Positions 1 through 64,000 of a stretch of DNA of 64,000 bases are shown one piece after another. The DNA is from Streptomyces griseus. GTDB lineage: Bacteria > Actinomycetota > Actinomycetes > Streptomycetales > Streptomycetaceae. A program made the position numbers and the translations under genes. Each line of letters opens with the position of its first letter. Position 1 is the first letter of the stretch. The stretch spans positions 430,217 through 494,216 of the forward strand of contig NZ_MDKB01000001.1 in NCBI RefSeq assembly GCF_001715295.1, written 5' to 3'. The notes under the pieces were generated by a model. It did not search any database. It saw only the letters and a program-made list of their open reading frames with translations, and had not been told where the DNA came from.

Positions 1-20
1 CGGACCCCTTCGCCGTGTCG

Positions 21-2324
21 CTATGCGCCGTACGCCTTGAAGGCGATCACGTGCGCGTGCGGTGCCCCGTGCGTCGCGTCGACCACGAGCCGCAGCGTGC
101 CGGTGCGGACGGGGCCGCCGTCCGGGGCCTTCACCGCGTGCACGCGGTGGCGGCGCCGGTTGTCCGTCACGGTCAGGAGCGTGTGCCAGGTACCGGCGGC
201 GTCGCACGTCTGGACGCGGTAGTCGCGTACGAGTTCCGGCATGACCTCGTACGGGGTGCGGTGGCGGTGCAGATTGTTGAGGTACTCGTCGACGTCGTCG
301 TCGAAGACCAGGCGGATCTCGGTGACTTCCTGCTCGTCGCGCCAGTCGAGACGGAGCCACCGGCCGCCCTCCTCCCGGCCGTCGTCCTCCCGGGCGGAGG
401 ACCACATGTGAGGGCCGCCGTAGGGACGCTGGTATCCGCCTACGGCCCGTTCGGGGTGGAACGCCCTGGTGGCGGGGGCAGCCCGGAAGGCGAAGGTCTG
501 CCTGCGGAGGCCGCGGGCCTGCCATTCGAGGACCGCTTGGCCGTCCTCCTCCGGGATGTCGTGGTCGACGCCCGCGTCCCCTTCGACCTTCCTGCGCAGG
601 GCGAGGACACCGTCGGTGCGTTCGGGGAGAAGGACCAGGGCCGTGTCGGCGCGGGCCCGGACGACGAGGATCGCGTTACGGGGGGAGTCGGGGTGGTGGT
701 CGAGGCGGGCCGTGACCCAGTGGGGGCCGCCCGGCGGGACGGCGACCGTGGTCGTGAGGAGGTGGTCGGTGGGGACCGCGTTCTCGGGCCTGCCCGTGCC
801 CCACAGTTCCACGGTGAGTTCGCGGGGCCGGCCGTCCGGGGCGCCGTGGACGAGCAGGTCGACCGTGTCGAGCGCGGGGTCGACCGGCAGCAGGAGGGCG
901 AGGTCGCGGGTCAGCGGGTACGGGGCGCCGGGCGCGTCCTGCGTGGGCTCGGCGGCCAGACGGTCCAGGCAGGACGAGGCGGTGACGCGGGCCGTACGCG
1001 CCAGGTTGCCGGGGTCCTCGTCGGCGAGTCCGATCACGGAGGCGTCCTGGCGCAGCAGGGTCCGGCGCACCAGGTCCGCCCGTTCGGTGGCGAGTTCGCG
1101 CGGCGTGAGGTCCTCGGCGACGCACAGGGCCGCGGCGGTCCCGGCTGCCTCGCCGAGCGTCGCGCAGGTGGCCATGACGCGGGTGGCCCCGAAAGCGATG
1201 TGGGTGGCGGAGATGTTGCGCCCGGCGAAGTGCAGGTTCGTGACGTTCGCCGAGTAGAGGGAGCGCAGGGGGATGTGGAAGATGCCGTCCGCGTACCGCT
1301 GGCGCGCGCCGGGCTCCTCGGCGTACATGCCCTGCACCGGGTGGAGGTCGACGGACCAGCCGCCGAAGGCGATCCGGTCCTCGAACTGGCGCTGCTGGAG
1401 GATGTCCTGCTGGGTGAGGACGTGATCGCCGAGGAAGCGGCGGTACTCGCGCTTGCCGGGGAGACTGCCGACCCATTCCAGGGTGAGGTTCGCCGCGTCC
1501 GGGAACTGGCCGGAGTTCTTGATGTGGTCCCAGATACCCATGATCACGGCCTGGAGCTCGTCGCGGATGCGCTCGTTGTCGTGGACGGTGTCGAGTTCGC
1601 CGCCCCATTCGATCCACCAGTAGTCGCAGCCGTTGTCGCCGGTGCGCAGGATGCGGTTGCGCAGGATGGGTGTGGTCGACAGGTCCTTGGCGTAGGCGGG
1701 CGGTACGAACTTCACCGGCCGGCCCGTGTCCCGGGTGTGGAAGAGGATGGTCGAGCCGAGCAGCGCCCGGTCCGCCTCGGGCGGTGCCCACGGCTCGTCG
1801 AACTCGGACCGCGCCTCACGGCCGATGCGGTAACGGGCGCCGGAGAGGTGGCCGACCAGGCCGTCTCCGGTGCAGTCGAGGAACTGGCCGGCGCGGAAGG
1901 TGATGCGGCGCTCCGAGCCCATCATCCAGCCGGTGCAGGAGTGCACCTCGCGGCTGTCGGCGGGGCCGCTCGCGTCGACCTCGCGCACGTCGGTGTTGAG
2001 GTAGAGGTCGATGTTCGGTTCGGCGCGTACGGCGTCGAGGACGACCTGGTCCCAGTAGTAGGGGTTGCCCTCGGGGTTGCGGTACTGGTTCTCGGTGTAC
2101 AACTCGCCCATGATCCCGGTCTCGCGGGCCCAACGGTGCACCCCGTGTGCGGTGGCGCCGCAGACCCAGACGCGGATCTCGCTGCTGGCGTTGCCCCCCA
2201 GAACGGGCCGGTTGTTGACCAGGGCCACGCGTCGGCCGAGCCGGGCCGCGGCGATGGCCGCGCAGGTCCCCGCCAATCCGCCGCCGATCACGGCGATGTC
2301 GTGATGGACCTCTTCTTCCCGCAC
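21..2324 (-). CDS. FAD-dependent oxidoreductase (FAD_oxidored family)
   Basis: The 767-residue protein starts with a Rossmann FAD-binding motif (VIGGGLAGTCAA, about residues 13-24). The FAD_oxidored-type region runs to about residue 470, followed by beta-rich and discoidin-like segments (about 480-767), so it is longer than the bare oxidoreductase. The GTG start at 2324 has an AAGGAGGT ribosome site at the right distance. No signal peptide is seen, so it is probably cytosolic. It diverges from a sugar ABC operon and a secreted BNR_4 protein, so oxidation of an imported sugar or uronate is a reasonable inference. Relatives are often loosely labelled xanthan lyase, which the sequence does not justify. 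Family call firm; substrate unknown. Confidence 0.85.
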   Translation of the reverse strand: MREEEVHHDIAVIGGGLAGTCAAIAAARLGRRVALVNNRPVLGGNASSEIRVWVCGATAHGVHRWARETGIMGELYTENQYRNPEGNPYYWDQVVLDAVRAEPNIDLYLNTDVREVDASGPADSREVHSCTGWMMGSERRITFRAGQFLDCTGDGLVGHLSGARYRIGREARSEFDEPWAPPEADRALLGSTILFHTRDTGRPVKFVPPAYAKDLSTTPILRNRILRTGDNGCDYWWIEWGGELDTVHDNERIRDELQAVIMGIWDHIKNSGQFPDAANLTLEWVGSLPGKREYRRFLGDHVLTQQDILQQRQFEDRIAFGGWSVDLHPVQGMYAEEPGARQRYADGIFHIPLRSLYSANVTNLHFAGRNISATHIAFGATRVMATCATLGEAAGTAAALCVAEDLTPRELATERADLVRRTLLRQDASVIGLADEDPGNLARTARVTASSCLDRLAAEPTQDAPGAPYPLTRDLALLLPVDPALDTVDLLVHGAPDGRPRELTVELWGTGRPENAVPTDHLLTTTVAVPPGGPHWVTARLDHHPDSPRNAILVVRARADTALVLLPERTDGVLALRRKVEGDAGVDHDIPEEDGQAVLEWQARGLRRQTFAFRAAPATRAFHPERAVGGYQRPYGGPHMWSSAREDDGREEGGRWLRLDWRDEQEVTEIRLVFDDDVDEYLNNLHRHRTPYEVMPELVRDYRVQTCDAAGTWHTLLTVTDNRRRHRVHAVKAPDGGPVRTGTLRLVVDATHGAPHAHVIAFKAYGA

Positions 2325-2400
2325 GGTGCGACCTCCTTGTTGTGAAGCTCGGATACTCCCCCGCCGCAGCGGAGCGGCCTCGAACGTACATCACATCCAT

Positions 2401-2425
2401 ATTGTGCAACCACTGTTCAACCAAT
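2401..2425. promoter_or_regulatory. Direct-repeat operator candidate upstream of the FAD oxidoreductase
   Basis: TGCAACCA at 2405 and TTCAACCA at 2416 lie 11 bp apart, one helical turn, flanked by ATTG and CAAT. The site is about 80 bp upstream of the oxidoreductase start in an AT-richer patch of the divergent intergenic region. The regulator is unknown. Confidence 0.35.
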
Positions 2426-2549
2426 GGGATCCCCTGTAAGTTCCGATTGCGGCCACCGACCTGGCCGTCGTGAGCCGAAGTGCAGGTTCGGGGCAGGTGG
2501 ACCGTGTTCCGTGTCCTGCACAGAATCGGTGATTCACTGACGAAAAGGG

Positions 2550-2599
2550 TTGACGCCATCGCGCGATATGGAGAACGATCCCGCATGCTGCAACTTGCA
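2550..2599 (+). promoter_or_regulatory. Promoter and operator candidate of the ABC transporter operon
   Basis: TTGACG (2550-2555) lies 18 bp from AACGAT (2574-2579), a plausible but weak sigma-70-type pair. Immediately downstream is the perfect odd-centred palindrome TGCAACTTGCA (2589-2599). A repressor site over the transcription start would fit the sugar-induced operon. The TGCAA half-site also occurs in the direct repeat near 2405. This is inference from pattern only. Confidence 0.4.
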
Positions 2600-2668
2600 T
2601 TCATCGCAGCAGGGACGGCGTTCGCGCAGGGCACCGGCGCCCCTGCCACCACCTGAGAGGACAGACCC

Positions 2669-3595
2669 ATGAGTACGGCCGCACCTCCCCAGAAGGCGCC
2701 CCCGCCCCGCGAGCGGAGCGGGGGACGGCTCTCCGACGGTGCGTTCGCCCTGCTGCTGACCGCGCCGGGCCTCGCCCTGTTCGCGGCGATCATCTTCTAC
2801 CCGCTGCTGTCGGCCCTGTTCACCGGCTTCTTCAGGCAGGATCTGCGGCTTCCGGGACGGGAGTTCGTCGGCCTGGACAACTTCACCCACTGGCTGGACG
2901 GCGACTTCCTCGCCATCCTCGAGCAGACGCTGATCTTCACCGTCGGCGCGACGCTCGTCCCCTTCGTGATCGGCTTCGCGCTCGCGCTCGCGCTGAACAC
3001 CGGACTCAAGGGCAGCGGCTTCCTGCGCGGCCTGTTCCTGTTCCCCTGGGTGATCCCGGGCGTGGTGGTGTCCTTCCTCTGGATGTGGATCTTCAACGCG
3101 AACTACGGCGTGCTCAACGGCGTCCTCATGGAGGCCGGGATCATCGACGAGTCCGTGGCCTGGCTCGGCCGGCCCGGTACCGCGATGCTCGCCGTGATCG
3201 TCACCAAGGCCTGGGCCAGCTTCCCCTGGATGATGGTGATGCTCCTGGCAGGCCTGCAGACCGTGCCCAAGGAGCTGCACGAGGCGGCCTCGATGGACGG
3301 GGCGGGATCCGTCCGGCGCTTCTTCGCCGTCACCTGGCCACAGGTCCGCGGCGTCGCCTCGATCGTGCTGCTGCTGGAGTTCATCTGGAACTTCCAGCAC
3401 TTCGACACCATCTACGTCCTCACCGGCGGCGGGCCCGCCGGCACCACCGAGACGTTCGCGACCGCCGTGTACCAGACCGCCTTCAAGGGCTTCGACATCG
3501 GCCGGGCCACCGCACTGGGCGGACTGTGGATGCTGCTCCTGCTCCTCCTCGTCGCCGTCTACCTCAGGATCACCGAGCGGAAGGGCGACGCCTGA
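2669..3595 (+). CDS. Carbohydrate ABC transporter permease (MalF/UgpA type)
   Basis: 308 residues with about six membrane segments and the inner-membrane component loop EAASMDGAGSVRRFF (near residues 206-220) that docks the ATPase. The ATG follows AGAGGACAG. The stop codon overlaps the next permease start (TGATG), showing translational coupling. No ATPase gene is present in the locus, so a shared MsiK-type ATPase encoded elsewhere is expected, as is usual for Streptomyces sugar importers. Membrane protein importing the sugar captured by the lipoprotein encoded downstream. Confidence 0.93.
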   Translation: MSTAAPPQKAPPPRERSGGRLSDGAFALLLTAPGLALFAAIIFYPLLSALFTGFFRQDLRLPGREFVGLDNFTHWLDGDFLAILEQTLIFTVGATLVPFVIGFALALALNTGLKGSGFLRGLFLFPWVIPGVVVSFLWMWIFNANYGVLNGVLMEAGIIDESVAWLGRPGTAMLAVIVTKAWASFPWMMVMLLAGLQTVPKELHEAASMDGAGSVRRFFAVTWPQVRGVASIVLLLEFIWNFQHFDTIYVLTGGGPAGTTETFATAVYQTAFKGFDIGRATALGGLWMLLLLLLVAVYLRITERKGDA

Positions 3596-4515
3596 TGACC
3601 TCCACCACTCCCACCCCCGTGTCCGCCGTCGGCCGGCCGCAGCCGTCCGCAACCCGGGCCGGACGGGGCACCCGGCGCCGTGTGCGCAAGGACCTGCTGC
3701 GTTCGCGGATCGCCGCCTGGAGTGCGGTCGTCGTCATCGGCGCCTTCGGTCTGCTGCCGGTCTACTGGCTGCTCGCCACCGCGCTGAGCACCCCCGAGTC
3801 GACCTTCCAGTTCCCGCCGAAACTGATACCCACCGACCTCACCCTCGGCAACTTCACGGCCCTGGCCGAGAACGACCAGCTGATCAAGTACATGATCAAC
3901 TCACTCATCGTGGCCTCGATCACCGCCGTGCTGAGCGTGATCGTCGCCACCTACATGGGCTACTCGTTCTCCAAGTTCCGCTACCGGGGCCGGCGCTCGC
4001 TGATGCACCTGGTGCTCGCCTCCCAGATGTTCCCCCAGGCGCTACTGCTGGTGACGCTGTACACCGTGTTCTCCAGCTTCGGCATGCTCAACACGTACAC
4101 CGCCCTGGTGCTCTCCTTCACCACGTTCACCATGCCGCTGTGCGTCTGGATGCTGAAGGGCATCTTCGACACCGTTCCGGACGCCCTGCTGGAAGCGGCG
4201 TCCATCGACGGCGCCTCCCGCTGGCGGACGCTGCACTCCATCGTGGCGCCGCTGGCCGCGCCGGGGATGATCGCCGCCGGGCTCTTCGCCTTCGTACGCG
4301 GCTGGAACGACTTCATCTTCGCGCTGACCCTGGCCGACAAGGAGAAGCAGACCTTGCCCCCCGGACTCGTCTCCACCTACATCGGCGAATTCCAGACCGC
4401 CTGGCCCCAGTTGATGGCCGCCTCGCTCGTGGTGTCGGTCCCCGTGATCGTCGCCTTCATGTTCCTGCAGCGCTACCTCGTCGGCGGCATGACCGCCGGC
4501 TCGGTCAAGAGCTGA
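3595..4515 (+). CDS. Carbohydrate ABC transporter permease (MalG/UgpE type)
   Basis: 306 residues, second half of the permease pair. The ATG at 3595 shares its A with the TGA of the preceding gene. After a basic N-terminus, membrane segments follow and the EAA loop reads EAASIDGASRWR. The C-terminal GGMTAGSVKS ending is typical of MalG-type proteins. An open frame extends upstream to 3085 but only overlaps the first permease, so the coupled ATG is the better start. It forms the heterodimeric channel with the preceding product. Confidence 0.93.
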   Translation: MTSTTPTPVSAVGRPQPSATRAGRGTRRRVRKDLLRSRIAAWSAVVVIGAFGLLPVYWLLATALSTPESTFQFPPKLIPTDLTLGNFTALAENDQLIKYMINSLIVASITAVLSVIVATYMGYSFSKFRYRGRRSLMHLVLASQMFPQALLLVTLYTVFSSFGMLNTYTALVLSFTTFTMPLCVWMLKGIFDTVPDALLEAASIDGASRWRTLHSIVAPLAAPGMIAAGLFAFVRGWNDFIFALTLADKEKQTLPPGLVSTYIGEFQTAWPQLMAASLVVSVPVIVAFMFLQRYLVGGMTAGSVKS

Positions 4516-4579
4516 ACCCGCAGGTTCGGCCGGCGCCCCCCCCGTACCTCCCCTCCCGCACACTTCCCATGGAGAGAAC

Positions 4580-5881
4580 ATGACCACCTCTGGCATCAGC
4601 CGGCGCGGCGCGCTGCGCATGCTCGGCATCGGCGCGCTCGGTGCAGCGGGCGCCGGTGTGCTCGGCGCCTGCGCGCCGTCCGGCGCCGGCTCCCCTTCCA
4701 ACGGCGGTGACCCGAAGTCCAAGAACTTCGACTTCACCTCCTGGTCGCTCAACGAGGAGGCCGCCAAACCCTCGATCGAGAAGATCATCGCGGCATGGGA
4801 GAAGGCCCAGAAGTCGACGATCCGCGCCGTCTCGTACCCGTACAACGAGTACCTGAGCCAGCTCACCCTCAAGCTGGGTGGCGGGGAGACCACGGGGGCG
4901 GTGCACCTGGACATCGCCTGGCTCGCCGCGATGGCGCAGATGGGCCGGCTGGCCGACCTCGGACCGGTGGCCGGCAAGGGCGGCTACACCGACGTGGCGC
5001 TGAAGAGCGGCACGTACGACGGCACGCAGTACGGGCTGCCGTGGAACACCGGATCGATCGGTGTGATCGCCAACGCCCACCTCCTGGAGAAGGCCGGCAT
5101 CCAGAAGCATCCCACCACCGTCGAGGAGTTCGAGGCCGCGCTGCGCGAGCTGAAGGGGCTCGGCGGCGGAGTCGTGCCGTACGCCGCCGCCACCAAGGTC
5201 GCGCAGCTCAAGGACATCTTCCCGTGGATGCAGACCTTCGGCTGCAAGCTGCTCGACGGCGGAAAGGTCACGATAGGCGACGACGCCTCGGTCGACGCGG
5301 TCACCTGGTACAAGAAGCTGCACGACGACAAGCTGATCGCCGCCGACGTGGACCGCTTCGACGCCCGCGCCCTGTTCGGGCAGGGCAAGGCCGCCTTCTA
5401 CGACGACGCGATCATCGGCAAGGGCGTGACCTCCGCCCAGTCGAAGGACAAGACGCTGGCCGACGCCATGCAGCCGATGGAGCGTCCGGTGCTCAAGGCC
5501 GGGGACACGCCGCAGGCGCTGCTGTGGGGAGGTGTGATCGCGATCGTGAAAGGCAAGGGCCAGGACGCGGCTACCGAGTTCGCGCTGCACACCACCACCG
5601 ACCGGGCCACCACCTCCGAGTACTTCGCCGCGCGCGCACTGCCGCCGTCCACCACCGCGGGTCTGGCCGCTCCCGAGGTCGCCAAGGACACCTTCACCAC
5701 GGAGTGGACCCGGAAGATCACCAGGACGGCCACCGGCAGCCCGTTCTGGCAGTTCGCGCAGAACGCCCAGATCGAGGAGGCCGTCGCCAAGCAGGTACAG
5801 GCCGTCCTCGTCGGCAAGTCGAAGCCCAAGGACGCGATGAAGCAGGCAGGCGAGGAGGCCGCCGCGCTCATCAAGCGCTGA
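4580..5881 (+). CDS. Extracellular sugar-binding lipoprotein of the ABC transporter
   Basis: 433 residues. The N-terminus carries a twin-arginine stretch (SRRGALRML) followed by a lipobox ending in LGAC, so it is probably exported and lipid-anchored outside the membrane. The rest is a family-1 solute-binding protein of normal length. The ATG is preceded by GGAGAG. It follows the two permeases by 64 bp and precedes the secreted BNR_4 protein, suggesting that it binds oligosaccharides released by that protein. The ligand cannot be told from sequence. Confidence 0.92.
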   Translation: MTTSGISRRGALRMLGIGALGAAGAGVLGACAPSGAGSPSNGGDPKSKNFDFTSWSLNEEAAKPSIEKIIAAWEKAQKSTIRAVSYPYNEYLSQLTLKLGGGETTGAVHLDIAWLAAMAQMGRLADLGPVAGKGGYTDVALKSGTYDGTQYGLPWNTGSIGVIANAHLLEKAGIQKHPTTVEEFEAALRELKGLGGGVVPYAAATKVAQLKDIFPWMQTFGCKLLDGGKVTIGDDASVDAVTWYKKLHDDKLIAADVDRFDARALFGQGKAAFYDDAIIGKGVTSAQSKDKTLADAMQPMERPVLKAGDTPQALLWGGVIAIVKGKGQDAATEFALHTTTDRATTSEYFAARALPPSTTAGLAAPEVAKDTFTTEWTRKITRTATGSPFWQFAQNAQIEEAVAKQVQAVLVGKSKPKDAMKQAGEEAAALIKR

Positions 5882-5902
5882 GGCCGAACGCCGTGGTCCG
5901 GG

Positions 5903-5930
5903 CCCGGCGAGCGCCGCACGCCTCGCCGGG
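5903..5930 (+). terminator. Stem-loop between binding-protein and BNR_4 genes
   Basis: CCCGGCGAG and CTCGCCGGG form a 9-bp stem with a 10-nt loop just after the binding-protein stop. It may be an attenuator or an RNA-stabilising hairpin, because the BNR_4 gene follows on the same strand. Confidence 0.5.
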
Positions 5931-6041
5931 TCCTGCTCCGTACCCCACCCCCGCACGACGACCCCGTCGCCGGCCGCCCCCGGGCCGGTGCCGTCCGCGT
6001 CACCTCCCACGCCCGCACCCGCACCCGCGAAGGAGCTCATC

Positions 6042-7352
6042 TTGCGACGACCCACGGTACGCCTCCGCACGTTCACCGCCTCGGCCGTGGCCCTGGCCGC
6101 TCTCCTCCTGCCCGCCCCGGCCGCCGGGGCCGAGACCGCGCAGACCACGGCAGCCGCGGCGACGGTGATCGAGAAGGTTCCGTACGCGATGGACGCGTCG
6201 AACCAGGCCGCCTGGTGGACGCCGGTCGCCACCTACAAGGGCCGCGGGCAGTACACGTACTTCGCCTTCAACGAGCCTGGCTCGACGGCCGCGACGCACC
6301 GGCCCGCCATCGCACGGCGCGACCCGGACGGGGTCTGGAGCCGGCTGCCGCTGCTGAACAGCGACGGGCAGCAGGCCGAGTTCCCCGACGACAACGGCCA
6401 CAACCAGCCGTCGATCGCCCGCGACGGCAGCGGTCGCCTGCACGTCTTCACCTCCATGCACGCCAACTCCTGGCGCTACTTCCGCACCGAGGCCCCCGGC
6501 GGCGACGTCACCGACCACGCATCCGAACTGCCCGACCAGGGCGTGGGCATCACCTACCCGGTCGTCACCACCGCCCCCAACGGCGACCTGTACCTGGCCG
6601 CCCGCGTCGGGACCGGCTCCGACCAGCGTCCCGGCAAGCTGTACCTCTGGGACAACGCCACCTCCCGCTGGAGCACCGTCGCGACCTTCGCGACCGCCCT
6701 GTACCGCTCCGTGTATCCCGACGACCTCACGGTGGACGCCTCCGGCCGCGTGCACCTCCTGTTCGAGTGGGCGAAGGCGCCCGCGACCGCGTTCCGCCAC
6801 CAGCTCTCCTACCTGGCCTACGACCCGTCGACCGCTTCCTTCACGGACAGTACGGACACGACCGTCACCACCCCGGTCACGCCCGCGACCTCCGACGTGA
6901 TCCAGGACCTCACCGCGGGAGAGGAGTGGAGCGCCGACAACGCCTACACCGGTCCCGCGGTGCAGAGCGCCAAGCTCACCCTCGACGGCGCCACCCCGAA
7001 GATCGCCTACCGCTACCGCTCGGCGGACAGCGGTGGTCACTTCCGGGTGTACTACGCCTATCCGAGCGGTGGCGGCTGGGTCCGCAAGACCGTGTACGCC
7101 GGCGGGCAGACCGCGGCCGCCCTCGGCATCACCTGGGACGAGACCGACACCAAGCGGGTCTACTACGTGACCACCTCGGGCACCGACCGGGTCTTCTCCG
7201 CGACCCAGTCGGCGGACGGGGCCTGGACCGCGCAGTCCGCCGCACCGGGCGTGAGCGCGGACCGGCTGGCGGTGCGACGGAACTCGGACGGTCAGGATGT
7301 GCTCTACCTGCCGGACACCGCGCACAACTCCTTGTATTACGGGATTCGTTGA
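6042..7352 (+). CDS. Secreted BNR_4 beta-propeller protein, candidate polysaccharide lyase
   Basis: 436 residues from a TTG start chosen because AAGGAG lies 6 bp upstream; an ATG at 5988 lacks such a site. An arginine-led signal peptide ending near PAAGAETA precedes a BNR_4-type domain with repeated blades (HNQPSIARDGSGRLHVF, about 122-138; YPVVTTAPNGDLYLAAR, about 169-185). BNR_4 proteins include beta-propeller lyases acting on ulvan or on rhamnose-glucuronate linkages. With the ABC importer and FAD oxidoreductase beside it, a uronate-containing glycan is a good guess. The exact family and the catalytic His/Tyr residues were not established. Confidence 0.8.
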   Translation: MRRPTVRLRTFTASAVALAALLLPAPAAGAETAQTTAAAATVIEKVPYAMDASNQAAWWTPVATYKGRGQYTYFAFNEPGSTAATHRPAIARRDPDGVWSRLPLLNSDGQQAEFPDDNGHNQPSIARDGSGRLHVFTSMHANSWRYFRTEAPGGDVTDHASELPDQGVGITYPVVTTAPNGDLYLAARVGTGSDQRPGKLYLWDNATSRWSTVATFATALYRSVYPDDLTVDASGRVHLLFEWAKAPATAFRHQLSYLAYDPSTASFTDSTDTTVTTPVTPATSDVIQDLTAGEEWSADNAYTGPAVQSAKLTLDGATPKIAYRYRSADSGGHFRVYYAYPSGGGWVRKTVYAGGQTAAALGITWDETDTKRVYYVTTSGTDRVFSATQSADGAWTAQSAAPGVSADRLAVRRNSDGQDVLYLPDTAHNSLYYGIR

Positions 7353-7382
7353 CAGCCCAGGACCCGGGAGCTGGTCAAGGCT

Positions 7383-7428
7383 CCGGCCCGTGGTCTGCGG
7401 CACATCATTGCCGCAGACCACGGGCCGG
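7383..7428 (+). terminator. Strong perfect stem-loop after the BNR_4 gene
   Basis: Two perfect 20-bp arms (7383-7402 and 7409-7428) flank a 6-nt CATCAT loop. It ends the rightward operon and could also stop leftward transcription from the immunity-like gene. Confidence 0.9.
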
Positions 7429-7466
7429 TCGCTTGACGACGCTCTGCGGGTGCTCGACCTGTCAGT

Positions 7467-7766
7467 TCAGAAGAGGTCGAGCTCTGCAGACTCGACTGCA
7501 CCCAGTAGTCGGCATTCTCCGGTCTTTCCGTCAACGCGCAGGTAGCCCGTACCCACAGCCATGTCCCGGGGGTCTCCGTCACGGAGATAGGCAGCTGACT
7601 GGCAGTCGAAATAGAAGTCGCCTCCCACGTGGGCGCTTTCCCCTTCGACGAGCGCGAGGGCCATGCCTTCGTGGCTGACCTGCTGGTCCAGGAAGTTCTG
7701 GGCCAGCACGGCAGCGTCTTCGACGTTCAGCATCAGTCTGTCCTCAGGAGAGAGAAGTTCCGCCAT
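7467..7766 (-). CDS. YrhB/Imm35-like immunity protein
   Basis: 99 residues, ATG at 7766. The C-terminal half has the pattern seen in YrhB/Imm35-type immunity proteins: an FYF strand, then TGYLRVDGKTGECRLLG and an acidic tail. The start lies inside the end of an upstream reading frame that encodes the last part of a papain-fold (Tox-PL type) toxin, which supports the assignment. It would protect the cell from that effector. The toxin is now truncated, so this gene is an orphan. The match is from family memory and is moderate. Confidence 0.65.
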   Translation of the reverse strand: MAELLSPEDRLMLNVEDAAVLAQNFLDQQVSHEGMALALVEGESAHVGGDFYFDCQSAAYLRDGDPRDMAVGTGYLRVDGKTGECRLLGAVESAELDLF

Positions 7767-7881
7767 GGCGAGAGGCGGGCATGTCCTGTCCGACCGTCCA
7801 GGAACACGACCTCTCCTTCGACGTTCACCACATTGAAGACATGGGCGAGTCTGCCCTTATGCCCCATGACGATACCTCTAG
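7733..7881 (-). pseudogene. C-terminal fragment of a Tox-PL (papain-fold) polymorphic toxin
   Basis: About 48 codons remain, ending in TGA at 7733. They contain HVFNVVNVEGEVVFLDGRTG, the His- and Asp-bearing end of the Tox-PL fold, where family members usually have GHxFN and LDGQxG. The frame is cut at a CTAG at 7878 where IS5-type sequence begins, and a stop lies in frame just beyond, so the Cys-containing part and any secretion domains are gone. The 34-nt overlap with the immunity-like gene in another frame is what an intact toxin-immunity pair would show. It should be non-functional. Confidence 0.6.
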
Positions 7882-8137
7882 TGCCGTCCCCCTGCGGTTT
7901 TGATCTGATTCACGATGCCGGAGATGGTTTTCAAATGTCCAGGAAGAGACTGGTCGCTCTGCTGATCTGCGAGAATGCTGACCGCCAGCCGCTGACCTGC
8001 GGATCTGGCCTTTCGGCTGTTTCGCGCTCGTGCCCCTTGATGTAGCTGAAAGTCCCAGAAAAGTCCCAGGGTTCCTGCCGCCCACGACCCGTTCTCCGGG
8101 CTGCACGCGGGCCTTGGCTCTGAGCCGTCACCGGAAT

Positions 8138-8159
8138 CTGTCAAACGAACGTTTGACAG
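8138..8159. promoter_or_regulatory. 22-bp perfect inverted repeat inside IS debris
   Basis: CTGTCAAACG and CGTTTGACAG flank a central AA. The shape resembles a TetR-type operator, but no regulator gene or intact promoter target is nearby. It may be a stranded operator or a transposon-derived hairpin. Confidence 0.35.
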
Positions 8160-8379
8160 ACCCCCACTGCGCGTTCGTCATGTCCGAGGTGCAGTGCTGC
8201 TTCCGGCCAGGCCGGTCCGGCAGCGTTCCCGTACAGCAGGCGTTCTGCAACAACTTCCGGCAGCGATGTAGGACCAGGGGCATGAGGTGCCCGTGGAGGG
8301 TTGCAGATGGAACATGCTCGTTCCCGCTCAGCTCAGCTCTGCGTACGAAGCGATTCGAAGAAATCATCGATCTCCAAAA

Positions 8380-8610
8380 TTTCCGCATCGCTGAGACGCT
8401 AGCGGCGGTCGCGCTGACCAGCAGCAACAGACCGAGAGTGTCGACAACGATGCTGCGCTTGCGGCCCACGATCTTCTTGCCGGCATCCGTGCCCTGGGTG
8501 TCAGTGGGGACACTGGCTGCGGTCTTCGCGCTCTGCGTGTCGATCACGCAGGCGGTGGGCTCGGCGGTGCGTCCTGGAAGTAGCCGAACACGGTGGTGTG
8601 CGGCGGCCGT
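8380..8610 (-). pseudogene. IS5-family transposase core fragment
   Basis: The minus strand reads PPHTTVFGYFQ in one frame, then shifts to GRTAEPTACVIDTQ and DAGKKIVGRKRSIVVDTLG, the region around the first catalytic Asp of IS5-type DDE transposases. The frame change and the abrupt join show a deletion plus frameshift. The sequence after TAASV no longer resembles the family. It cannot encode an active transposase. Confidence 0.75.
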
Positions 8611-8796
8611 CGGTGGGGACATCGCGAGGGCCCTTTGGTGAGCACTGCCCGTGATGGCTGACTGTCACTCAGACGTTCCTGATGCGGCGTCACCTATTCA
8701 GGATCATCTTGCACGCATGTTGCACAAGGTGGTGAAAGACAGTGATGCTCAATGGAAGGTTACGCAAGGGTGTAACCGCAGTTCAGAGGGCATTTG

Positions 8797-8836
8797 GGGG
8801 TGGCGTGCCCCTTGCCCCCAAGGGCCACGCCACCCC
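8797..8836 (-). terminator. Terminator of the HTH-MurA gene
   Basis: Two 18-bp arms with one mismatch (8797-8814 and 8819-8836) surround CCCC, directly after the leftward gene's stop at 8842. Confidence 0.88.
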
Positions 8837-8841
8837 GCCCG

Positions 8842-10371
8842 TCAGATGTCCCGGAAGATCTCGATCTGCGCCCCCACCGAGTTCAGCCGCTCCGCCAGCT
8901 CCTCGTAACCCCGGTTGATCACGTACACGTTGCGCAGGACGGACGTGCCCTCGGCCGCCATCATGGCCAGCAGTACCACCACCGCCGGACGCAGCGCGGG
9001 CGGGCACATCATCTCGGCGGCGCGCCAGCGGGTCGGGCCCTCGACCAGAACCCTGTGGGGGTCGAGGAGTTGGAGCCGGCCGCCGAGGCGGTTGAGGTCG
9101 GTGAGGTAGATGGCGCGGTTGTCGTAGACCCAGTCGTGGATGAGGGTCTTGCCGTGCGCGGAGGCCGCGATGGCCGCGAAGAACGGCACGTTGTCGATGT
9201 TCAGCCCGGGGAAGGGCATGGGGTGGATCTTGTCGATGGGAGCCTCCAGTTTGGAGGGCCGTACGGTCAGGTCCACCAGGCGGGTGCGGCCGTTGTCGGC
9301 GGCGTACTCGGCCGTACGGTCGCAGTCGAGGCCCATCTCCTCCAGGACCGCCAGCTCGATCTCCAGGAACTCGATCGGGACCCGGCGGATCGTCAGCTCC
9401 GACTCCGTCACCACGGCGGCGGCCAGCAGGCTCATCGCCTCGACCGGGTCCTCGGAGGGGGAGTAGTCGACGTCCGCGTCGATCTCGGGCACACCGTGCA
9501 CGGTGAGGGTCGTCGTTCCGACCCCGTCGACGCGTACGCCGAGCGCCTCCAGGAAGAAGCACAGGTCCTGGACCATGTAGTTGGAGGACGCGTTGCGGAT
9601 GACGGTCGTACCGTCGTGGCGGGCGGCGGCCAGCAGGGCGTTCTCGGTCACGGTGTCGCCGCGCTCGGTCAGGACGATGGGGCGGTCCGGCCTGATCGCC
9701 CCATCCACCTGGGCGTGGTACAGCCCGTCGGTCGCCGCGATGTCGAGCCCGAAGCGGCGCAGCGCGATCATGTGCGGCTCGATCGTCCGCGTACCGAGGT
9801 CGCAGCCGCCCGCGTACGGCAGGGTGAAGCGGTCCACGCGGTGCAGCAGCGGGCCGAGGAACATGATGATGGAACGGGTGCGGCGCGCGGCGTCCGCGTC
9901 GATCGCCTCCAGTTCCAGTTCGGCGGGCGGCAGGATCTCCAGGTCGACGCCGTCGTTGATCCAGCGGGTGCGGACACCGATGGAGTTGAGGACCTCCAGC
10001 AGGCGGAAGACCTCCTCGATGCGGGCCACCCGGCGCAGCACGGTACGGCCCTTGTTGAGCAGGGATCCGCAGAGCAGGGCCACGCACGCGTTCTTGCTCG
10101 TCTTGACGTCGATGGAGCCGGAGAGCCGGCGACCGCCGACCACGCGCAGATGCATGGGACCGGCATAGCCGAGTGACACGATCTCGCTGTCGAGGGCTTC
10201 ACCGATGCGGGCGATCATCTCAAGGCTGATGTTCTGGTTGCCGCGCTCGATGCGGTTGACGGCGCTCTGGCTCGTGGCGAGCGCCTCGGCGAGCTGCGAC
10301 TGTGTCCAGCCCCGATGCTGGCGGGCGTCACGGATGAGCTTGCCGATTCGTACGAGGTAGTCGTCTTCCAT
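8842..10371 (-). CDS. HTH-fused UDP-N-acetylglucosamine 1-carboxyvinyltransferase paralogue
   Basis: 509 residues. Residues 5-58 form an XRE/Cro-type helix-turn-helix (WTQSQLAEALATSQSAVNRI). From about 73 onward is a MurA/EPSP-synthase fold with the KNA substrate motif (K93, N94) and the catalytic-loop cysteine retained in GGCDLG (C190). MurA transfers enolpyruvate to UDP-GlcNAc in peptidoglycan synthesis. Keeping K, N and C suggests that catalysis or ligand binding is possible, with the HTH adding DNA binding. A near-perfect palindrome lies 13 bp upstream of the ATG. The fusion is conserved next to aconitase in Streptomyces by my recollection. Whether it is enzyme, regulator or both is open. 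Confidence 0.9.
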   Translation of the reverse strand: MEDDYLVRIGKLIRDARQHRGWTQSQLAEALATSQSAVNRIERGNQNISLEMIARIGEALDSEIVSLGYAGPMHLRVVGGRRLSGSIDVKTSKNACVALLCGSLLNKGRTVLRRVARIEEVFRLLEVLNSIGVRTRWINDGVDLEILPPAELELEAIDADAARRTRSIIMFLGPLLHRVDRFTLPYAGGCDLGTRTIEPHMIALRRFGLDIAATDGLYHAQVDGAIRPDRPIVLTERGDTVTENALLAAARHDGTTVIRNASSNYMVQDLCFFLEALGVRVDGVGTTTLTVHGVPEIDADVDYSPSEDPVEAMSLLAAAVVTESELTIRRVPIEFLEIELAVLEEMGLDCDRTAEYAADNGRTRLVDLTVRPSKLEAPIDKIHPMPFPGLNIDNVPFFAAIAASAHGKTLIHDWVYDNRAIYLTDLNRLGGRLQLLDPHRVLVEGPTRWRAAEMMCPPALRPAVVVLLAMMAAEGTSVLRNVYVINRGYEELAERLNSVGAQIEIFRDI

Positions 10372-10383
10372 GAGTTGAACGCT

Positions 10384-10399
10384 ATCTCACATATGAGAT
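10384..10399. promoter_or_regulatory. Palindrome upstream of HTH-MurA, autoregulation candidate
   Basis: ATCTCACATATGAGAT has perfect 6-bp arms and only one mismatched pair in 16 bp. It lies just upstream of the start codon, where binding by the encoded HTH domain would block transcription. Confidence 0.4.
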
Positions 10400-10526
10400 G
10401 AAGCGCGCTGCGGGGGTGCGGTGTTCGCGTCGGTGTCGCGTGTCCCGGCCGTGTGGGGCCCGCGTCTCGATGATGGATCCGTGTTGTGGCGCCCGGCGCG
10501 TCGGATGCCGCCGAACGGGTGAGCCG

Positions 10527-10727
10527 TCAGCTGCGACGGCGGCGCCGCGTCGTCCTGCGCCAGCCGAAGGGGCCGGGCAGGTCCATCGACGTGGTGCGCC
10601 GGCCGGTGCTGCTGGTGGTGCGCCTCGGCCCGTTCCGCCCGCCCGTGGTGACGGACCATGAGCGGCGGTTGATGTTCAGCCGGACGCCCGGAAGTATCCG
10701 GAAGCTCTTGCGGAAGGTGAGCGGCAT
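10527..10727 (-). CDS. Small DUF4236 protein
   Basis: 66 residues. The ATG at 10727 is preceded by AGAGGAGGAACCG, a strong ribosome site, while the longer open frame upstream runs through tandem repeats and has none. The N-terminus FRKSFRILPGVRLNINRRS matches DUF4236 proteins (FRKSxxxxPGxRLNxSKSG). The tail is a very basic run of Arg and Thr. No function is known for the family. It sits alone between HTH-MurA and aconitase. Confidence 0.65.
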   Translation of the reverse strand: MPLTFRKSFRILPGVRLNINRRSWSVTTGGRNGPRRTTSSTGRRTTSMDLPGPFGWRRTTRRRRRS

Positions 10728-10743
10728 CGGTTCCTCCTCTGTC

Positions 10744-10799
10744 GCGGACTGCGGACTGCGGACTGCGGACTGCGGACTGCGGACCGCGGGCCGCGTGCT
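10744..10799. repeat. Heptanucleotide tandem repeat (GCGGACT)n
   Basis: Five exact copies of GCGGACT (10744-10778) are followed by three decayed ones (GCGGACC, GCGGGCC, GCGTGCT). The array begins 17 bp upstream of the DUF4236 start codon, within its 5' leader or promoter, so copy-number changes could alter its expression. Confidence 0.9.
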
Positions 10800-11001
10800 G
10801 CAGTGGGGCGTGGTGCCCGTACGGCTACGGATATCCCGTACCCGTCCGCTCATGCCTGACAGTCGCAGGCCGTCCGCGCGCTCGGCCGTCCGGGCTCGGA
10901 CGGCACCCACCGGTCGGCGGCCGCCGGGTGCCGTCGCCGCGTGGGGGCGGCGCGGAACACGGGCGCCCGGGCATGACCGCGGGGCGGCGATGTACTAGAG
11001 T

Positions 11002-11019
11002 TATCTCGACATCGAGATA
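11002..11019. promoter_or_regulatory. 18-bp inverted repeat upstream of aconitase
   Basis: TATCTCGA and TCGAGATA are perfect arms around CA. It resembles MarR-family operators. TamR, a MarR-type regulator reported to control aconitase in S. coelicolor, is the obvious candidate, but the assignment is inference. Confidence 0.55.
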
Positions 11020-11050
11020 TCTGCCGAGGCGCGCCGCAGCCGCCGCGCGG

Positions 11051-13890
<2,840 letters not shown>

Positions 13891-13910
13891 GCGATCTCCG
13901 GCAGCAGAGG

Positions 13911-13947
13911 AAGGGCCGCACCCCTGTAATCAGGGGGTGCGGCCCTT
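13911..13947 (+). terminator. Terminator after acnA
   Basis: AAGGGCCGCACCCCTG pairs with CAGGGGGTGCGGCCCTT (one bulged G) around a TAAT loop, 20 bp after the stop. Confidence 0.88.
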
Positions 13948-13971
13948 CGCTGCAATAGGTTCGAAGGCCTC

Positions 13972-15201
13972 ATGAAGAACAACCTGACCTCGCCGGCGGC
14001 CAAGGCCGGGCACGAGTCCGTACGGCGGCACAACCTGAGCCTCGTGCTGCGCACCGTGCGCGCGGAGGGCGAGGTCACCCGCGCGCGGGTGGCGAGCCTC
14101 GTCGGGCTCACCCGGGCCGCCGTCTCCTCCCTCGTCGAGGAACTCCTCGCACTCGGCTGCCTGAGCGAGTCCGGCAAGACGTCCAGCGGGTCGGCCGGAC
14201 GCCCCGGAACCGTGCTCACCCCGGCCCGCACCGGTCCGGCCGGGCTCGGAGTGGAGATCAACATCGACTACGTGTCGGTGTGCGCCGTGGACCTCACCGG
14301 AACCGACCGGGTCCGGGTGACCGAGCACACCGACCACCGGGGCGTCCCGCCCGCCGAGGTCCTCGCCCACGCCGCCCGGCTGACCAACCGGGTCATCGCC
14401 TCAGCCCGGGAACAGGACCTGCGCGTGGTCGGCGTCGAACTGGCCCTGCCCGGCCTCGTCTCCGGCGGCGTCGTACGGCAGGCCCCGAACCTCGGCTGGA
14501 GCAGGGTCGCGGCCGAGGGCATCTTCGGACAGGCACTCAGCACCCTGCGCCCGGCCGGGCGCGCGCTGGCCGTCGGCTCCGACAACGAGGCCAACCTCGC
14601 CGCCCTGGCCGAGCTGTGGTTCGGCGGGCTGGGCGGCGTACGCACCTTCCTCTACCTGACCGGTGAGATCGGGGTGGGCGGCGCGCTCGTGGTGAACGGC
14701 GAGATGCTGCGCGGCGCCCACGGGTTCGCGGGCGAGATCGGGCACGTCGTCGTCGACCCGCAGGGACCCCTCTGCCGGTGCGGGGCGCGCGGCTGCCTGG
14801 AGCAGTACGCGGGCCGGGCGGCGCTGCTCACGGCCGCGGGCATCGACCCCGGCACGGGGGTGCGGGGGGTCGGCGAGCTGGAGCAGCGGGCGGCGAACGG
14901 CGAGGCGCGGGCCCTGGCGGCGCTGCGGGAGGCGGGGGACCGCCTGGGTGTGGTGCTGGCCGGAGCGGTGAACCTCTTCGATCCGGAGGCCGTCGTCCTG
15001 GGCGGGATCTACCGCAACCTCATGCCGTGGCTGGAGGGCCCGGCGGACGCCCAGCTCACCGTGCGGGTCGTCTCGGGCCGCTGGCACGAGAACGGCAGCA
15101 GGCTGCGCGCCTCCTCCCTCTCCGGCGACGCGGCCCGCGGCGCGGCGGCCAGAGTGGTGCACGATGTCCTGGCGGACCCGGGGGCGTACGCGGTGCGGTG
15201 A
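13972..15201 (+). CDS. ROK-family transcriptional regulator
   Basis: 409 residues. The N-terminal winged HTH (about 20-75) is followed by a ROK domain with the zinc motif CRCGARGCLE (near residues 266-275). The first ATP-phosphate motif, normally DxGxT, reads EINIDYVS, so kinase activity is unlikely and it is probably a sugar-sensing repressor. AAGG precedes the ATG. It stands alone between aconitase and a convergent membrane-protein gene. Its target may be one of the sugar operons further right, but nothing proves this. Confidence 0.88.
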   Translation: MKNNLTSPAAKAGHESVRRHNLSLVLRTVRAEGEVTRARVASLVGLTRAAVSSLVEELLALGCLSESGKTSSGSAGRPGTVLTPARTGPAGLGVEINIDYVSVCAVDLTGTDRVRVTEHTDHRGVPPAEVLAHAARLTNRVIASAREQDLRVVGVELALPGLVSGGVVRQAPNLGWSRVAAEGIFGQALSTLRPAGRALAVGSDNEANLAALAELWFGGLGGVRTFLYLTGEIGVGGALVVNGEMLRGAHGFAGEIGHVVVDPQGPLCRCGARGCLEQYAGRAALLTAAGIDPGTGVRGVGELEQRAANGEARALAALREAGDRLGVVLAGAVNLFDPEAVVLGGIYRNLMPWLEGPADAQLTVRVVSGRWHENGSRLRASSLSGDAARGAAARVVHDVLADPGAYAVR

Positions 15202-15230
15202 CGGCGTTCCCCCGCGCCACGGCCGTCAGC

Positions 15231-15250
15231 AGCCGCCCCCGGGGGCCGCT
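15231..15250. terminator. Palindrome between convergent genes
   Basis: AGCCGCCCCC|GGGGGCCGCT pairs at 9 of 10 positions and lies exactly between the ROK stop and the YihY stop. It could serve both directions, though it has almost no loop. Confidence 0.45.
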
Positions 15251-16329
15251 CAGCCCAGGTTGCGGCGGTCCTCCTCGGTCCACTTGGCGGTGTCGCGCGG
15301 TTCCACGTACGGCTCCTCGGTCTCGGGGTGGCCCCCGTCGATGGCCCGCTGGCGGGCCATCTCCGCGTCGAATTCGAGGCCGAGAAGGATCGCCAGATTG
15401 GTGATCCACAGCCACACCAGGAAGACGATCACGCCGGCGAGAGCCCCGTAGGTCTTGTTGTACGAGGAGAAGTACGCCACGTACAGCGCGAAGCCGGCCG
15501 AGGCGGCCATCCAGAGCAGAAGGGCGAGGAGACTGCCGGGGGTCACCCACGTGAAGCCCCGGCCCCGGGCATTGGGCGCCGCCCAGTAGAGGAGCGCGAT
15601 CATGGCGGTGACGAGAAGGACCAGAACCGGCCACTTCGCGATCGACCAGACCGTCATGGCCGCGTCACCGAGCTCGAGGGCGGAACCGGCCCGCCGGGCC
15701 AGCGGCCCGGTGAACACCACGATCAGGGCGCTGATGGCCGCCAGCACCATCAGGGTCACCGTCAGCCCCAGGCGCAGGGGCAGCACCTTCCACACGGGCC
15801 GCCCTTCGGGCATGTCGTAGACGGCGTTGGAGCAGCGGATGAACGCCGCGATGTACCCGGAGGCCGACCACACCGCCAGCAGCAGACCGACGACGGCCAT
15901 CAGCGATCCCGTGCCCCCGTTGCCCTGCAACTGCTGCACGGCGTCGGAGAGGATGTCCCGGGCCGGGCCGGGAGCGAGGTCCTGGAGGTTGTCCAGCACC
16001 TTCTGGGTGGCGGACTTCCCCGCGACACCGAGCAGCGACACCAGCACGAGCAGGGCCGGGAAGAGCGAGAGCACGCTGTAGTACGTCAGGGCCGCGGCCC
16101 GGTCGCCGAGCTCGTCGTCCGCGAACTCCCGCACGGTGCGTTTCAGTACGGCCCACCACGACCTCCTGGGCATGGCGGTCGGTCCGTCGGGTGCGTTGCG
16201 CTCCACCTCGGGGTCGGGCCCGACGCGGGCCGGCTCCCGGGGGGCGTCGTCCGCGCCGTCTCCGTAGTGGTCGGCGGCGTCCTGGCCGTCGCGGGTGGGG
16301 TGAGCCTGTGATTCCGGTGTTCGCGCCAT
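15250..16329 (-). CDS. YihY/BrkB-family inner-membrane protein
   Basis: 359 residues from the ATG at 16329; the open frame continues upstream to 16593 but that part is arginine/proline-rich shadow sequence. About 50 hydrophilic residues precede the family signature (DRAAALTYYSVLSLFPALL) and about six membrane helices, then an acidic hydrophilic tail. The family was once called ribonuclease BN; that activity is not accepted for YihY, and its role is unknown. No operon partner. Confidence 0.88.
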   Translation of the reverse strand: MARTPESQAHPTRDGQDAADHYGDGADDAPREPARVGPDPEVERNAPDGPTAMPRRSWWAVLKRTVREFADDELGDRAAALTYYSVLSLFPALLVLVSLLGVAGKSATQKVLDNLQDLAPGPARDILSDAVQQLQGNGGTGSLMAVVGLLLAVWSASGYIAAFIRCSNAVYDMPEGRPVWKVLPLRLGLTVTLMVLAAISALIVVFTGPLARRAGSALELGDAAMTVWSIAKWPVLVLLVTAMIALLYWAAPNARGRGFTWVTPGSLLALLLWMAASAGFALYVAYFSSYNKTYGALAGVIVFLVWLWITNLAILLGLEFDAEMARQRAIDGGHPETEEPYVEPRDTAKWTEEDRRNLG

Positions 16330-16448
16330 GGGAGTCCGGTAACCGCCACAGCAGCAGGGAAACCGGTTCGGCCGCGACGGATCCGCTCGGGGCTCCGCGC
16401 GGCACACCGGATCCGGGTGCGGACGGGGTCCGCACCCGGAAGCGGCGA

Positions 16449-17828
16449 TCAGGCCCGGTGGGCCGCGATCAGCTGCTGGTACCAGCGGTAGCTGTCCTTC
16501 GGGGTGCGCTCCAGCGTGTCGTAGTCGACCCGGATGATCCCGAACCGCTTCGCGTAGCCCAGCGCCCACTCGAAGTTGTCCAGCAGCGACCACACGTAGT
16601 AGCCGCGTACGTCGACACCGGCGTCCATGGCCGCACGGAGCGCCGTCAGGTGGGTGCGCAGGTACTCCACCCGGTCCGCGTCGTGCACGGAACCGTCGGC
16701 CTCGACGCTGTCGTGCTCCGCCGAGCCGTTCTCCGTGATGTGCACCGGAGGCAGGGCGTCCCCGTAGGTCTGCTTGAGCGCGGTCAGCAGGTCGGTGAAG
16801 GACTCAGGGACGACCGGCCAGCCCATGGCGGTCTTGCGGACGCCCCGGTACTCGCCCTCCGTGTACCGGTTGTCCGTGGCGACGCGCAGCGCCGGGTCCG
16901 CCTCGCGGTGCGGGGCGGCGGCGACCACGATCGGCCGGTAGTAGTTGATCCCCAGGAAGTCCAGCGGCTGGGAGATCAGCTCGAGGTCGCCCTCACGGCG
17001 GAAGTCCTGGCCGGTGATCAGCTCGCCCCACGTCTCCTCCTCGGTGGCGGGGTAGCGGCCCGCGAGGATCGGCTCCGTCCACACCAGGTTGTGCTGCGTG
17101 TCGGCCCGTACGACGGCGGCGAGGTCGGCGTCCGAATCGCCGGCCGGGACGTTGCGGTCCAGGTTGAGGGTGATGCCCGCCTCCCGGACACCGGCCGCGC
17201 GCAGCGCGCTCATGGCGTGCCCGTGGCCGACCAGCAGGTGGTGCGCCGCGGCGAGCGCGCCGCGCCCCTCCTGGGCGCCCGGCGCGTGCCGGCCCACGGA
17301 GTAGCCGAGGAAGGCGCTGCACCACGGCTCGTTGAGGGTGATCCAGCGCGGCACCCGGTCGCCCAGGTGCTCGGCGACGATCGCCGTGTACTCGCCGAAG
17401 CGCTCGGCCGTCTCCCGTACCCGCCAGCCGCCCTTGTCCTCCAGGGCTTGCGGGAGGTCCCAGTGGTAGAGGGTGGCGGCCGGCTCGATGCCCGCCTCCA
17501 GGAGGGAGTCGACGAGCCGGGAGTAGAAGTCCAGGCCCTTCGGGTTGACCGGCCCGCTGCCCGAGGCCTGGATCCGGGACCAGGCGATCGAGAAGCGGTA
17601 CGACTCCACTCCCAGGTCGCGCAGCAGCGCCACGTCCTCGGGATAGCGGTGGTAGTGGTCGCAGGCCACGTCGCCGGTGTCACCGCCGTCCGTCCGGCCG
17701 GGGGTGTGACTGTAGGTGTCCCAGATGGACGGGCCGCGGCCGTCCTCCTCCGCGGCGCCTTCGATCTGGTACGAGGCCGTGGCCGCGCCGAACACGAAAC
17801 CGGGCGGGAAGACCGGGAAGTCGCTCAT
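16449..17828 (-). CDS. GH1 beta-glucosidase
   Basis: 459 residues, normal for GH1. The acid/base glutamate lies in TLNEP (E167) and the nucleophile in ITENG (E366). No signal peptide, so it acts in the cytosol on imported beta-glucosides such as cellobiose. The ATG at 17828 has AAGGG upstream and starts 8 bp after the permease stop. It is last in the order binding protein, permease, permease, GH1, which matches cebEFG-bglC organisation, and a CebR-like operator precedes the operon. No cebR gene is in the window. Confidence 0.95.
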   Translation of the reverse strand: MSDFPVFPPGFVFGAATASYQIEGAAEEDGRGPSIWDTYSHTPGRTDGGDTGDVACDHYHRYPEDVALLRDLGVESYRFSIAWSRIQASGSGPVNPKGLDFYSRLVDSLLEAGIEPAATLYHWDLPQALEDKGGWRVRETAERFGEYTAIVAEHLGDRVPRWITLNEPWCSAFLGYSVGRHAPGAQEGRGALAAAHHLLVGHGHAMSALRAAGVREAGITLNLDRNVPAGDSDADLAAVVRADTQHNLVWTEPILAGRYPATEEETWGELITGQDFRREGDLELISQPLDFLGINYYRPIVVAAAPHREADPALRVATDNRYTEGEYRGVRKTAMGWPVVPESFTDLLTALKQTYGDALPPVHITENGSAEHDSVEADGSVHDADRVEYLRTHLTALRAAMDAGVDVRGYYVWSLLDNFEWALGYAKRFGIIRVDYDTLERTPKDSYRWYQQLIAAHRA

Positions 17829-17836
17829 GGAAACCC

Positions 17837-18694
17837 TTACTTGACCGAGCCGCCGGTGATCCCGGCGGCGATGTACTTCTGGGACAGGACGAGCAGGACC
17901 GCCGCCGGCACCGCGGAGAGCACGGACGCGGCCATGACCGAGCCCCAGTCGCCGACGTGGGCCCCGATGTACTGGTAGATACCCAGCGTGATCGGCTTGA
18001 CGTCGTCCGTGGTGTTCAGCGTCAGCGCGAACATGAAGTCGCTCCACGCGTACAGGAACGAGAACAGCCCTGCCGTGATGAGGGAGTTGCGGCTCATCGG
18101 CAGCACGACGCGGACGAACGTGCGCACGCGGCCCGCGCCGTCCACCTCGGCCGCCTCGATGACCTCCCGGGGGATCGACACCATGAAGGAGCGCATCAGC
18201 ACGATGGCGAACGGGATGCCCAGCGAGGCGTCCGCCAGCATGAGCCCGAAGTAGGAGTTGACCAGGCCGAGATCGACGTACGCGCTGTACAGGGCGTTCG
18301 CGATCACGATGCCCGGCACCATCTGCGTGATGAGCGTGCCGAACACGATGGTCCTGCTGCCGCGCAGCTTGAACTGCGCGAGCCCGTACGCGGCGGGCGC
18401 GGCGATCACCAGGCAGATGGCCACGGCGCCGAGCGCCACGGCCAGCGAGGTCAGCAGGTTGCCGCCCTGCTCGGTGAAGGCCGACGTGAAGCCGGAGAGG
18501 TCCACGCCCGTCGGGACGGCGCCCACGTCGACGAGGCTCGCGTCCGGCTGCAGGGCGGTGTTGACCATCCAGTAGAGCGGGAACAGCATGACGGCGAGGA
18601 TGACAACGCCGAGGACGGTCGCCCCCCAGCGGCGCTTCGGCCGGTGGACGGCGGCGGGCGCCGGGGCGGCGGGGATCTGGGTGGTGGTCGCCAT
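17837..18694 (-). CDS. Sugar ABC transporter permease (MalG type)
   Basis: 285 residues from ATG at 18694, with about six membrane helices, the docking loop EAAEVDGAGRVRTF, and the MalG-like ending GGSVK. It starts 5 bp after the stop of the partner permease. It forms the importer with that protein and the downstream-encoded GH1 acts on its cargo. An ATPase gene is absent, so a shared one is implied. Confidence 0.93.
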   Translation of the reverse strand: MATTTQIPAAPAPAAVHRPKRRWGATVLGVVILAVMLFPLYWMVNTALQPDASLVDVGAVPTGVDLSGFTSAFTEQGGNLLTSLAVALGAVAICLVIAAPAAYGLAQFKLRGSRTIVFGTLITQMVPGIVIANALYSAYVDLGLVNSYFGLMLADASLGIPFAIVLMRSFMVSIPREVIEAAEVDGAGRVRTFVRVVLPMSRNSLITAGLFSFLYAWSDFMFALTLNTTDDVKPITLGIYQYIGAHVGDWGSVMAASVLSAVPAAVLLVLSQKYIAAGITGGSVK

Positions 18695-18699
18695 GCCGG

Positions 18700-19671
18700 T
18701 CACTTCCCCTCGTTGCGGTTGACCCGCAGGTAGAACACCGCGAAGACGGCGGAGATCAGGATCAGGATGTTGCCGACCACGGCACCGGCCCCGAAGTCCA
18801 TCTGCACGAAGGAGTTCTGGTAGGTGAGCGTGCCGAGCGTCTGCGTGGAGTCGGCGGGACCGCCGTCGGTCAGCGCGAGGACCAGGTCGAGGATCTTGAC
18901 CGTCGACATGAAACCGAGCACCAGCACCACGGTGATGACGGGCTTGAGCATCGGCAGGGTGACCGAGCGGAACGTGCGCCAGGCCGAGGCGCCGTCGAGC
19001 GAGGCCGCCTCGCCCAGTTCCTTGGGGACCTCCTGGAGGCCGCCGTAGAGGATCACCATGTTGAACGGGATGCCGATCCAGATGTTCACCAGGATCACCG
19101 AGATCAGCGCCATGCTCGTGCTCGTCAGCCACGGCGTGTCGCCGGGCAGTCCGAGGGTGCCGAGGAAGGAGTTGAGGACGCCGGTGTCCTGGTCGAAGAT
19201 GCGCCGCCAGACGATGCCGGAGACGACCATGGGGACCAGCCACGGCAGGAGGATCAGCGAGCGCAGGATCCCGTTCAGCGGGAAGCGGCGCGTGAAGAAG
19301 ACGGCCAGGGCCAGGCCGATGCAGAACTGGCCGACGAGCGATCCGACGGTGAAGAGGATCGTCTGCCAGAGCGCCTTGCCGAAGAGCCCGTCGCCGAAGA
19401 CGTTGCTCCAGTTGTCCGTGCCGTTGAACGGCGCCTCGCCGGTGAAGAAGGTGGACGGCGAGTAGTCCTGGAAGCTCATCACGATGTTGCGGACGAGCGG
19501 GTAGCCGAAGAACAGCGCCATGAAGATCACGGCGGGGGCGATGAACCCCCACTGGGCGAACTGCCTGCGGCGCCGGGCACGCAGGGGGCTCACGGGCTTC
19601 CCGGTCGCGGCCGCGCCGGTGGCCTGCGGGTCGGCCGGCGGCGCGGCGGCCGAGGCTGTGGTGGATGACAT
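18700..19671 (-). CDS. Sugar ABC transporter permease (MalF type)
   Basis: 323 residues with a cytosolic Ala/Pro-rich N-terminus ending RARRRRQF, about six membrane helices, and the docking loop EAASLDGASAWRTF. It follows the binding-protein gene by 11 bp. MalF-type permeases contact the periplasmic-side binding protein. Confidence 0.93.
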   Translation of the reverse strand: MSSTTASAAAPPADPQATGAAATGKPVSPLRARRRRQFAQWGFIAPAVIFMALFFGYPLVRNIVMSFQDYSPSTFFTGEAPFNGTDNWSNVFGDGLFGKALWQTILFTVGSLVGQFCIGLALAVFFTRRFPLNGILRSLILLPWLVPMVVSGIVWRRIFDQDTGVLNSFLGTLGLPGDTPWLTSTSMALISVILVNIWIGIPFNMVILYGGLQEVPKELGEAASLDGASAWRTFRSVTLPMLKPVITVVLVLGFMSTVKILDLVLALTDGGPADSTQTLGTLTYQNSFVQMDFGAGAVVGNILILISAVFAVFYLRVNRNEGK

Positions 19672-19682
19672 GGTTCGTTACC

Positions 19683-20939
19683 TCAGTTCCCGCTCGTGAC
19701 CTGCTGCTGGGCACGCTTCAGAGCGGCCTCGCTGGACTCGCCGGTGAGGGCGGACTGGAAGGCGCTCTGCAGGGCGAGCGACACGGACGACCACTGCGCG
19801 CCGACCTTCGCGGTACGGGAACGGGCCGTCGAGACCTGTCCGGCCAGGGCCGCCAGCTCCGGGGCCTTCGTACGCCAGACGGCGGCGGCCTTGGCGTTCG
19901 CCGGGACCATCCAGCTGTTCAGCGCGTAGGTGATCTGCTCCTGCTCTCCCGCCATACAGCCGACGATCTTGGCGGCCGTCCTCTCGCGCTCGCCGTCCCC
20001 GGTGTTGGGCACGGTCAGCACACCACCGCCCAGCGGACCGACCGAGTCGTCGCCCGCCTTCGGTACGGGGATCTGCGCGATGCCCCAGTCGAGCCCCTTC
20101 TTGGAGTTCAGGGTCTCCACCTGCCACGGGCCGTTGATCATCATGGCGGCGTTGCCCGCCATGAACTGGTCGTTCACGTCGGCCTGGGTCCAGTTGACGG
20201 TGGACTTGGAGAGCGAGCCGTCCTTCAGCAGCGACTTCCAGTAGTCCAGCGCCCCGGCGACCTCGGGGCTGTCGAGCTTCGTCTCGTCGCCGCCGTTCGA
20301 CCACATGAACGGGGTGAACTGGAAGACGCCGTCCTCCGCGCCGCCCGCGCTCAGCGCGAGGCCGTACCGCTTGCCCTGGGTCAGCTTCCGGGCCGTCGAC
20401 CGCATCTCCTCCCAGGTGGTGGGCACCTTCAGGCCGGCCTTGTCGAGGGTGTCCTTGTTGTAGAACAGCGCCAGGGTGTTCACCGTGCGCGCCGCTCCGT
20501 AGTACGTCCCGTCGAACGAGCCGAAGTCGACGATCCCCTCGGGGATGTCCGTCGTGGTCAGCCCGAGGTCCTTCAGCGGGATCAGCCCGCCGGCCTCCGC
20601 GAACGTCGGCATCTCGGAGGCGTCCAGCTGGAGGACGTCCGGCAGCGACTTCGAGGAAGCCATGCGCAGCGCCTTGGTCATGAGCTGCGCGGCCGGCACG
20701 CTCTGCTGCTCGATGGTGATCCCGAGCTGCTTGCTGCAGCGCTCCAGCGTGTCACCGTCCCAGCGGTGGTACGACTCGTCGGTCGAGGAGTTCATGACGG
20801 TGTAGACGTCCTCGTCGCGCTGCTGGCCGCAGCCGGACAGGACGGTGCCGGCGACGACGGTGGAGACGACGGTGAGGGGGAGGAGGATCCGCCTGGTGCG
20901 GCGGCGTCGGACCTGGCCGTCCGGAGAGGGTTCTGTCAC
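19683..20939 (-). CDS. Sugar-binding lipoprotein of the GH1-linked ABC transporter
   Basis: 418 residues. A basic N-terminus (RRRRTRRILLP) and hydrophobic stretch end in the lipobox LSGC. The rest is a family-1 extracellular solute-binding protein. First gene of the four-gene operon, with a CebR-type box 38-51 bp upstream of its start. It likely binds cello-oligosaccharides or another beta-glucoside. The identity with CebE was not established. Confidence 0.92.
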   Translation of the reverse strand: MTEPSPDGQVRRRRTRRILLPLTVVSTVVAGTVLSGCGQQRDEDVYTVMNSSTDESYHRWDGDTLERCSKQLGITIEQQSVPAAQLMTKALRMASSKSLPDVLQLDASEMPTFAEAGGLIPLKDLGLTTTDIPEGIVDFGSFDGTYYGAARTVNTLALFYNKDTLDKAGLKVPTTWEEMRSTARKLTQGKRYGLALSAGGAEDGVFQFTPFMWSNGGDETKLDSPEVAGALDYWKSLLKDGSLSKSTVNWTQADVNDQFMAGNAAMMINGPWQVETLNSKKGLDWGIAQIPVPKAGDDSVGPLGGGVLTVPNTGDGERERTAAKIVGCMAGEQEQITYALNSWMVPANAKAAAVWRTKAPELAALAGQVSTARSRTAKVGAQWSSVSLALQSAFQSALTGESSEAALKRAQQQVTSGN

Positions 20940-20976
20940 GGTGGTGCCCTTGCGGTGAGAGGGTGGCCGGTGCGCG

Positions 20977-20990
20977 GGGGAGCGCTCCCA
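20977..20990. promoter_or_regulatory. CebR-type operator upstream of the ABC-GH1 operon
   Basis: GGGGAGCGCTCCCA differs by one base from the CebR consensus TGGGAGCGCTCCCA. CebR is the LacI-family cellobiose/cellotriose-responsive repressor of streptomycetes. Confidence 0.8.
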
Positions 20991-21041
20991 CTGGCTGAGT
21001 GCCGGGTCCGTGCGCGGGTCCGGCGGGTCCGTGCACGGGAA

Positions 21042-21072
21042 GGGTGTCCGGCGGGCGGGCCGCCGGACACCC
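21042..21072 (-). terminator. Terminator after xylA
   Basis: 13-bp perfect arms (21042-21054 and 21060-21072) with a GCGGG loop lie 7 bp past the xylA stop. This separates xylA from the operon that follows on the same strand. Confidence 0.88.
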
Positions 21073-21078
21073 GGTGCG

Positions 21079-22248
21079 TCAGCGGACGCCGAGGAGGTGG
21101 TCCAGGGCGAGCTGGTCGAGGGCTTCGAAGGCCATGGAGCGTTCGGCGGCGGTGGTGACGTCGAAGTCCTCGTAGGCGGTGCGGTCGGCGAGGAGGGCCT
21201 TGAGGCCGTCGTCGGCGGTGGGGAGGGCGAGTTCGTGGAGGCGGGAGGCGGTCAGGGCGTCCTGGACGGCGGGGTCGGCGCGGAAGGCGGCGGCGCGTTC
21301 CTTGAGGATGAGGTAGTTGCGCATGCAGTTCTTCGCGGATTCCCAGACGCCGTCGATGCCGTCGGTGCGTACGGGCTTGAAGTCGAAGTGGCGCGGGCCC
21401 TGGTAGCCGGCGGTCTCCAGGAGGTCGACGAGCCAGAAGGCCTGGCGCAGGTCGCCGGCGCCGAAGCGGAAGTCCTGGTCGTACTTGATGCCGGACTGGC
21501 CGTTGAGGTCGATGTGGAAGAGCTTGCCGGCCCACAGGGCCTGGGCGATGCCGTGGGGGAAGTTGAGTCCGGCCATCTGCTCGTGTCCGGTCTCGGGGTT
21601 CACGCCGACCAGTTCCGGGCGTTCCAGGCGCTCGATGAAGGCGAGGGCGTGGCCGATGGTGGGCAGGAGGATGTCGCCGCGGGGCTCGTTGGGCTTGGGC
21701 TCGATGGCGAAGCGCAGGTCGTAGCCCTGTTCGGTGACGTAGTCGCCCAGGAGGTCGAAGGCTTCCTTCATGCGGTCCAGGGCGACGCGGACGTCCTTGG
21801 CGGCGCCGGACTCGGCGCCTTCGCGTCCGCCCCAGGCGACGTAGGTGCGCGCGCCGAGTTCGGCGGCGAGGTCGATGTTGCGGATGACCTTGCGCAGGGC
21901 GTAGCGGCGGATGTCGCGGTCGTTGGAGGTGAAGCCGCCGTCCTTGAACACCGGGTGGGTGAACAGGTTCGTGGTCGCCATCGGGACCTTCATCCCGGTG
22001 CGGTCCAGGGCGTCCTTGAACCGGCCGATCAGCCGGGCCCGCTCACGGTCGGAGGATCCGAAGGGGATCAGGTCGTCGTCGTGGAACGTCACCCCGTGCG
22101 CCCCGAGCGCGGCCAGCCGCTCGACCGACTCGACCGGGTCCAGCGCGGGCCGGGTCGGCTCCCCGAACGGGTCGTTGCCACGCCAGCCCACGGTCCACAG
22201 ACCGAAGGTGAACCTGTCCGCGGGGGTGGGGGTGAAACGGTCCGACAT
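21079..22248 (-). CDS. xylA: Xylose isomerase
   Basis: 389 residues, the size of Streptomyces class I xylose isomerases. It contains the catalytic-His region VTFHDDDL, the metal ligand region [11 protein letters not shown] and FHIDLNGQ. It converts D-xylose to D-xylulose in the cytosol. It is divergent from an alpha-xylosidase gene and followed by a terminator. No xylulokinase gene is present in the window. Transport could be by the xylFGH genes about 20 kb to the right. Confidence 0.98.
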
Positions 22249-22299
22249 TGATCAGCCTCTTGTCGCCGAAGGCCCGGACGGCTGCTCTGCCGCCCTGCC

Positions 22300-22326
22300 T
22301 ATTTGTTTGCTTGCAGTACTAATACT
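22300..22326. promoter_or_regulatory. xylA-side operator candidate
   Basis: TATTTGTTTG followed by AGTACTAATACT (arms AGTA/TACT) lies 50-80 bp upstream of xylA in an AT-rich island. TATTTGTTT recurs on the GH31 side. The look recalls XylR/ROK sites of Gram-positive bacteria, but this is only resemblance. Confidence 0.4.
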
Positions 22327-22466
22327 CCATCCGGCCAGGGGTTTCTAGACCGTTTCCGTGACGTATCGCTCACGTGGCGCCATCGTGACCGATCGGATAC
22401 ACGCGGTGTATCTCTCGGTTTCCGGGCAATCCGGCCGTTCCTGTCGCACACCGATCCCGGCGGCCG

Positions 22467-22489
22467 TATTTGTTTTGTGTACGATCAAA
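22467..22489. promoter_or_regulatory. GH31-side operator candidate
   Basis: A second TATTTGTTT copy runs into TTTTGTGTACGATCAAAA, with arms TTTTG and CAAAA. It lies about 100 bp upstream of the alpha-xylosidase start. The paired motifs suggest common control of the divergent genes. Confidence 0.4.
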
Positions 22490-22590
22490 ATCGAGGGGAC
22501 CCGCCGCCGCGCTGACCGCGGCCGCCCCGACGTCCCGCATCCCAGAACCTCCGACTCCCGTACTTCCGAGACGGATGAAGGACCACCCCC

Positions 22591-24846
22591 ATGAAGTTCA
22601 CCGACGGCTTCTGGCAGTTGCGCAACGGTGTGCACGCCTCCTACGCCACCGAAGTCCGCGACGTCCGCCTGGAGGACGACCGTCTCGCCGCCTACGCCGC
22701 CGTGAAACGCGTCGAACGCCGCGGTGACACGCTGAACGCGCCGCTGATCACCGTGGACGCCCACGCGCCCGCCGAGGGCGTCATCGCCGTGCGCCTCACC
22801 CACCACGCGGGCAGGCGCCGCAAGGGGCCCGACTTCGAGCTGCCGGGGGCGGCCACCCGGCCCGCCGCCACCACCCGTACCGAGGGCGCGACCGCCGAGC
22901 TGACCAGCGGCCCGCTCACCCTGCGCCTCCCCACCGAGGGCGCGTTCGGCCTGGAGTTCCTCGACGGTGACGGACGGCTCCTGACCTCCGCGGGCCGCAA
23001 GGGCACCGCCTTCGCGACCGCCCCCGACGGCAGCCACCACATGGTCGCCCAACTCGGCCTCGGCGTGGGGGAGACCGTCCACGGCCTCGGCGAACGCTTC
23101 ACGCCGTACGTCAAGAACGGCCAGGTCGTCGACATCTGGCAGGCCGACGGCGGCACGAGCAGTGAGCAGGCGTACAAGAACATCCCGTTCTACCTCTCCT
23201 CGCGCGGCTACGGCGTCTTCGTCAACCACCCCGGCAAGGTCTCCTTCGAGGTGGGCTCCGAGGCCGTCGGCCAGGTGCAGTTCAGCGTCGAGGACCAGAC
23301 CCTGGAGTACTTCGTCGTGGCAGGACCCACGCCGAAGGAAGTGCTGTCCAGGTACGCCGCCCTCACCGGCCTGCCCGCGCTCCCGCCGGCCTGGTCGTTC
23401 GGGCTCTGGCTCACCACGTCGTTCACCACGGCCTACGACGAGGCCACCGTCACCTCCTTCGTCGACGGCATGGCCGAGCGTGGCATCCCGCTGAGCGTCT
23501 TCCACTTCGACTGCTTCTGGATGCGCGAGTACCAGTGGTGCGACTTCGAGTGGGACCCGGCCGTCTTCCCCGACCCGGAGGGCATGATCACCCGGCTCAA
23601 GGACAAGGGCCTGAGGATCTGCGTCTGGATCAACCCGTACATCGGGCAGAAGAGCTCCCTCTACGAAGAGGGCGCCGAGAAGGGCTACTTCGTCGAGACG
23701 CCGGACGGGGACGTCTGGCAGTGGGACAAGTGGCAGGCCGGCATGGCGCTGGTCGACTTCACGAACCCCGAGGCCACCGCGTGGTTCCAGGCCAAGCTGA
23801 AGGTCCTCCTCGACCAGGGCGTCGACGGCTTCAAGACCGACTTCGGCGAGCGCATCCCGACGGACGTGGTCTGGCACGACGGCTCCGACCCGGAGCGCAT
23901 GCACAACTACTACACGCACCTGTACAACAAGGCCGTCTTCGAACTCCTGGAGCAGGAGCGCGGCCAGGGCGAGGCCGTCCTCTTCGCCCGCTCGGCGACG
24001 GCCGGCGGCCAGCAGTACCCGGTCCACTGGGGCGGCGACTGCTGGTCCTCCTTCGAGGCCATGGCCGAATCCCTGCGGGGCGGCCTCTCGCTGTCGCTGT
24101 CCGGGTTCGGGTTCTGGAGTCACGACATCGGCGGCTTCGAGGGCACCCCCGACCCGGCGGTCTTCAAGCGCTGGCTCGCCTTCGGCCTGCTCTCCTCGCA
24201 CAGCCGGCTGCACGGCTCGTCGTCGTACCGCGTGCCGTGGGAGTTCGGCGACGAGGCGGTGGACGTGGCCCGGCAGTTCACCCGGCTCAAGCACCGCCTC
24301 ATGCCCTACCTGTACGGCGCCGCGGTCGAGGCCCACCGCACGGGCGTGCCGACCATGAGGCCCCTGCTGCTGGAGTTCCCGCAGGACCCGACGGCCCGCA
24401 CGGCCGACCGCGAGTACCTGCTCGGCCCGGACGTCCTCGTCGCGCCGGTCTTCACCGGGGACGGCCAGGTCGAGTACTACGTCCCCGAGGGCACCTGGAC
24501 CCACCTGCTGACCGGCGACACGGTGACCGGCCCCGCCTGGCGCCGCGAGACGCACGGCTTCGACAGCCTGCCCCTCCTGGTCCGCCAGGGCGCGGTCCTG
24601 CCCCTCGGCGCGGACGAGTCCCGCCCGGACGGTGCGTGGCTGGACGACCTGGAACTGCGCGTCTTCGCCCCGGCGGGCACGGGCGACTTCACCCGCACGG
24701 TGACGGTCCCCGACCGCACGGGTGCGGTGGCCGCGACGTACGAGGTGGTCCGCGAGGGCGGCGAGGTCCGCGTCACCGCGGACACGGACCGGCCGTACAC
24801 GGTCACGGTGGTGGGCGAGGAGGGCCTGACGGTCGTCAGCCGCTGA
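22591..24846 (+). CDS. yicI: GH31 alpha-xylosidase (YicI type)
   Basis: 751 residues without a signal peptide. The nucleophile aspartate is in FKTDFGE (D417) and the acid/base in WGGDC (D483), nearly the same numbering as E. coli YicI. YicI-type enzymes release xylose from the non-reducing end of isoprimeverose and xyloglucan oligosaccharides. Divergence from xylA fits, since the product is the isomerase substrate. The ATG follows GAAGGACCACCCCC. Alpha-glucosidase activity is possible in GH31, but the YicI-like motifs favour xyloside. Confidence 0.93.
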   Translation: MKFTDGFWQLRNGVHASYATEVRDVRLEDDRLAAYAAVKRVERRGDTLNAPLITVDAHAPAEGVIAVRLTHHAGRRRKGPDFELPGAATRPAATTRTEGATAELTSGPLTLRLPTEGAFGLEFLDGDGRLLTSAGRKGTAFATAPDGSHHMVAQLGLGVGETVHGLGERFTPYVKNGQVVDIWQADGGTSSEQAYKNIPFYLSSRGYGVFVNHPGKVSFEVGSEAVGQVQFSVEDQTLEYFVVAGPTPKEVLSRYAALTGLPALPPAWSFGLWLTTSFTTAYDEATVTSFVDGMAERGIPLSVFHFDCFWMREYQWCDFEWDPAVFPDPEGMITRLKDKGLRICVWINPYIGQKSSLYEEGAEKGYFVETPDGDVWQWDKWQAGMALVDFTNPEATAWFQAKLKVLLDQGVDGFKTDFGERIPTDVVWHDGSDPERMHNYYTHLYNKAVFELLEQERGQGEAVLFARSATAGGQQYPVHWGGDCWSSFEAMAESLRGGLSLSLSGFGFWSHDIGGFEGTPDPAVFKRWLAFGLLSSHSRLHGSSSYRVPWEFGDEAVDVARQFTRLKHRLMPYLYGAAVEAHRTGVPTMRPLLLEFPQDPTARTADREYLLGPDVLVAPVFTGDGQVEYYVPEGTWTHLLTGDTVTGPAWRRETHGFDSLPLLVRQGAVLPLGADESRPDGAWLDDLELRVFAPAGTGDFTRTVTVPDRTGAVAATYEVVREGGEVRVTADTDRPYTVTVVGEEGLTVVSR

Positions 24847-24877
24847 TTCCGCCCCCCGGCCCGGACAGGAAGCCGGA

Positions 24878-24911
24878 GCGGCTCCCCGCAGGCGGCGCCG
24901 CGGGGAGCCGC
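24878..24911 (+). terminator. Terminator after the alpha-xylosidase gene
   Basis: GCGGCTCCCCGC and GCGGGGAGCCGC are perfect 12-bp arms with a 10-nt loop, 31 bp after the stop. Confidence 0.88.
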
Positions 24912-25113
24912 AGAGGCCCGGGCGTCCGTGTACGGGCCGAGCCCCCGGGTGTCCCCTGTCCCGGAACGCCGCAGCACGGCGCCCTGCCCGGCCCGGGCTG
25001 CCCGGGCACGGCGAGCCGCGTCCTGCCGGGCCCGGCGGAATGCGATCGTCGGCCGGCGGGTTGGTACCAGCGGCACCACGTGACCTGCACGGCAGAGAAG
25101 GCGGACGTAAGAC

Positions 25114-25737
25114 ATGGGCGAGCTGATCCTCATCCGGCACGGCGAGACCGAGTGGTCCCGCTCCGGGCAGCACACGAGCTACACGGACCTGCCCCTGACC
25201 GAGCTGGGGGAGCGGCAGGCCCGCGCCCTCGTCCCGCTCCTCGAAGAACGGGAGATCGGCCTCACCCTGACCAGCCCGTACCTCCGCGCCCGCCGCACCG
25301 CCGAGCTGGCCGGCCTGCCCGCCCCCCGGGTGACGCCGGACCTGCACGAGTGGGACTACGGGGCGTACGAGGGCGTGACCACGGTCGACATCCGCCGCGT
25401 CCGTCCCGACTGGAACCTGTGGACCGACGGCGTGGCGCCGGGGCCGGCCGAACACCCGGGGGAGACGCCCGACGAGGTCGGCGCCCGGGCGGACCTGGTT
25501 CTCGCGGAGCTGCGGGCGGCGGCCTCACGTCTCGGGGAGGCCGACATCGCCCTCGTGGCGCACTCCCACTTCCTGCGCGTGCTCACCGCCCGCTATCTGC
25601 GGCTGGCCCCCGCGAGCGGTGAACTGTTCCAGCTCGCCACGGGCGCCGTCTCCCGGCTCGGCACGGAGCACGGCAAGCCGGTCATCAAGGCGCTCAACAT
25701 GGCCCTTCCGGAGCGGCTGTTGCACGCCCTCGACTGA
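25114..25737 (+). CDS. Histidine phosphatase family protein
   Basis: 207 residues with the phosphohistidine motif LIRHGETEW at residues 6-14 and the second histidine in AHSHFLR. The branch includes phosphoglycerate-mutase-like and sugar-phosphate phosphatases. The substrate is not predictable. It stands between the alpha-xylosidase terminator and the LPMO promoter, apparently monocistronic. Confidence 0.9.
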   Translation: MGELILIRHGETEWSRSGQHTSYTDLPLTELGERQARALVPLLEEREIGLTLTSPYLRARRTAELAGLPAPRVTPDLHEWDYGAYEGVTTVDIRRVRPDWNLWTDGVAPGPAEHPGETPDEVGARADLVLAELRAAASRLGEADIALVAHSHFLRVLTARYLRLAPASGELFQLATGAVSRLGTEHGKPVIKALNMALPERLLHALD

Positions 25738-25890
25738 CGGCACCGTCCACCCCGTCCCCGTCCGCGGTCGGCGCCGGGCCGTCACCGACGCCCACCCGCG
25801 AGGTGGCGGAGGCCGCCCGCGAACCTGTCCGGAAACCGGCCGCGCGAAGCGTTTACAGGTGCCCGGCCGCGCGCTAACCTCCGGCCGAAG

Positions 25891-25904
25891 TGGGAGCGCT
25901 CCCA
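25891..25904. promoter_or_regulatory. Perfect CebR box upstream of the LPMO gene
   Basis: TGGGAGCGCTCCCA is the exact 14-bp CebR operator, 54 bp before the GTG start. It predicts derepression by cello-oligosaccharides. Confidence 0.88.
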
Positions 25905-25957
25905 AGCTCGCAACCGAACCCGGCCCCACCCGGCGCCGCAGCGAAGGGACGTACATC

Positions 25958-27034
25958 GTGATCAACCTGGCCAGGCACCGATTACTGGCGGGCACCCGCC
26001 GAAGGGCACTACTCCTCACCCTGCTCGCCCTCCTCACGACCGTCCCCGCCCTCGGGCTCGTCGTCACCACGGGGGAGAAGGCCGAGGCGCACGGCACCCC
26101 GATGAAGCCCGCCAGCCGCACCTTCCTGTGCTGGCAGGACGGGCTCACCGACACCGGGGAGATCAAGCCCGTGAACCCCGCGTGCAAGGGCGCCGCGCAG
26201 CAGAGCGGGACCACTCCCTTCTACAACTGGTTCTCCGTGCTGCGCTCGGACGGCGCGGGCCGCACCCGCGGCTTCGTCCCCGACGGACAGCTGTGCAGCG
26301 GCGGCAACACCAACTTCACCGGGTTCGACCAGGCGCGCGACGACTGGCCGGTGACCCACCTGACCGAGGGGGCGACCATCGACTTCTCGTACAACGCGTG
26401 GGCGGCGCACCCGGGGTGGTTCCACGTCTACATCACCAAGGACGGCTTCGACCCGACGCAGCCGCTCACCTGGGACGACATGGAGGAGACACCCTTCCTC
26501 TCCGTCGACCACCCGCCGCTCAACGGCACCCCCGGCACCGTCGAGGCCGACTACCGGTGGTCCGGCGCGCTGCCCGACGGCAAGGACGGCCGCCACATCA
26601 TCTACATGGTGTGGCAGCGCTCCGACAGCCAGGAGACCTTCTACTCCTGCTCCGACGTGGTCTTCGACGGCGGCAACGGAGAGGTGACGGGCGTCAAGGA
26701 GGGGTCCACCACCCCCACCGAGCCCCCGCCCGGCGCGTGCACCGCGACGCGGACCACCACCGGCAGCTGGAGTGGCGGCTACCAGTCCCAGGTGACCGTC
26801 ACCAACTCCGGCACGGTGCCGATGCTGGGCTGGATGGTGGAGTGGACGCAGCCGGCAGGTCAGCGGGTCGCCAGTCTCTGGAGCGGTGCCATGACGACTC
26901 AGGGACAGGCGGTGATGGTCCACAACGCGGACTGGAACGGCTCGCTGGACCCCGGTGAATCCACCACCTTCGGATACGTGTCCGAGGGCGGCGCGGCGGA
27001 TCCCGCGCTGGAACTCGGCTGCACGGTGGGCTAA
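25958..27034 (+). CDS. AA10 lytic polysaccharide monooxygenase with CBM2
   Basis: 358 residues from GTG, with AAGGGAC at the right distance. The signal peptide ends AEA, leaving mature His1 (H45), and the second copper ligand is probably H151 in AAHPGW, forming the histidine brace. The AA10 domain covers about 45-245. A short Thr/Pro/Glu linker follows, then a family 2 carbohydrate-binding module (about 258-358) with the usual Trp residues and end cysteines. Secreted copper enzyme cleaving crystalline cellulose or chitin; CBM2 and the CebR box favour cellulose. Codon 9 is TTA (25982-25984), so translation may need the bldA tRNA. Confidence 0.95.
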   Translation: MINLARHRLLAGTRRRALLLTLLALLTTVPALGLVVTTGEKAEAHGTPMKPASRTFLCWQDGLTDTGEIKPVNPACKGAAQQSGTTPFYNWFSVLRSDGAGRTRGFVPDGQLCSGGNTNFTGFDQARDDWPVTHLTEGATIDFSYNAWAAHPGWFHVYITKDGFDPTQPLTWDDMEETPFLSVDHPPLNGTPGTVEADYRWSGALPDGKDGRHIIYMVWQRSDSQETFYSCSDVVFDGGNGEVTGVKEGSTTPTEPPPGACTATRTTTGSWSGGYQSQVTVTNSGTVPMLGWMVEWTQPAGQRVASLWSGAMTTQGQAVMVHNADWNGSLDPGESTTFGYVSEGGAADPALELGCTVG

Positions 27035-27132
27035 GGGCTGTCCCGAAGGTCCCGTGCGCCCGGGGACGCCTGGGACACGCACTCGCCGCGTCGTCGGGCT
27101 CGTGCCGGGATATCCACGGTCGGGACGACCCT
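27034..27132. mobile_element. Short inverted-repeat element (MITE-like) after the LPMO gene
   Basis: Ends AGGGCTGTCCCG and CGGGACGACCCT match at 10 of 12 positions when inverted. The first base is the last base of the LPMO stop codon. Related ends occur at 27209 and 37170. It has no coding capacity. Confidence 0.5.
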
Positions 27133-27208
27133 CCGCCGTGCGATCGCACGCACCGGACGCCCCCGGACCTGCCGTTCGGGCGGACGACGCTCCTTTCGGC
27201 GCAGGGCG

Positions 27209-27235
27209 TAAAGGCTGTCCCGCACGTCACGGCGG
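27209..27235. repeat. Solo end of the same repeat family
   Basis: TAAAGGCTGTCCCGCACGTC resembles the left ends at 27032 and 37168. No partner end was found before the sortase terminator. Confidence 0.45.
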
Positions 27236-27251
27236 GCTCAGCAGCGCGGAA

Positions 27252-27282
27252 GGCCGGTACCTCTGCCCCCGAGGTACCGGCC
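27252..27282 (-). terminator. Terminator after the sortase gene
   Basis: GGCCGGTACCTC and GAGGTACCGGCC form perfect 12-bp arms around a 7-nt loop, 18 bp beyond the leftward sortase stop. Confidence 0.88.
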
Positions 27283-27299
27283 GGAGCCCACGGGCGGAA

Positions 27300-28019
27300 T
27301 CAGACCGCCTTCTTCAGCGACGCGAGATGGGCGAAGACGACCACGTTCGCCGAGTAGCCCGCCTTCTTGTCGAAGCGGCCCCCGCAGGTCAGCAGCCGTA
27401 GTTCCGGCCGCCCGGTCGCCCCGTAGACCTTCTCGTCGGGGAACTCGTCCTTCGTGTACGTCTTCACCGTGTCGACGGTGAACACCGCGGTCTTCCTGTC
27501 CGCCCTCGTCACCGTGACCTTGTCACCCCGGCGCAGCGCGTTCAGGTTGAGGAAGATGGCCGGGCCCGTCTTCGTGTCCCGGTGGCCCACGAGCAGGGCC
27601 GTTCCCGCTTCGCCCGGAGAGGGGCCCTTCTCGAACCAGCCGGCCAGTTTCGGCTTGCTGAGCGGTGGAGCCCCGAGCCGCCCCTTCGCATCGAGGCCGA
27701 GGCCGACGACCGGGGCCTCGATGAAGATGGCGGGAACGGCGACCTTCAGCGGGCGGGAGTGCACGAGGGGGGCGTGCGAGGCGGGTACGTGCTCCTGCGG
27801 CTTGTGCGGTGCCCGGCGGAACGGCGCCTGCCCGCCGCCCGCGGCGTCACCGCCGCGGGCGGCGGTGACCGACGGGGTGTCCTCGGAGGAGTCCGAGGAC
27901 ACCCAGGCGATGCCGGCCACCAGTGAGGACGTCACGCACAGCGTCATGGTGAGACGGCATGCGCGACTCGGTCCTCGTCGTCGCCGTCGGCAGCGGGCGT
28001 TATGCCTCGCCACGGGCAC
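27300..28019 (-). CDS. Class F-type sortase
   Basis: 239 residues. A basic N-terminus and membrane anchor (about 22-42), then a Pro/His-rich linker, then the sortase barrel with the catalytic His in LLVGHRDT (H146) and Cys in LLTCGG (C212). The Arg position usually seen after the Cys in this class is not clear here. It overlaps the end of the upstream surface-protein gene by 20 bp, so the two are co-translated. The GTG at 28019 lacks an obvious ribosome site, so the true start may be slightly downstream. Confidence 0.85.
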   Translation of the reverse strand: MPVARHNARCRRRRRGPSRACRLTMTLCVTSSLVAGIAWVSSDSSEDTPSVTAARGGDAAGGGQAPFRRAPHKPQEHVPASHAPLVHSRPLKVAVPAIFIEAPVVGLGLDAKGRLGAPPLSKPKLAGWFEKGPSPGEAGTALLVGHRDTKTGPAIFLNLNALRRGDKVTVTRADRKTAVFTVDTVKTYTKDEFPDEKVYGATGRPELRLLTCGGRFDKKAGYSANVVVFAHLASLKKAV

Positions 28020-28710
28020 GGCGACGTGCGGTCCGCCGGACCATGACCAGGCCGGCGACTCCCGCGGCCCCGGCGACCAGCGCCGCCGTGGTCCCGACGT
28101 TCGAGTCGCTCTCGGAGCTCACGCTCTCCATGTCCGGGACACCGCCGCCGCCCGCCGGCACCGCCCCGGACGGCTTGTCGTACTCCTTCTCGGCGGAGGC
28201 TTCCGACGACGAGCCCCGGTCACTGCCCCGGTCGTTGCCCCGCTCGCTGCCCCGGTCGTCGCCGTCCCCGCGGCTGCCGCCCTGGCCGCGCCGGGAGCAG
28301 TCGACCTCGAAGCTCTTCTGCTTCGGGCCCGCCGGGACGACCCACACCAGCTGGTAGGTGCCCTCCGGGAGCAGGTACTCCTGGCTGCGCGCCGAGCCGT
28401 TGATGAGCGGCAGGGTGCCGAGCAGCGTGTCGCCCGGCGGGACGGTCGGAGGCTGCTCGGTGATCGTCCAGGGGACGGCGGGGAGCGACTCGAAGTTGCT
28501 CGCCGCGAGCACGAACTTGCAGACCTCGACGCCGTCGCGGTCACCGCGCGAGTGCCAGCCGACCGACGTGACGTCGATGTTGCCGCTGTCGCCGGGGGCG
28601 GCGTAGGCGGCGGGTGCTCCGGCGAGTGCGGCGCCGGCGACGGTGACCGCTGCGGCCACCGTGGTGCCCGTGCGAACGCCGCGGGAGCGGACGGAAGCGG
28701 GAATGCGCAT
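28000..28710 (-). CDS. Secreted, membrane-anchored surface protein beside the sortase
   Basis: 236 residues: signal peptide (about 1-37, ending AAYAA), an Ig-like domain with two Cys (about 40-137), a low-complexity stretch rich in Arg, Gly, Asp and Ser (DRGSERGNDRGSDRG), then a C-terminal hydrophobic helix and RRTARRRARGEA. That tail looks like a sorting signal, but no LPXTG or LAXTG is present; the nearest candidates are PSGAVPAGG and VPDME. It is the likely neighbour-substrate of the sortase, or a simple membrane protein. Function unknown. Confidence 0.75.
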   Translation of the reverse strand: MRIPASVRSRGVRTGTTVAAAVTVAGAALAGAPAAYAAPGDSGNIDVTSVGWHSRGDRDGVEVCKFVLAASNFESLPAVPWTITEQPPTVPPGDTLLGTLPLINGSARSQEYLLPEGTYQLVWVVPAGPKQKSFEVDCSRRGQGGSRGDGDDRGSERGNDRGSDRGSSSEASAEKEYDKPSGAVPAGGGGVPDMESVSSESDSNVGTTAALVAGAAGVAGLVMVRRTARRRARGEA

Positions 28711-28877
28711 GAAGGGCTCCTTCAGCCGAGATGATTGTCGTACTGATCACCTGATCGCCTAAGGCTTGCCATGGATCACCGTAAAAGTCAGGTAAGACAC
28801 TGAAAACGTGTCAGAAGTACCCTGATCGGCAGACAGTGGACGGAGGGCAACCGGGTGGCGGAGCCGGGAACGCGGTG

Positions 28878-28912
28878 GTGCCCCTCCCGGCGGACCTCGC
28901 CGGAAGGGGCAC
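28878..28912 (-). terminator. Terminator after the GH92 gene
   Basis: 15-bp arms with one mismatch (28878-28892 and 28898-28912) and a GACCT loop, 28 bp past the leftward stop. Confidence 0.85.
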
Positions 28913-28939
28913 CTGTACCGATGGAGCGGTGGAACGGAC

Positions 28940-31900
28940 TCACTTCTCGCTGATCAGCTCGATCTCCGCCAGTGTCGCCGTGCCGTCGAGGACCAGCCGG
29001 TACTTCGCGTACGCGCCGGGCTTGGCCACGGAGAACACGCGGGTCTGCCTGTCCCAGACGAATGTCTGTCCGGACCGCTTGTCGAGGTCCTTCCAGGCGG
29101 TCCCGTCCGAGGAACCCTGCAGCACCCACCCCTTCGGCGCCTTCGCCGCCGCGGCCGACGTCAGCGTGTACCTGAGCGCCTCGGTGCCGGCCTCGGCCGG
29201 GAGCTCCACCGAGCTCACCGCGGCCGAGGTGGCCGAGGTGTCGTCGTAGAGCGCGCCGTCACCCGTGAGCACGTCGTCGGCGGGCGCCGGCACCTCGTCG
29301 TCCCGCGTGATGGAGACCGGGGCCGCGTTCCTGCCCGTGCCCCAGGCGGAGGGCTCGGCCCCCATGTCGAACTCCAGCACCCCGCCCTTGGCCAGCAGGG
29401 CGTGCGGCAGCGAGGTGGACGTCCACTTCTTGCCGTTCACCTCGAGGCCCTGGACGTAGATGTTCCTGTCGCTGTTCTTCGGTGCCTTCACCACGAGTTC
29501 GCGCCCGTTCTCCAGGTGCACCGTCGTCTTCGTGAAGAGCGGCGAGCCGATCGCGTACTCGCCGCTGCCCATCACCAGGGGGTAGAAGCCGAGCGAGGAG
29601 AAGAGGAACCACGCCGACTGCTCGCCGTTGTCCTCGTCGCCGTGGTAACCCTGGCCGATCTCGCTGCCCGTGTACAGGCGGCCGAGGACCTCGCGGACCT
29701 TCTCCTGCGTCTTCCACGGCTGCGAGGCCGCGTTGTACATGTACGTGACGTGGTGCGCGACCTGGTTGCTGTGGCCGTACTGCCCCATCCGTACGTCCCG
29801 GGCCTCCGTCATCTCGTGGATGACACCGCCGTAGGAGCCGACGAACTCCGGTCCCGCCGTCTCGGGGGTCGCGAAGTAGGTGTCCAGCTTCTCGGCGAGG
29901 CCGTCGCGGCCGCCGTAGAGGTTGGCCAGACCGCGGCTGTCCTGCGGGGCGGTGAAGGCGTAACCCCAGCCGTTCGTCTCGGTGTAGTCGTAGCCCCACA
30001 CCCGCGGGTCGTAACGGTCCGAAGGCAGGCGCCAGTCGCCGTTCGGCTTCTTCCCCTGGAAGAAGCCGGCCTTGTCGTCGAAGAGTTTCACGTAGTTCTG
30101 GGCACGGTCGAGGAAGTAGGCGGCCTCCTCCTTGTAGCGCTCCTTCTTCGTCTTCCTGTAGAGCGCCTCGCCCATCTGCGCGATGCCGTAGTCGTTGAGG
30201 TACCCCTCCAGCGACCACGAAAGGCCCTCGTGCGTCGCTGTGTCGGCGTACCCGGTGAAGACGGAGGTCTCCATGCCCTTACGGCCGACGCCCGGCGACG
30301 GCGGGGCGACCGTGGCGTTCTTGACCGCCGCGTCGTAGGCCGCCTCCGCGTCGAAGTCCACGCCCTTGACGTAGGCGTCCGCGAAGGCGACGTCCGAGCT
30401 GGTGCCGGTCATCAGGTCGGAGTAGCCGGGGGAGGACCAGCGGGAGATCCAGCCCCCGTCCTTGTACTGCTGGACGAAGCCGTCGACCATCGTGCCGGCC
30501 TGCTTCGGGGTGAGGAAGGAGTACGCCGGCCAGGTCGTCCGGTAGGTGTCCCAGAAGCCGTTGTTGACGTACACCTCGCCCTTCACGATCTTGGAACCGG
30601 TGTGGGTCGGGGTGTCGGTCCCGGTCTGCGGCGAGAACGGGCTCGCGTAGGTGCTCTCGCCGTCGACCTGCTCGAAGCCCGAGTTCGGGTAGAGGTAGAG
30701 GCGGTACAGGCTGGAGTAGAGCGTGGTCAGCTGGTCGGCGGTCGCACCCTCGACCTCGACCTTGCCGAGGATCCTGTCCCAGGCCTTCTGCGCGTTCTTC
30801 CGCACCCGGTCGAAGGAGGTCTTCGCCGGGAGCTCCATGGCGAGGTTCCGCTTCGCCTGGTCCACGCTGATCAGCGAGGTGGCCAGCCGGAGGTTGACCG
30901 TGCGGTCCTTGCCCGCGTCGAAGCGGAAGAAGCCGGTGACGTCGTCCCCGCCGCCACCCTTCAGCCGGCCGCTGTCCGTCACCGGAGCGTCGAAGTCGCC
31001 GTACACGAAGAGCCGGGTGGCACCGGTGGAGAGGCCGCTCTTCACGTCGGAGTAGCCCGTGAAGGAGCCGGTCTCCGGGTCGAGGGTGAGTCCGCCGTCG
31101 TTGGAGACGTTGTCGAAGACGATGCTCGCGTCGTCGCCCGGGTAGGTGAACCGCATCCGTGCCGCGTGGTCCGTGGGCGTCATCTCGGCCTGGAGACCGT
31201 TCTCGAACGTCACTCCGTAGTAGTGCGGCCGCGCCGTCTCGTTCTCGTGGCGGAAGGGCAGCGCGCGTGCCGTGCGGGAGGCGTCCGGGGTGCCGGAGGC
31301 CGCCGACGGCATCAGCTGGAAGGTCTGACGGTCACCCATCCAGGGACTCGGCTCGTGGCTCGCGCTGAAGGCCTGCACCGTGGGCAGGTTGTCCGCGTTG
31401 TTGCCGCGCGCGTAGTCGTACAGCCAGCTGGTGGAGCCGGCGTTGGTCACCGGTGTCCAGAAGTTGAAGCCGTGCGGGACGGCGGTCGCGGGGAAGGTGT
31501 TGCCGCGTGAGAAGCCGCCGCTCGAGTTCGTGCCGCGGACGGTCGAGGCGTAGTCCGCGAGGTGCGCCTTGCGCTTCTCCGGCGCCTTCGGGGCGATCGT
31601 GATGTCGTCGATCCACCCCTGGAACTTCGCGGGGCCCTTGGGGGAGTCGTAGGCCACCAGGATCCGGTCGACGGTCTTGCCGGCCGCGACCGAGCCGATC
31701 GAGGAGGCCACCTTGTTCCACTGGTTGACGTAGAGCCGCTTGGCGTCCGCCTGGCCCTGCGGGTTCAGCGGACCACCGTGGCTGTCGGTCGCGCCGAGGT
31801 CGCTCAGATAGGTGCCGTCGGTGAAGGCCAGGTCCACCGCGACGTGGGTGGCCGCGTAGCTGAGGTCGTTCCCGGCCATCTGCGGGTAGACCAGGTACGA

Positions 31901-32794
31901 GAGCTGCGTGTTCCTGGTGACGGCCGTGTCGACGTCGAAGACCTTGTTGTACGAGTACGCGCGGCCGTCCGGCTTGTGCGTGCCCGCGTACCGCAGGGCC
32001 TTCTTTCCGGTGAAGCCCGCACCCGACTTCGCGGTGGGGGAGCCGGACGGTCCGCGGTCGGCCTGGGTGCGCATGTCGTCGGGCGCGGGGGCGGAGGCGT
32101 CCCCGTTCGAGAACTGGACGTCGGCGAGCTGGAGCGCGTCCGGAGCGCCGTTGTTCCGGGTGATCTCCAGCCGGAAGTGCTGGTACGCCGTGTCCGTCGA
32201 GAAGTCGTACGACTTCGTCTGGAAACGTTCCGAGAAGGTCTGGCCGGTGCGGGTGTCCAGGTCCGTCCACGTCCTGCCGTCGGCGGAGCCCTTGAGCGTC
32301 CAGTCCCGGGGGTCGCGTTCGGCGTGGTCGTTGGCCGAAGTCAGCGCGTACGTCACGACCTTGCTGGGCCGTACGAGGTCGAACTCGACCCAGCCGGACG
32401 GGGCGAAGGCCAGCCACTTGGTACCCGGCTCCACGTCGACGAGGTTCTCCTTGACCTCGCCGCCCCCGGTGTTCTCGCCACTGGCGCGCAGATCCGTGAC
32501 CTGATCGGTGACATTGCCCGGAATTCCGGCGGAGAACCCGCCATCGACACCCGATGCCCTTTTCTTTCCGCCGGAGTCTTCTTCGACGGTATTACGCCAG
32601 TCCGGCTGCTTTTCGTCTGCCTCGAAGGAGGTGCTGAACGACGTGTCGCCGGGGGGCTTCTGCGAGGGTCCGGACGGGTGCGCGAAGGCCGCGGTGGGGG
32701 CGGCCGCGACCAGTACGAGGGAGGCCGCGAGGACCGCGGCGGAGTGGCTTTGTCTCTTACGGGAGCCTTGGTGAAGACCACGTAGGGGCTGCAT
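28940..32794 (-). CDS. Secreted GH92 alpha-mannosidase with carbohydrate-binding domains
   Basis: 1284 residues from ATG at 32794, with AGGAGG upstream at long spacing; the frame is open to 32869. Signal peptide about 1-38 (ending AAFAHP), discoidin-like domain about 90-215, a beta-sandwich about 225-390, GH92 N-domain and (alpha/alpha)6 catalytic domain about 400-1130 (WDTYRTTWPAY, GEQSAWFLFSSLGFYPL), and a second discoidin-like domain near the end. GH92 enzymes remove alpha-linked mannose, often alpha-1,2, from fungal mannan and N-glycans with calcium. It probably acts outside the cell. A LacI-type palindrome precedes it. Confidence 0.93.
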   Translation of the reverse strand: MQPLRGLHQGSRKRQSHSAAVLAASLVLVAAAPTAAFAHPSGPSQKPPGDTSFSTSFEADEKQPDWRNTVEEDSGGKKRASGVDGGFSAGIPGNVTDQVTDLRASGENTGGGEVKENLVDVEPGTKWLAFAPSGWVEFDLVRPSKVVTYALTSANDHAERDPRDWTLKGSADGRTWTDLDTRTGQTFSERFQTKSYDFSTDTAYQHFRLEITRNNGAPDALQLADVQFSNGDASAPAPDDMRTQADRGPSGSPTAKSGAGFTGKKALRYAGTHKPDGRAYSYNKVFDVDTAVTRNTQLSYLVYPQMAGNDLSYAATHVAVDLAFTDGTYLSDLGATDSHGGPLNPQGQADAKRLYVNQWNKVASSIGSVAAGKTVDRILVAYDSPKGPAKFQGWIDDITIAPKAPEKRKAHLADYASTVRGTNSSGGFSRGNTFPATAVPHGFNFWTPVTNAGSTSWLYDYARGNNADNLPTVQAFSASHEPSPWMGDRQTFQLMPSAASGTPDASRTARALPFRHENETARPHYYGVTFENGLQAEMTPTDHAARMRFTYPGDDASIVFDNVSNDGGLTLDPETGSFTGYSDVKSGLSTGATRLFVYGDFDAPVTDSGRLKGGGGDDVTGFFRFDAGKDRTVNLRLATSLISVDQAKRNLAMELPAKTSFDRVRKNAQKAWDRILGKVEVEGATADQLTTLYSSLYRLYLYPNSGFEQVDGESTYASPFSPQTGTDTPTHTGSKIVKGEVYVNNGFWDTYRTTWPAYSFLTPKQAGTMVDGFVQQYKDGGWISRWSSPGYSDLMTGTSSDVAFADAYVKGVDFDAEAAYDAAVKNATVAPPSPGVGRKGMETSVFTGYADTATHEGLSWSLEGYLNDYGIAQMGEALYRKTKKERYKEEAAYFLDRAQNYVKLFDDKAGFFQGKKPNGDWRLPSDRYDPRVWGYDYTETNGWGYAFTAPQDSRGLANLYGGRDGLAEKLDTYFATPETAGPEFVGSYGGVIHEMTEARDVRMGQYGHSNQVAHHVTYMYNAASQPWKTQEKVREVLGRLYTGSEIGQGYHGDEDNGEQSAWFLFSSLGFYPLVMGSGEYAIGSPLFTKTTVHLENGRELVVKAPKNSDRNIYVQGLEVNGKKWTSTSLPHALLAKGGVLEFDMGAEPSAWGTGRNAAPVSITRDDEVPAPADDVLTGDGALYDDTSATSAAVSSVELPAEAGTEALRYTLTSAAAAKAPKGWVLQGSSDGTAWKDLDKRSGQTFVWDRQTRVFSVAKPGAYAKYRLVLDGTATLAEIELISEK

Positions 32795-32825
32795 ACGGAG
32801 CCGTTCCTCCTGGGGGCATGCAATG

Positions 32826-32837
32826 GACAACGTTGTC
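32826..32837. promoter_or_regulatory. LacI-type palindrome upstream of GH92
   Basis: GACAACGTTGTC is a perfect 12-bp palindrome with the central CG typical of LacI-family sites, 32 bp before the start codon. A partial relative is found upstream of xylF. Confidence 0.6.
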
Positions 32838-33020
32838 AGGACGCGATGCGGGTTCCAGTAGGGAGCCAAGTGGCTGTATGTGTCAAGGGTGTTGCACGGG
32901 ACCTGCGGGGCGAATCGGCCGTTATGCGGAAAAGTGCGTTCCGCCGCGAGGGCGTGCGGTGCCGAGGAGTCCGCGAGGTCTCAACTCGGGAAAGACTGCC
33001 GCTCAAACCTGCATTCGATC

Positions 33021-33053
33021 TTGCTCACTCGACGACAAGTGGACTATACCTGT
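33021..33053 (+). promoter_or_regulatory. ngcE promoter overlapped by a DasR-like site
   Basis: TTGCTC (33021-33026) and TATACC (33045-33050) are 18 bp apart. AGTGGACTATACCTGT (33038-33053) agrees with the DasR consensus (A C/G TGGTCTAGACCA C/G T) at 13 of 16 positions and covers the -10. DasR is the GlcNAc-responsive GntR regulator of chitin and aminosugar genes. Confidence 0.6.
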
Positions 33054-33292
33054 CGGCGTCTGCACAGCCGTTCCACACGGTCCGCGGGCGCGGGGGAACC
33101 GGGGAACGGATGTGGGGCGCCGAGGGCGGCTCGCTGTACGGTTCCTGGAAACTCCCCCACTGCACCTGGCAATCCGGCAATCTGCACGACCCAAGCGCAA
33201 CTGACCGCGGTGGCGGGGCCCTTCGCCTGAGGCGAATTCACGACGGGTGACCGGTACACCGCCTGAGTCCTGGAGAAGGCGAGGACTTGAGC

Positions 33293-34741
33293 ATGGGATC
33301 CACCTCCGCCCACACGAATGAGGGCCTTGGCCGTCGCGATGTGATCAAGCGTTCTGCCGCACTCGGCCTGATCGCTGTTCCCACGATGAGCTTCCTGTCG
33401 GCCTGCGCGAGCGGCGACAGCGGCGGCGACGACAAGGTCGAGAAGGGCACGAAGAGCGCGAAGAACCCGCTCGGTGTCAACGAGACCGCCGGTCTCGAGG
33501 TCGTCATCTTCAACGGCGGTTTCGGCGAGCAGTACGCCATCGACGCCGAGAAGAAGTACAACGAGGCGTTCCCCAAGGCCCCGAAGGTCAAGCACGCCGC
33601 GACCGAGAAGATCCAGTCGCAGCTGCAGCCGCGCTTCAACGGAGGTACCCCGCCGGACCTGATCGACAACTCCGGCGCCGAGCAGATGGACATGGGTGTC
33701 CTGGTCGGCAAGAAGCAGCTGCTCGACCTCACCCCGCTGATGGACGCCCCCTCCTACGACGACCCGGCCAAGAAGGTCCGCGACACGCTGCGCCCCGGTG
33801 TCCTGGAGATGGGCCAGTTCGACGGCGACCCCGTCTGGATCATGTACTACGCGTACACGGTCTACGGCGTCTGGTACTCCCAGACCAACCTCGAGAAGCT
33901 CGACGCGGCGTACCCGGAGACCTGGGACGACATGCTCGCGCTGTGCGAGAAGGCGAAGAAGAAGGGCATCGCCGGCTGGACCTACCCCGGCAAGTACCCC
34001 TACTACCTCCCCTTCTCGCTCTACCCCTTCATCGGGAAGATCGGCGGCCGTGAGGTCCTCGACAAGATCGACAACCTGGAGCCGAACGCCTGGAAGGACC
34101 CGGCCGTCAAGGCCGCCTTCGAGGCGTACTACGAGCTCTTCAAGAAGGGCTACATCCTCAAGGGCACGCCCGGCCTGACCCACATCCAGTCGCAGACCGA
34201 GTGGACCAAGGGCAAGGCGCTCTTCATCCCGAACGGCTCGTGGGTGGAGAACGAGGCCGCGCCGACCACCCCGGACGACTTCAAGATGATGGTCGGCGCG
34301 CCGTCCAGCCTGGACGCCTCCGACAAGATGCCCTTCGGCACCATCTGGGCCTCCGGCGGCGAGCCGTTCATCGTCCCGGCGAAGGCGAAGAACCCCGAGG
34401 GTGCGATGGAGCAGCTGCGCATCATGCTCAGCGAGGACTCCTCCAAGAACTTCACGAAGTCGGTCAAGTCCCTCAGCGCCTTCAACGGCGGCACCGACGG
34501 GCTGACCCTGTCCACCGCCATGCAGTCCGGCGTCGACGTCCTCAAGAAGGCCGGCGACAACGTGGTCAACCCGCGGCTCCAGGACTGGTACGTGAAGCTG
34601 CAGAAGGAGCAGATCGGAATCGCCGGCATCGGCGAGATGATGGCCGGCCGCGCGACCCCGGCGGAGACCATCAAGAAGATCCAGGCCTTCGCGGACGCCG
34701 CGGCCAAGGACCAGTCCATCAAGCACTACAAGCACCAGTGA
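33293..34741 (+). CDS. ngcE: NgcE-type chitobiose/GlcNAc-binding lipoprotein
   Basis: 482 residues. The ATG at 33293 has GAGGA 7 bp upstream, better than TTG at 33287. A twin-arginine signal (GRRDVIKRSAALGL) and lipobox LSAC direct export and lipidation. The remainder is a family-1 solute-binding protein closely resembling NgcE as I remember it. NgcE binds N,N'-diacetylchitobiose or GlcNAc for import. Position next to rok7B7 matches the S. coelicolor gene order, and the upstream DasR-like site supports the role. Confidence 0.9.
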   Translation: MGSTSAHTNEGLGRRDVIKRSAALGLIAVPTMSFLSACASGDSGGDDKVEKGTKSAKNPLGVNETAGLEVVIFNGGFGEQYAIDAEKKYNEAFPKAPKVKHAATEKIQSQLQPRFNGGTPPDLIDNSGAEQMDMGVLVGKKQLLDLTPLMDAPSYDDPAKKVRDTLRPGVLEMGQFDGDPVWIMYYAYTVYGVWYSQTNLEKLDAAYPETWDDMLALCEKAKKKGIAGWTYPGKYPYYLPFSLYPFIGKIGGREVLDKIDNLEPNAWKDPAVKAAFEAYYELFKKGYILKGTPGLTHIQSQTEWTKGKALFIPNGSWVENEAAPTTPDDFKMMVGAPSSLDASDKMPFGTIWASGGEPFIVPAKAKNPEGAMEQLRIMLSEDSSKNFTKSVKSLSAFNGGTDGLTLSTAMQSGVDVLKKAGDNVVNPRLQDWYVKLQKEQIGIAGIGEMMAGRATPAETIKKIQAFADAAAKDQSIKHYKHQ

Positions 34742-34791
34742 GCTACCGTCACCAGCGGCGGCACCCGCTCAGAGATCGGGGTCGGTAAACG

Positions 34792-35715
34792 ATGCAGCAC
34801 GGCAAGTACCGGTTCATCGCGGGGTTTCTGGCAGCCCCGCTGGCGTTGTACGCCATATTCGTCATCTGGCCCTTCGCCCAGTCCATCTACTACTCGTTCA
34901 CGGACTGGACCGGGCTGAGTCCGGACTTCCAGATGGTCGGCTTCGACAACTACAGCCGGATGCTCGACGACGAGATCTTCTGGAAGTCGTTGCAGCACAG
35001 CGTGCTGCTCGTGCTGCTGCTGCCGCTGGTGACGCTGGGCCTCGCGCTCTTCTTCGCCTTCATGCTCAATGTCGGCGGTCGACGGCGCAAAGGCGCCGCG
35101 ATCGCCGGCGTGCGGGGTTCCTCGTTCTACAAGATCGCCTATTTCTTCCCGCAGGTCCTGTCGATCGTGATCGTGGCCCTGCTGTTCCAGTTCGCTTTCA
35201 ACCCGACGTCCGGAATGCTGAACGCGACGCTGAAATCCATCGGGGCGAAGAGCCTTCAGCCCGACTGGCTCGGTGACCCCGATCTCGCGCTGTACTGCGT
35301 GATGGTGGTGCTCATCTGGTCGACGGTCGGATTCTTCGTCGTCCTCTTCTCCGCCGGAATGGCCTCCATCCCGAAGGACTTCTACGAGGCGGCGCTGCTC
35401 GACGGCGCCAGCCGGATCACGACGTTCTTCAAGATCACGCTGCCGCTGCTCTGGGACACCGTGCAGTCCGGCTGGGTCTACATGGGCATCCTGGCGCTCG
35501 GCGTGGAGGCCTTCACCGCCGTACAGGTCATGACGGTGGGCCCCGGCGGCCCCGACTACTCCACCACCGTCCTGCCGCTGTACGTCTACCAGACGGCCTT
35601 CCGCGACGCCCAGGCCGGATACGCGACCACGATCGGTGTCGGGCTGCTCATCGTCACCATGCTCTTCGCCGCCGTCGTGATGCGACTGGGCCGGCGCGAG
35701 CGGCTGGAGTTCTGA
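34792..35715 (+). CDS. ngcF: NgcF-type ABC permease
   Basis: 307 residues with about six membrane helices and the docking loop EAALLDGASRITTF. It follows ngcE by 50 bp and precedes ngcG by 97 bp. Together with NgcG it forms the membrane channel for chitobiose or GlcNAc. An ATPase is not encoded here, as expected for a system served by a shared ATPase. Confidence 0.9.
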   Translation: MQHGKYRFIAGFLAAPLALYAIFVIWPFAQSIYYSFTDWTGLSPDFQMVGFDNYSRMLDDEIFWKSLQHSVLLVLLLPLVTLGLALFFAFMLNVGGRRRKGAAIAGVRGSSFYKIAYFFPQVLSIVIVALLFQFAFNPTSGMLNATLKSIGAKSLQPDWLGDPDLALYCVMVVLIWSTVGFFVVLFSAGMASIPKDFYEAALLDGASRITTFFKITLPLLWDTVQSGWVYMGILALGVEAFTAVQVMTVGPGGPDYSTTVLPLYVYQTAFRDAQAGYATTIGVGLLIVTMLFAAVVMRLGRRERLEF

Positions 35716-35812
35716 TGCGGGCCCTTCAGGAGTACGGCGACCGGGCTCCCGGCTCCACGCAGATCAGTTCGGTCCCGGTGGCCGGCTCGACAGTTGTACG
35801 AGGTGAGCACAC

Positions 35813-36730
35813 GTGAAGGTCACTGAGACTCCTCCCGCCGTACCGGCCCCGCGCTCGCCGGTGCGCACGACGGACGTTGCGGCCGGTGAGCCGGCGAAGA
35901 GCAGCGAGGGCAAGGTCCTCAACGTCTTCTCGCACGGCGTACTGATCATCTGGGCCGTCCTGGTCGTCATGCCGCTGCTCTGGGCGGTGATGTCGTCCTT
36001 CAAGTCCGACGATTCGATCCTGTCGACACCGTGGCAGTTGCCGGACAGGCTCCACTTCGAGAACTGGACGCGGGCCTGGACCCAGGCCCACATGGGTGAC
36101 TACTTCCTGAACACCCTTCTGGTGGTGGGTGGTTCACTCGTCGGCACGCTGCTCCTGGGCTCGATGGCCGCGTACGTCCTGGCGCGATTCGACTTCCCCG
36201 GGAACCGCTTCGTCTACTTCCTCTTCATCGGAGGGATGAGCTTCCCGATCATCCTGGCGCTGGTCCCGCTGTTCTTCGTCATGAACAACATGGGCCTGCT
36301 GAACACGGTGCACGGACTGATCCTGGTCTACATCGCGTACTCGCTGCCGTTCACCGTCTTCTTCCTCACCTCCTTCTTCCGGACCCTGCCGACCTCCATC
36401 GCCGAGGCGGCCATGCTGGACGGTGCCTCGCACACCCGGACGTTCTTCCAGGTGATGCTGCCGATGGCGAAGCCGGGCCTGATCAGCGTGGGCATCTTCA
36501 ACTTCCTCGGGCAGTGGAACCAGTACATGCTGCCGACGGTGCTCAACACCGACCCGGACGGCAAGGTCCTCTCCCAGGGACTCGTGGAACTGGCCACCAG
36601 CCAGGGCTACAAGGGGGACTGGTCGGGTCTCTTCGCGGGACTCGTCATGGCGATGCTGCCGGTTCTCGCCGCCTACGTCGTCTTCCAGCGTCAGGTGGTC
36701 GCGGGTCTGACCGCGGGGGCGCTCAAGTAG
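35813..36730 (+). CDS. ngcG: NgcG-type ABC permease
   Basis: 305 residues from GTG with GAGGTGA upstream. A Pro/Thr-rich cytosolic N-terminus of about 38 residues, about six helices, the docking loop EAAMLDGASHTRTF, and the MalG-like C-terminus GLTAGALK. Last gene of the ngcEFG operon, ended by a strong terminator. Confidence 0.9.
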   Translation: MKVTETPPAVPAPRSPVRTTDVAAGEPAKSSEGKVLNVFSHGVLIIWAVLVVMPLLWAVMSSFKSDDSILSTPWQLPDRLHFENWTRAWTQAHMGDYFLNTLLVVGGSLVGTLLLGSMAAYVLARFDFPGNRFVYFLFIGGMSFPIILALVPLFFVMNNMGLLNTVHGLILVYIAYSLPFTVFFLTSFFRTLPTSIAEAAMLDGASHTRTFFQVMLPMAKPGLISVGIFNFLGQWNQYMLPTVLNTDPDGKVLSQGLVELATSQGYKGDWSGLFAGLVMAMLPVLAAYVVFQRQVVAGLTAGALK

Positions 36731-36801
36731 GCATGTCAGCGCGTCGGGGACAGCGGCGGTTCCACCCGCCGAGGCTGACGTCACGCGCGGCGAAGTGGGG
36801 G

Positions 36802-36837
36802 CCCTGGTCCCCGGTCGACGCGGACCGGGGACCAGGG
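36802..36837 (+). terminator. Terminator after ngcG
   Basis: CCCTGGTCCCCGGTC and GACCGGGGACCAGGG are perfect 15-bp arms around GACGCG. Confidence 0.9.
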
Positions 36838-37169
36838 TCCGCCTTCGTTGCCGGAGGCTCATCCCGTGCGCCGGGCCTCGGCAGGACGCCTGGCACGGCT
36901 GCGGCAGGCGGCACCCAGAGCGTGGTCACCAGGGCGCGGAGAGAACCTTCTTGTCTCTCGCACGGCGCCGCGAGCCCATGCGGAGCCACCGACGTGAAAC
37001 CTGCGGCTGTCGTCCCGCCCGCAGGCGCGCGGCGTCGGATGCCCACGCCCCTCCCGTATCCGCCGTGGCGTTCGTGGCCGTGGTACCGGGCGCGGGGCGC
37101 ATCGGTGCCGGCGTGGCTGGTGGCCGGAGGGGCGACGCCGAGCTGATGTGCGTGGTGAACCGCAGGATA
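36838..37169. other. Intergenic stretch without a supported gene
   Basis: Short open frames here have no family resemblance and poor ribosome sites. GCGCGCGGCGTCGGATGC occurs near 37025 and again near 37200 inside the adjacent repeat element, hinting at decayed repeat copies. Confidence 0.5.
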
Positions 37170-37331
37170 AGGGTTGTCCCGCACGTCCCGGTGGATCAGC
37201 GCGCGGCGTCGGATGCGGGGCATCGCACGGCGGAGGGACATCCGCATACGGGATGAATGCGGACGTTCCGACGACGTGGCGAGGTGCCGTAGCTGTCGTC
37301 GCGCGCCCGCCGGGACATGCGGGACGACCCT
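37170..37331. mobile_element. 162-bp MITE-like element
   Basis: Ends AGGGTTGTCCCGCACGTC and GACATGCGGGACGACCCT belong to 22-bp inverted termini with two mismatches (37170-37191, 37310-37331). An internal stem (TCCGCAT/ATGCGGA) is present. The ends match the family near 27034 and 27209. No transposase is encoded. Confidence 0.6.
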
Positions 37332-37542
37332 CGGACAACGGTGGGGTGGGATACCGGGGTCTGTCCCGGCCCGTGCTGACCCGCCGGCTCGGCCGGCGGG
37401 GATGGGCGAGCGGTGCCGCGGATACGGACGAGTTCGGGCACGGCATTCGTGCGGCCCTGCTCACGTCACGGACCGGCCGGTGATCCCCCCGAGGCCGTAA
37501 AGCGATGGACAGCCCTGCGGTGCCGGGGCGAACATCTCCGCG

Positions 37543-38136
37543 ATGCATCACGAACCTCTCTCCCTCCCCAGACGCGTCCGTTTCGTCGAGCTCAACGCGA
37601 AGGCTCTGCGGGCGCTCGCCGACGGTGACCTCGCCGGCGGCAGCGCCGAGGCCGGGGTCGCCCTCGACGAACACTTCGTCTGCGACCGGGCCCGCTGGAT
37701 CTTCGGCTATCGCGCTGACCAGCTCGCCGAGGATCCGTCCGCCGCGCCCTGGATCACGCGGGCCGCGGTGTCCGAGCCGGACGGGGCCGTTGTCGGCGAC
37801 GCCGGGTTCCACGGGCCACCGGACGAGGCAGGCATGGTCGAGGTCGGCTACACCGTCGTGCCCGGATATCGCCGCCAGGGCTACGCCCGCGCCATGCTGA
37901 GGGCGCTGCTCGTCAGGGCCGCCGCCGAACCCGGTGTCAGGACCGTGCGGGCCAGGATCGGCTCCGACAACACCGCCTCCCTGGCCACCATCGCGGGCTT
38001 CGGTTTCACGCGCGTCGGCGAGCAGGGGAACGAGCGCGACGGGCTCGCGATCGTCTTCGAGGTCCCGGCAGACGCGATCCGGGCCGAACGGCGTACGGCC
38101 TCGGCGGACGTGGCGGGTGACCCGGTCGGCCCGTGA
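37543..38136 (+). CDS. GNAT N-acetyltransferase
   Basis: 197 residues with the acetyl-CoA loop VVPGYRRQGYARAML (about 105-119) and the later SDNTASLATIAGFGFTRVG typical of RimJ/RimL-like GNAT proteins. Substrate unknown: amine, ribosomal protein or small molecule. The ATG is poorly preceded by a ribosome site. It stands alone between the ngc operon and rok7B7. Confidence 0.88.
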   Translation: MHHEPLSLPRRVRFVELNAKALRALADGDLAGGSAEAGVALDEHFVCDRARWIFGYRADQLAEDPSAAPWITRAAVSEPDGAVVGDAGFHGPPDEAGMVEVGYTVVPGYRRQGYARAMLRALLVRAAAEPGVRTVRARIGSDNTASLATIAGFGFTRVGEQGNERDGLAIVFEVPADAIRAERRTASADVAGDPVGP

Positions 38137-38803
38137 CATGAAAAGGGACCGGCGGGTGGGGGGATCGTGAAGCTGACCTGGGCCCGTGCGGCCTGTTCCC
38201 CTCCTGCCCTGTCCCGTCTCTCACGCGCGCGGTTCGGCGACGTGCCGGCCGAGCTCGCCTGTGCCTGGGAGGCCGCACGGCAGTCCGTGCTCCGCGAGGC
38301 CCCCGGGGCGGGGAGCGCCGGCGGGCGGACTGCCGGCCGAAACCGCCCGGAGCGTGAGGCGGTCTCGTGGCTCCGGCCGGAGCCGGCCGAGGGTGTCGCT
38401 GTCCGGGCCTGGCGGGTGGAGGCCGTTACGGCGGCGCGCGACGGCCCGAGTCCCGAAGCGCCGAGCCGAGGACTGCCGCACGGGCCGCAGCCGCCGTGTT
38501 CCCGGCGGTGCTCCCTCGCGGACGGGAGCCCCGGGGAAGCGCTACGCGCCGACGGTGGTGGCCTCTGCCTTCACCTGTACAACGAAGGCCCCCCGGACGT
38601 GACGCCCCTGCCGGATCATGAAACGCCTGCTGTCCTGTTCCCGCGGGTGGTTTGCGGTCTCTTCCGTGTCTTCGCCCCCGTAGGAGTGCGGAGGTCCGAT
38701 GCTCATCGGAGGCTCCGGCTGCTCAAGGTCTTGACGGAGGGCACCCCAAAACGCTCAGCTTAGGGTTCACATGTTAGAGAAAACGGCAGGAGTGAGAGAG
38801 TCG
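38137..38803. other. Leader region of rok7B7; no supported gene
   Basis: A 198-codon open frame (38167-38763) lacks a ribosome site and any family resemblance and looks like GC-driven chance. TTGACG at 38731 could be a -35 for rok7B7, but no convincing -10 follows at standard spacing. A long untranslated leader is possible. Confidence 0.45.
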
Positions 38804-40003
38804 ATGGAGACTCCGGGGTCGCAGACATCTCTGCATCGGGCCAATCTTGAGCGGGTCGTACGGGCCGTACGGATGGCGGGGTCGCTGACCCAGGCCGAGA
38901 TCGCCAGGAGTACCGGCCTCTCCGCGGCCACCGTCTCCAACATCGTCCGTGAGCTGAAGGAAGGCGGCACCGTCGAGGTGACGCCCACCTCGGCGGGCGG
39001 GCGCCGCGCCCGCAGCGTCTCCCTGAGCGGGGACGCGGGCATCGTCGTCGGAGTCGACTTCGGCCACACCCACCTGCGGGTGGCCATCGGCAACCTCGCC
39101 CACCGGGTGCTCGCCGAGGAGTCCGAGCCGCTGGACGTCGACGCCTCGTCGGCGGAAGGCTTCGGCCGGGCGGAACGGCTGGTCAACCGCCTGATCGAGA
39201 CCACCGGGATCAGCCCCGGGAAGGTGATCGGTGTCGGCCTCGGGGTGCCGGGGCCCATCGACGTCGAGTCCGGCACCCTGGGCTCCACCTCGATCCTGCC
39301 GGGCTGGACGGGCATCAATCCCAGCCAGGAGCTCGCCGGACGCCTCGGGGTGCCCGTCTACGTGGACAACGATGCGAACCTGGGAGCGCTCGGTGAGCTC
39401 GTCTGGGGAGGCGGCAGGGGGGTCAAGGACCTCGCGTACATCAAGGTCGCCAGCGGTGTCGGCGCCGGTCTGGTGATCGACGGGCACATCTACCGGGGGC
39501 CCGGTGGCACCGCCGGCGAGATCGGCCACATCACCCTCGACGAGTCGGGCCCGGTCTGCCGCTGCGGGAACCGCGGCTGCCTGGAGACCTTCACCGCCGC
39601 CCGGTACGTCCTGCCTCTGCTCAGACCCAGCCACGGGCCGGATCTCACCATGGAGCGGATGGTCCAGCTGGCCCGGGAGGGCGATCCGGGCTGCCGCCGG
39701 GTCATCGGCGATGTCGGCCGGCACATCGGCAGCGGTGTGGCGAACCTGTGCAACCTGCTCAACCCCAGCCGGGTCGTGCTCGGCGGATCGCTCGCCGAGG
39801 CGGGGGAATTGGTGCTGGCGCCCATCCGCGACTCGGTCTCGCGCTACGCCATCCCCAGCGCCGCACGACAGCTCTCCGTGCTTCCCGGGGCCCTCGGGGG
39901 GCGGGCCGAGGTGCTGGGCGCGCTGGCCCTCGTACTCAGCGAGATGGGGGATTCGACCCTTTTGGAGAGCACCGTCCACGCCGGGACGCCTGCCTTCACT
40001 TAG
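38804..40003 (+). CDS. rok7B7: ROK-family regulator Rok7B7
   Basis: 399 residues from ATG at 38804; an in-frame ATG at 38771 after TTAGGG would add 11 residues. Winged HTH (about 12-70; TQAEIARSTGLSAATVSNIV), then a ROK domain with an intact DFGHT phosphate motif and the zinc motif CRCGNRGCLE. In S. coelicolor Rok7B7 sits between ngcEFG and xylFGH, and affects xylose uptake, carbon repression and antibiotic production. The same flanks are seen here. Sugar ligand not established from sequence. Confidence 0.92.
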   Translation: METPGSQTSLHRANLERVVRAVRMAGSLTQAEIARSTGLSAATVSNIVRELKEGGTVEVTPTSAGGRRARSVSLSGDAGIVVGVDFGHTHLRVAIGNLAHRVLAEESEPLDVDASSAEGFGRAERLVNRLIETTGISPGKVIGVGLGVPGPIDVESGTLGSTSILPGWTGINPSQELAGRLGVPVYVDNDANLGALGELVWGGGRGVKDLAYIKVASGVGAGLVIDGHIYRGPGGTAGEIGHITLDESGPVCRCGNRGCLETFTAARYVLPLLRPSHGPDLTMERMVQLAREGDPGCRRVIGDVGRHIGSGVANLCNLLNPSRVVLGGSLAEAGELVLAPIRDSVSRYAIPSAARQLSVLPGALGGRAEVLGALALVLSEMGDSTLLESTVHAGTPAFT

Positions 40004-40004
40004 A

Positions 40005-40033
40005 TAACGAATGGCACCGTTGTCATCTCGTTA
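40005..40033. promoter_or_regulatory. Nested inverted repeats upstream of xylF
   Basis: TAACGA (40005) and TCGTTA (40028) enclose the imperfect palindrome TGGCACCGTTGTCA (40012-40025), whose right half equals the GH92 operator half-site. It begins 2 bp after the rok7B7 stop and is the likely control site of xylFGH. Confidence 0.55.
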
Positions 40034-40122
40034 AGAATTTACTCCTTGACGCCGCCCCTGCGGCCGAGTTGACTTCCAGCCACCTCGGCCGCAACGTCGC
40101 GGCCTCGTCAGGGAGGTTCGAA

Positions 40123-41235
40123 ATGAACACGCGTATGCGTCGTGCCGCCGTTGCCGTTGCCGCCACCACCATGGCCGTCTCACTCGCAGCGTGCGGGAGC
40201 GCCAAGGAGTCGGGCGACAAGACCGGCTCCGAGCCGGCGGCCAAGAAGGGCGACGACCTCAAGATCGGCCTGCTTCTCCCCGAGAACGTCACGGCCCGTT
40301 ACGAGAAGTTCGACAAGCCGATCATCGAGAAGAAGGTCGGCGAGCTCACCGGCGGCAAGGCGGAGGTCGTCTACGCCAACGCCAAGCAGGACGCCACGCT
40401 GCAGTCGCAGCAGGTCGACACGATGATCACGAACAAGGTCGACGCCCTCATCATCGACGCCGTCGACTCCAAGGCGATCGAGAACAGCGTGAAGAAGGCC
40501 AAGGCCGAGGGCATCCCCGTCGTCGCCTTCGACCGCCTCGCCGAGGGCCCGGTCGACGCCTACACCTCCTTCGACAACGAAGAGGTCGGCCGCGTGCAGG
40601 GCAAGGCCCTGCTGGAGGCCCTGGGCGACGCCGCCAAGCCCACCGTCGTGATGATGAACGGTGCGATCACCGACCCGAACGCCGCCCTCTTCAAGAAGGG
40701 CGCCAAGTCGGTCCTCGACGGCAAGGTGACGTACGGCAAGGAGTACGACACCAAGGAGTGGAAGCCGGAGAACGCCAACGCCAACATGGAGGGCGCGATC
40801 ACGGCCCTGGGCAAGGACAAGATCGCCGGCGTCTACTCCGCCAACGACGGCATGGCCGGCGGCATCATCCAGGCCCTCAAGTCCGCCGGCATCTCCAAGC
40901 TCCCGCCGGTCACCGGCCAGGACGCCGAACTCGCCGGCGTGCAGCGCATCGTCACCGGTGAGCAGTTCATGAGCGTCTACAAGCCCTACCCGCAGGAGGG
41001 CGTCATCGCCGCGGAGATGGCCGTCGCGCTCGCCAAGGGCGAGAAGCTCGACTCCATCGCCACCTCCAAGGTCGACAACGCCGGCACGAAGGGCATCGCC
41101 ACCGTCCTGGTCCCGGTCGTCTCGCTGACCAAGGCCAACATCAAGGACACCGTCATCAAGGACGGCATCTACACGCTCGACGAGATCTGCACGGCCAAGT
41201 ACAAGGCCGCCTGCACCTCCGCGGGCCTGCAGTAG
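40123..41235 (+). CDS. xylF: Xylose-type ABC sugar-binding lipoprotein
   Basis: 370 residues from ATG with GGGAGG upstream; the longer frame reaching back into rok7B7 is spurious. Signal with lipobox LAAC, then a periplasmic-binding-protein type I fold (ribose/xylose class) with VDALIIDAVDS, VVAFDRL and TGQDAELAG. First gene of the transporter, linked to Rok7B7 control by position. Xylose is the expected ligand by synteny. A 213-bp spacer before xylG may help keep binding protein in excess. Confidence 0.93.
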   Translation: MNTRMRRAAVAVAATTMAVSLAACGSAKESGDKTGSEPAAKKGDDLKIGLLLPENVTARYEKFDKPIIEKKVGELTGGKAEVVYANAKQDATLQSQQVDTMITNKVDALIIDAVDSKAIENSVKKAKAEGIPVVAFDRLAEGPVDAYTSFDNEEVGRVQGKALLEALGDAAKPTVVMMNGAITDPNAALFKKGAKSVLDGKVTYGKEYDTKEWKPENANANMEGAITALGKDKIAGVYSANDGMAGGIIQALKSAGISKLPPVTGQDAELAGVQRIVTGEQFMSVYKPYPQEGVIAAEMAVALAKGEKLDSIATSKVDNAGTKGIATVLVPVVSLTKANIKDTVIKDGIYTLDEICTAKYKAACTSAGLQ

Positions 41236-41448
41236 CACCCGCCCGCCCGGCCGGCCCTCCACGGCCCGCCGGCGGACCCGAGGCCTGTCCGGCGCCCCAC
41301 CCACCAACTGTCCCGCTACCGGGCGGGGTGCCGGACGGAACGCTTCGGCAAGCTCCTCGGAGCTCTTCCCAATTCTTCTGCTCGACCACCGCGCCTTCCC
41401 CCAGGCGCGGCATCCCCGCCGGGTCAGGCGGCGAAGGAGATGGTTCAC

Positions 41449-42224
41449 GTGTCCGCTACGCCCGTGTTGGCGTTGCGAGGGGTCTCCAAGCGATTCGGTG
41501 CCGTCCAGGCGCTCACCGACGTTGAGCTTGAGGTCCACGCCGGTGAGGTGGTCGCCCTGGTGGGTGACAACGGCGCCGGTAAATCAACGCTGGTCAAGAC
41601 GATCGCCGGAGTGCACCCCATCGATGACGGTGTCATCGAGTGGGACGGCCGGGCCGTCCAGATCAGCAAGCCGCACGATGCCCAGAACCTGGGGATCGCG
41701 ACCGTCTACCAGGACCTCGCGCTCTGCGACAACATCGACGTCGTCGGCAACCTCTACCTCGGCCGGGAGCTCCGCAAGTTCGGGATCCTCGACGAGGTCG
41801 AGATGGAGCGGCGCTCCCGCGAGCTCCTCAGCACGCTGTCGATCCGCATCCCCAGCGTCCGCATCCCGATCGCGTCGCTCTCCGGCGGTCAGCGCCAGAC
41901 CGTCGCCATCGCCCGCTCCATGCTGGGCGAGCCCAAGCTCGTCATCCTCGACGAGCCCACCGCCGCGCTCGGCGTCGAGCAGACCGCGCAGGTCCTCGAC
42001 CTCGTGGAGAGGCTGCGCGAGCGAGGCCACGCGGTCATCCTCATCAGCCACAACATGGCCGATGTGAAGGCCGTCGCCGACAAGGTCGCCGTGCTCCGGC
42101 TGGGCCGGAACAACGGGGTCTTCGACGTGAAGACCACCTCGCAGGAAGAGATCATCTCCGCCATCACAGGTGCCACGGAGAACGCCGTGACCCGTCGTGC
42201 GGCGCGCAACGCGGAGGCCCAGAA

Positions 42225-42228
<4 letters not shown>
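41449..42228 (+). CDS. xylG: Xylose-type ABC transporter ATPase
   Basis: 259 residues from GTG, with AAGGAG 9 bp upstream; an ATG at 41440 overlaps that site. Walker A GDNGAGKST, signature LSGGQRQ, Walker B LVILDEPTAAL. Only one nucleotide-binding domain, about half of E. coli XylG, which has two; a homodimer would suffice. Its stop overlaps the xylH start (GTGA). Confidence 0.94.
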
Positions 42229-43502
<1,274 letters not shown>

Positions 43503-43521
43503 CCGTCGTACCTGCGCACAC

Positions 43522-43551
43522 GTGCCCGGCATCCTCCGCGATGCCGGGCAC
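43522..43551 (+). terminator. Terminator after xylFGH
   Basis: GTGCCCGGCAT and ATGCCGGGCAC form perfect 11-bp arms around an 8-nt loop, 19 bp past the xylH stop. Confidence 0.88.
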
Positions 43552-43674
43552 CCGCGCGTCCGGCGGTCCCGGCACGAGGGGGCTGAACGCGCCGCCCGAT
43601 GACCGGGGCCGCCGGCGGAACATTAGACTCATCGGATCGACTCGCTCGACCAGCTCACACGCAAGGAGGCACGG

Positions 43675-45588
43675 GTGGATCTGCTGACCCGCATCAGGGG
43701 ACCGCGCGACCTGGACCGGCTCGACTCCGAGCAGCTCGAGCAGCTCGCCGGCGAGATCCGTACCTTCCTCGTCGAGGAGGTGTCCAAGACCGGCGGCCAC
43801 CTCGGCCCGAACCTCGGTGTGGTCGAGCTGACCATCGCCCTGCACCGGGTGTTCGAGTCCCCGCAGGACAAGGTCCTCTTCGACACCGGGCACCAGAGCT
43901 ACGTGCACAAGCTGCTCACCGGCCGGCAGGACTTCTCGAAGCTCAAGAGCAAGGGCGGTCTCTCCGGATATCCCTCCCGCGCCGAGTCCGCGCACGACGT
44001 CATCGAGAACTCGCACGCCTCGACGGTCCTCGGCTGGGCCGACGGCCTCGCCAAGGCCAACGAGCTCCTCAAGAAGGACGACCACGTCGTCGCGGTCATC
44101 GGTGACGGTGCTCTCACCGGCGGCATGGCCTGGGAGGCGCTGAACAACATCGCCGCCGCCAAGGACCGGCCCCTCGTCATCGTGGTCAACGACAACGAGC
44201 GCTCGTACGCCCCCACCATCGGCGGCCTCGCCAACCACCTCGCCACCCTGCGCACCACCGACGGGTACGAGCGGTTCCTGGCCCGCGGCAAGGACCTCCT
44301 GGAGCGCACGCCGGTCGTCGGCAGGCCGCTCTACGAGACCCTGCACGGCGCCAAGAAGGGCCTCAAGGACTTCATCGCCCCGCAGGGCATGTTCGAGGAC
44401 CTCGGCCTCAAGTACGTCGGCCCGATCGACGGCCACGACATCGATGCCCTGGAGTCCGCGCTCCAGCGGGCCAAGCGCTTCGGCGGCCCCGTCATCGTCC
44501 ACTGCATCACCGAGAAGGGCCGCGGCTACACCCCGGCCCTCGAGGACGAGGCGGACCGCTTCCACGCCGTCGGCAAGATCCACCCGGACACGGGTCTGCC
44601 CATCTCCACCTCCGGCCTGGACTGGACCTCGGTCTTCGGCGAGGAGATGGTCAAGCTGGGCCACGAACGCGAGGACATCGTCGCCATCACGGCGGCCATG
44701 CTCCAGCCGGTCGGCCTCGGCCGCTTCGAGGAGGCCTTCCCGGACCGGATCTACGACGTCGGGATCGCCGAACAGCACGGCGCGGTCTCCGCGGCCGGCC
44801 TCGCCACCGGCGGGCTGCACCCCGTCTTCGCGGTCTACGCGACCTTCCTCAACCGCGCCTTCGACCAGGTCCTCATGGACGTCGCGCTGCACAGGTGCGG
44901 GGTGACCTTCGTCCTGGACCGGGCCGGAGTCACCGGCACCGACGGGGCCTCGCACAACGGCATGTGGGACATGTCGATCCTCCAGTGCGTGCCGACCCTG
45001 CGCATCGCCGCCCCGCGCGACGCCGACCAGGTCCGCGCCCAGCTGCGCGAGGCCGTCGACGTCGACGACGCGCCCACCGTCGTCCGCTTCTCCAAGGGTG
45101 CGGTCGGCCCGGCGGTCAAGGCCGTCGGCACGGTGGGCGGCATGGACGTCCTGCGCGCGGCGGACGCAGACACGCCCGACGTCCTCCTGGTCTCCGTCGG
45201 GGCGCTGGCCCCGATGTGCCTGGAGATCGCCGGTCTGCTGGACGCCCAGGGCATCTCCACCACCGTGGTCGACCCCCGCTGGGTCAAGCCCGTCGACGAG
45301 GCCCTCGCCCCGCTGGCCGCCCGGCACCGGGTCGTCGTGACGGTCGAGGACAACAGCAGGGCCGGCGGGGTCGGCTCCGCCATCGCCCAGGCGCTGCGCG
45401 ACGCGGGCGTGGACGTACCGCTGCGCGACTTCGGCATCCCGCCGGTCTTCCTCGACCACGCCTCCCGCAAGGAGGTCATGGCCGAGATCGGACTCACCGC
45501 GCCGGACATCGCCCGCCAGGTCACGGGTCTCGTGGCCCGGCTCGACGGACGGTACGAGAGCCGGGCGGCGGAGCCCGTCCGCGACTGA
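43675..45588 (+). CDS. dxs: 1-deoxy-D-xylulose-5-phosphate synthase
   Basis: 637 residues from GTG, with AAGGAGG upstream. The thiamine-diphosphate motif is [16 protein letters not shown] and the catalytic Glu lies in GIAEQHG. It condenses pyruvate with glyceraldehyde 3-phosphate at the entry of the MEP isoprenoid pathway. Standard length. Streptomyces often carry two dxs genes, and this position matches the one near rok7B7. Monocistronic. Confidence 0.97.
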
Positions 45589-45607
45589 CCCGTCCGCGAC
45601 GCCCTTG

Positions 45608-45645
45608 GGCCGGTCGCCCACCCTGTACGGGTGGTTCGACCGGCC
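45608..45645 (+). terminator. Terminator after dxs
   Basis: GGCCGGTCG and CGACCGGCC, continued by CACCC/GGGTG around TGTAC, make a two-part stem 19 bp after the stop. Confidence 0.8.
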
Positions 45646-45734
45646 CATTCGCGTGAAATCGGGACAAATGGTGCGTTTGCGGGGTGGGTGGATCCGAATC
45701 ATGGCACGCACGACGAGTGCGTGGAGGTACGCCG

Positions 45735-47243
45735 GTGAGCACGCAGCAGGACACGCCCCCCAGCGGGAGGGGACTGTTCCGGACCAAGACGGTCGAACAG
45801 TCCATCCGCGACACGGAAGAACCGGAGCACGCCCTACGGAAGTCGCTCTCCGCGCTGGACCTCACGGTCTTCGGTGTCGGTGTCATCATCGGGACGGGCA
45901 TCTTCGTCCTGACCGGCAAGGTGGCCAAGGAGACGGCGGGCCCCGCCACCGCACTCGCCTTTGTCGCCGCGGGTATCGTCTGCGCCCTGGCCGCACTCTG
46001 CTACGCCGAGTTCGCGTCCACCGTCCCGGTGGCCGGATCCGCGTACACCTTCTCGTACGCCTCCCTCGGCGAGCTCGTCGCCTGGATCATCGGCTGGGAC
46101 CTGGTGCTCGAATTCGCCCTGGGAACGGCTGTGGTGGCCGTCGGCTGGTCCGGGTACGTCCGCTCGCTGATGGACAACATCGGCTGGACGATGCCCGACG
46201 TCCTCGCGGGCCCCGACGTGGCGACCGGGGTCGGCTTCGACATCCTGGCCTTCGCCCTGGTGCTGGTCCTCACCGTCATCCTGGTGCTGGGGATGAAGCT
46301 CTCCGCCCGGGTCACCACATTCGTCGTGGCCATCAAGCTCGCGGTCGTGGGGATCGTCATCGTCGCCGGCCTGTTCTTCATCAAGTCGGCCAACTACACA
46401 CCCTTCATCCCCGAGGCCCAGCCGCTGCCCTCGGGCTCCGGCCTGAGCGCCCCGCTGGTCGAGCTCGTCTTCGGTTACCAGCCGACCAACTTCGGCGTCA
46501 TGGGCATCTTCACCGCCGCCTCCATCGTCTTCTTCGCCTTCATCGGCTTCGACGTCGTGGCCACCGCGGCGGAGGAGACCAGGCTGCCGCAGCGGGACAT
46601 GCCGCGCGGCATCCTCGCCTCGCTGGTCATCTGCACCCTGCTCTACGTCGCCGTGTCCATCGTCGTCACCGGCATGCAGCACTACAGCGAACTCTCCGTC
46701 AGCGCTCCGCTCGCCGACGCCTTCAAGGCCGTCGGACACCCCTTCTACGCCGGAGTCATCAGCTTCGGCGCCGCGGTCGGGCTCACCACGGTCTGCATGA
46801 TCCTGCTGCTCGGGCAGACCCGGGTCTTCTTCGCGATGAGCCGCGACGGGCTGCTCCCGCGCTTCTTCTCCGTGACCCACCCGCGCTTCAGGACGCCGTA
46901 CCGCCCGACCATCCTGCTCGGCCTGATCATCGCGGTCGTGGCGGGTTTCACGAGCATCAACGAGCTGGCGACCCTGGTGAACATCGGCACGCTCTTCGCG
47001 TTCGTGGTCGTCGCCCTCGGCGTCATCGTGCTGCGCCGCACCCGCCCCGACCTGCACCGGGCCTTCCGGACCCCGTGGGTCCCGGTGCTGCCGATCGCCT
47101 CGGTGGCGGCCTCGCTCTGGCTGATGCTGAATCTGCCGGCGGAGACGTGGCTGCGGTTCGCGATCTGGATGGTGATCGGCGTGATCATCTACTTCGCGTA
47201 CGGGCGCGGGCACAGCCGGATGGCGGATACACCCACCCGTTGA
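45735..47243 (+). CDS. APC-family amino acid permease
   Basis: 502 residues from GTG, with TGGAGG 7 bp upstream; an ATG at 45684 is less well placed. About 12 membrane helices with the substrate-binding signature VGVIIGTGIFVLTG (about 42-55) and GFDVVATAAEETR. The cationic-amino-acid-transporter-like form (YfnA/CAT) fits best. Inner membrane. Transport substrate not determined. It is followed by a convergent NYN gene. Confidence 0.92.
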   Translation: MSTQQDTPPSGRGLFRTKTVEQSIRDTEEPEHALRKSLSALDLTVFGVGVIIGTGIFVLTGKVAKETAGPATALAFVAAGIVCALAALCYAEFASTVPVAGSAYTFSYASLGELVAWIIGWDLVLEFALGTAVVAVGWSGYVRSLMDNIGWTMPDVLAGPDVATGVGFDILAFALVLVLTVILVLGMKLSARVTTFVVAIKLAVVGIVIVAGLFFIKSANYTPFIPEAQPLPSGSGLSAPLVELVFGYQPTNFGVMGIFTAASIVFFAFIGFDVVATAAEETRLPQRDMPRGILASLVICTLLYVAVSIVVTGMQHYSELSVSAPLADAFKAVGHPFYAGVISFGAAVGLTTVCMILLLGQTRVFFAMSRDGLLPRFFSVTHPRFRTPYRPTILLGLIIAVVAGFTSINELATLVNIGTLFAFVVVALGVIVLRRTRPDLHRAFRTPWVPVLPIASVAASLWLMLNLPAETWLRFAIWMVIGVIIYFAYGRGHSRMADTPTR

Positions 47244-47368
47244 GCCGCGGGGTCCTGTGTGACGTACGGGCCCGCCGCGCCGCTCCGCGGGGGCGGCAGT
47301 GGGTTCCGCGGTGCCTGCACGGGCCCGCGTACCGGAGGGGGCGCGGGGCGCCGGAGGGCCCTGCGTGG

Positions 47369-47767
47369 CTACGCCCGCGGCCGCACCGTACGAGGTCCCG
47401 TGCAGCGGGCCCCGAGCGCCTCGACCCGCCGGCGCAGTTCACGGTCGGCCGTGACCACGAGGCAGTCCCGGTCCGCTCCGGCCCCTGGAGCGTGGGCCGC
47501 GGCCAGTTCGACGATCAGGTCGTCACCCGAGCCCGGCGCCGCCTCCACCCGCACACCCGGTACGGATCCGACGCCCCGCGCGGCGCCCTCGACGACCATG
47601 ACCACCTCGAGCGGCCCGGTGAGTCCGGGGAGCCCGGCCGCGGCGTACGGGACCAGCGAGTCCCGCAGCCGCTCGGCGGCACCTCGCCGGTCCCGCCACC
47701 ACTGGTCCGGCACCGACCCGACGACGTTCGCGGCATCGACGATCAGCAGTGTCTTCCCGGTCCGCAT
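47369..47767 (-). CDS. NYN-domain (PIN-like) putative ribonuclease
   Basis: 132 residues. The acidic-site pattern of NYN/PIN nucleases is visible: LLIVDAANVVG near the start, then SGDDLIVELA and CLVVTADRELRRRV. Such domains cleave RNA with metal ions. It starts 17 bp after the LCP gene stop on the same strand, so probable operon. Cellular target unknown. Confidence 0.85.
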   Translation of the reverse strand: MRTGKTLLIVDAANVVGSVPDQWWRDRRGAAERLRDSLVPYAAAGLPGLTGPLEVVMVVEGAARGVGSVPGVRVEAAPGSGDDLIVELAAAHAPGAGADRDCLVVTADRELRRRVEALGARCTGPRTVRPRA

Positions 47768-47784
47768 CTCAGCAGGATGACAGG

Positions 47785-48846
47785 TCAGCCGCCGGTGGCC
47801 GGCGACTTCTTCGCCGACTCGGGAATCGTGGCGTCCGTCCGGATCGCCTTCCAGAGATCGCCGGCCTGCGGCTCGGCCGCCACCACCCGGTTCGGGTCCG
47901 TCCTGTCGTAGGCGACGGGCAGCATGAGCGTCTCCATGGTGGAGGGGTCGACGCCGTTCATCGAGCGGGCGAAGTCGCTGAGCGAGGTGAGGGAGGCGAG
48001 CCCCTCGTCCGTGGTGAGCGACTTGGTGGCGGAGTTGGCGATCTTGTACGTGGTCGCCGGACTGCCCAGCAGGTCCTGGGACTTGATCTCGGTGAGCAGC
48101 GCGAGCAGGAACTGCTGCTGGAGCCCGATCCGGCCCAGGTCGCTGCCGTCCCCGATGCCGTGCCGGGTACGGACGTAGGCGAGGGACTCGGTGCCGTTCA
48201 GCTTGTGCGTGCCGGCGGAGAGGTCGAGCCCCGAGGCCTTGTCCTTGATCGGCTCGTCGACCTTGACGGTGACGCCGCCTATGGCGTCGACCAGATCCTT
48301 GAACCCGGCGAAGTTGATCTCCAGGTAGTGGTCGATCCGGACCCCCGACATCTTCTCGACCGTCTTCACCACACAGGCGGGACCGACCTGGGAGTAGACG
48401 GAGTTGAACATGACCCGCTCGGCCGAGGCCATCGTCGAGCCGTCGGACGTGACGCACTCCGGCCGGGTCACCAGGGTGTCGCGCGGGATGGACACGGCGA
48501 CGGCCTCGGTGCGGCCCTCGGGTATGTGCACCACCAGCGCGGTGTCGGACCGTGCCCCGCTGACGTCGCCGCCTCCGCCGAGTTCCTTGTTCTCGGCCCC
48601 GGCCCGTGAGTCGGAGCCGAGGACGAGCAGGTTCTGACCGGTGGTGGGGAGCTTCTCGGGGCGGTCCTCGCCGAGCGCCTTGTCGATGTCGACGCCCTTG
48701 ATGTTGCCGTCGAGGTCCTGGTACATCCAGTACGCGGTGCCGCCGCCGGCCAGCAGGAGGACGAGCAGTACCCCCAGCGCGATCTTGAGGCCGCGGCGCT
48801 TGCGCGGCTTGGGCGCGCGTCGGGAGGGAGTGCTGTCGTGGCTCAT
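47785..48846 (-). CDS. LytR-CpsA-Psr family cell-wall glycopolymer transferase
   Basis: 353 residues: basic cytosolic start, one membrane helix (about 21-43), then the extracellular LCP domain with LLVLGSDSRAG, SDTALVVHI, SIPRDTLV and the conserved DLVDAIGGV and RTRH regions. LCP enzymes transfer lipid-linked glycopolymers onto peptidoglycan. A good -10 (TATAGT) lies upstream. It is divergent from an epimerase gene that opens the glycan cluster, so it may attach that polymer. Confidence 0.93.
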   Translation of the reverse strand: MSHDSTPSRRAPKPRKRRGLKIALGVLLVLLLAGGGTAYWMYQDLDGNIKGVDIDKALGEDRPEKLPTTGQNLLVLGSDSRAGAENKELGGGGDVSGARSDTALVVHIPEGRTEAVAVSIPRDTLVTRPECVTSDGSTMASAERVMFNSVYSQVGPACVVKTVEKMSGVRIDHYLEINFAGFKDLVDAIGGVTVKVDEPIKDKASGLDLSAGTHKLNGTESLAYVRTRHGIGDGSDLGRIGLQQQFLLALLTEIKSQDLLGSPATTYKIANSATKSLTTDEGLASLTSLSDFARSMNGVDPSTMETLMLPVAYDRTDPNRVVAAEPQAGDLWKAIRTDATIPESAKKSPATGG

Positions 48847-48946
48847 CGTGCGTGAGTCCTCAATCTCGTTGCCCGGGGCGGGCAGGGGAGTGCGTGGGAC
48901 TCGGGTGGGGGGCGTGACCGGTCCGTAAAACGTCGACTGACCGAGC

Positions 48947-48952
48947 ACTATA
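48947..48952 (-). promoter_or_regulatory. -10 element of the LCP gene
   Basis: TATAGT on the minus strand about 100 bp before the ATG, in an AT-richer patch. The -35 is not clear. Confidence 0.45.
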
Positions 48953-49023
48953 GAACAGACATCCGCTCGAACGTGTGAGTCCGGTGAACAGATGCCCGGT
49001 GATGCGTGGAACGTGTGCCGATC

Positions 49024-49029
49024 TACTAT
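49024..49029 (+). promoter_or_regulatory. -10 element suggesting a leaderless epimerase transcript
   Basis: TACTAT ends 7 bp before the ATG at 49037, the spacing expected if transcription starts at the start codon. No ribosome site is present, which agrees. Confidence 0.5.
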
Positions 49030-49036
49030 TTCGCGC

Positions 49037-50041
49037 ATGACTTGGTTGATCACAGGTGGGGCGGGCTTCATCGGGGCGCACGTCGTCCGCGCGATGGCGG
49101 AGGCCGGCGAGCGGGTCGCGGTGTACGACGATCTTTCGACGGGTGACCGTTCCCGTGTCCCCGCGGGCGTTCCGTTCGTGCACGGGTCGACGCTCGACGG
49201 GGACGGCCTGCGACGCGCCATGACGGAACTCTCCGTGCGAGGGATCGTGCACCTCGCGGCGAAGAAGCAGGTGGGGGAGTCCGTGGAACGTCCTCTGTAC
49301 TACTACCGCGAGAACCTGCACGGTCTTCAGGTCCTGCTGGGCGCGGCCGCGGACAGCGGGGTCCGTGCCTTCCTCTTCTCCTCGTCCGCTGCGGTCTACG
49401 GCATGCCCGACGTGGCGCTGGTGACGGAGGACACGCCCTGCGCCCCGATCAATCCGTACGGCGAGACGAAACTCGCCGGCGAGTGGCTGGTCCGCGCGGC
49501 GGGAAGGGCGCACGGAATGGCGACCGCTTCGATGCGGTACTTCAACGTGGCCGGCGCGGCGACCCCGGAGCTGGCCGACACCGGCGTCTCCAACCTCGTT
49601 CCGATGGTCTTCGAGAAGCTCACGCAGGGGAAGGCCCCGGTGATCTTCGGGGAGGACTACGACACCCCGGACGGCACCTGCGTACGGGACTTCATCCACG
49701 TCGAGGACATCGCTTCGGCGCACCTCGCTGCGGCGCGTGCCCTGCTCGTCCGGGAGGCCGGCACGGACCTGACCCTCAACATCGGGCGGGGTGAGGGCGT
49801 GTCGGTGCGCGAGATGATCGACCTCATCGGTGAGGTGACCGGGTACGGCGCCGATGCCGCGCCCGTCTCCGTCGCGCGCAGGCCCGGTGATCCGCACCGG
49901 GTGGTCGCCTCGGCGGCACGTATCCGGGCCGAGCTCGGGTGGTCGGCCCGCCGCGATCCGCGGGACATGGTGACCTCCGCGTGGGAGGGCTGGTGTCTGC
50001 ACCACCCGACGGCACGACGGGGACCACGCCGGTCCGCCTGA
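49037..50041 (+). CDS. galE: NAD-dependent UDP-sugar epimerase (GalE-like)
   Basis: 334 residues. NAD-binding motif TGGAGFIGAHV at residues 5-15, catalytic Tyr-Lys in NPYGETKLA, and SSSAAVYG. It interconverts UDP-glucose and UDP-galactose or a related pair. The start was set at the ATG beginning MTWLITGG; upstream codons are not GalE-like. It heads the Stealth glycan cluster and is divergent from the LCP gene, so it probably supplies a sugar nucleotide for the polymer rather than serving galactose catabolism. Confidence 0.9.
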   Translation: MTWLITGGAGFIGAHVVRAMAEAGERVAVYDDLSTGDRSRVPAGVPFVHGSTLDGDGLRRAMTELSVRGIVHLAAKKQVGESVERPLYYYRENLHGLQVLLGAAADSGVRAFLFSSSAAVYGMPDVALVTEDTPCAPINPYGETKLAGEWLVRAAGRAHGMATASMRYFNVAGAATPELADTGVSNLVPMVFEKLTQGKAPVIFGEDYDTPDGTCVRDFIHVEDIASAHLAAARALLVREAGTDLTLNIGRGEGVSVREMIDLIGEVTGYGADAAPVSVARRPGDPHRVVASAARIRAELGWSARRDPRDMVTSAWEGWCLHHPTARRGPRRSA

Positions 50042-50186
50042 GCCGACCGCAGTGAACGACACGTGAAGCTTGTGGCACACTTTCCCCTCGTCGAGTCGCC
50101 GGTCACCCGATGACGCGGAGTCGGCCTGGTGCCGCGGAGCGGTGGCCGCACCGGGCGGCGGCGCACGGAAGAGACGAAGGAACCTG

Positions 50187-51296
50187 ATGCGAACGAGGGC
50201 GGGGCGAGGTGCTGCGCGGGCGGACGCCTCCACGTCCGCCGGGCGCGCGGGTGAGCCGTTCCGTCCCGTCGGCGAGCACGGGGTGCGGCTCTTCATGGGC
50301 AAGGACGACCGGCTGACCGCGTTCGCCCGCGCGGAAGGCGGCCTCGTGCGCTGGACGCAACGCCGGGCCGGGGCGGCGGACTGGGGCGAGCCCGAGTTGT
50401 TGCCCGCTCCTCGCCTGACCCACCTGTCGATAACCCAGGGAGCCGACGGGTTCGTGCACTTCGTGGGCAGGCGGGTGTCGGCCGACGGCGATTCCGTGGC
50501 GGTCGTGCAGGCCGTCCAGTACCAGACGGGCCGCCCTCTCACCCAGTGGCACACGATAGGCAATCCGCACAAGGACCCGGAGCGGGCCCGTGCGGTGACC
50601 GGTCCCGGTGGAGCGGTGAGTGCCACGGGGCGTCTTCACGTCTTCCTGGCCAGGGCCGACGGCGGTGTGATGATGCGGCAGGAAGCGGCCAACGGCCGGT
50701 GGCCTGCGTGGAAGGGCCTGAAAGGACAGCTGGCGCAGGAAGGCGCGGTGGCCGTTGCGTCGGCCTCCGGCCGGATCGAACTGCTGGTCCCCGACACCGT
50801 CGGCCGCACGATGCGCTGGCGGCAGTCCGAGCCGGACGGTGAGCCGGAGCGCTGCCCCAACATCCACATCGCGCCGGCGCCGGGCACGCTGACCGGGATC
50901 GAGACGGCGGCCGAACGCTTCACCTACTACTGGGCCGACGCCGCCACCGGGGGCGTCTTCGCGCATCGACCCGGCAGCTGGGTCATCCCCCTCGGCGGAG
51001 GCCCGGTCAGCGGGCGCATCCAGGCGCTGCGTATGGCGCTCGACGGCTACGACTGCACGGTGCTGGCCCACCGAAGTACCGACGGCGACGTGATGCTGGC
51101 GGCGTGCGCGACGGAGAACGAGTCCGCGGGTCTCTGGTGGGCACCGACCGGTGAACGGTGTGTGGGGCCACCGGCTCTCATCCGTGACGTGTACGGGCGC
51201 CTGCTGATCGCCGTTCTCGGGGAGGAAGGCGAGCTGCGCGTCGCCGAGCAGACCCCGGCGTCGGGCCTGGTCATGGGGCCCGCGGTGCGCGTCTGA
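50187..51296 (+). CDS. Beta-propeller-like protein of unknown function
   Basis: 369 residues, ATG with GAAGGAA upstream. Repeating blocks of about 45-50 residues of the type GRLHVFLARADGG and GVRLFMGKDDRLTAF, with recurring Trp, suggest a lectin- or sialidase-like propeller. No signal peptide or membrane helix is evident; an Arg/Ala-rich start precedes the first blade. It lies between the epimerase and the first Stealth gene, so a glycan-recognition role is possible. No known family could be named. Confidence 0.6.
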   Translation: MRTRAGRGAARADASTSAGRAGEPFRPVGEHGVRLFMGKDDRLTAFARAEGGLVRWTQRRAGAADWGEPELLPAPRLTHLSITQGADGFVHFVGRRVSADGDSVAVVQAVQYQTGRPLTQWHTIGNPHKDPERARAVTGPGGAVSATGRLHVFLARADGGVMMRQEAANGRWPAWKGLKGQLAQEGAVAVASASGRIELLVPDTVGRTMRWRQSEPDGEPERCPNIHIAPAPGTLTGIETAAERFTYYWADAATGGVFAHRPGSWVIPLGGGPVSGRIQALRMALDGYDCTVLAHRSTDGDVMLAACATENESAGLWWAPTGERCVGPPALIRDVYGRLLIAVLGEEGELRVAEQTPASGLVMGPAVRV

Positions 51297-51368
51297 CCAG
51301 CAGCTTCGCGACACGTACGGTTCTCACCGGCGGCATGGCCCGCCGATTGCATGTATGTAACGGATAAG

Positions 51369-51405
51369 TTGATCCATCGATCAAAGATGGACATTGAATG
51401 TTCAA
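51369..51405. promoter_or_regulatory. Two AT-rich inverted repeats before the Stealth operon
   Basis: TTGATCCATCGATCAA (arms TTGATC/GATCAA) and TTGAATGTTCAA (arms TTGAA/TTCAA) lie 9 bp apart in a 245-bp gap of unusually low GC. They may be operator sites for the three overlapping genes that follow. The start region of the first gene has no strong ribosome site. Confidence 0.4.
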
Positions 51406-51541
51406 GGTGTGAATATTCTGTGGCGCCTACCTGTCTCCGGTGATGGGGTCGTGGAGCAGGGTCTGCTCTACGGATGACGGCGCGGGACCGGGCTCAATTG
51501 CCCCCTGGGTGTATGGATGGTGCGGTAATTCTGTGGCCGGC

Positions 51542-53332
51542 GTGAGTAATCCTGAGACCAGTGCGCTCGTTTCCACCTACCGGTCGCTCGTTCCCGTCCG
51601 GGCGCGACGCCGCATCGTCAGCCGGGTGCCGGTCCCGCTGCGCAACCTGGTCATGCACCTCCTGGCCACCTTCGACTCCGCCCGCTCCGCGGTGGTCGTG
51701 AGGGCTCTGGGCGGCCGGCGCAACCCGGCCCGGCACAGCCTGGACGCTTCCCTGCGCGTGGTCCGCATCGAGGGCAAGCACGTCCGGGCGGCCGTGGTCA
51801 GAGGTGCCACCGAGTGGGCGGCACGGGCGCGGAACCTGCACATGGTGGTCGCCATCCTGGAGGACGCGGAGATCGCGTACTTCGCGGTCCGCGGTACCGG
51901 CAAGGACATTCCGTGTGTCGCCGTGTCGTCGCGGCACCGCGGCGATGTCGAGGAGATCCTGCAGATCGCCTTCGGGCGCAACCCCGGCTACGTCCGTGAC
52001 GTCTCGGGCGGGCAGTTGCGGCCGGGTGCGTCGGCGAAGACCTGGAACAAGCTCAGGTCGAGCAAGGTCCTCCGGCTGACCTGGAACGTCTGCGACCCGA
52101 CCGGGGGACTGGTCTTCGGTCCGGAATCCGGCTGTGACCTGGAGTTCTGGGCGGAGAAGGACGGTGAGCTGGTGGCTCCCCGGCCCAACGCCGTGGTCAC
52201 GGAACTGCCCGCGGATCCGGAGTTCCGCGTCGTGGAGCAGAGGGTGTTCAGCACGGTCCCCGATCCGTACCACACCGGCTACGTCCGCACGGTCTCCGAG
52301 TTCACGGCCCGGCTCCCCGGTGACCACAGGTACCCGATCGACGTCGTCTACACATGGGTCGACGACGCGGATCCGGTCTGGCGCGCGGGCAAGGACGCCG
52401 TCCGCCGCTCCCTCACGCCCGACACGACGGAACGACTGCACGAGCAGGCCGACAACGACGCCCGGTACACCAGCAGGGACGAGCTCAGGTTCTCCCTGCG
52501 CTCCATCCACCAGTACGCGCCGTGGGTGCGGAACATCTACCTGGTGACGGCGGGTCAGGCTCCCGGCTGGCTGAACTCCGAGCACCCGGGCCTGCGTGTC
52601 GTCGACCACCGCGAGATATTCTCCGACCCCCACGCGCTGCCGACGTTCAACTCCCACGCGATAGAGAGCCAGTTGCACCACATAGGTGACCTGGCGGAAC
52701 ACTTCCTCTACCTCAACGACGACGTCTTCTTCGGCAGGCCGGTCGGCCCCGGCCACTTCTTCCACCCCAACGGTCTGACGAAGTTCTTCACGTCGAAGGC
52801 CCTCATCCCGTCCGGGCAGATCACCCCGGACGACCTGCCGGTCAACGCCGCCGGGAAGAACAGCCGGGGGCTCATCGCCCAGCAGTTCGGCACCGTCATC
52901 TCCCAGAAGATGAAGCACACGCCCCACGCGCTCAGCCGTTCCGTGCTCGCCGAGATCGAGCAGACCTACGAGCGGGCCCACTGGGTGACCCAGCACTCCC
53001 GGTTCCGCTCACCGCACGACATCCCCATCGCGTCCTCGCTCCACCACTACTACGCGTACCACCAGGCCCGTGCGACCCTCGGCAACCTTCGGTACGTGTA
53101 CGTCGACATCGGTGACGCGCTGGCCCAGCGGAGACTGGACCGACTGGTCGCCCGGCGTGACTTCGACACCTTCTGCATCAACGACACCATCGTCCCGGCC
53201 GACCCGGACGCGCAGGAGCGCATGGTGAAACGCTTCCTCAACGACTACTTCCCCGTCCCGAGCCCCTACGAGCTCCCCGGAGCCGAAGGCATGCCGACGC
53301 GGCGCACCGCAGAACTGGGAGCAGGCCGATGA
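51542..53332 (+). CDS. Stealth-family phosphotransferase
   Basis: 596 residues from GTG (uncertain; frame open to 51440). An N-terminal domain (about 70-160) resembles the leading region of other Stealth proteins. The four conserved regions follow: CR1 PIDVVYTWVDDADPVW (about 265-280), CR2 SRDELRFSLRSIHQYAPW through HFLYLNDDVFF (about 315-425), CR3 around MKHTPHALSRS, CR4 DTFCINDTI. Stealth enzymes transfer hexose-1-phosphate from a sugar nucleotide to make phosphodiester-linked glycans. Probably cytosolic or membrane-associated. Its stop overlaps the next start (ATGA). Confidence 0.92.
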   Translation: MSNPETSALVSTYRSLVPVRARRRIVSRVPVPLRNLVMHLLATFDSARSAVVVRALGGRRNPARHSLDASLRVVRIEGKHVRAAVVRGATEWAARARNLHMVVAILEDAEIAYFAVRGTGKDIPCVAVSSRHRGDVEEILQIAFGRNPGYVRDVSGGQLRPGASAKTWNKLRSSKVLRLTWNVCDPTGGLVFGPESGCDLEFWAEKDGELVAPRPNAVVTELPADPEFRVVEQRVFSTVPDPYHTGYVRTVSEFTARLPGDHRYPIDVVYTWVDDADPVWRAGKDAVRRSLTPDTTERLHEQADNDARYTSRDELRFSLRSIHQYAPWVRNIYLVTAGQAPGWLNSEHPGLRVVDHREIFSDPHALPTFNSHAIESQLHHIGDLAEHFLYLNDDVFFGRPVGPGHFFHPNGLTKFFTSKALIPSGQITPDDLPVNAAGKNSRGLIAQQFGTVISQKMKHTPHALSRSVLAEIEQTYERAHWVTQHSRFRSPHDIPIASSLHHYYAYHQARATLGNLRYVYVDIGDALAQRRLDRLVARRDFDTFCINDTIVPADPDAQERMVKRFLNDYFPVPSPYELPGAEGMPTRRTAELGAGR

Positions 53333-54285
53333 TGCCCCGCCGAAGGCACCTCGCCGCCGTACGCCGCCGGCTGGCCGCGCGCGTGTTCCCGCTCCGCGCC
53401 TGGCTCATGCGACGCCTCTTCGTGCCCCTGCGCTCCCGCAGCGCGGCACGTCTCGTCTACGCGGCGGTGCTCGACGGCCAGACGGTGAACCTGCACGCCG
53501 TACTCCCGGAGGCCGCGCGCCTCCCCGAGGAGGCCGAACTGCTCATCAGGCGCGGACGGCGCCGGTACGGGAGTCCGGCACGCGTGTACGAGGACCGGGA
53601 GGGCCGCCTCCTCATGGACGCCGCGGTCCTGCTGGGTGCGGAGGCCGGCGGCGTACCCGTGGACGACGGGCGCTGGAAGGTCGTGCTGACCACCCGGACG
53701 GGGCGTAAGCAGAGCCGTTTCCCGCTGCTTCTCCTCGAGCCGCCGAAGCCGTACGGCGGACCCACCATGCCCATGTCCGTCTCGCCGGTCAGCGGCAGAC
53801 GGTACCGGCTGGGGCGCACGCTCACCGGCCACCTCCGGGTGGTCAGTTCCCGGGCCCGGCCGTCCGCCGAGGTGGTGAAGGTGAAGCTCTTCCACACGGG
53901 GCTCACCGTCGACTTCCGGGTCCTCGGGACCGAAGCCGTCGAGCCGTGGACCGAGTTCATCGCCTCCGGCCGCAGGATCCAGCAGCCCGTCACAGAAGTC
54001 GGTGACGGGATGTGGCGCACGGTCGTCCCGCTGGAACAGATGACGCCGGAGCGCAGGGCGACCGAGCACTGGGACGTCACCTTCTGCGCGTCCGGCATCC
54101 GCAGCATGCGCCTCGGACGACGTCTGCACGACGTCCGTAATCCGCTCCGGGTATTCGCCATGACGCAGGCGAGTGTGGCCCCGAAAGGCCGGAACCCCCT
54201 CCTGGTGCACCCGCGCTACACACCCGCGGGCAACTTCCGCGTGACGTGCAGCCGTATGCCCGAAGCCGGGCGGAGCGGGACATGA
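53329..54285 (+). CDS. Uncharacterised protein between two Stealth genes
   Basis: 318 residues, basic N-terminus (RRRHLAAVRRRLAAR), then beta-rich sequence without a signal peptide or recognised motif. It overlaps both neighbours by 4 bp (ATGA at each end), so it is translated in step with the two Stealth proteins and is likely part of the same machinery. Two adjacent ATGs (53329 and 53332) could start it. No family recognised. Confidence 0.75.
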   Translation: MMPRRRHLAAVRRRLAARVFPLRAWLMRRLFVPLRSRSAARLVYAAVLDGQTVNLHAVLPEAARLPEEAELLIRRGRRRYGSPARVYEDREGRLLMDAAVLLGAEAGGVPVDDGRWKVVLTTRTGRKQSRFPLLLLEPPKPYGGPTMPMSVSPVSGRRYRLGRTLTGHLRVVSSRARPSAEVVKVKLFHTGLTVDFRVLGTEAVEPWTEFIASGRRIQQPVTEVGDGMWRTVVPLEQMTPERRATEHWDVTFCASGIRSMRLGRRLHDVRNPLRVFAMTQASVAPKGRNPLLVHPRYTPAGNFRVTCSRMPEAGRSGT

Positions 54286-57155
54286 AGATCACCTTTCTGC
54301 TGACCACCGCCGACGCCGTGGGCGGCACGGAGCGGGCGGTGTTCAACCAGGCGGCGGAACTCGCCGAGCGTCACGACGTCCGGGTCCTGAGTGTCTTCAA
54401 GAGCAAGGCCGAACTCTTCTTCTCACCCGACGAACGCGTCCGGGTGGACTACCTCGTCGACATGACCGGACCCGTCCAGCGCCCGCTGCGCAGAGCGGAT
54501 CTCGCGGATTCCGTGTACGCGGCGCTGGCGGCGCAGCCGAGCAGCCTGGTCGACCGTGCCTGGGAAGCGGCCTTCAACAGACTGTCCGACGTCGAACTCG
54601 GCCTCGCACTGGAGGACACCGACACCGACATCCTCGTCACCACCACCCCGGCGCTCATGGCCCTGGCCGTGCAGTTGGCGCCCGCCGCGGTGATCACCGT
54701 GCACCAGGAACACCGGGTCTCGGAACTGCGCGGCACGAGCGGAGAGCCACTTCTGCGGTACTCGGCACGCCTTGACGCCCTGGCGGTGCTCAGCGAGCGC
54801 ACCCGGGACTGGTTCGCCGAAACCCTCGGAGCGGCCGCTCCGCGTATCGAGGTGGTACCCAACGCCCTGCCGGCCGGTTTCCGGCCCCGCTCGACGCTGG
54901 AGACGAGGACCGTCGTGACAGCCGGCCGGCTGGTGGGCGAGAAGCAGCTCGACCACGCCCTGGAAGCGTGGGCACTGCTCGCACCCCACCACCCCGGCTG
55001 GACCCTGAAGATCTTCGGGGACGGCCCCATGAGCGGGGCGCTGCGACGGCAGACAGCTCAACTGGGACTGCAGGACTGTGTCCAGCTGAACGGGAACTCG
55101 CCTCATCTCGCGGAGGAGTGGGCCAAGGCCAGCATCGCGTTGATGACCTCGAAGAACGAGGCGTTCCCCCTCGTCCTCATGGAGGCCCAGGCGGCCGGCG
55201 TACCCGTGGTGTCCTACGACTGCCCCAACGGTCCCAGCGAGATCATTCTCGACGGGCAGTCGGGTGTCCTGGTGCCGCCGGGCGACGTGGAGGCGCTTGC
55301 GGGGCGGCTGCACCAGCTCATGACGGACGGCCCGTTGCGCCACCGGATGGGCGCCGCGGCGGCGGACTCGATCACCAGGTTCGCACCGCCCCTGGTCACC
55401 GCGCGCTGGGAAACCTTCTTCCAGGGCCTGGTGGACGAGCGGGAGAACGGCGGCCGGGCCGCGGCGAAGGCCGACCGGTCGGCGCTGCACGCCGCCTACA
55501 GCGGTCCGGACGGTGCCGTGGCGGCGGCCGCGCCCGCCCCGCCGAGCCAGGACCGTTCCCGCGCACACCGGCAGCTGGAACAGCAGGTCGCCAAGGGCAG
55601 GCCCGAATTGGTGAAGGACGGCGGACAGTTGTGCCGCGTCACCGATGCGGAGTCGCCGTTCGACATCGTGCAGGCCAACCTCGCCCTCGCCGCGACGGCG
55701 CTCGAGGCGGCGGACGTCCCTTACCTCGTCGTGAGGGACACCATGGTCCGGCAGACCGTGGCGGTGCACGGCTCGTACCGCGAGACGGTACTCAAATCCC
55801 TGGCCGGCCGGTACCGGCACGAAGGCGTCTACGCCGGTCTCCTCAACGACCGCCAGAACCCGGTCACCACCGTTCTCGCGGGGCTGCTCGGGGAGTACAC
55901 CGACCAGCCGTGCTCGGGTGTCCGGATCTACCAGAACGTGGTGTCGACCTCGCGCACGCTGCGCCTGGGGGCGGTGTACGGCTGCACGATCTCCTTCTGG
56001 GACAACGACCCCGAGGAGAGCGACATCCTTGTGTCGCCCACCCGCACCCTGATCGGTGACCGGATCTCCCAGCACTCCATGCGTCAGACGTCGACCGTGC
56101 TCTCCGGGCGTACGTACCCGACCATCGCTCCGTTCGCGAACGCCCTCCACGGAGACGTGGGGTTCCCCGTGGACGCCGTCTACACCTGGGTCGACGGCTC
56201 GGACGTCGAGTGGCTCGAACGGAAGAACCAGGTGCTCTCGTACCTGGGCCTGGAGACCGTGGACGCGGCGGCCAGCGCCGCCCGGTTCCGTAGCCGGGAC
56301 GAGCTCCGCTACTCGCTCCGGTCCATCGACATGTACGCGCCGTGGATCCGGAACATCTACATCGTGACGGACCGGCAGGTGCCTTCCTGGCTGGACCAGT
56401 CGCACCACCGGGTACGCGTGGTGGACCACACCGAGATCTTCGGCGACCAGGGTGCGCTTCCCACGTTCAACTCGCACGCCATCGAGAGCCGGCTGCATCA
56501 CATCGACGGGCTCGCCGAGCACTTTCTCTACTTCAACGACGATTTCTTCATCGGCCGTACCGTACTGCCGAGTCTCTTCTTCCTGGGCAACGGTCAGGCG
56601 AAGCACTTCCTGTCGCCGACCGCAGTGCCCATGCTGCCCCCGCTGGCAACCGACGACTTCAACATCAGTGCCGCGAAGAACAACCGCGAACTGATCGCCT
56701 CCAGCTTCGGCCAGACACTCACGCATTCCTTCCTGCACGCGCCGTACGTGCTCCGCAGGAGTGTCATGGAGGATCTCGAACGCGCCTATCCGCAGCAGGT
56801 CGCCCAGACCTCCGCGAGCAGGTTGCGCAGCCACAGTGATGTGTCCATCGCGTCCTCGCTCCACCACTACTTCGCCTTCCACACCGGCAGAGGGGTGCCC
56901 GGATCCATCTCGTGCGGCTTCGTCAACGTCGGCCTCAGTGAGCACCGGACCCGTCTGAACCGCCTGCTGACCAGTCGCCCCAACGACGTCTTCTGCCTCA
57001 ACGACTTCCACGACGGTGACGTGCCCGAGGAGGAACAGGACGCGATCCTCGCGGCGTTCCTCCCCAGTTACTTCCCTGTGGCCAGTCAGTTCGAGTACGG
57101 CGCGCCGCGTAACCAGCGTTACCACGGCGGCCTACTTCCGGAGTGGCCGCTCTAG
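54282..57155 (+). CDS. GT4 glycosyltransferase-Stealth fusion protein
   Basis: 957 residues. Residues 1-385 form a GT4 glycosyltransferase (VGGTERAVFNQAAELAERH at the start; AGRLVGEKQLDHALEAW; the donor-site block FPLVLMEAQAAGVPVV). A Pro/Ala linker (about 390-430) leads to a Stealth N-terminal domain and CR1 (DAVYTWVDGSDVEW, near 630), CR2 (SRDELRYSLRSIDMYAPW through HFLYFNDDFFIG), CR3 and CR4 (NDVFCLNDFH). One chain may add a sugar and a sugar-1-phosphate alternately. It overlaps the preceding gene by 4 bp. The stop codon lies within the end of a mobile repeat. Confidence 0.93.
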   Translation: MKITFLLTTADAVGGTERAVFNQAAELAERHDVRVLSVFKSKAELFFSPDERVRVDYLVDMTGPVQRPLRRADLADSVYAALAAQPSSLVDRAWEAAFNRLSDVELGLALEDTDTDILVTTTPALMALAVQLAPAAVITVHQEHRVSELRGTSGEPLLRYSARLDALAVLSERTRDWFAETLGAAAPRIEVVPNALPAGFRPRSTLETRTVVTAGRLVGEKQLDHALEAWALLAPHHPGWTLKIFGDGPMSGALRRQTAQLGLQDCVQLNGNSPHLAEEWAKASIALMTSKNEAFPLVLMEAQAAGVPVVSYDCPNGPSEIILDGQSGVLVPPGDVEALAGRLHQLMTDGPLRHRMGAAAADSITRFAPPLVTARWETFFQGLVDERENGGRAAAKADRSALHAAYSGPDGAVAAAAPAPPSQDRSRAHRQLEQQVAKGRPELVKDGGQLCRVTDAESPFDIVQANLALAATALEAADVPYLVVRDTMVRQTVAVHGSYRETVLKSLAGRYRHEGVYAGLLNDRQNPVTTVLAGLLGEYTDQPCSGVRIYQNVVSTSRTLRLGAVYGCTISFWDNDPEESDILVSPTRTLIGDRISQHSMRQTSTVLSGRTYPTIAPFANALHGDVGFPVDAVYTWVDGSDVEWLERKNQVLSYLGLETVDAAASAARFRSRDELRYSLRSIDMYAPWIRNIYIVTDRQVPSWLDQSHHRVRVVDHTEIFGDQGALPTFNSHAIESRLHHIDGLAEHFLYFNDDFFIGRTVLPSLFFLGNGQAKHFLSPTAVPMLPPLATDDFNISAAKNNRELIASSFGQTLTHSFLHAPYVLRRSVMEDLERAYPQQVAQTSASRLRSHSDVSIASSLHHYFAFHTGRGVPGSISCGFVNVGLSEHRTRLNRLLTSRPNDVFCLNDFHDGDVPEEEQDAILAAFLPSYFPVASQFEYGAPRNQRYHGGLLPEWPL

Positions 57156-57322
57156 TGCCGCAACAGGCCACGTTCGCCCCGTCGCGACGCCCGGCACGCA
57201 CTCTCGCCGCACCGGCCGAAAGCCCAAGTACGTCCAGTACAAGGACTTCCGGCCGGCACGCCGAGAGCACGCACCCGACGCCGCTCCTTGACGGGCAAAC
57301 GTTGCCTGCCGCGGCACTAGAG
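57151..57322. mobile_element. 172-bp near-palindromic MITE-like element
   Basis: The ends CTCTAGTGCCGC and GCGGCACTAGAG are perfect inverses, and similarity of the two arms continues almost to the middle, so the whole element folds on itself. CTAG at both borders may be the target duplication. The TAG stop of the GT4-Stealth gene is provided by the left end. It is non-coding. A CTAGTGCCG end also borders the IS5 debris at 7878. Confidence 0.75.
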
Positions 57323-57372
57323 AAGAGCGGTACCCGACCGGAAGGCGAAGGGTGACGGGCGAGGAGAGGTAC

Positions 57373-58764
57373 ATGAGCAAGTTCTGCATCATCGGCAATT
57401 CGGTGGCCGCATCACGGAAAGCCGAGGAGCGCCCGCTGGCCGGCTGGGGGGAGTTTCTGGGCGACTTCCTGACGCCGTACTTCGAGGTGCGCAACTACGC
57501 GCGCGACGCGATGACGGCCCGTGCCTACTACACGGACCGTTTTATCTCGCTGCTGAATCTGCTGAGCCCCGGAGACGTCGTCGCCATCGATTTCGGCGGG
57601 GTCGAACAGCGCATCGACAATCCGGTCCGCTACCACGGGTACCGTGAGTTCAGGGAGTTCCTGTACCTGTACCTCGCCGCTGTTCAGCAGGAGGGAGCGA
57701 TCCCGCTCCTCATGACCCCGGTCGCGCGTTGCGTCTTCGAGCCCGACGGTTCGGTGGCGGACACCCGCGACGGCTACCCGCAGCTGATCCGGGAGGTGGC
57801 GGCCGAGACCGGTACACCGCTCGTGGACCTCAATCAGCTCACCACGGGGATGCTTCAGGAGCTGGGACCGCAGCGTGCGAGGCAGTTCTACCGATGGGTC
57901 GACGCGGGTGAGCATCCGCATCATCCCGACGGTCTCATCGACGCCTCGCACTTCAACGAGGCGGGTGCCCGCGAGGTCGCGAGACTCGTCGCGATCGGCC
58001 TGGACAACGCGGTCGGTCTCCCGTTCGGGATGGTCGACCGGGCGGCCGTGTCCGTCCCCTCCGCGTACCCGCCGTTCTCTTCCGAGTTCACCGTCGAGGC
58101 CCCGGAATACGCGCTGCACAGCGAGGCACGCGTGGGCTCCGCCCCTGTGTTCGCCGGCCCGCGCAACGGACAGGTCGTGAGCGGCCTGCAGAAGTTCTCC
58201 GGCACGGTGGATCCCGGGACCTCGTACATCCTGTTCTTCGAGCGCGGTGCGTACGTCGGAGGTGCCCACGTGGGCGCCGGGGGCAAGTGGATCTGGCGAA
58301 GAGCCTTCAGGTGGGCGGCGGGAGAGTGGTCGGTCCACGCGGTCGGTCTCACCGAGCACGGGGTGTCTCCGGTGGGGGGTGTGGACTTCACCGTCGTCGA
58401 GACCGTCGAGCCCCCCGTGGTCCTGGGCCCGCGGGAGGGGAAACTGAGCGGACCCCGGCCCCGCTTCTCCGGTACCGCCATGCGGGGCGCCTCCCATGTG
58501 GCGATCATGGAGAACGAACGGTTGATCGCGAGCGCCCCGGTCCAGGAGGACGGCACGTGGAAGGTCGCGCACGCGCACGACTGGAAGCCCGGAACACACC
58601 TCCTGGAGTTCGTCACCGTCTTCAGCGCCCTCCACTCCGCGCCGACCCGGCACACGCTGCGCGTGCACGGCATTCCCGAAGGCAACTGGATCAGGGAATC
58701 GACGACGTCCAGGGAGCCGTGCGCCGACCCGTGCGAGCACCTTCCGTTCGCCGGCCGGTGGTAG
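57373..58764 (+). CDS. SGNH/GDSL hydrolase with C-terminal Ig-like domains
   Basis: 463 residues from ATG at 57373, placed after GGAGAGG. The serine block is IGNSVAAS (S10) in place of GDS, and the His/Asp block is IDASHFNEAG (about D190, H193). The fold resembles CE12-type acetylesterases. Two Ig-like repeats follow (about 245-330 and 340-445; KFSGTVDPGTSY and RFSGTAMRGASH). No signal peptide, so it probably works inside the cell, perhaps setting the acetylation of the polymer. It is separated from the Stealth operon by the mobile repeat and followed by a strong terminator. Confidence 0.85.
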   Translation: MSKFCIIGNSVAASRKAEERPLAGWGEFLGDFLTPYFEVRNYARDAMTARAYYTDRFISLLNLLSPGDVVAIDFGGVEQRIDNPVRYHGYREFREFLYLYLAAVQQEGAIPLLMTPVARCVFEPDGSVADTRDGYPQLIREVAAETGTPLVDLNQLTTGMLQELGPQRARQFYRWVDAGEHPHHPDGLIDASHFNEAGAREVARLVAIGLDNAVGLPFGMVDRAAVSVPSAYPPFSSEFTVEAPEYALHSEARVGSAPVFAGPRNGQVVSGLQKFSGTVDPGTSYILFFERGAYVGGAHVGAGGKWIWRRAFRWAAGEWSVHAVGLTEHGVSPVGGVDFTVVETVEPPVVLGPREGKLSGPRPRFSGTAMRGASHVAIMENERLIASAPVQEDGTWKVAHAHDWKPGTHLLEFVTVFSALHSAPTRHTLRVHGIPEGNWIRESTTSREPCADPCEHLPFAGRW

Positions 58765-58792
58765 CGGCGTCCCCGCGGGTGTACTGCACGCG

Positions 58793-58830
58793 CTCGGGCC
58801 GCACAGGGGAGAGACCCTGTGCGGCCCGAG
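58793..58830. terminator. Bidirectional terminator between glycan cluster and fadB
   Basis: Perfect 16-bp arms CTCGGGCCGCACAGGG and CCCTGTGCGGCCCGAG with a GAGAGA loop, between convergent genes. Confidence 0.92.
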
Positions 58831-58856
58831 TGTCGTCCGTCCGGCCGGAGTGAGTG

Positions 58857-60989
58857 TTACGCCGGAACGCTCGCCACGCCCGGCTCCAGGAACCGCTTGC
58901 CGTTGACGCGCTCCGAGACACCCTCGCGGTCCAGGTACGGCGTGATGCCGCCCAGATGGAAGGGCCAGCCCGCGCCGGTGATCAGGCAGAGGTCGATGTC
59001 CTGGGCCTCGGCGACGACGCCCTCGTCCAGCATCAGGCCGATCTCCTGCGCCACCGCGTCCAGCACGCGCTCGCGGACCTGGTCCTCGGTCAGGACGGTG
59101 TCGCCCTGCTCGAGGAGGGCGGCGACCTCCGGGTCCAGCTCCGGCCTACCGGAGTCGTAGACGTAGAAGCCGCGCTTGCCGGCCTTGACCACGGCGGCGA
59201 GGTTCCCGGACACCGTGAAGCGGTCGGGGAACGCCCGGTTCAGCGTCTCCGAGACGTGCAGGCCGATGGCCGGGCCGACCAGCTCCAGGAGCACCAGCGG
59301 GGACATCGGCAGCCCGAGGGGCTCGATGGCCTTCTCGGCCGTCGCCACGGGGGTGCCCTCGTCGATGATGTTCTGGATCTCGCCCATGAAGCGGGTCAGG
59401 ATGCGGTTGACGACGAACGCCGGGGCGTCCTTCACCAGCACCGCGGTCTTCTTCAGCTTGCGGGCGACGCCGAAGGCCGTGGCCAGCGAGGCGTCGTCGG
59501 TCTGCTCGCCGCGCACGATCTCCAGGAGGGGCAGGACCGCGACCGGGTTGAAGAAGTGGAAGCCGACGACCCGCTCGGGGTTCTTCAGCTTCGACGCCAT
59601 CTCGGTGACCGAGAGGGACGAGGTGTTCGTGGCGAGGATCGCGTGCGCCGGGGCGACCGCCTCGACCTCCGCGAACACCTGCTGCTTGACGCCGATCTCC
59701 TCGAAGACGGCCTCGATGACGAAGTCGGCGTCGGAGAAGCCCTCCGCCTTGTCCAGCACCCCGGAGACCAGGCCCTTGAGGCGGTTGGCCTTGTCCTGGT
59801 TGATGCGGCCCTTGCCGAGCAGCTTCTCGATCTCGGCGTGGACGTAGCCCACACCCTTGTCGACGCGCTCCTGGTCGATGTCCGTGAGGACGACCGGGAC
59901 CTCGAGGCGGCGCAGGAACAGCAGGGCGAGCTGGCTGGCCATCAGGCCCGCGCCCACCACGCCGACCTTGGTGACCGGGCGCGCCAGCGCCTTGTCCGGT
60001 GCGCCGGCCGGGCGCTTGGCGCGCTTCTGGACCAGGTTGAAGGAGTAGATCCCCGCACGCAGTTCGCCACCCATGATCAGGTCCGCGAGGGCCTGGTCCT
60101 CGGCGTCGAAGCCGGCGCTCAGGTCGCCGCCCTTGGCCGCGGCGATGATCTCCAGCGCGCGGTACGCGGCCGGGGCGGCGCCGTGCACCTTGGAGTCGGC
60201 GACGGCCTTGCCGCGGGCCACGGCCTGGTCCCAGGCGTCACCCCGGTCGACCTCGGGACGCTCGACGGCGATCTCGCCCTTGAGGACGGCCGCCGTCCAG
60301 ATCAGCGACTGCTCCAGGAAGTCCGCACCCTCGAAGAGCGCGTCGGCGATGCCGAGCTCGAAGACCTGCTTGCCCTTGAGCTGGCGGTTCTGGTTGAGCG
60401 AGTTCTCGATGATCACCGTGACGGCGCGGTCGGCGCCGATCAGGTTGGGCAGCAGCGCGCAGCCGCCCCAGCCGGGGACCAGGCCGAGGAAGACCTCGGG
60501 CAGCGAGAAAGCGGGGACCGCCGCGGAGACGGTGCGGTACGAGCAGTGCAGGCCGACCTCGACACCGCCGCCCATCGCCGCACCGTTGTAGTACGCGAAG
60601 GTCGGTACCGCCAGGCCGGACAGGCGGCGGAAGACGTCGTGCCCGCCCTTCCCGATGGCCAGCGCGTCCTTGTGGTCCTTGAGGAGCTCGACGCCCTTGA
60701 GGTCGGCGCCGACCGCGAAGATGAACGGCTTGCCGGTGATGCCGACACCGGTGACCGCGCCCTCGGCGGCCTCCTTCTCGACCTGGTCGATCGCGGCGTT
60801 CAGGTTCGCCAGCGACTGCGGTCCGAAGGTGGTCGGCTTGGTGTGGTCCAGGCCGTTGTCCAGCGTGATCAGGGCGAACCTGCCGGCGCCCGCCGGAAGG
60901 TCGAGGTGGCGTACGTGGGCCTGCGTGACGACCTCGCCGGGGAACAGCGCGGCCGCCCCCTTCAGGAGGTCGGTGGTGGCGGTGCTCAC
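58857..60989 (-). CDS. fadB: Fatty-acid oxidation multifunctional protein FadB
   Basis: 710 residues from GTG overlapping the fadA stop by 4 nt; the frame happens to stay open to 63995 but that is chance. N-terminal enoyl-CoA hydratase domain (about 15-300; YYNGAAMGGGVEVGLHCSYR and LPEVFLGLVPGWGG), then NAD-binding 3-hydroxyacyl-CoA dehydrogenase (GVVGAGLMASQLA, near 340; FHFFNPVAVLPLLEIV). It performs hydration and oxidation steps of beta-oxidation, with FadA finishing the cycle. Confidence 0.96.
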   Translation of the reverse strand: MSTATTDLLKGAAALFPGEVVTQAHVRHLDLPAGAGRFALITLDNGLDHTKPTTFGPQSLANLNAAIDQVEKEAAEGAVTGVGITGKPFIFAVGADLKGVELLKDHKDALAIGKGGHDVFRRLSGLAVPTFAYYNGAAMGGGVEVGLHCSYRTVSAAVPAFSLPEVFLGLVPGWGGCALLPNLIGADRAVTVIIENSLNQNRQLKGKQVFELGIADALFEGADFLEQSLIWTAAVLKGEIAVERPEVDRGDAWDQAVARGKAVADSKVHGAAPAAYRALEIIAAAKGGDLSAGFDAEDQALADLIMGGELRAGIYSFNLVQKRAKRPAGAPDKALARPVTKVGVVGAGLMASQLALLFLRRLEVPVVLTDIDQERVDKGVGYVHAEIEKLLGKGRINQDKANRLKGLVSGVLDKAEGFSDADFVIEAVFEEIGVKQQVFAEVEAVAPAHAILATNTSSLSVTEMASKLKNPERVVGFHFFNPVAVLPLLEIVRGEQTDDASLATAFGVARKLKKTAVLVKDAPAFVVNRILTRFMGEIQNIIDEGTPVATAEKAIEPLGLPMSPLVLLELVGPAIGLHVSETLNRAFPDRFTVSGNLAAVVKAGKRGFYVYDSGRPELDPEVAALLEQGDTVLTEDQVRERVLDAVAQEIGLMLDEGVVAEAQDIDLCLITGAGWPFHLGGITPYLDREGVSERVNGKRFLEPGVASVPA

Positions 60990-62215
60990 TTGCTGCCTCC
61001 GGCTGCGTTGTCGAAGTGCGGGTTCTCCCAGACGACCGTGGCCCCCATGCCGAAGCCGACGCACATCGTCGTCAGGCCGTAGCGGACCTCCGGCTGCTCC
61101 TCGAACTGGCGGGCCAGCTGGGTCATCAGGCGGACGCCGGAGGATGCCAGCGGGTGGCCGTAGGCGATCGCGCCGCCGTACTGGTTGACGCGGGCGTCGT
61201 CGTCGGCGATGCCGTAGTGCTCCAGGAAGGCGAGCACCTGCACGGCGAACGCCTCGTTGATCTCGAAGAGACCGATGTCGTCGATGGAGAGACCGGCCTT
61301 GGCCAGGGCCTTCTCCGTCGCCGGGATCGGGCCGTACCCCATGACCTCGGGCTCGACACCCGCGAAGGCGTACGACACGAGGCGCATCCTGACCGGGAGC
61401 CCCAGCTCGCGGGCCACGTCCTCGGCGGCGATGAGGGAGGCGGTGGCACCGTCGTTGAGCCCCGCGGCGTTGCCGGCCGTGACCCGGCCGTGCGCGCGGA
61501 ACGGGGTCTTGAGGCCGGCCAGGGACTCCATCGTGGTGCCCGGGCGCATCGGCTCGTCGGCGGTGACCAGGCCCCAGCCCGTCTCGCCCGCCTCCGGGTT
61601 GGTGCGGCGCACGGAGACCGGCACCAGGTCCTGCTGGATCGTGCCGTTGGCATACGCCTTGGCGGCCTTCTCCTGCGAGCGCACCGCGTACTCGTCGGCG
61701 CGCTGCTTGGTGATCGTGGGGTACCTGTCGTGCAGGTTCTCCGCGGTCATCCCCATGAAGAGGGCGGACTCGTCGACCAGCTTCTCCGAGACGAAGCGCG
61801 GATTCGGGTCCACGCCCTCGCCCATCGGGTGACGGCCCATGTGCTCGACACCACCGGCGACGACGACGTCGTACGCGCCGAAGGCGATGGAACCGGCCGT
61901 CGAGGTGACGGCGGTCAGGGCGCCCGCACACATGCGGTCGATGGAGTAGCCGGGCACCGACTGCGGCAGACCGGCCAGGATTCCGGCGGTGCGTCCGAGG
62001 GTGAGGCCCTGGTCGCCGATCTGGGTGGTCGCGGCGATGGCGACCTCGTCGATCTTGGCGGGGTCCAGGTCCGGGTTGCGGCGCAGCAGCTCCCGGATGG
62101 CCTTCACGACGAGATCGTCGGCGCGGGTCTCGTGGTAGATGCCCTTCGGGCCCGCTTTGCCGAACGGGGTGCGGACGCCGTCGACGAAGACGACGTCCCT
62201 GATGGTACGAGGCAC
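60986..62215 (-). CDS. fadA: Acetyl-CoA acyltransferase (thiolase) FadA
   Basis: 409 residues from GTG with GGAGGAGAG upstream. Nucleophilic Cys in IDRMCAGAL, His in YGHPLASSG, second Cys in TMCVGFGMG. It cleaves 3-ketoacyl-CoA to acetyl-CoA and a shortened acyl-CoA. First gene of the fadA-fadB pair, translationally coupled to fadB through GTGA. Cytosolic. Confidence 0.96.
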   Translation of the reverse strand: MPRTIRDVVFVDGVRTPFGKAGPKGIYHETRADDLVVKAIRELLRRNPDLDPAKIDEVAIAATTQIGDQGLTLGRTAGILAGLPQSVPGYSIDRMCAGALTAVTSTAGSIAFGAYDVVVAGGVEHMGRHPMGEGVDPNPRFVSEKLVDESALFMGMTAENLHDRYPTITKQRADEYAVRSQEKAAKAYANGTIQQDLVPVSVRRTNPEAGETGWGLVTADEPMRPGTTMESLAGLKTPFRAHGRVTAGNAAGLNDGATASLIAAEDVARELGLPVRMRLVSYAFAGVEPEVMGYGPIPATEKALAKAGLSIDDIGLFEINEAFAVQVLAFLEHYGIADDDARVNQYGGAIAYGHPLASSGVRLMTQLARQFEEQPEVRYGLTTMCVGFGMGATVVWENPHFDNAAGGSK

Positions 62216-62623
62216 GGTGGCTCTCCTCCAGGGTGCGGGATGGCACTGCTGCGGGACGCGCCGGTGAGCGCGCCGCGCCCCTCATGCTACTTGCGGGTAA
62301 CCAGACTGCCCACCCCCCACGGCGGGAGCGGTGAAGGTCACACGGCCCGGGATGCTCGCGGCCGCGCCGGGGGCCGCAGGAACTGGCGTGAAATCGACCC
62401 TGGATCCGATCCTCGCCGATGGGTGGGGCGCGCGAACCGCCCCGACACGCACGCATTCCGGGGATTCGAGCACGCGTACGACGCGTACGGCCCGGCCGTC
62501 CGGGCCGTACGCGCGGGGGTGGTGTGCGTGCGTACGGGGGTGATGTGCGCGCGGGCGCGGTCCGGCCCGCCCCGGGCCGACCGGAGTGGGCCGGCCGTAG
62601 GGGGACGGACCGACCCGGCGGTG
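62216..62623. other. Intergenic region between fadA and rnd; no gene seen
   Basis: It holds the fadA leader, an arginine-rich chance frame, and a strong stem-loop described separately. CGTACG-type repeats are frequent near 62475-62530. Confidence 0.5.
62483..62512 (-). terminator. Stem-loop downstream of ribonuclease D
   Basis: GCGTACGGCCCGG and CCGGGCCGTACGC are perfect 13-bp arms around CCGT, about 110 bp past the rnd stop. It may end rnd transcription before the fadA promoter. Confidence 0.6.
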
Positions 62624-63898
62624 TCAGGCGCGCGCGGCCAGGGCCCGCAGGAGCAGCGGGGCGACCTGCTCGATCTGCCAGCGACGGGCACCGTGGGCCG
62701 CGAGGGCGCTCTCCACCGTCTCCGGGGTCAGCACCTCGGGCGGCTCCCAGCAGACCCGGCGCACCGTGTCCGGGGTGATCAGGTTCTCCTGAGGCATGCG
62801 CAGCCGCTCCGCGAGCTCCGAGACCGCCGAGCGGGCCGCCGACAGCCGGGCGGCGGCGGCCGGGTCCTTGTCCGCCCAGGAACGCGGCGGCGGGGGGCCC
62901 GCCGGCTGCTGGCCGGGCTGGGGGAGCTCCGATTCGGGCAGCAGCTTCGCCCGGTCCACGGCGGCCTGCCACTGCTCCAGCTGGCGGCGGCCCATGCGGT
63001 GGCCGAAGCCGGGCAGGGCGGTCAGGGCCTGTACGTTCACCGGCAGGGCCAGGGCCGCCTCGATGATCGCGGCGTCGCCGAGCACCTTGCCGGGGGAGAC
63101 GTCGCGGCGCTGCGCCACCTGGTCGCGGGCGGTCCAGAGCTCCCGTACGACCGCGATCTGGCGGCGCCGGCGCACCTTGTGCATGCCGGAGGTCCGGCGC
63201 CAGGGGTCCTTGCGCGGGGGAGCCGGCGGGGCCGAGGCGATGGCGTCGAACTCCTCGAGGGCCCACTCCAGCTTGCCCTGGCGGTCCAGCTCCTTCTCCA
63301 GGGCGTCGCGCAGGTCCACCAGCAGCTCGACGTCGAGCGCGGCGTAGCGCAGCCAGGGTTCGGGCAGAGGGCGGGTGGACCAGTCGACCGCGGAGTGGCC
63401 CTTCTCCAGCGCGTAGCCGAGGACGTTCTCCACTATGGCGCCCAGACCGACCCGGGGGAATCCCGCCAGCCGTCCGGCCAGCTCCGTGTCGAAGATCGAG
63501 GTCGGGATCATGCCTATGTCGCGCAGGCAGGGCAGGTCCTGCGTCGCGGCGTGCAGGATCCACTCGGTCCCGGCGAGGGCCTCGCCCAGGCCGGACAGGT
63601 CCGGGCAGCCGACCGGGTCGATCAGCGCACTGCCCGCGCCCTCGCGGCGCAGCTGTACGAGGTAGGCGCGCTGCCCGTAGCGATAGCCGGAGGCGCGCTC
63701 GGCGTCGACGGCGACGGGGCCGGTGCCCGCGGCGAAGGCCGCGATCACCTCGGCCAGGGCATCGTCGGTCGCCACCACCGGGGGAATGCCCTCGCGCGGT
63801 TCGAGCAAGGGGATCGGCGCCGGGGCGACGTCGTCCGGAGGGGCGCCCCCGGTGGTTCGCAGTGAAGTGTCTGCTGCGGTCTCTTGGGCGTCGGTCAC
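62624..63898 (-). CDS. rnd: Ribonuclease D
   Basis: 424 residues. DEDD-type 3'-5' exonuclease motifs: VDAERASG (Exo I), HAATQDLPCLRD (Exo II), YAALDVELLVDL (Exo III, with Tyr of DEDDy). An HRDC domain follows (about 220-300), then a Streptomyces-type C-terminal extension. It trims 3' ends of structured RNAs. The GTG at 63898 was chosen as the first plausible start; a short acidic leader precedes the domain. Confidence 0.94.
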   Translation of the reverse strand: MTDAQETAADTSLRTTGGAPPDDVAPAPIPLLEPREGIPPVVATDDALAEVIAAFAAGTGPVAVDAERASGYRYGQRAYLVQLRREGAGSALIDPVGCPDLSGLGEALAGTEWILHAATQDLPCLRDIGMIPTSIFDTELAGRLAGFPRVGLGAIVENVLGYALEKGHSAVDWSTRPLPEPWLRYAALDVELLVDLRDALEKELDRQGKLEWALEEFDAIASAPPAPPRKDPWRRTSGMHKVRRRRQIAVVRELWTARDQVAQRRDVSPGKVLGDAAIIEAALALPVNVQALTALPGFGHRMGRRQLEQWQAAVDRAKLLPESELPQPGQQPAGPPPPRSWADKDPAAAARLSAARSAVSELAERLRMPQENLITPDTVRRVCWEPPEVLTPETVESALAAHGARRWQIEQVAPLLLRALAARA

Positions 63899-63925
63899 AT
63901 GCCAAGGGTATCCGTGTATGCGCGG

Positions 63926-63957
63926 CGCCCGTCGACGGAACGTTCCGTCGACGGGCG
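63926..63957. terminator. 32-bp perfect palindrome near the window end
   Basis: CGCCCGTCGACGGAAC joined directly to its complement. It lies upstream of rnd and probably ends a rightward-adjacent gene outside the window, or is a cruciform-prone site. Confidence 0.5.
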
Positions 63958-64000
63958 TCCATGCGCGTAAACCGGCCGGACGCGCATCCGTGCACGTCCG

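What the first reader, a model, noticed from the sequence alone, without database searches (positions are those of the whole stretch)
48847..58764. Surface-glycan locus with two Stealth enzymes, GalE-like epimerase, propeller protein, SGNH esterase and a divergent LCP enzyme
The Stealth motifs CR1-CR4 are visible in both proteins, and ATGA overlaps tie Stealth, unknown protein and GT4-Stealth into one unit. Known family roles (hexose-1-phosphate transfer, epimerisation, attachment to peptidoglycan) imply a phosphodiester-linked wall or capsule polymer. Such a polymer with this gene set is not one I recognise as described in Streptomyces. Polymer identity is inference.
Basis: partly seen in the sequence, partly recalled or inferred. 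Interest (0 to 1): 0.72.

Follow-up and report, generated by a model that had tools for sequence, protein, structure and literature searches.

The report
Swappable wall-polymer gene set in Streptomyces
This stretch of a Streptomyces chromosome holds one of at least six different sugar-polymer gene sets that occupy the same site in closely related species; this set is predicted to build a sugar-phosphate polymer for the cell surface, so the site likely works like the capsule-type loci of other bacteria.

Summary
In detail: two Stealth proteins with CR1-CR4 and the CpsY catalytic residues, two ATGA overlaps, a GalE, a PLL-like propeller, an SGNH protein and a divergently read LCP gene. Two results go beyond it. 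(1) The site between the LCP gene and fadB is hypervariable: 71 sites compared hold this Stealth/GT4-Stealth set, GT2-TagF, CDP-alcohol/GT2-GT2-TagF, TarIJ/TagF, multi-Stealth/GT4 or (once) polysialyltransferase-like sets, or none, and relatives 98-99% identical in fadB hold different sets. The flank tree needs at least 34 label changes. The LCP gene is at 22 of 22 complete sites with a set, 5 of 26 without; corrected for relatedness this is inconclusive. (2) The unknown 318-aa protein is a detached relative of the C-terminal domain of sister-set GT4 enzymes (profile match 99.0%; controls at most 16.3%), and 63 of 63 named relatives lie directly upstream of a GT4-Stealth gene. I predict a poly(glycosyl phosphate).

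The parts
47785..48846 (-). LCP-family (LytR-CpsA-Psr) glycopolymer transferase gene, conserved edge of the variable site, with one N-terminal membrane segment
   Evidence: PF03816 160.5 bits, TIGR00350, hydropathy, synteny
49037..50041 (+). GalE, UDP-glucose 4-epimerase; present in only some copies of this allele
   Evidence: TIGR01179 over cut-off; GalE seen in 2 of 11 sites with this allele (window, L034) and in 7 of 34 named LCP-site loci (L114-L117, L124, L139, L144); the two sets of loci overlap in part
50187..51296 (+). PLL-like beta-propeller protein, 369 aa, no signal found
51533..53332 (+). Stealth-1, stand-alone Stealth phosphotransferase (start uncertain; longest frame from 51440)
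53329..54285 (+). u318: 318-aa protein homologous to the C-terminal domain of sister-set GT4 enzymes; basic N-terminus
54282..57155 (+). GT4-Stealth fusion, 957 aa: GT4 (about residues 13-361), linker and Stealth N-region, Stealth CR1-CR4 (residues 628-947)
57373..58764 (+). SGNH/GDSL-fold protein with weak Ig-like C-terminal match, YxiM-like, no signal found
58857..60989 (-). fadB-like gene, conserved other edge of the variable site
   Evidence: synteny

Best explanation
The window holds one allele of a chromosomal site, between an LCP gene and fadB, that carries different glycopolymer gene sets in close relatives, and this allele is predicted to make a poly(glycosyl phosphate) that the neighbouring LCP enzyme likely attaches to peptidoglycan. 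Predicted route: UDP-Gal (or UDP-GalNAc) from GalE and UDP-GlcNAc-type donors are used in the cytoplasm, at the membrane, by a GT4-Stealth polymerase; its retaining GT4 half would add an alpha-linked sugar and its Stealth half would add a sugar-1-phosphate, giving alternating glycosidic and phosphodiester bonds. u318 would be the acceptor-binding or assembly domain that sister GT4 enzymes carry at their C-terminus, here supplied as a separate, translationally coupled protein. Stealth-1 would add a second sugar-phosphate or start the chain. The SGNH and propeller proteins would edit or hold the chain inside the cell. An ABC exporter and the lipid starter must come from elsewhere in the genome. 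Shown: homology, catalytic residues, gene overlap, co-conservation, allele exchange. Inferred: donors, linkage, roles of u318, SGNH and propeller, export, wall attachment.
For: Stealth parts: best solved match is CpsY 8j2n (E 2e-70 and 2.6e-71), whose GlcNAc-1-phosphotransferase activity and residues E305, N322, D324, R419 are reported (passages); all are present in both proteins. GT4 part: EX7E motif at 293 and GR-x4-K at 215 (motif meaning recalled). Architecture precedent: TagF-like/GT-B polymerases make alpha-linked phosphate polymers (passages). u318: 63 of 63 named loci have GT4-Stealth directly downstream, 61 of 63 also a Stealth-1 relative in the locus; 27 of 28 u318-bearing Streptomyces genomes have Stealth against 81 of 199 overall (p 3e-11 without correction for relatedness). 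u318 profile against 11 sister GT4 C-termini: 99.0%, E 2e-18; reversed, 8 shuffled and 11 other-family controls 0.0-16.3%. Off site, one copy lies in a cluster with two GT2-TagF enzymes, GalE and an ABC pair resembling TagH and a glycan-export permease, below the equivalog cut-offs (L158). LCP: 22 of 22 complete sites with a set, 5 of 26 without. Allele exchange.
Against: No chemistry or expression data. No exporter or priming enzyme in the set. The LCP-set association is not significant once relatedness is taken into account (3 pairs for, 0 against, 5 no difference, p 0.25), and one incomplete site (L101) has TagF-like sequence without an LCP gene in view. The nine labels need fewer changes than shuffled ones (34 against 43.6), so sets are partly inherited, not freely exchanged. 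In S. coelicolor ten LCP proteins other than PdtA, SCO6020 among them, gave no severe phenotype (review passages). S. griseus carries this allele (L114), yet the S. griseus wall study reports polyol phosphate and a teichuronic-like polymer in the passages I saw; the strain may differ. Propeller genes persist at sites without a set, so their link to the polymer is weak.
Confidence: 0.6

Rival explanations
1. This allele is the biosynthesis locus of the known polymer PDP, [->6)-alpha-Gal-(1->6)-alpha-GlcNAc-1-P], with GT4 adding alpha-Gal and Stealth adding GlcNAc-1-P.
For: The domain logic (retaining GT4, Stealth, GalE) matches the PDP repeat (structure). By gene numbers the same site in S. coelicolor, a PDP maker, would lie between the LCP gene SCO6020 and the ribonuclease gene SCO6028, and 'Exopolysaccharide phosphotransferase SCO6023' is in use as an annotation label, seen in a Cronobacter table.
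Against: PDP attachment depends on PdtA (SCO2578), which is elsewhere, and not on the other LCP proteins. No S. coelicolor locus was returned when u318 was sought in named genomes (a pattern-based scan, one genome per species), so its set is probably another one; its sequence was not inspected. This set was found in only 11 of 199 Streptomyces genomes at this site.
Confidence: 0.15
2. The set makes a capsule-like or free extracellular phosphoglycan, or a side chain on wall teichoic acid, and the LCP gene only happens to be a stable neighbour.
For: 29 of 63 named loci with the trio have no LCP gene of this type (over 60% identity) in the fetched stretch, up to 10 kb each side; 7 of these 29 have TagF or TarIJ genes there (L156, L158, L159, L164, L169, L170, L176). 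A teichuronic-like polymer attached to wall teichoic acid is known in S. griseus (passages). Stealth enzymes elsewhere make capsules.
Against: The LCP gene is missing from 21 of 26 complete sites without a set and present at all 22 with one.
Confidence: 0.25
3. The proteins glycosylate a protein or small molecule rather than build a polymer.
For: The GT4 half is nearest, among solved chains, to group-1 glycosyltransferases 7ec7/7ec1 and to Gtf1; NCBIfam puts SdgA and SdgB, protein O-glycosyltransferases, first, far below their cut-offs.
Against: Sister sets at the same site hold TagF/TarIJ teichoic-acid enzymes; TarM, an enzyme that glycosylates a wall polymer, is in the same list.
Confidence: 0.06

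Closest known systems
Stealth sugar-1-phosphotransferases (CpsY 8j2n, GNPTAB)
   Same: CR1-CR4 and reported catalytic residues present in both proteins
   Different: One copy is fused behind a GT4 domain; a 2018 paper states that Stealth polymerases were believed to be single-domain (PMC5974469, passage)
TagF-like/GT-B capsule polymerases Cps7D, Cps3D
   Same: A GT-B glycosyltransferase and a phosphotransferase in one chain; weak sequence match of the GT half to Cps3D 8qoy, E 2.6e-5
   Different: Phosphotransferase half is Stealth, not TagF; partner protein u318; Gram-positive chromosomal site with LCP
S. griseus Utr teichuronic-acid locus (PMC13274773)
   Same: Streptomyces wall polymer genes that vary between species (passages)
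   Different: That locus is anchored at ribosomal protein genes L21/L27 and the text has no mention of Stealth, LytR or fadB; this one is between an LCP gene and fadB
Poly(diglycosyl phosphate) PDP with ligase PdtA, S. coelicolor
   Same: Glycosyl-phosphate wall polymer in the genus
   Different: PdtA is at another site; its polymerase genes are not named in the passages read
Pneumococcal cps locus (recalled, not tested)
   Same: Conserved flanks and a conserved LCP gene beside exchangeable polymer genes
   Different: Here the exchangeable part centres on phosphotransferase polymerases; no flippase or Wzy-type polymerase was named in the scanned set proteins; sites may be empty

Membership tests
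Stealth family | CR1-CR4 in order, over curated cut-offs | tested here: met
   both proteins
Stealth family | Residues equivalent to CpsY E305, N322, D324, R419 | tested here: met
Stealth family | Sugar-1-phosphate transfer from a UDP-sugar | not testable with these tools
   needs enzyme assay
GT4 glycosyltransferases | Glycos_transf_1 domain and EX7E motif | tested here: met
GalE | TIGR01179 equivalog score over cut-off | tested here: met
   303.7 against 262.3 bits
LCP ligases | LytR_cpsA_psr domain and membrane anchor | tested here: met
LCP ligases | Attaches this polymer to peptidoglycan | not testable with these tools
   association only; relatedness-corrected test inconclusive
PDP biosynthesis locus | Makes Gal-GlcNAc-phosphate repeat | not testable with these tools
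   no chemistry
PDP biosynthesis locus | Attached by PdtA | tested here: inconclusive
   neighbouring LCP gene corresponds by position and gene numbers to SCO6020, not SCO2578; orthology by sequence was not checked
Exchangeable glycopolymer (cps-like) locus | Conserved flanks with different gene sets in close relatives | tested here: met
Exchangeable glycopolymer (cps-like) locus | Different sets give different surface polymers | not testable with these tools
   needs wall analysis
SGNH esterases/acetyltransferases | Catalytic Ser block and D-x-x-H | tested here: met
   GNS at residues 8-10, DASH at 190-193; that these are the catalytic blocks is inferred from position and recalled motifs; substrate unknown

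The most novel reading that the evidence does not exclude
Streptomyces has a genus-wide, cps-like surface-type locus: between an LCP ligase gene and fadB, species exchange whole polymerase sets (Stealth, TagF, GT4, GT2, polysialyltransferase-like) while keeping the ligase, so that relatives nearly identical in core genes wear chemically different wall polymers, as escape from phages or from lectin-guided toxins; in this allele the polymer is made by a GT4-Stealth polymerase with a new, detachable GT4 accessory protein.
Probability: 0.45. Interest if true: 0.8.

Novelty: new variant of a known kind. Interest (0 to 1): 0.62.

Why it matters
Streptomyces wall polymers are poorly known, and a 2025 study reports that such a polymer is the receptor that decides which species a lectin-guided toxin can reach (PMC13274773, passages). 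A second, independent site where close relatives swap polymer genes would be a natural place to look for receptor variation against phages and such toxins, and gives genes to test. The GT4-Stealth plus u318 trio also offers an enzyme candidate for phosphodiester-linked glycans, and a context for a domain that has no Pfam or NCBIfam match.

Tried and rejected
Reading the locus as a fixed Streptomyces operon: rejected, Stealth is in 81 of 199 genomes and u318 in 28 of 199. Reading it as the PDP locus: kept as a rival only. Whether u318 resembles other local families: ten (Stealth N-region, propeller, SGNH whole and its Ig part, LCP, TagF N-part, p508 and u376 propeller-type proteins, GT4 core, CDP-alcohol transferase) gave 0.1-1.7%, the TarS C-part 16.3%, so a TarS-like fold is a weak hint only. 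One profile match, in L071, fell inside the GT4 domain and is taken as chance. u318 against solved structures: one row, E 0.64, taken as no match. PHROGs gave nothing for the propeller and u318. Promoter and terminator scan: no more than chance. A first leader scan used a threshold (2.0) that misses a Tat-like leader; it was repeated with 1.5 and a positive comparison. Paper searches for SCO6020-6025, Stealth with Streptomyces and glycopolymer, SCO2589-2594 and Stealth names, 'exopolysaccharide phosphotransferase' with Streptomyces, and teichoic/LCP/locus terms listed no paper whose title or abstract start describes this locus; of these I opened only some, for passages; the library lacks most subscription journals. 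Sigle 2016 and Sperisen 2005 were not held; statements on PdtA come from the review. That S. coelicolor has several Stealth genes at SCO6021-6023, and which polymer they make, is recall except where cited.

Full report
What is in the window. The region 47785-60989 is, in order, an LCP gene (-), GalE, a propeller protein, Stealth-1, the 318-aa protein (u318), GT4-Stealth, an SGNH protein (all +) and fadB (-), followed by a thiolase and an RNase D-like gene; upstream are an amino-acid permease-like gene and dxs (thiolase, RNase D, permease and dxs named by eye from the translations). Both Stealth proteins have all four conserved regions. The two ATGA overlaps are real, and the 4-base Stealth-1/u318 overlap recurs at L034, L037, L038, L039, L041 and L043 in the gene lists.

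Enzymes. Stealth-1 and the Stealth half of GT4-Stealth are closest among solved structures to the Mycobacterium protein CpsY. A paper on CpsY, of which I read passages, reports activity with UDP-GlcNAc and effects of E305, N322, D324 and R419; the aligned residues are present in both proteins. The GT4 half has the EX7E motif and its best solved matches are group-1 glycosyltransferases such as 7ec7, Gtf1 and TarM. The GT-B/TagF capsule polymerases are the architectural precedent: there the GT-B half makes alpha-linkages and the TagF half the phosphodiester (passages).

u318. The homologues with an organism name among the 120 listed (of 125 hits) are from Streptomyces, Actinacidiphila or Kitasatospora. 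In 199 Streptomyces genomes u318 is found in 28 and Stealth in 81; 27 of the 28 have both (p 3e-11 ignoring relatedness); the exception, G100, is a partial match with a stop. Conversely, of the 30 short Stealth loci fetched the 11 that show the GT4 part all come from u318-bearing genomes. Eleven of the 28 carry the close form (52% identity or more), and all eleven have it beside the LCP gene (fadB out of view in one, L039). In a separate scan of named genomes 63 loci were returned, and in 63 of 63 GT4-Stealth lies directly downstream on the same strand (within 1.5 kb; in L176 the u318 match was too weak for my cut and the locus position was used); a Stealth-1 relative is upstream on the same strand in 39, on the opposite strand in the locus in 22 and not seen in 2; 34 of 63 have the LCP gene in the locus. 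A profile of u318 matched the C-terminal part of six stand-alone GT4 enzymes, five of them in sister sets (L055, L056, L058, L065, L066) and one off site (L048), E 2e-13 to 4e-7. Profile-profile comparison with 11 such C-termini gave 99.0% and E 2e-18 over 198 columns, against 0.3% for the reversed alignment, at most 0.1% for eight column shuffles, at most 1.7% for ten other local families and 16.3% for the TarS C-part. In the class, 27 of 296 genomes have a match; in another family (code f17) 13 genomes match, in 8 of which the best match lies in a frame of 813-947 aa; the three of these that I scanned have GT4 at the N-terminus, while shorter stand-alone frames also occur. So u318 is most likely a GT4 accessory domain set free as its own gene.

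The site. I took the RNase D-like gene as an anchor (192 of 199 genomes match, 190 of them once) and fetched 60 regions, to which 10 regions with this allele and the window were added. By gene content the 71 sites fall into: this allele 11, GT2-TagF 6, CDP-alcohol transferase with GT2-GT2-TagF 8, TarIJ with TagF 7, two or more Stealth genes with GT4 9, polysialyltransferase-like with GT2 1, a further TagF-like 1, LCP gene only 6, neither 22 (domains of example proteins). The 60 were hand-picked, so these are not frequencies. Pairs with 98-99% identical fadB hold different sets, for example L062/L064, L064/L065, L054/L058. On a quick tree of fadB plus RNase D (70 rows) the nine labels need at least 34 changes where 8 is the least possible; shuffled labels give 43.6, so the labels are partly clustered by descent. 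This allele alone needs 7 changes, of which 6 are forced by well supported branches. The LCP protein follows fadB (r 0.73 over 946 pairs) with a small excess similarity between sites of the same set (0.015, 9 in 1000 permutations). Two sites look like remains of lost sets: L075 with GT2 fragments and L057 with a u318-like fragment.

LCP and set. Of 48 sites whose both edges were in view, 22 of 22 with a polymerase set have the LCP gene and 5 of 26 without a set have it (Fisher p 3e-9). That test ignores relatedness; on the tree (58 rows, starred branches), independent pairs give 3 for, 0 against and 5 without difference (p 0.25). Of the 12 incomplete sites, 6 show set and LCP, 4 a set with no LCP in view (L063, L072, L101, L110), 1 LCP alone, 1 neither.

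Location of the other proteins. A simple hydropathy scan finds a membrane segment in the LCP protein and, among the allele's own proteins, only a borderline peak inside the GT4 fold. A leader (17 residues, over 1.5) is seen before or at the start of 2 of 89 propeller-like and 1 of 20 SGNH-like matches, against 6 of 7 for the u376 propellers of the TarIJ/TagF set. The ABC pair next to an off-site copy in S. niger L158 resembles TagH and a glycan-export permease, below the equivalog cut-offs and cut by the locus end; it shows the kind of exporter that would be needed. In this genome five TagF-like domains lie together on another contig and there are nine LCP-domain matches.

Known polymers. Streptomyces walls are reported to carry teichulosonic acid and, as a minor part, PDP, the latter attached by PdtA (passages). 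By gene numbers the site would be the S. coelicolor interval SCO6020 (LCP) to SCO6028 (ribonuclease); 'Exopolysaccharide phosphotransferase SCO6023' appears as an annotation label in a Cronobacter table. The S. coelicolor sequence itself was not inspected, and whether its set makes PDP is open. The polymorphic S. griseus teichuronic locus is at a different place.

Verdict. Real, well conserved as a trio, and best read as one allele of an exchangeable glycopolymer locus. I put allele exchange at about 0.9, polymerase of a glycosyl-phosphate polymer at about 0.75, and wall attachment by the neighbouring LCP at about 0.6; these are judgements, and the best explanation as a whole is given 0.6.

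Noticed in passing
window 51297-51532: A+T-rich spacer before Stealth-1 with the only promoter-like match in 47700-59000; not above chance.
   Followed up: partly
L057:5065-5370 and L075: Fragments of a u318-like domain and of a GT2 gene at sites otherwise holding only the LCP gene (and a propeller in L057), as if a set had decayed.
   Followed up: partly
L096:5503-8216: Polysialyltransferase-like gene (PF07388) with a GT2 gene at the same LCP-fadB site.
   Followed up: no
L079:5750-6805: Protein with a phage-type 5-bladed propeller receptor-binding domain match (PF21311) and a Tat-like N-terminus (by eye) in a TarIJ/TagF set.
   Followed up: no
L077, L081, L083, L095, L098, L109 and others: A propeller gene stays at sites that have neither LCP nor a polymer set; its role is unexplained.
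   Followed up: no
G000:C10:1215674-1232089: Five TagF-like domains in one cluster: a separate, likely teichoic-acid locus of the same genome.
   Followed up: no
G000:C9:1045175-1045444: Weak u318-profile match (E 5e-5) inside a 1064-aa frame elsewhere in the genome.
   Followed up: no
L164 and L158: Off-site copies of the trio sit among teichoic-acid genes; L164 also lies near an RNase E/G gene.
   Followed up: partly
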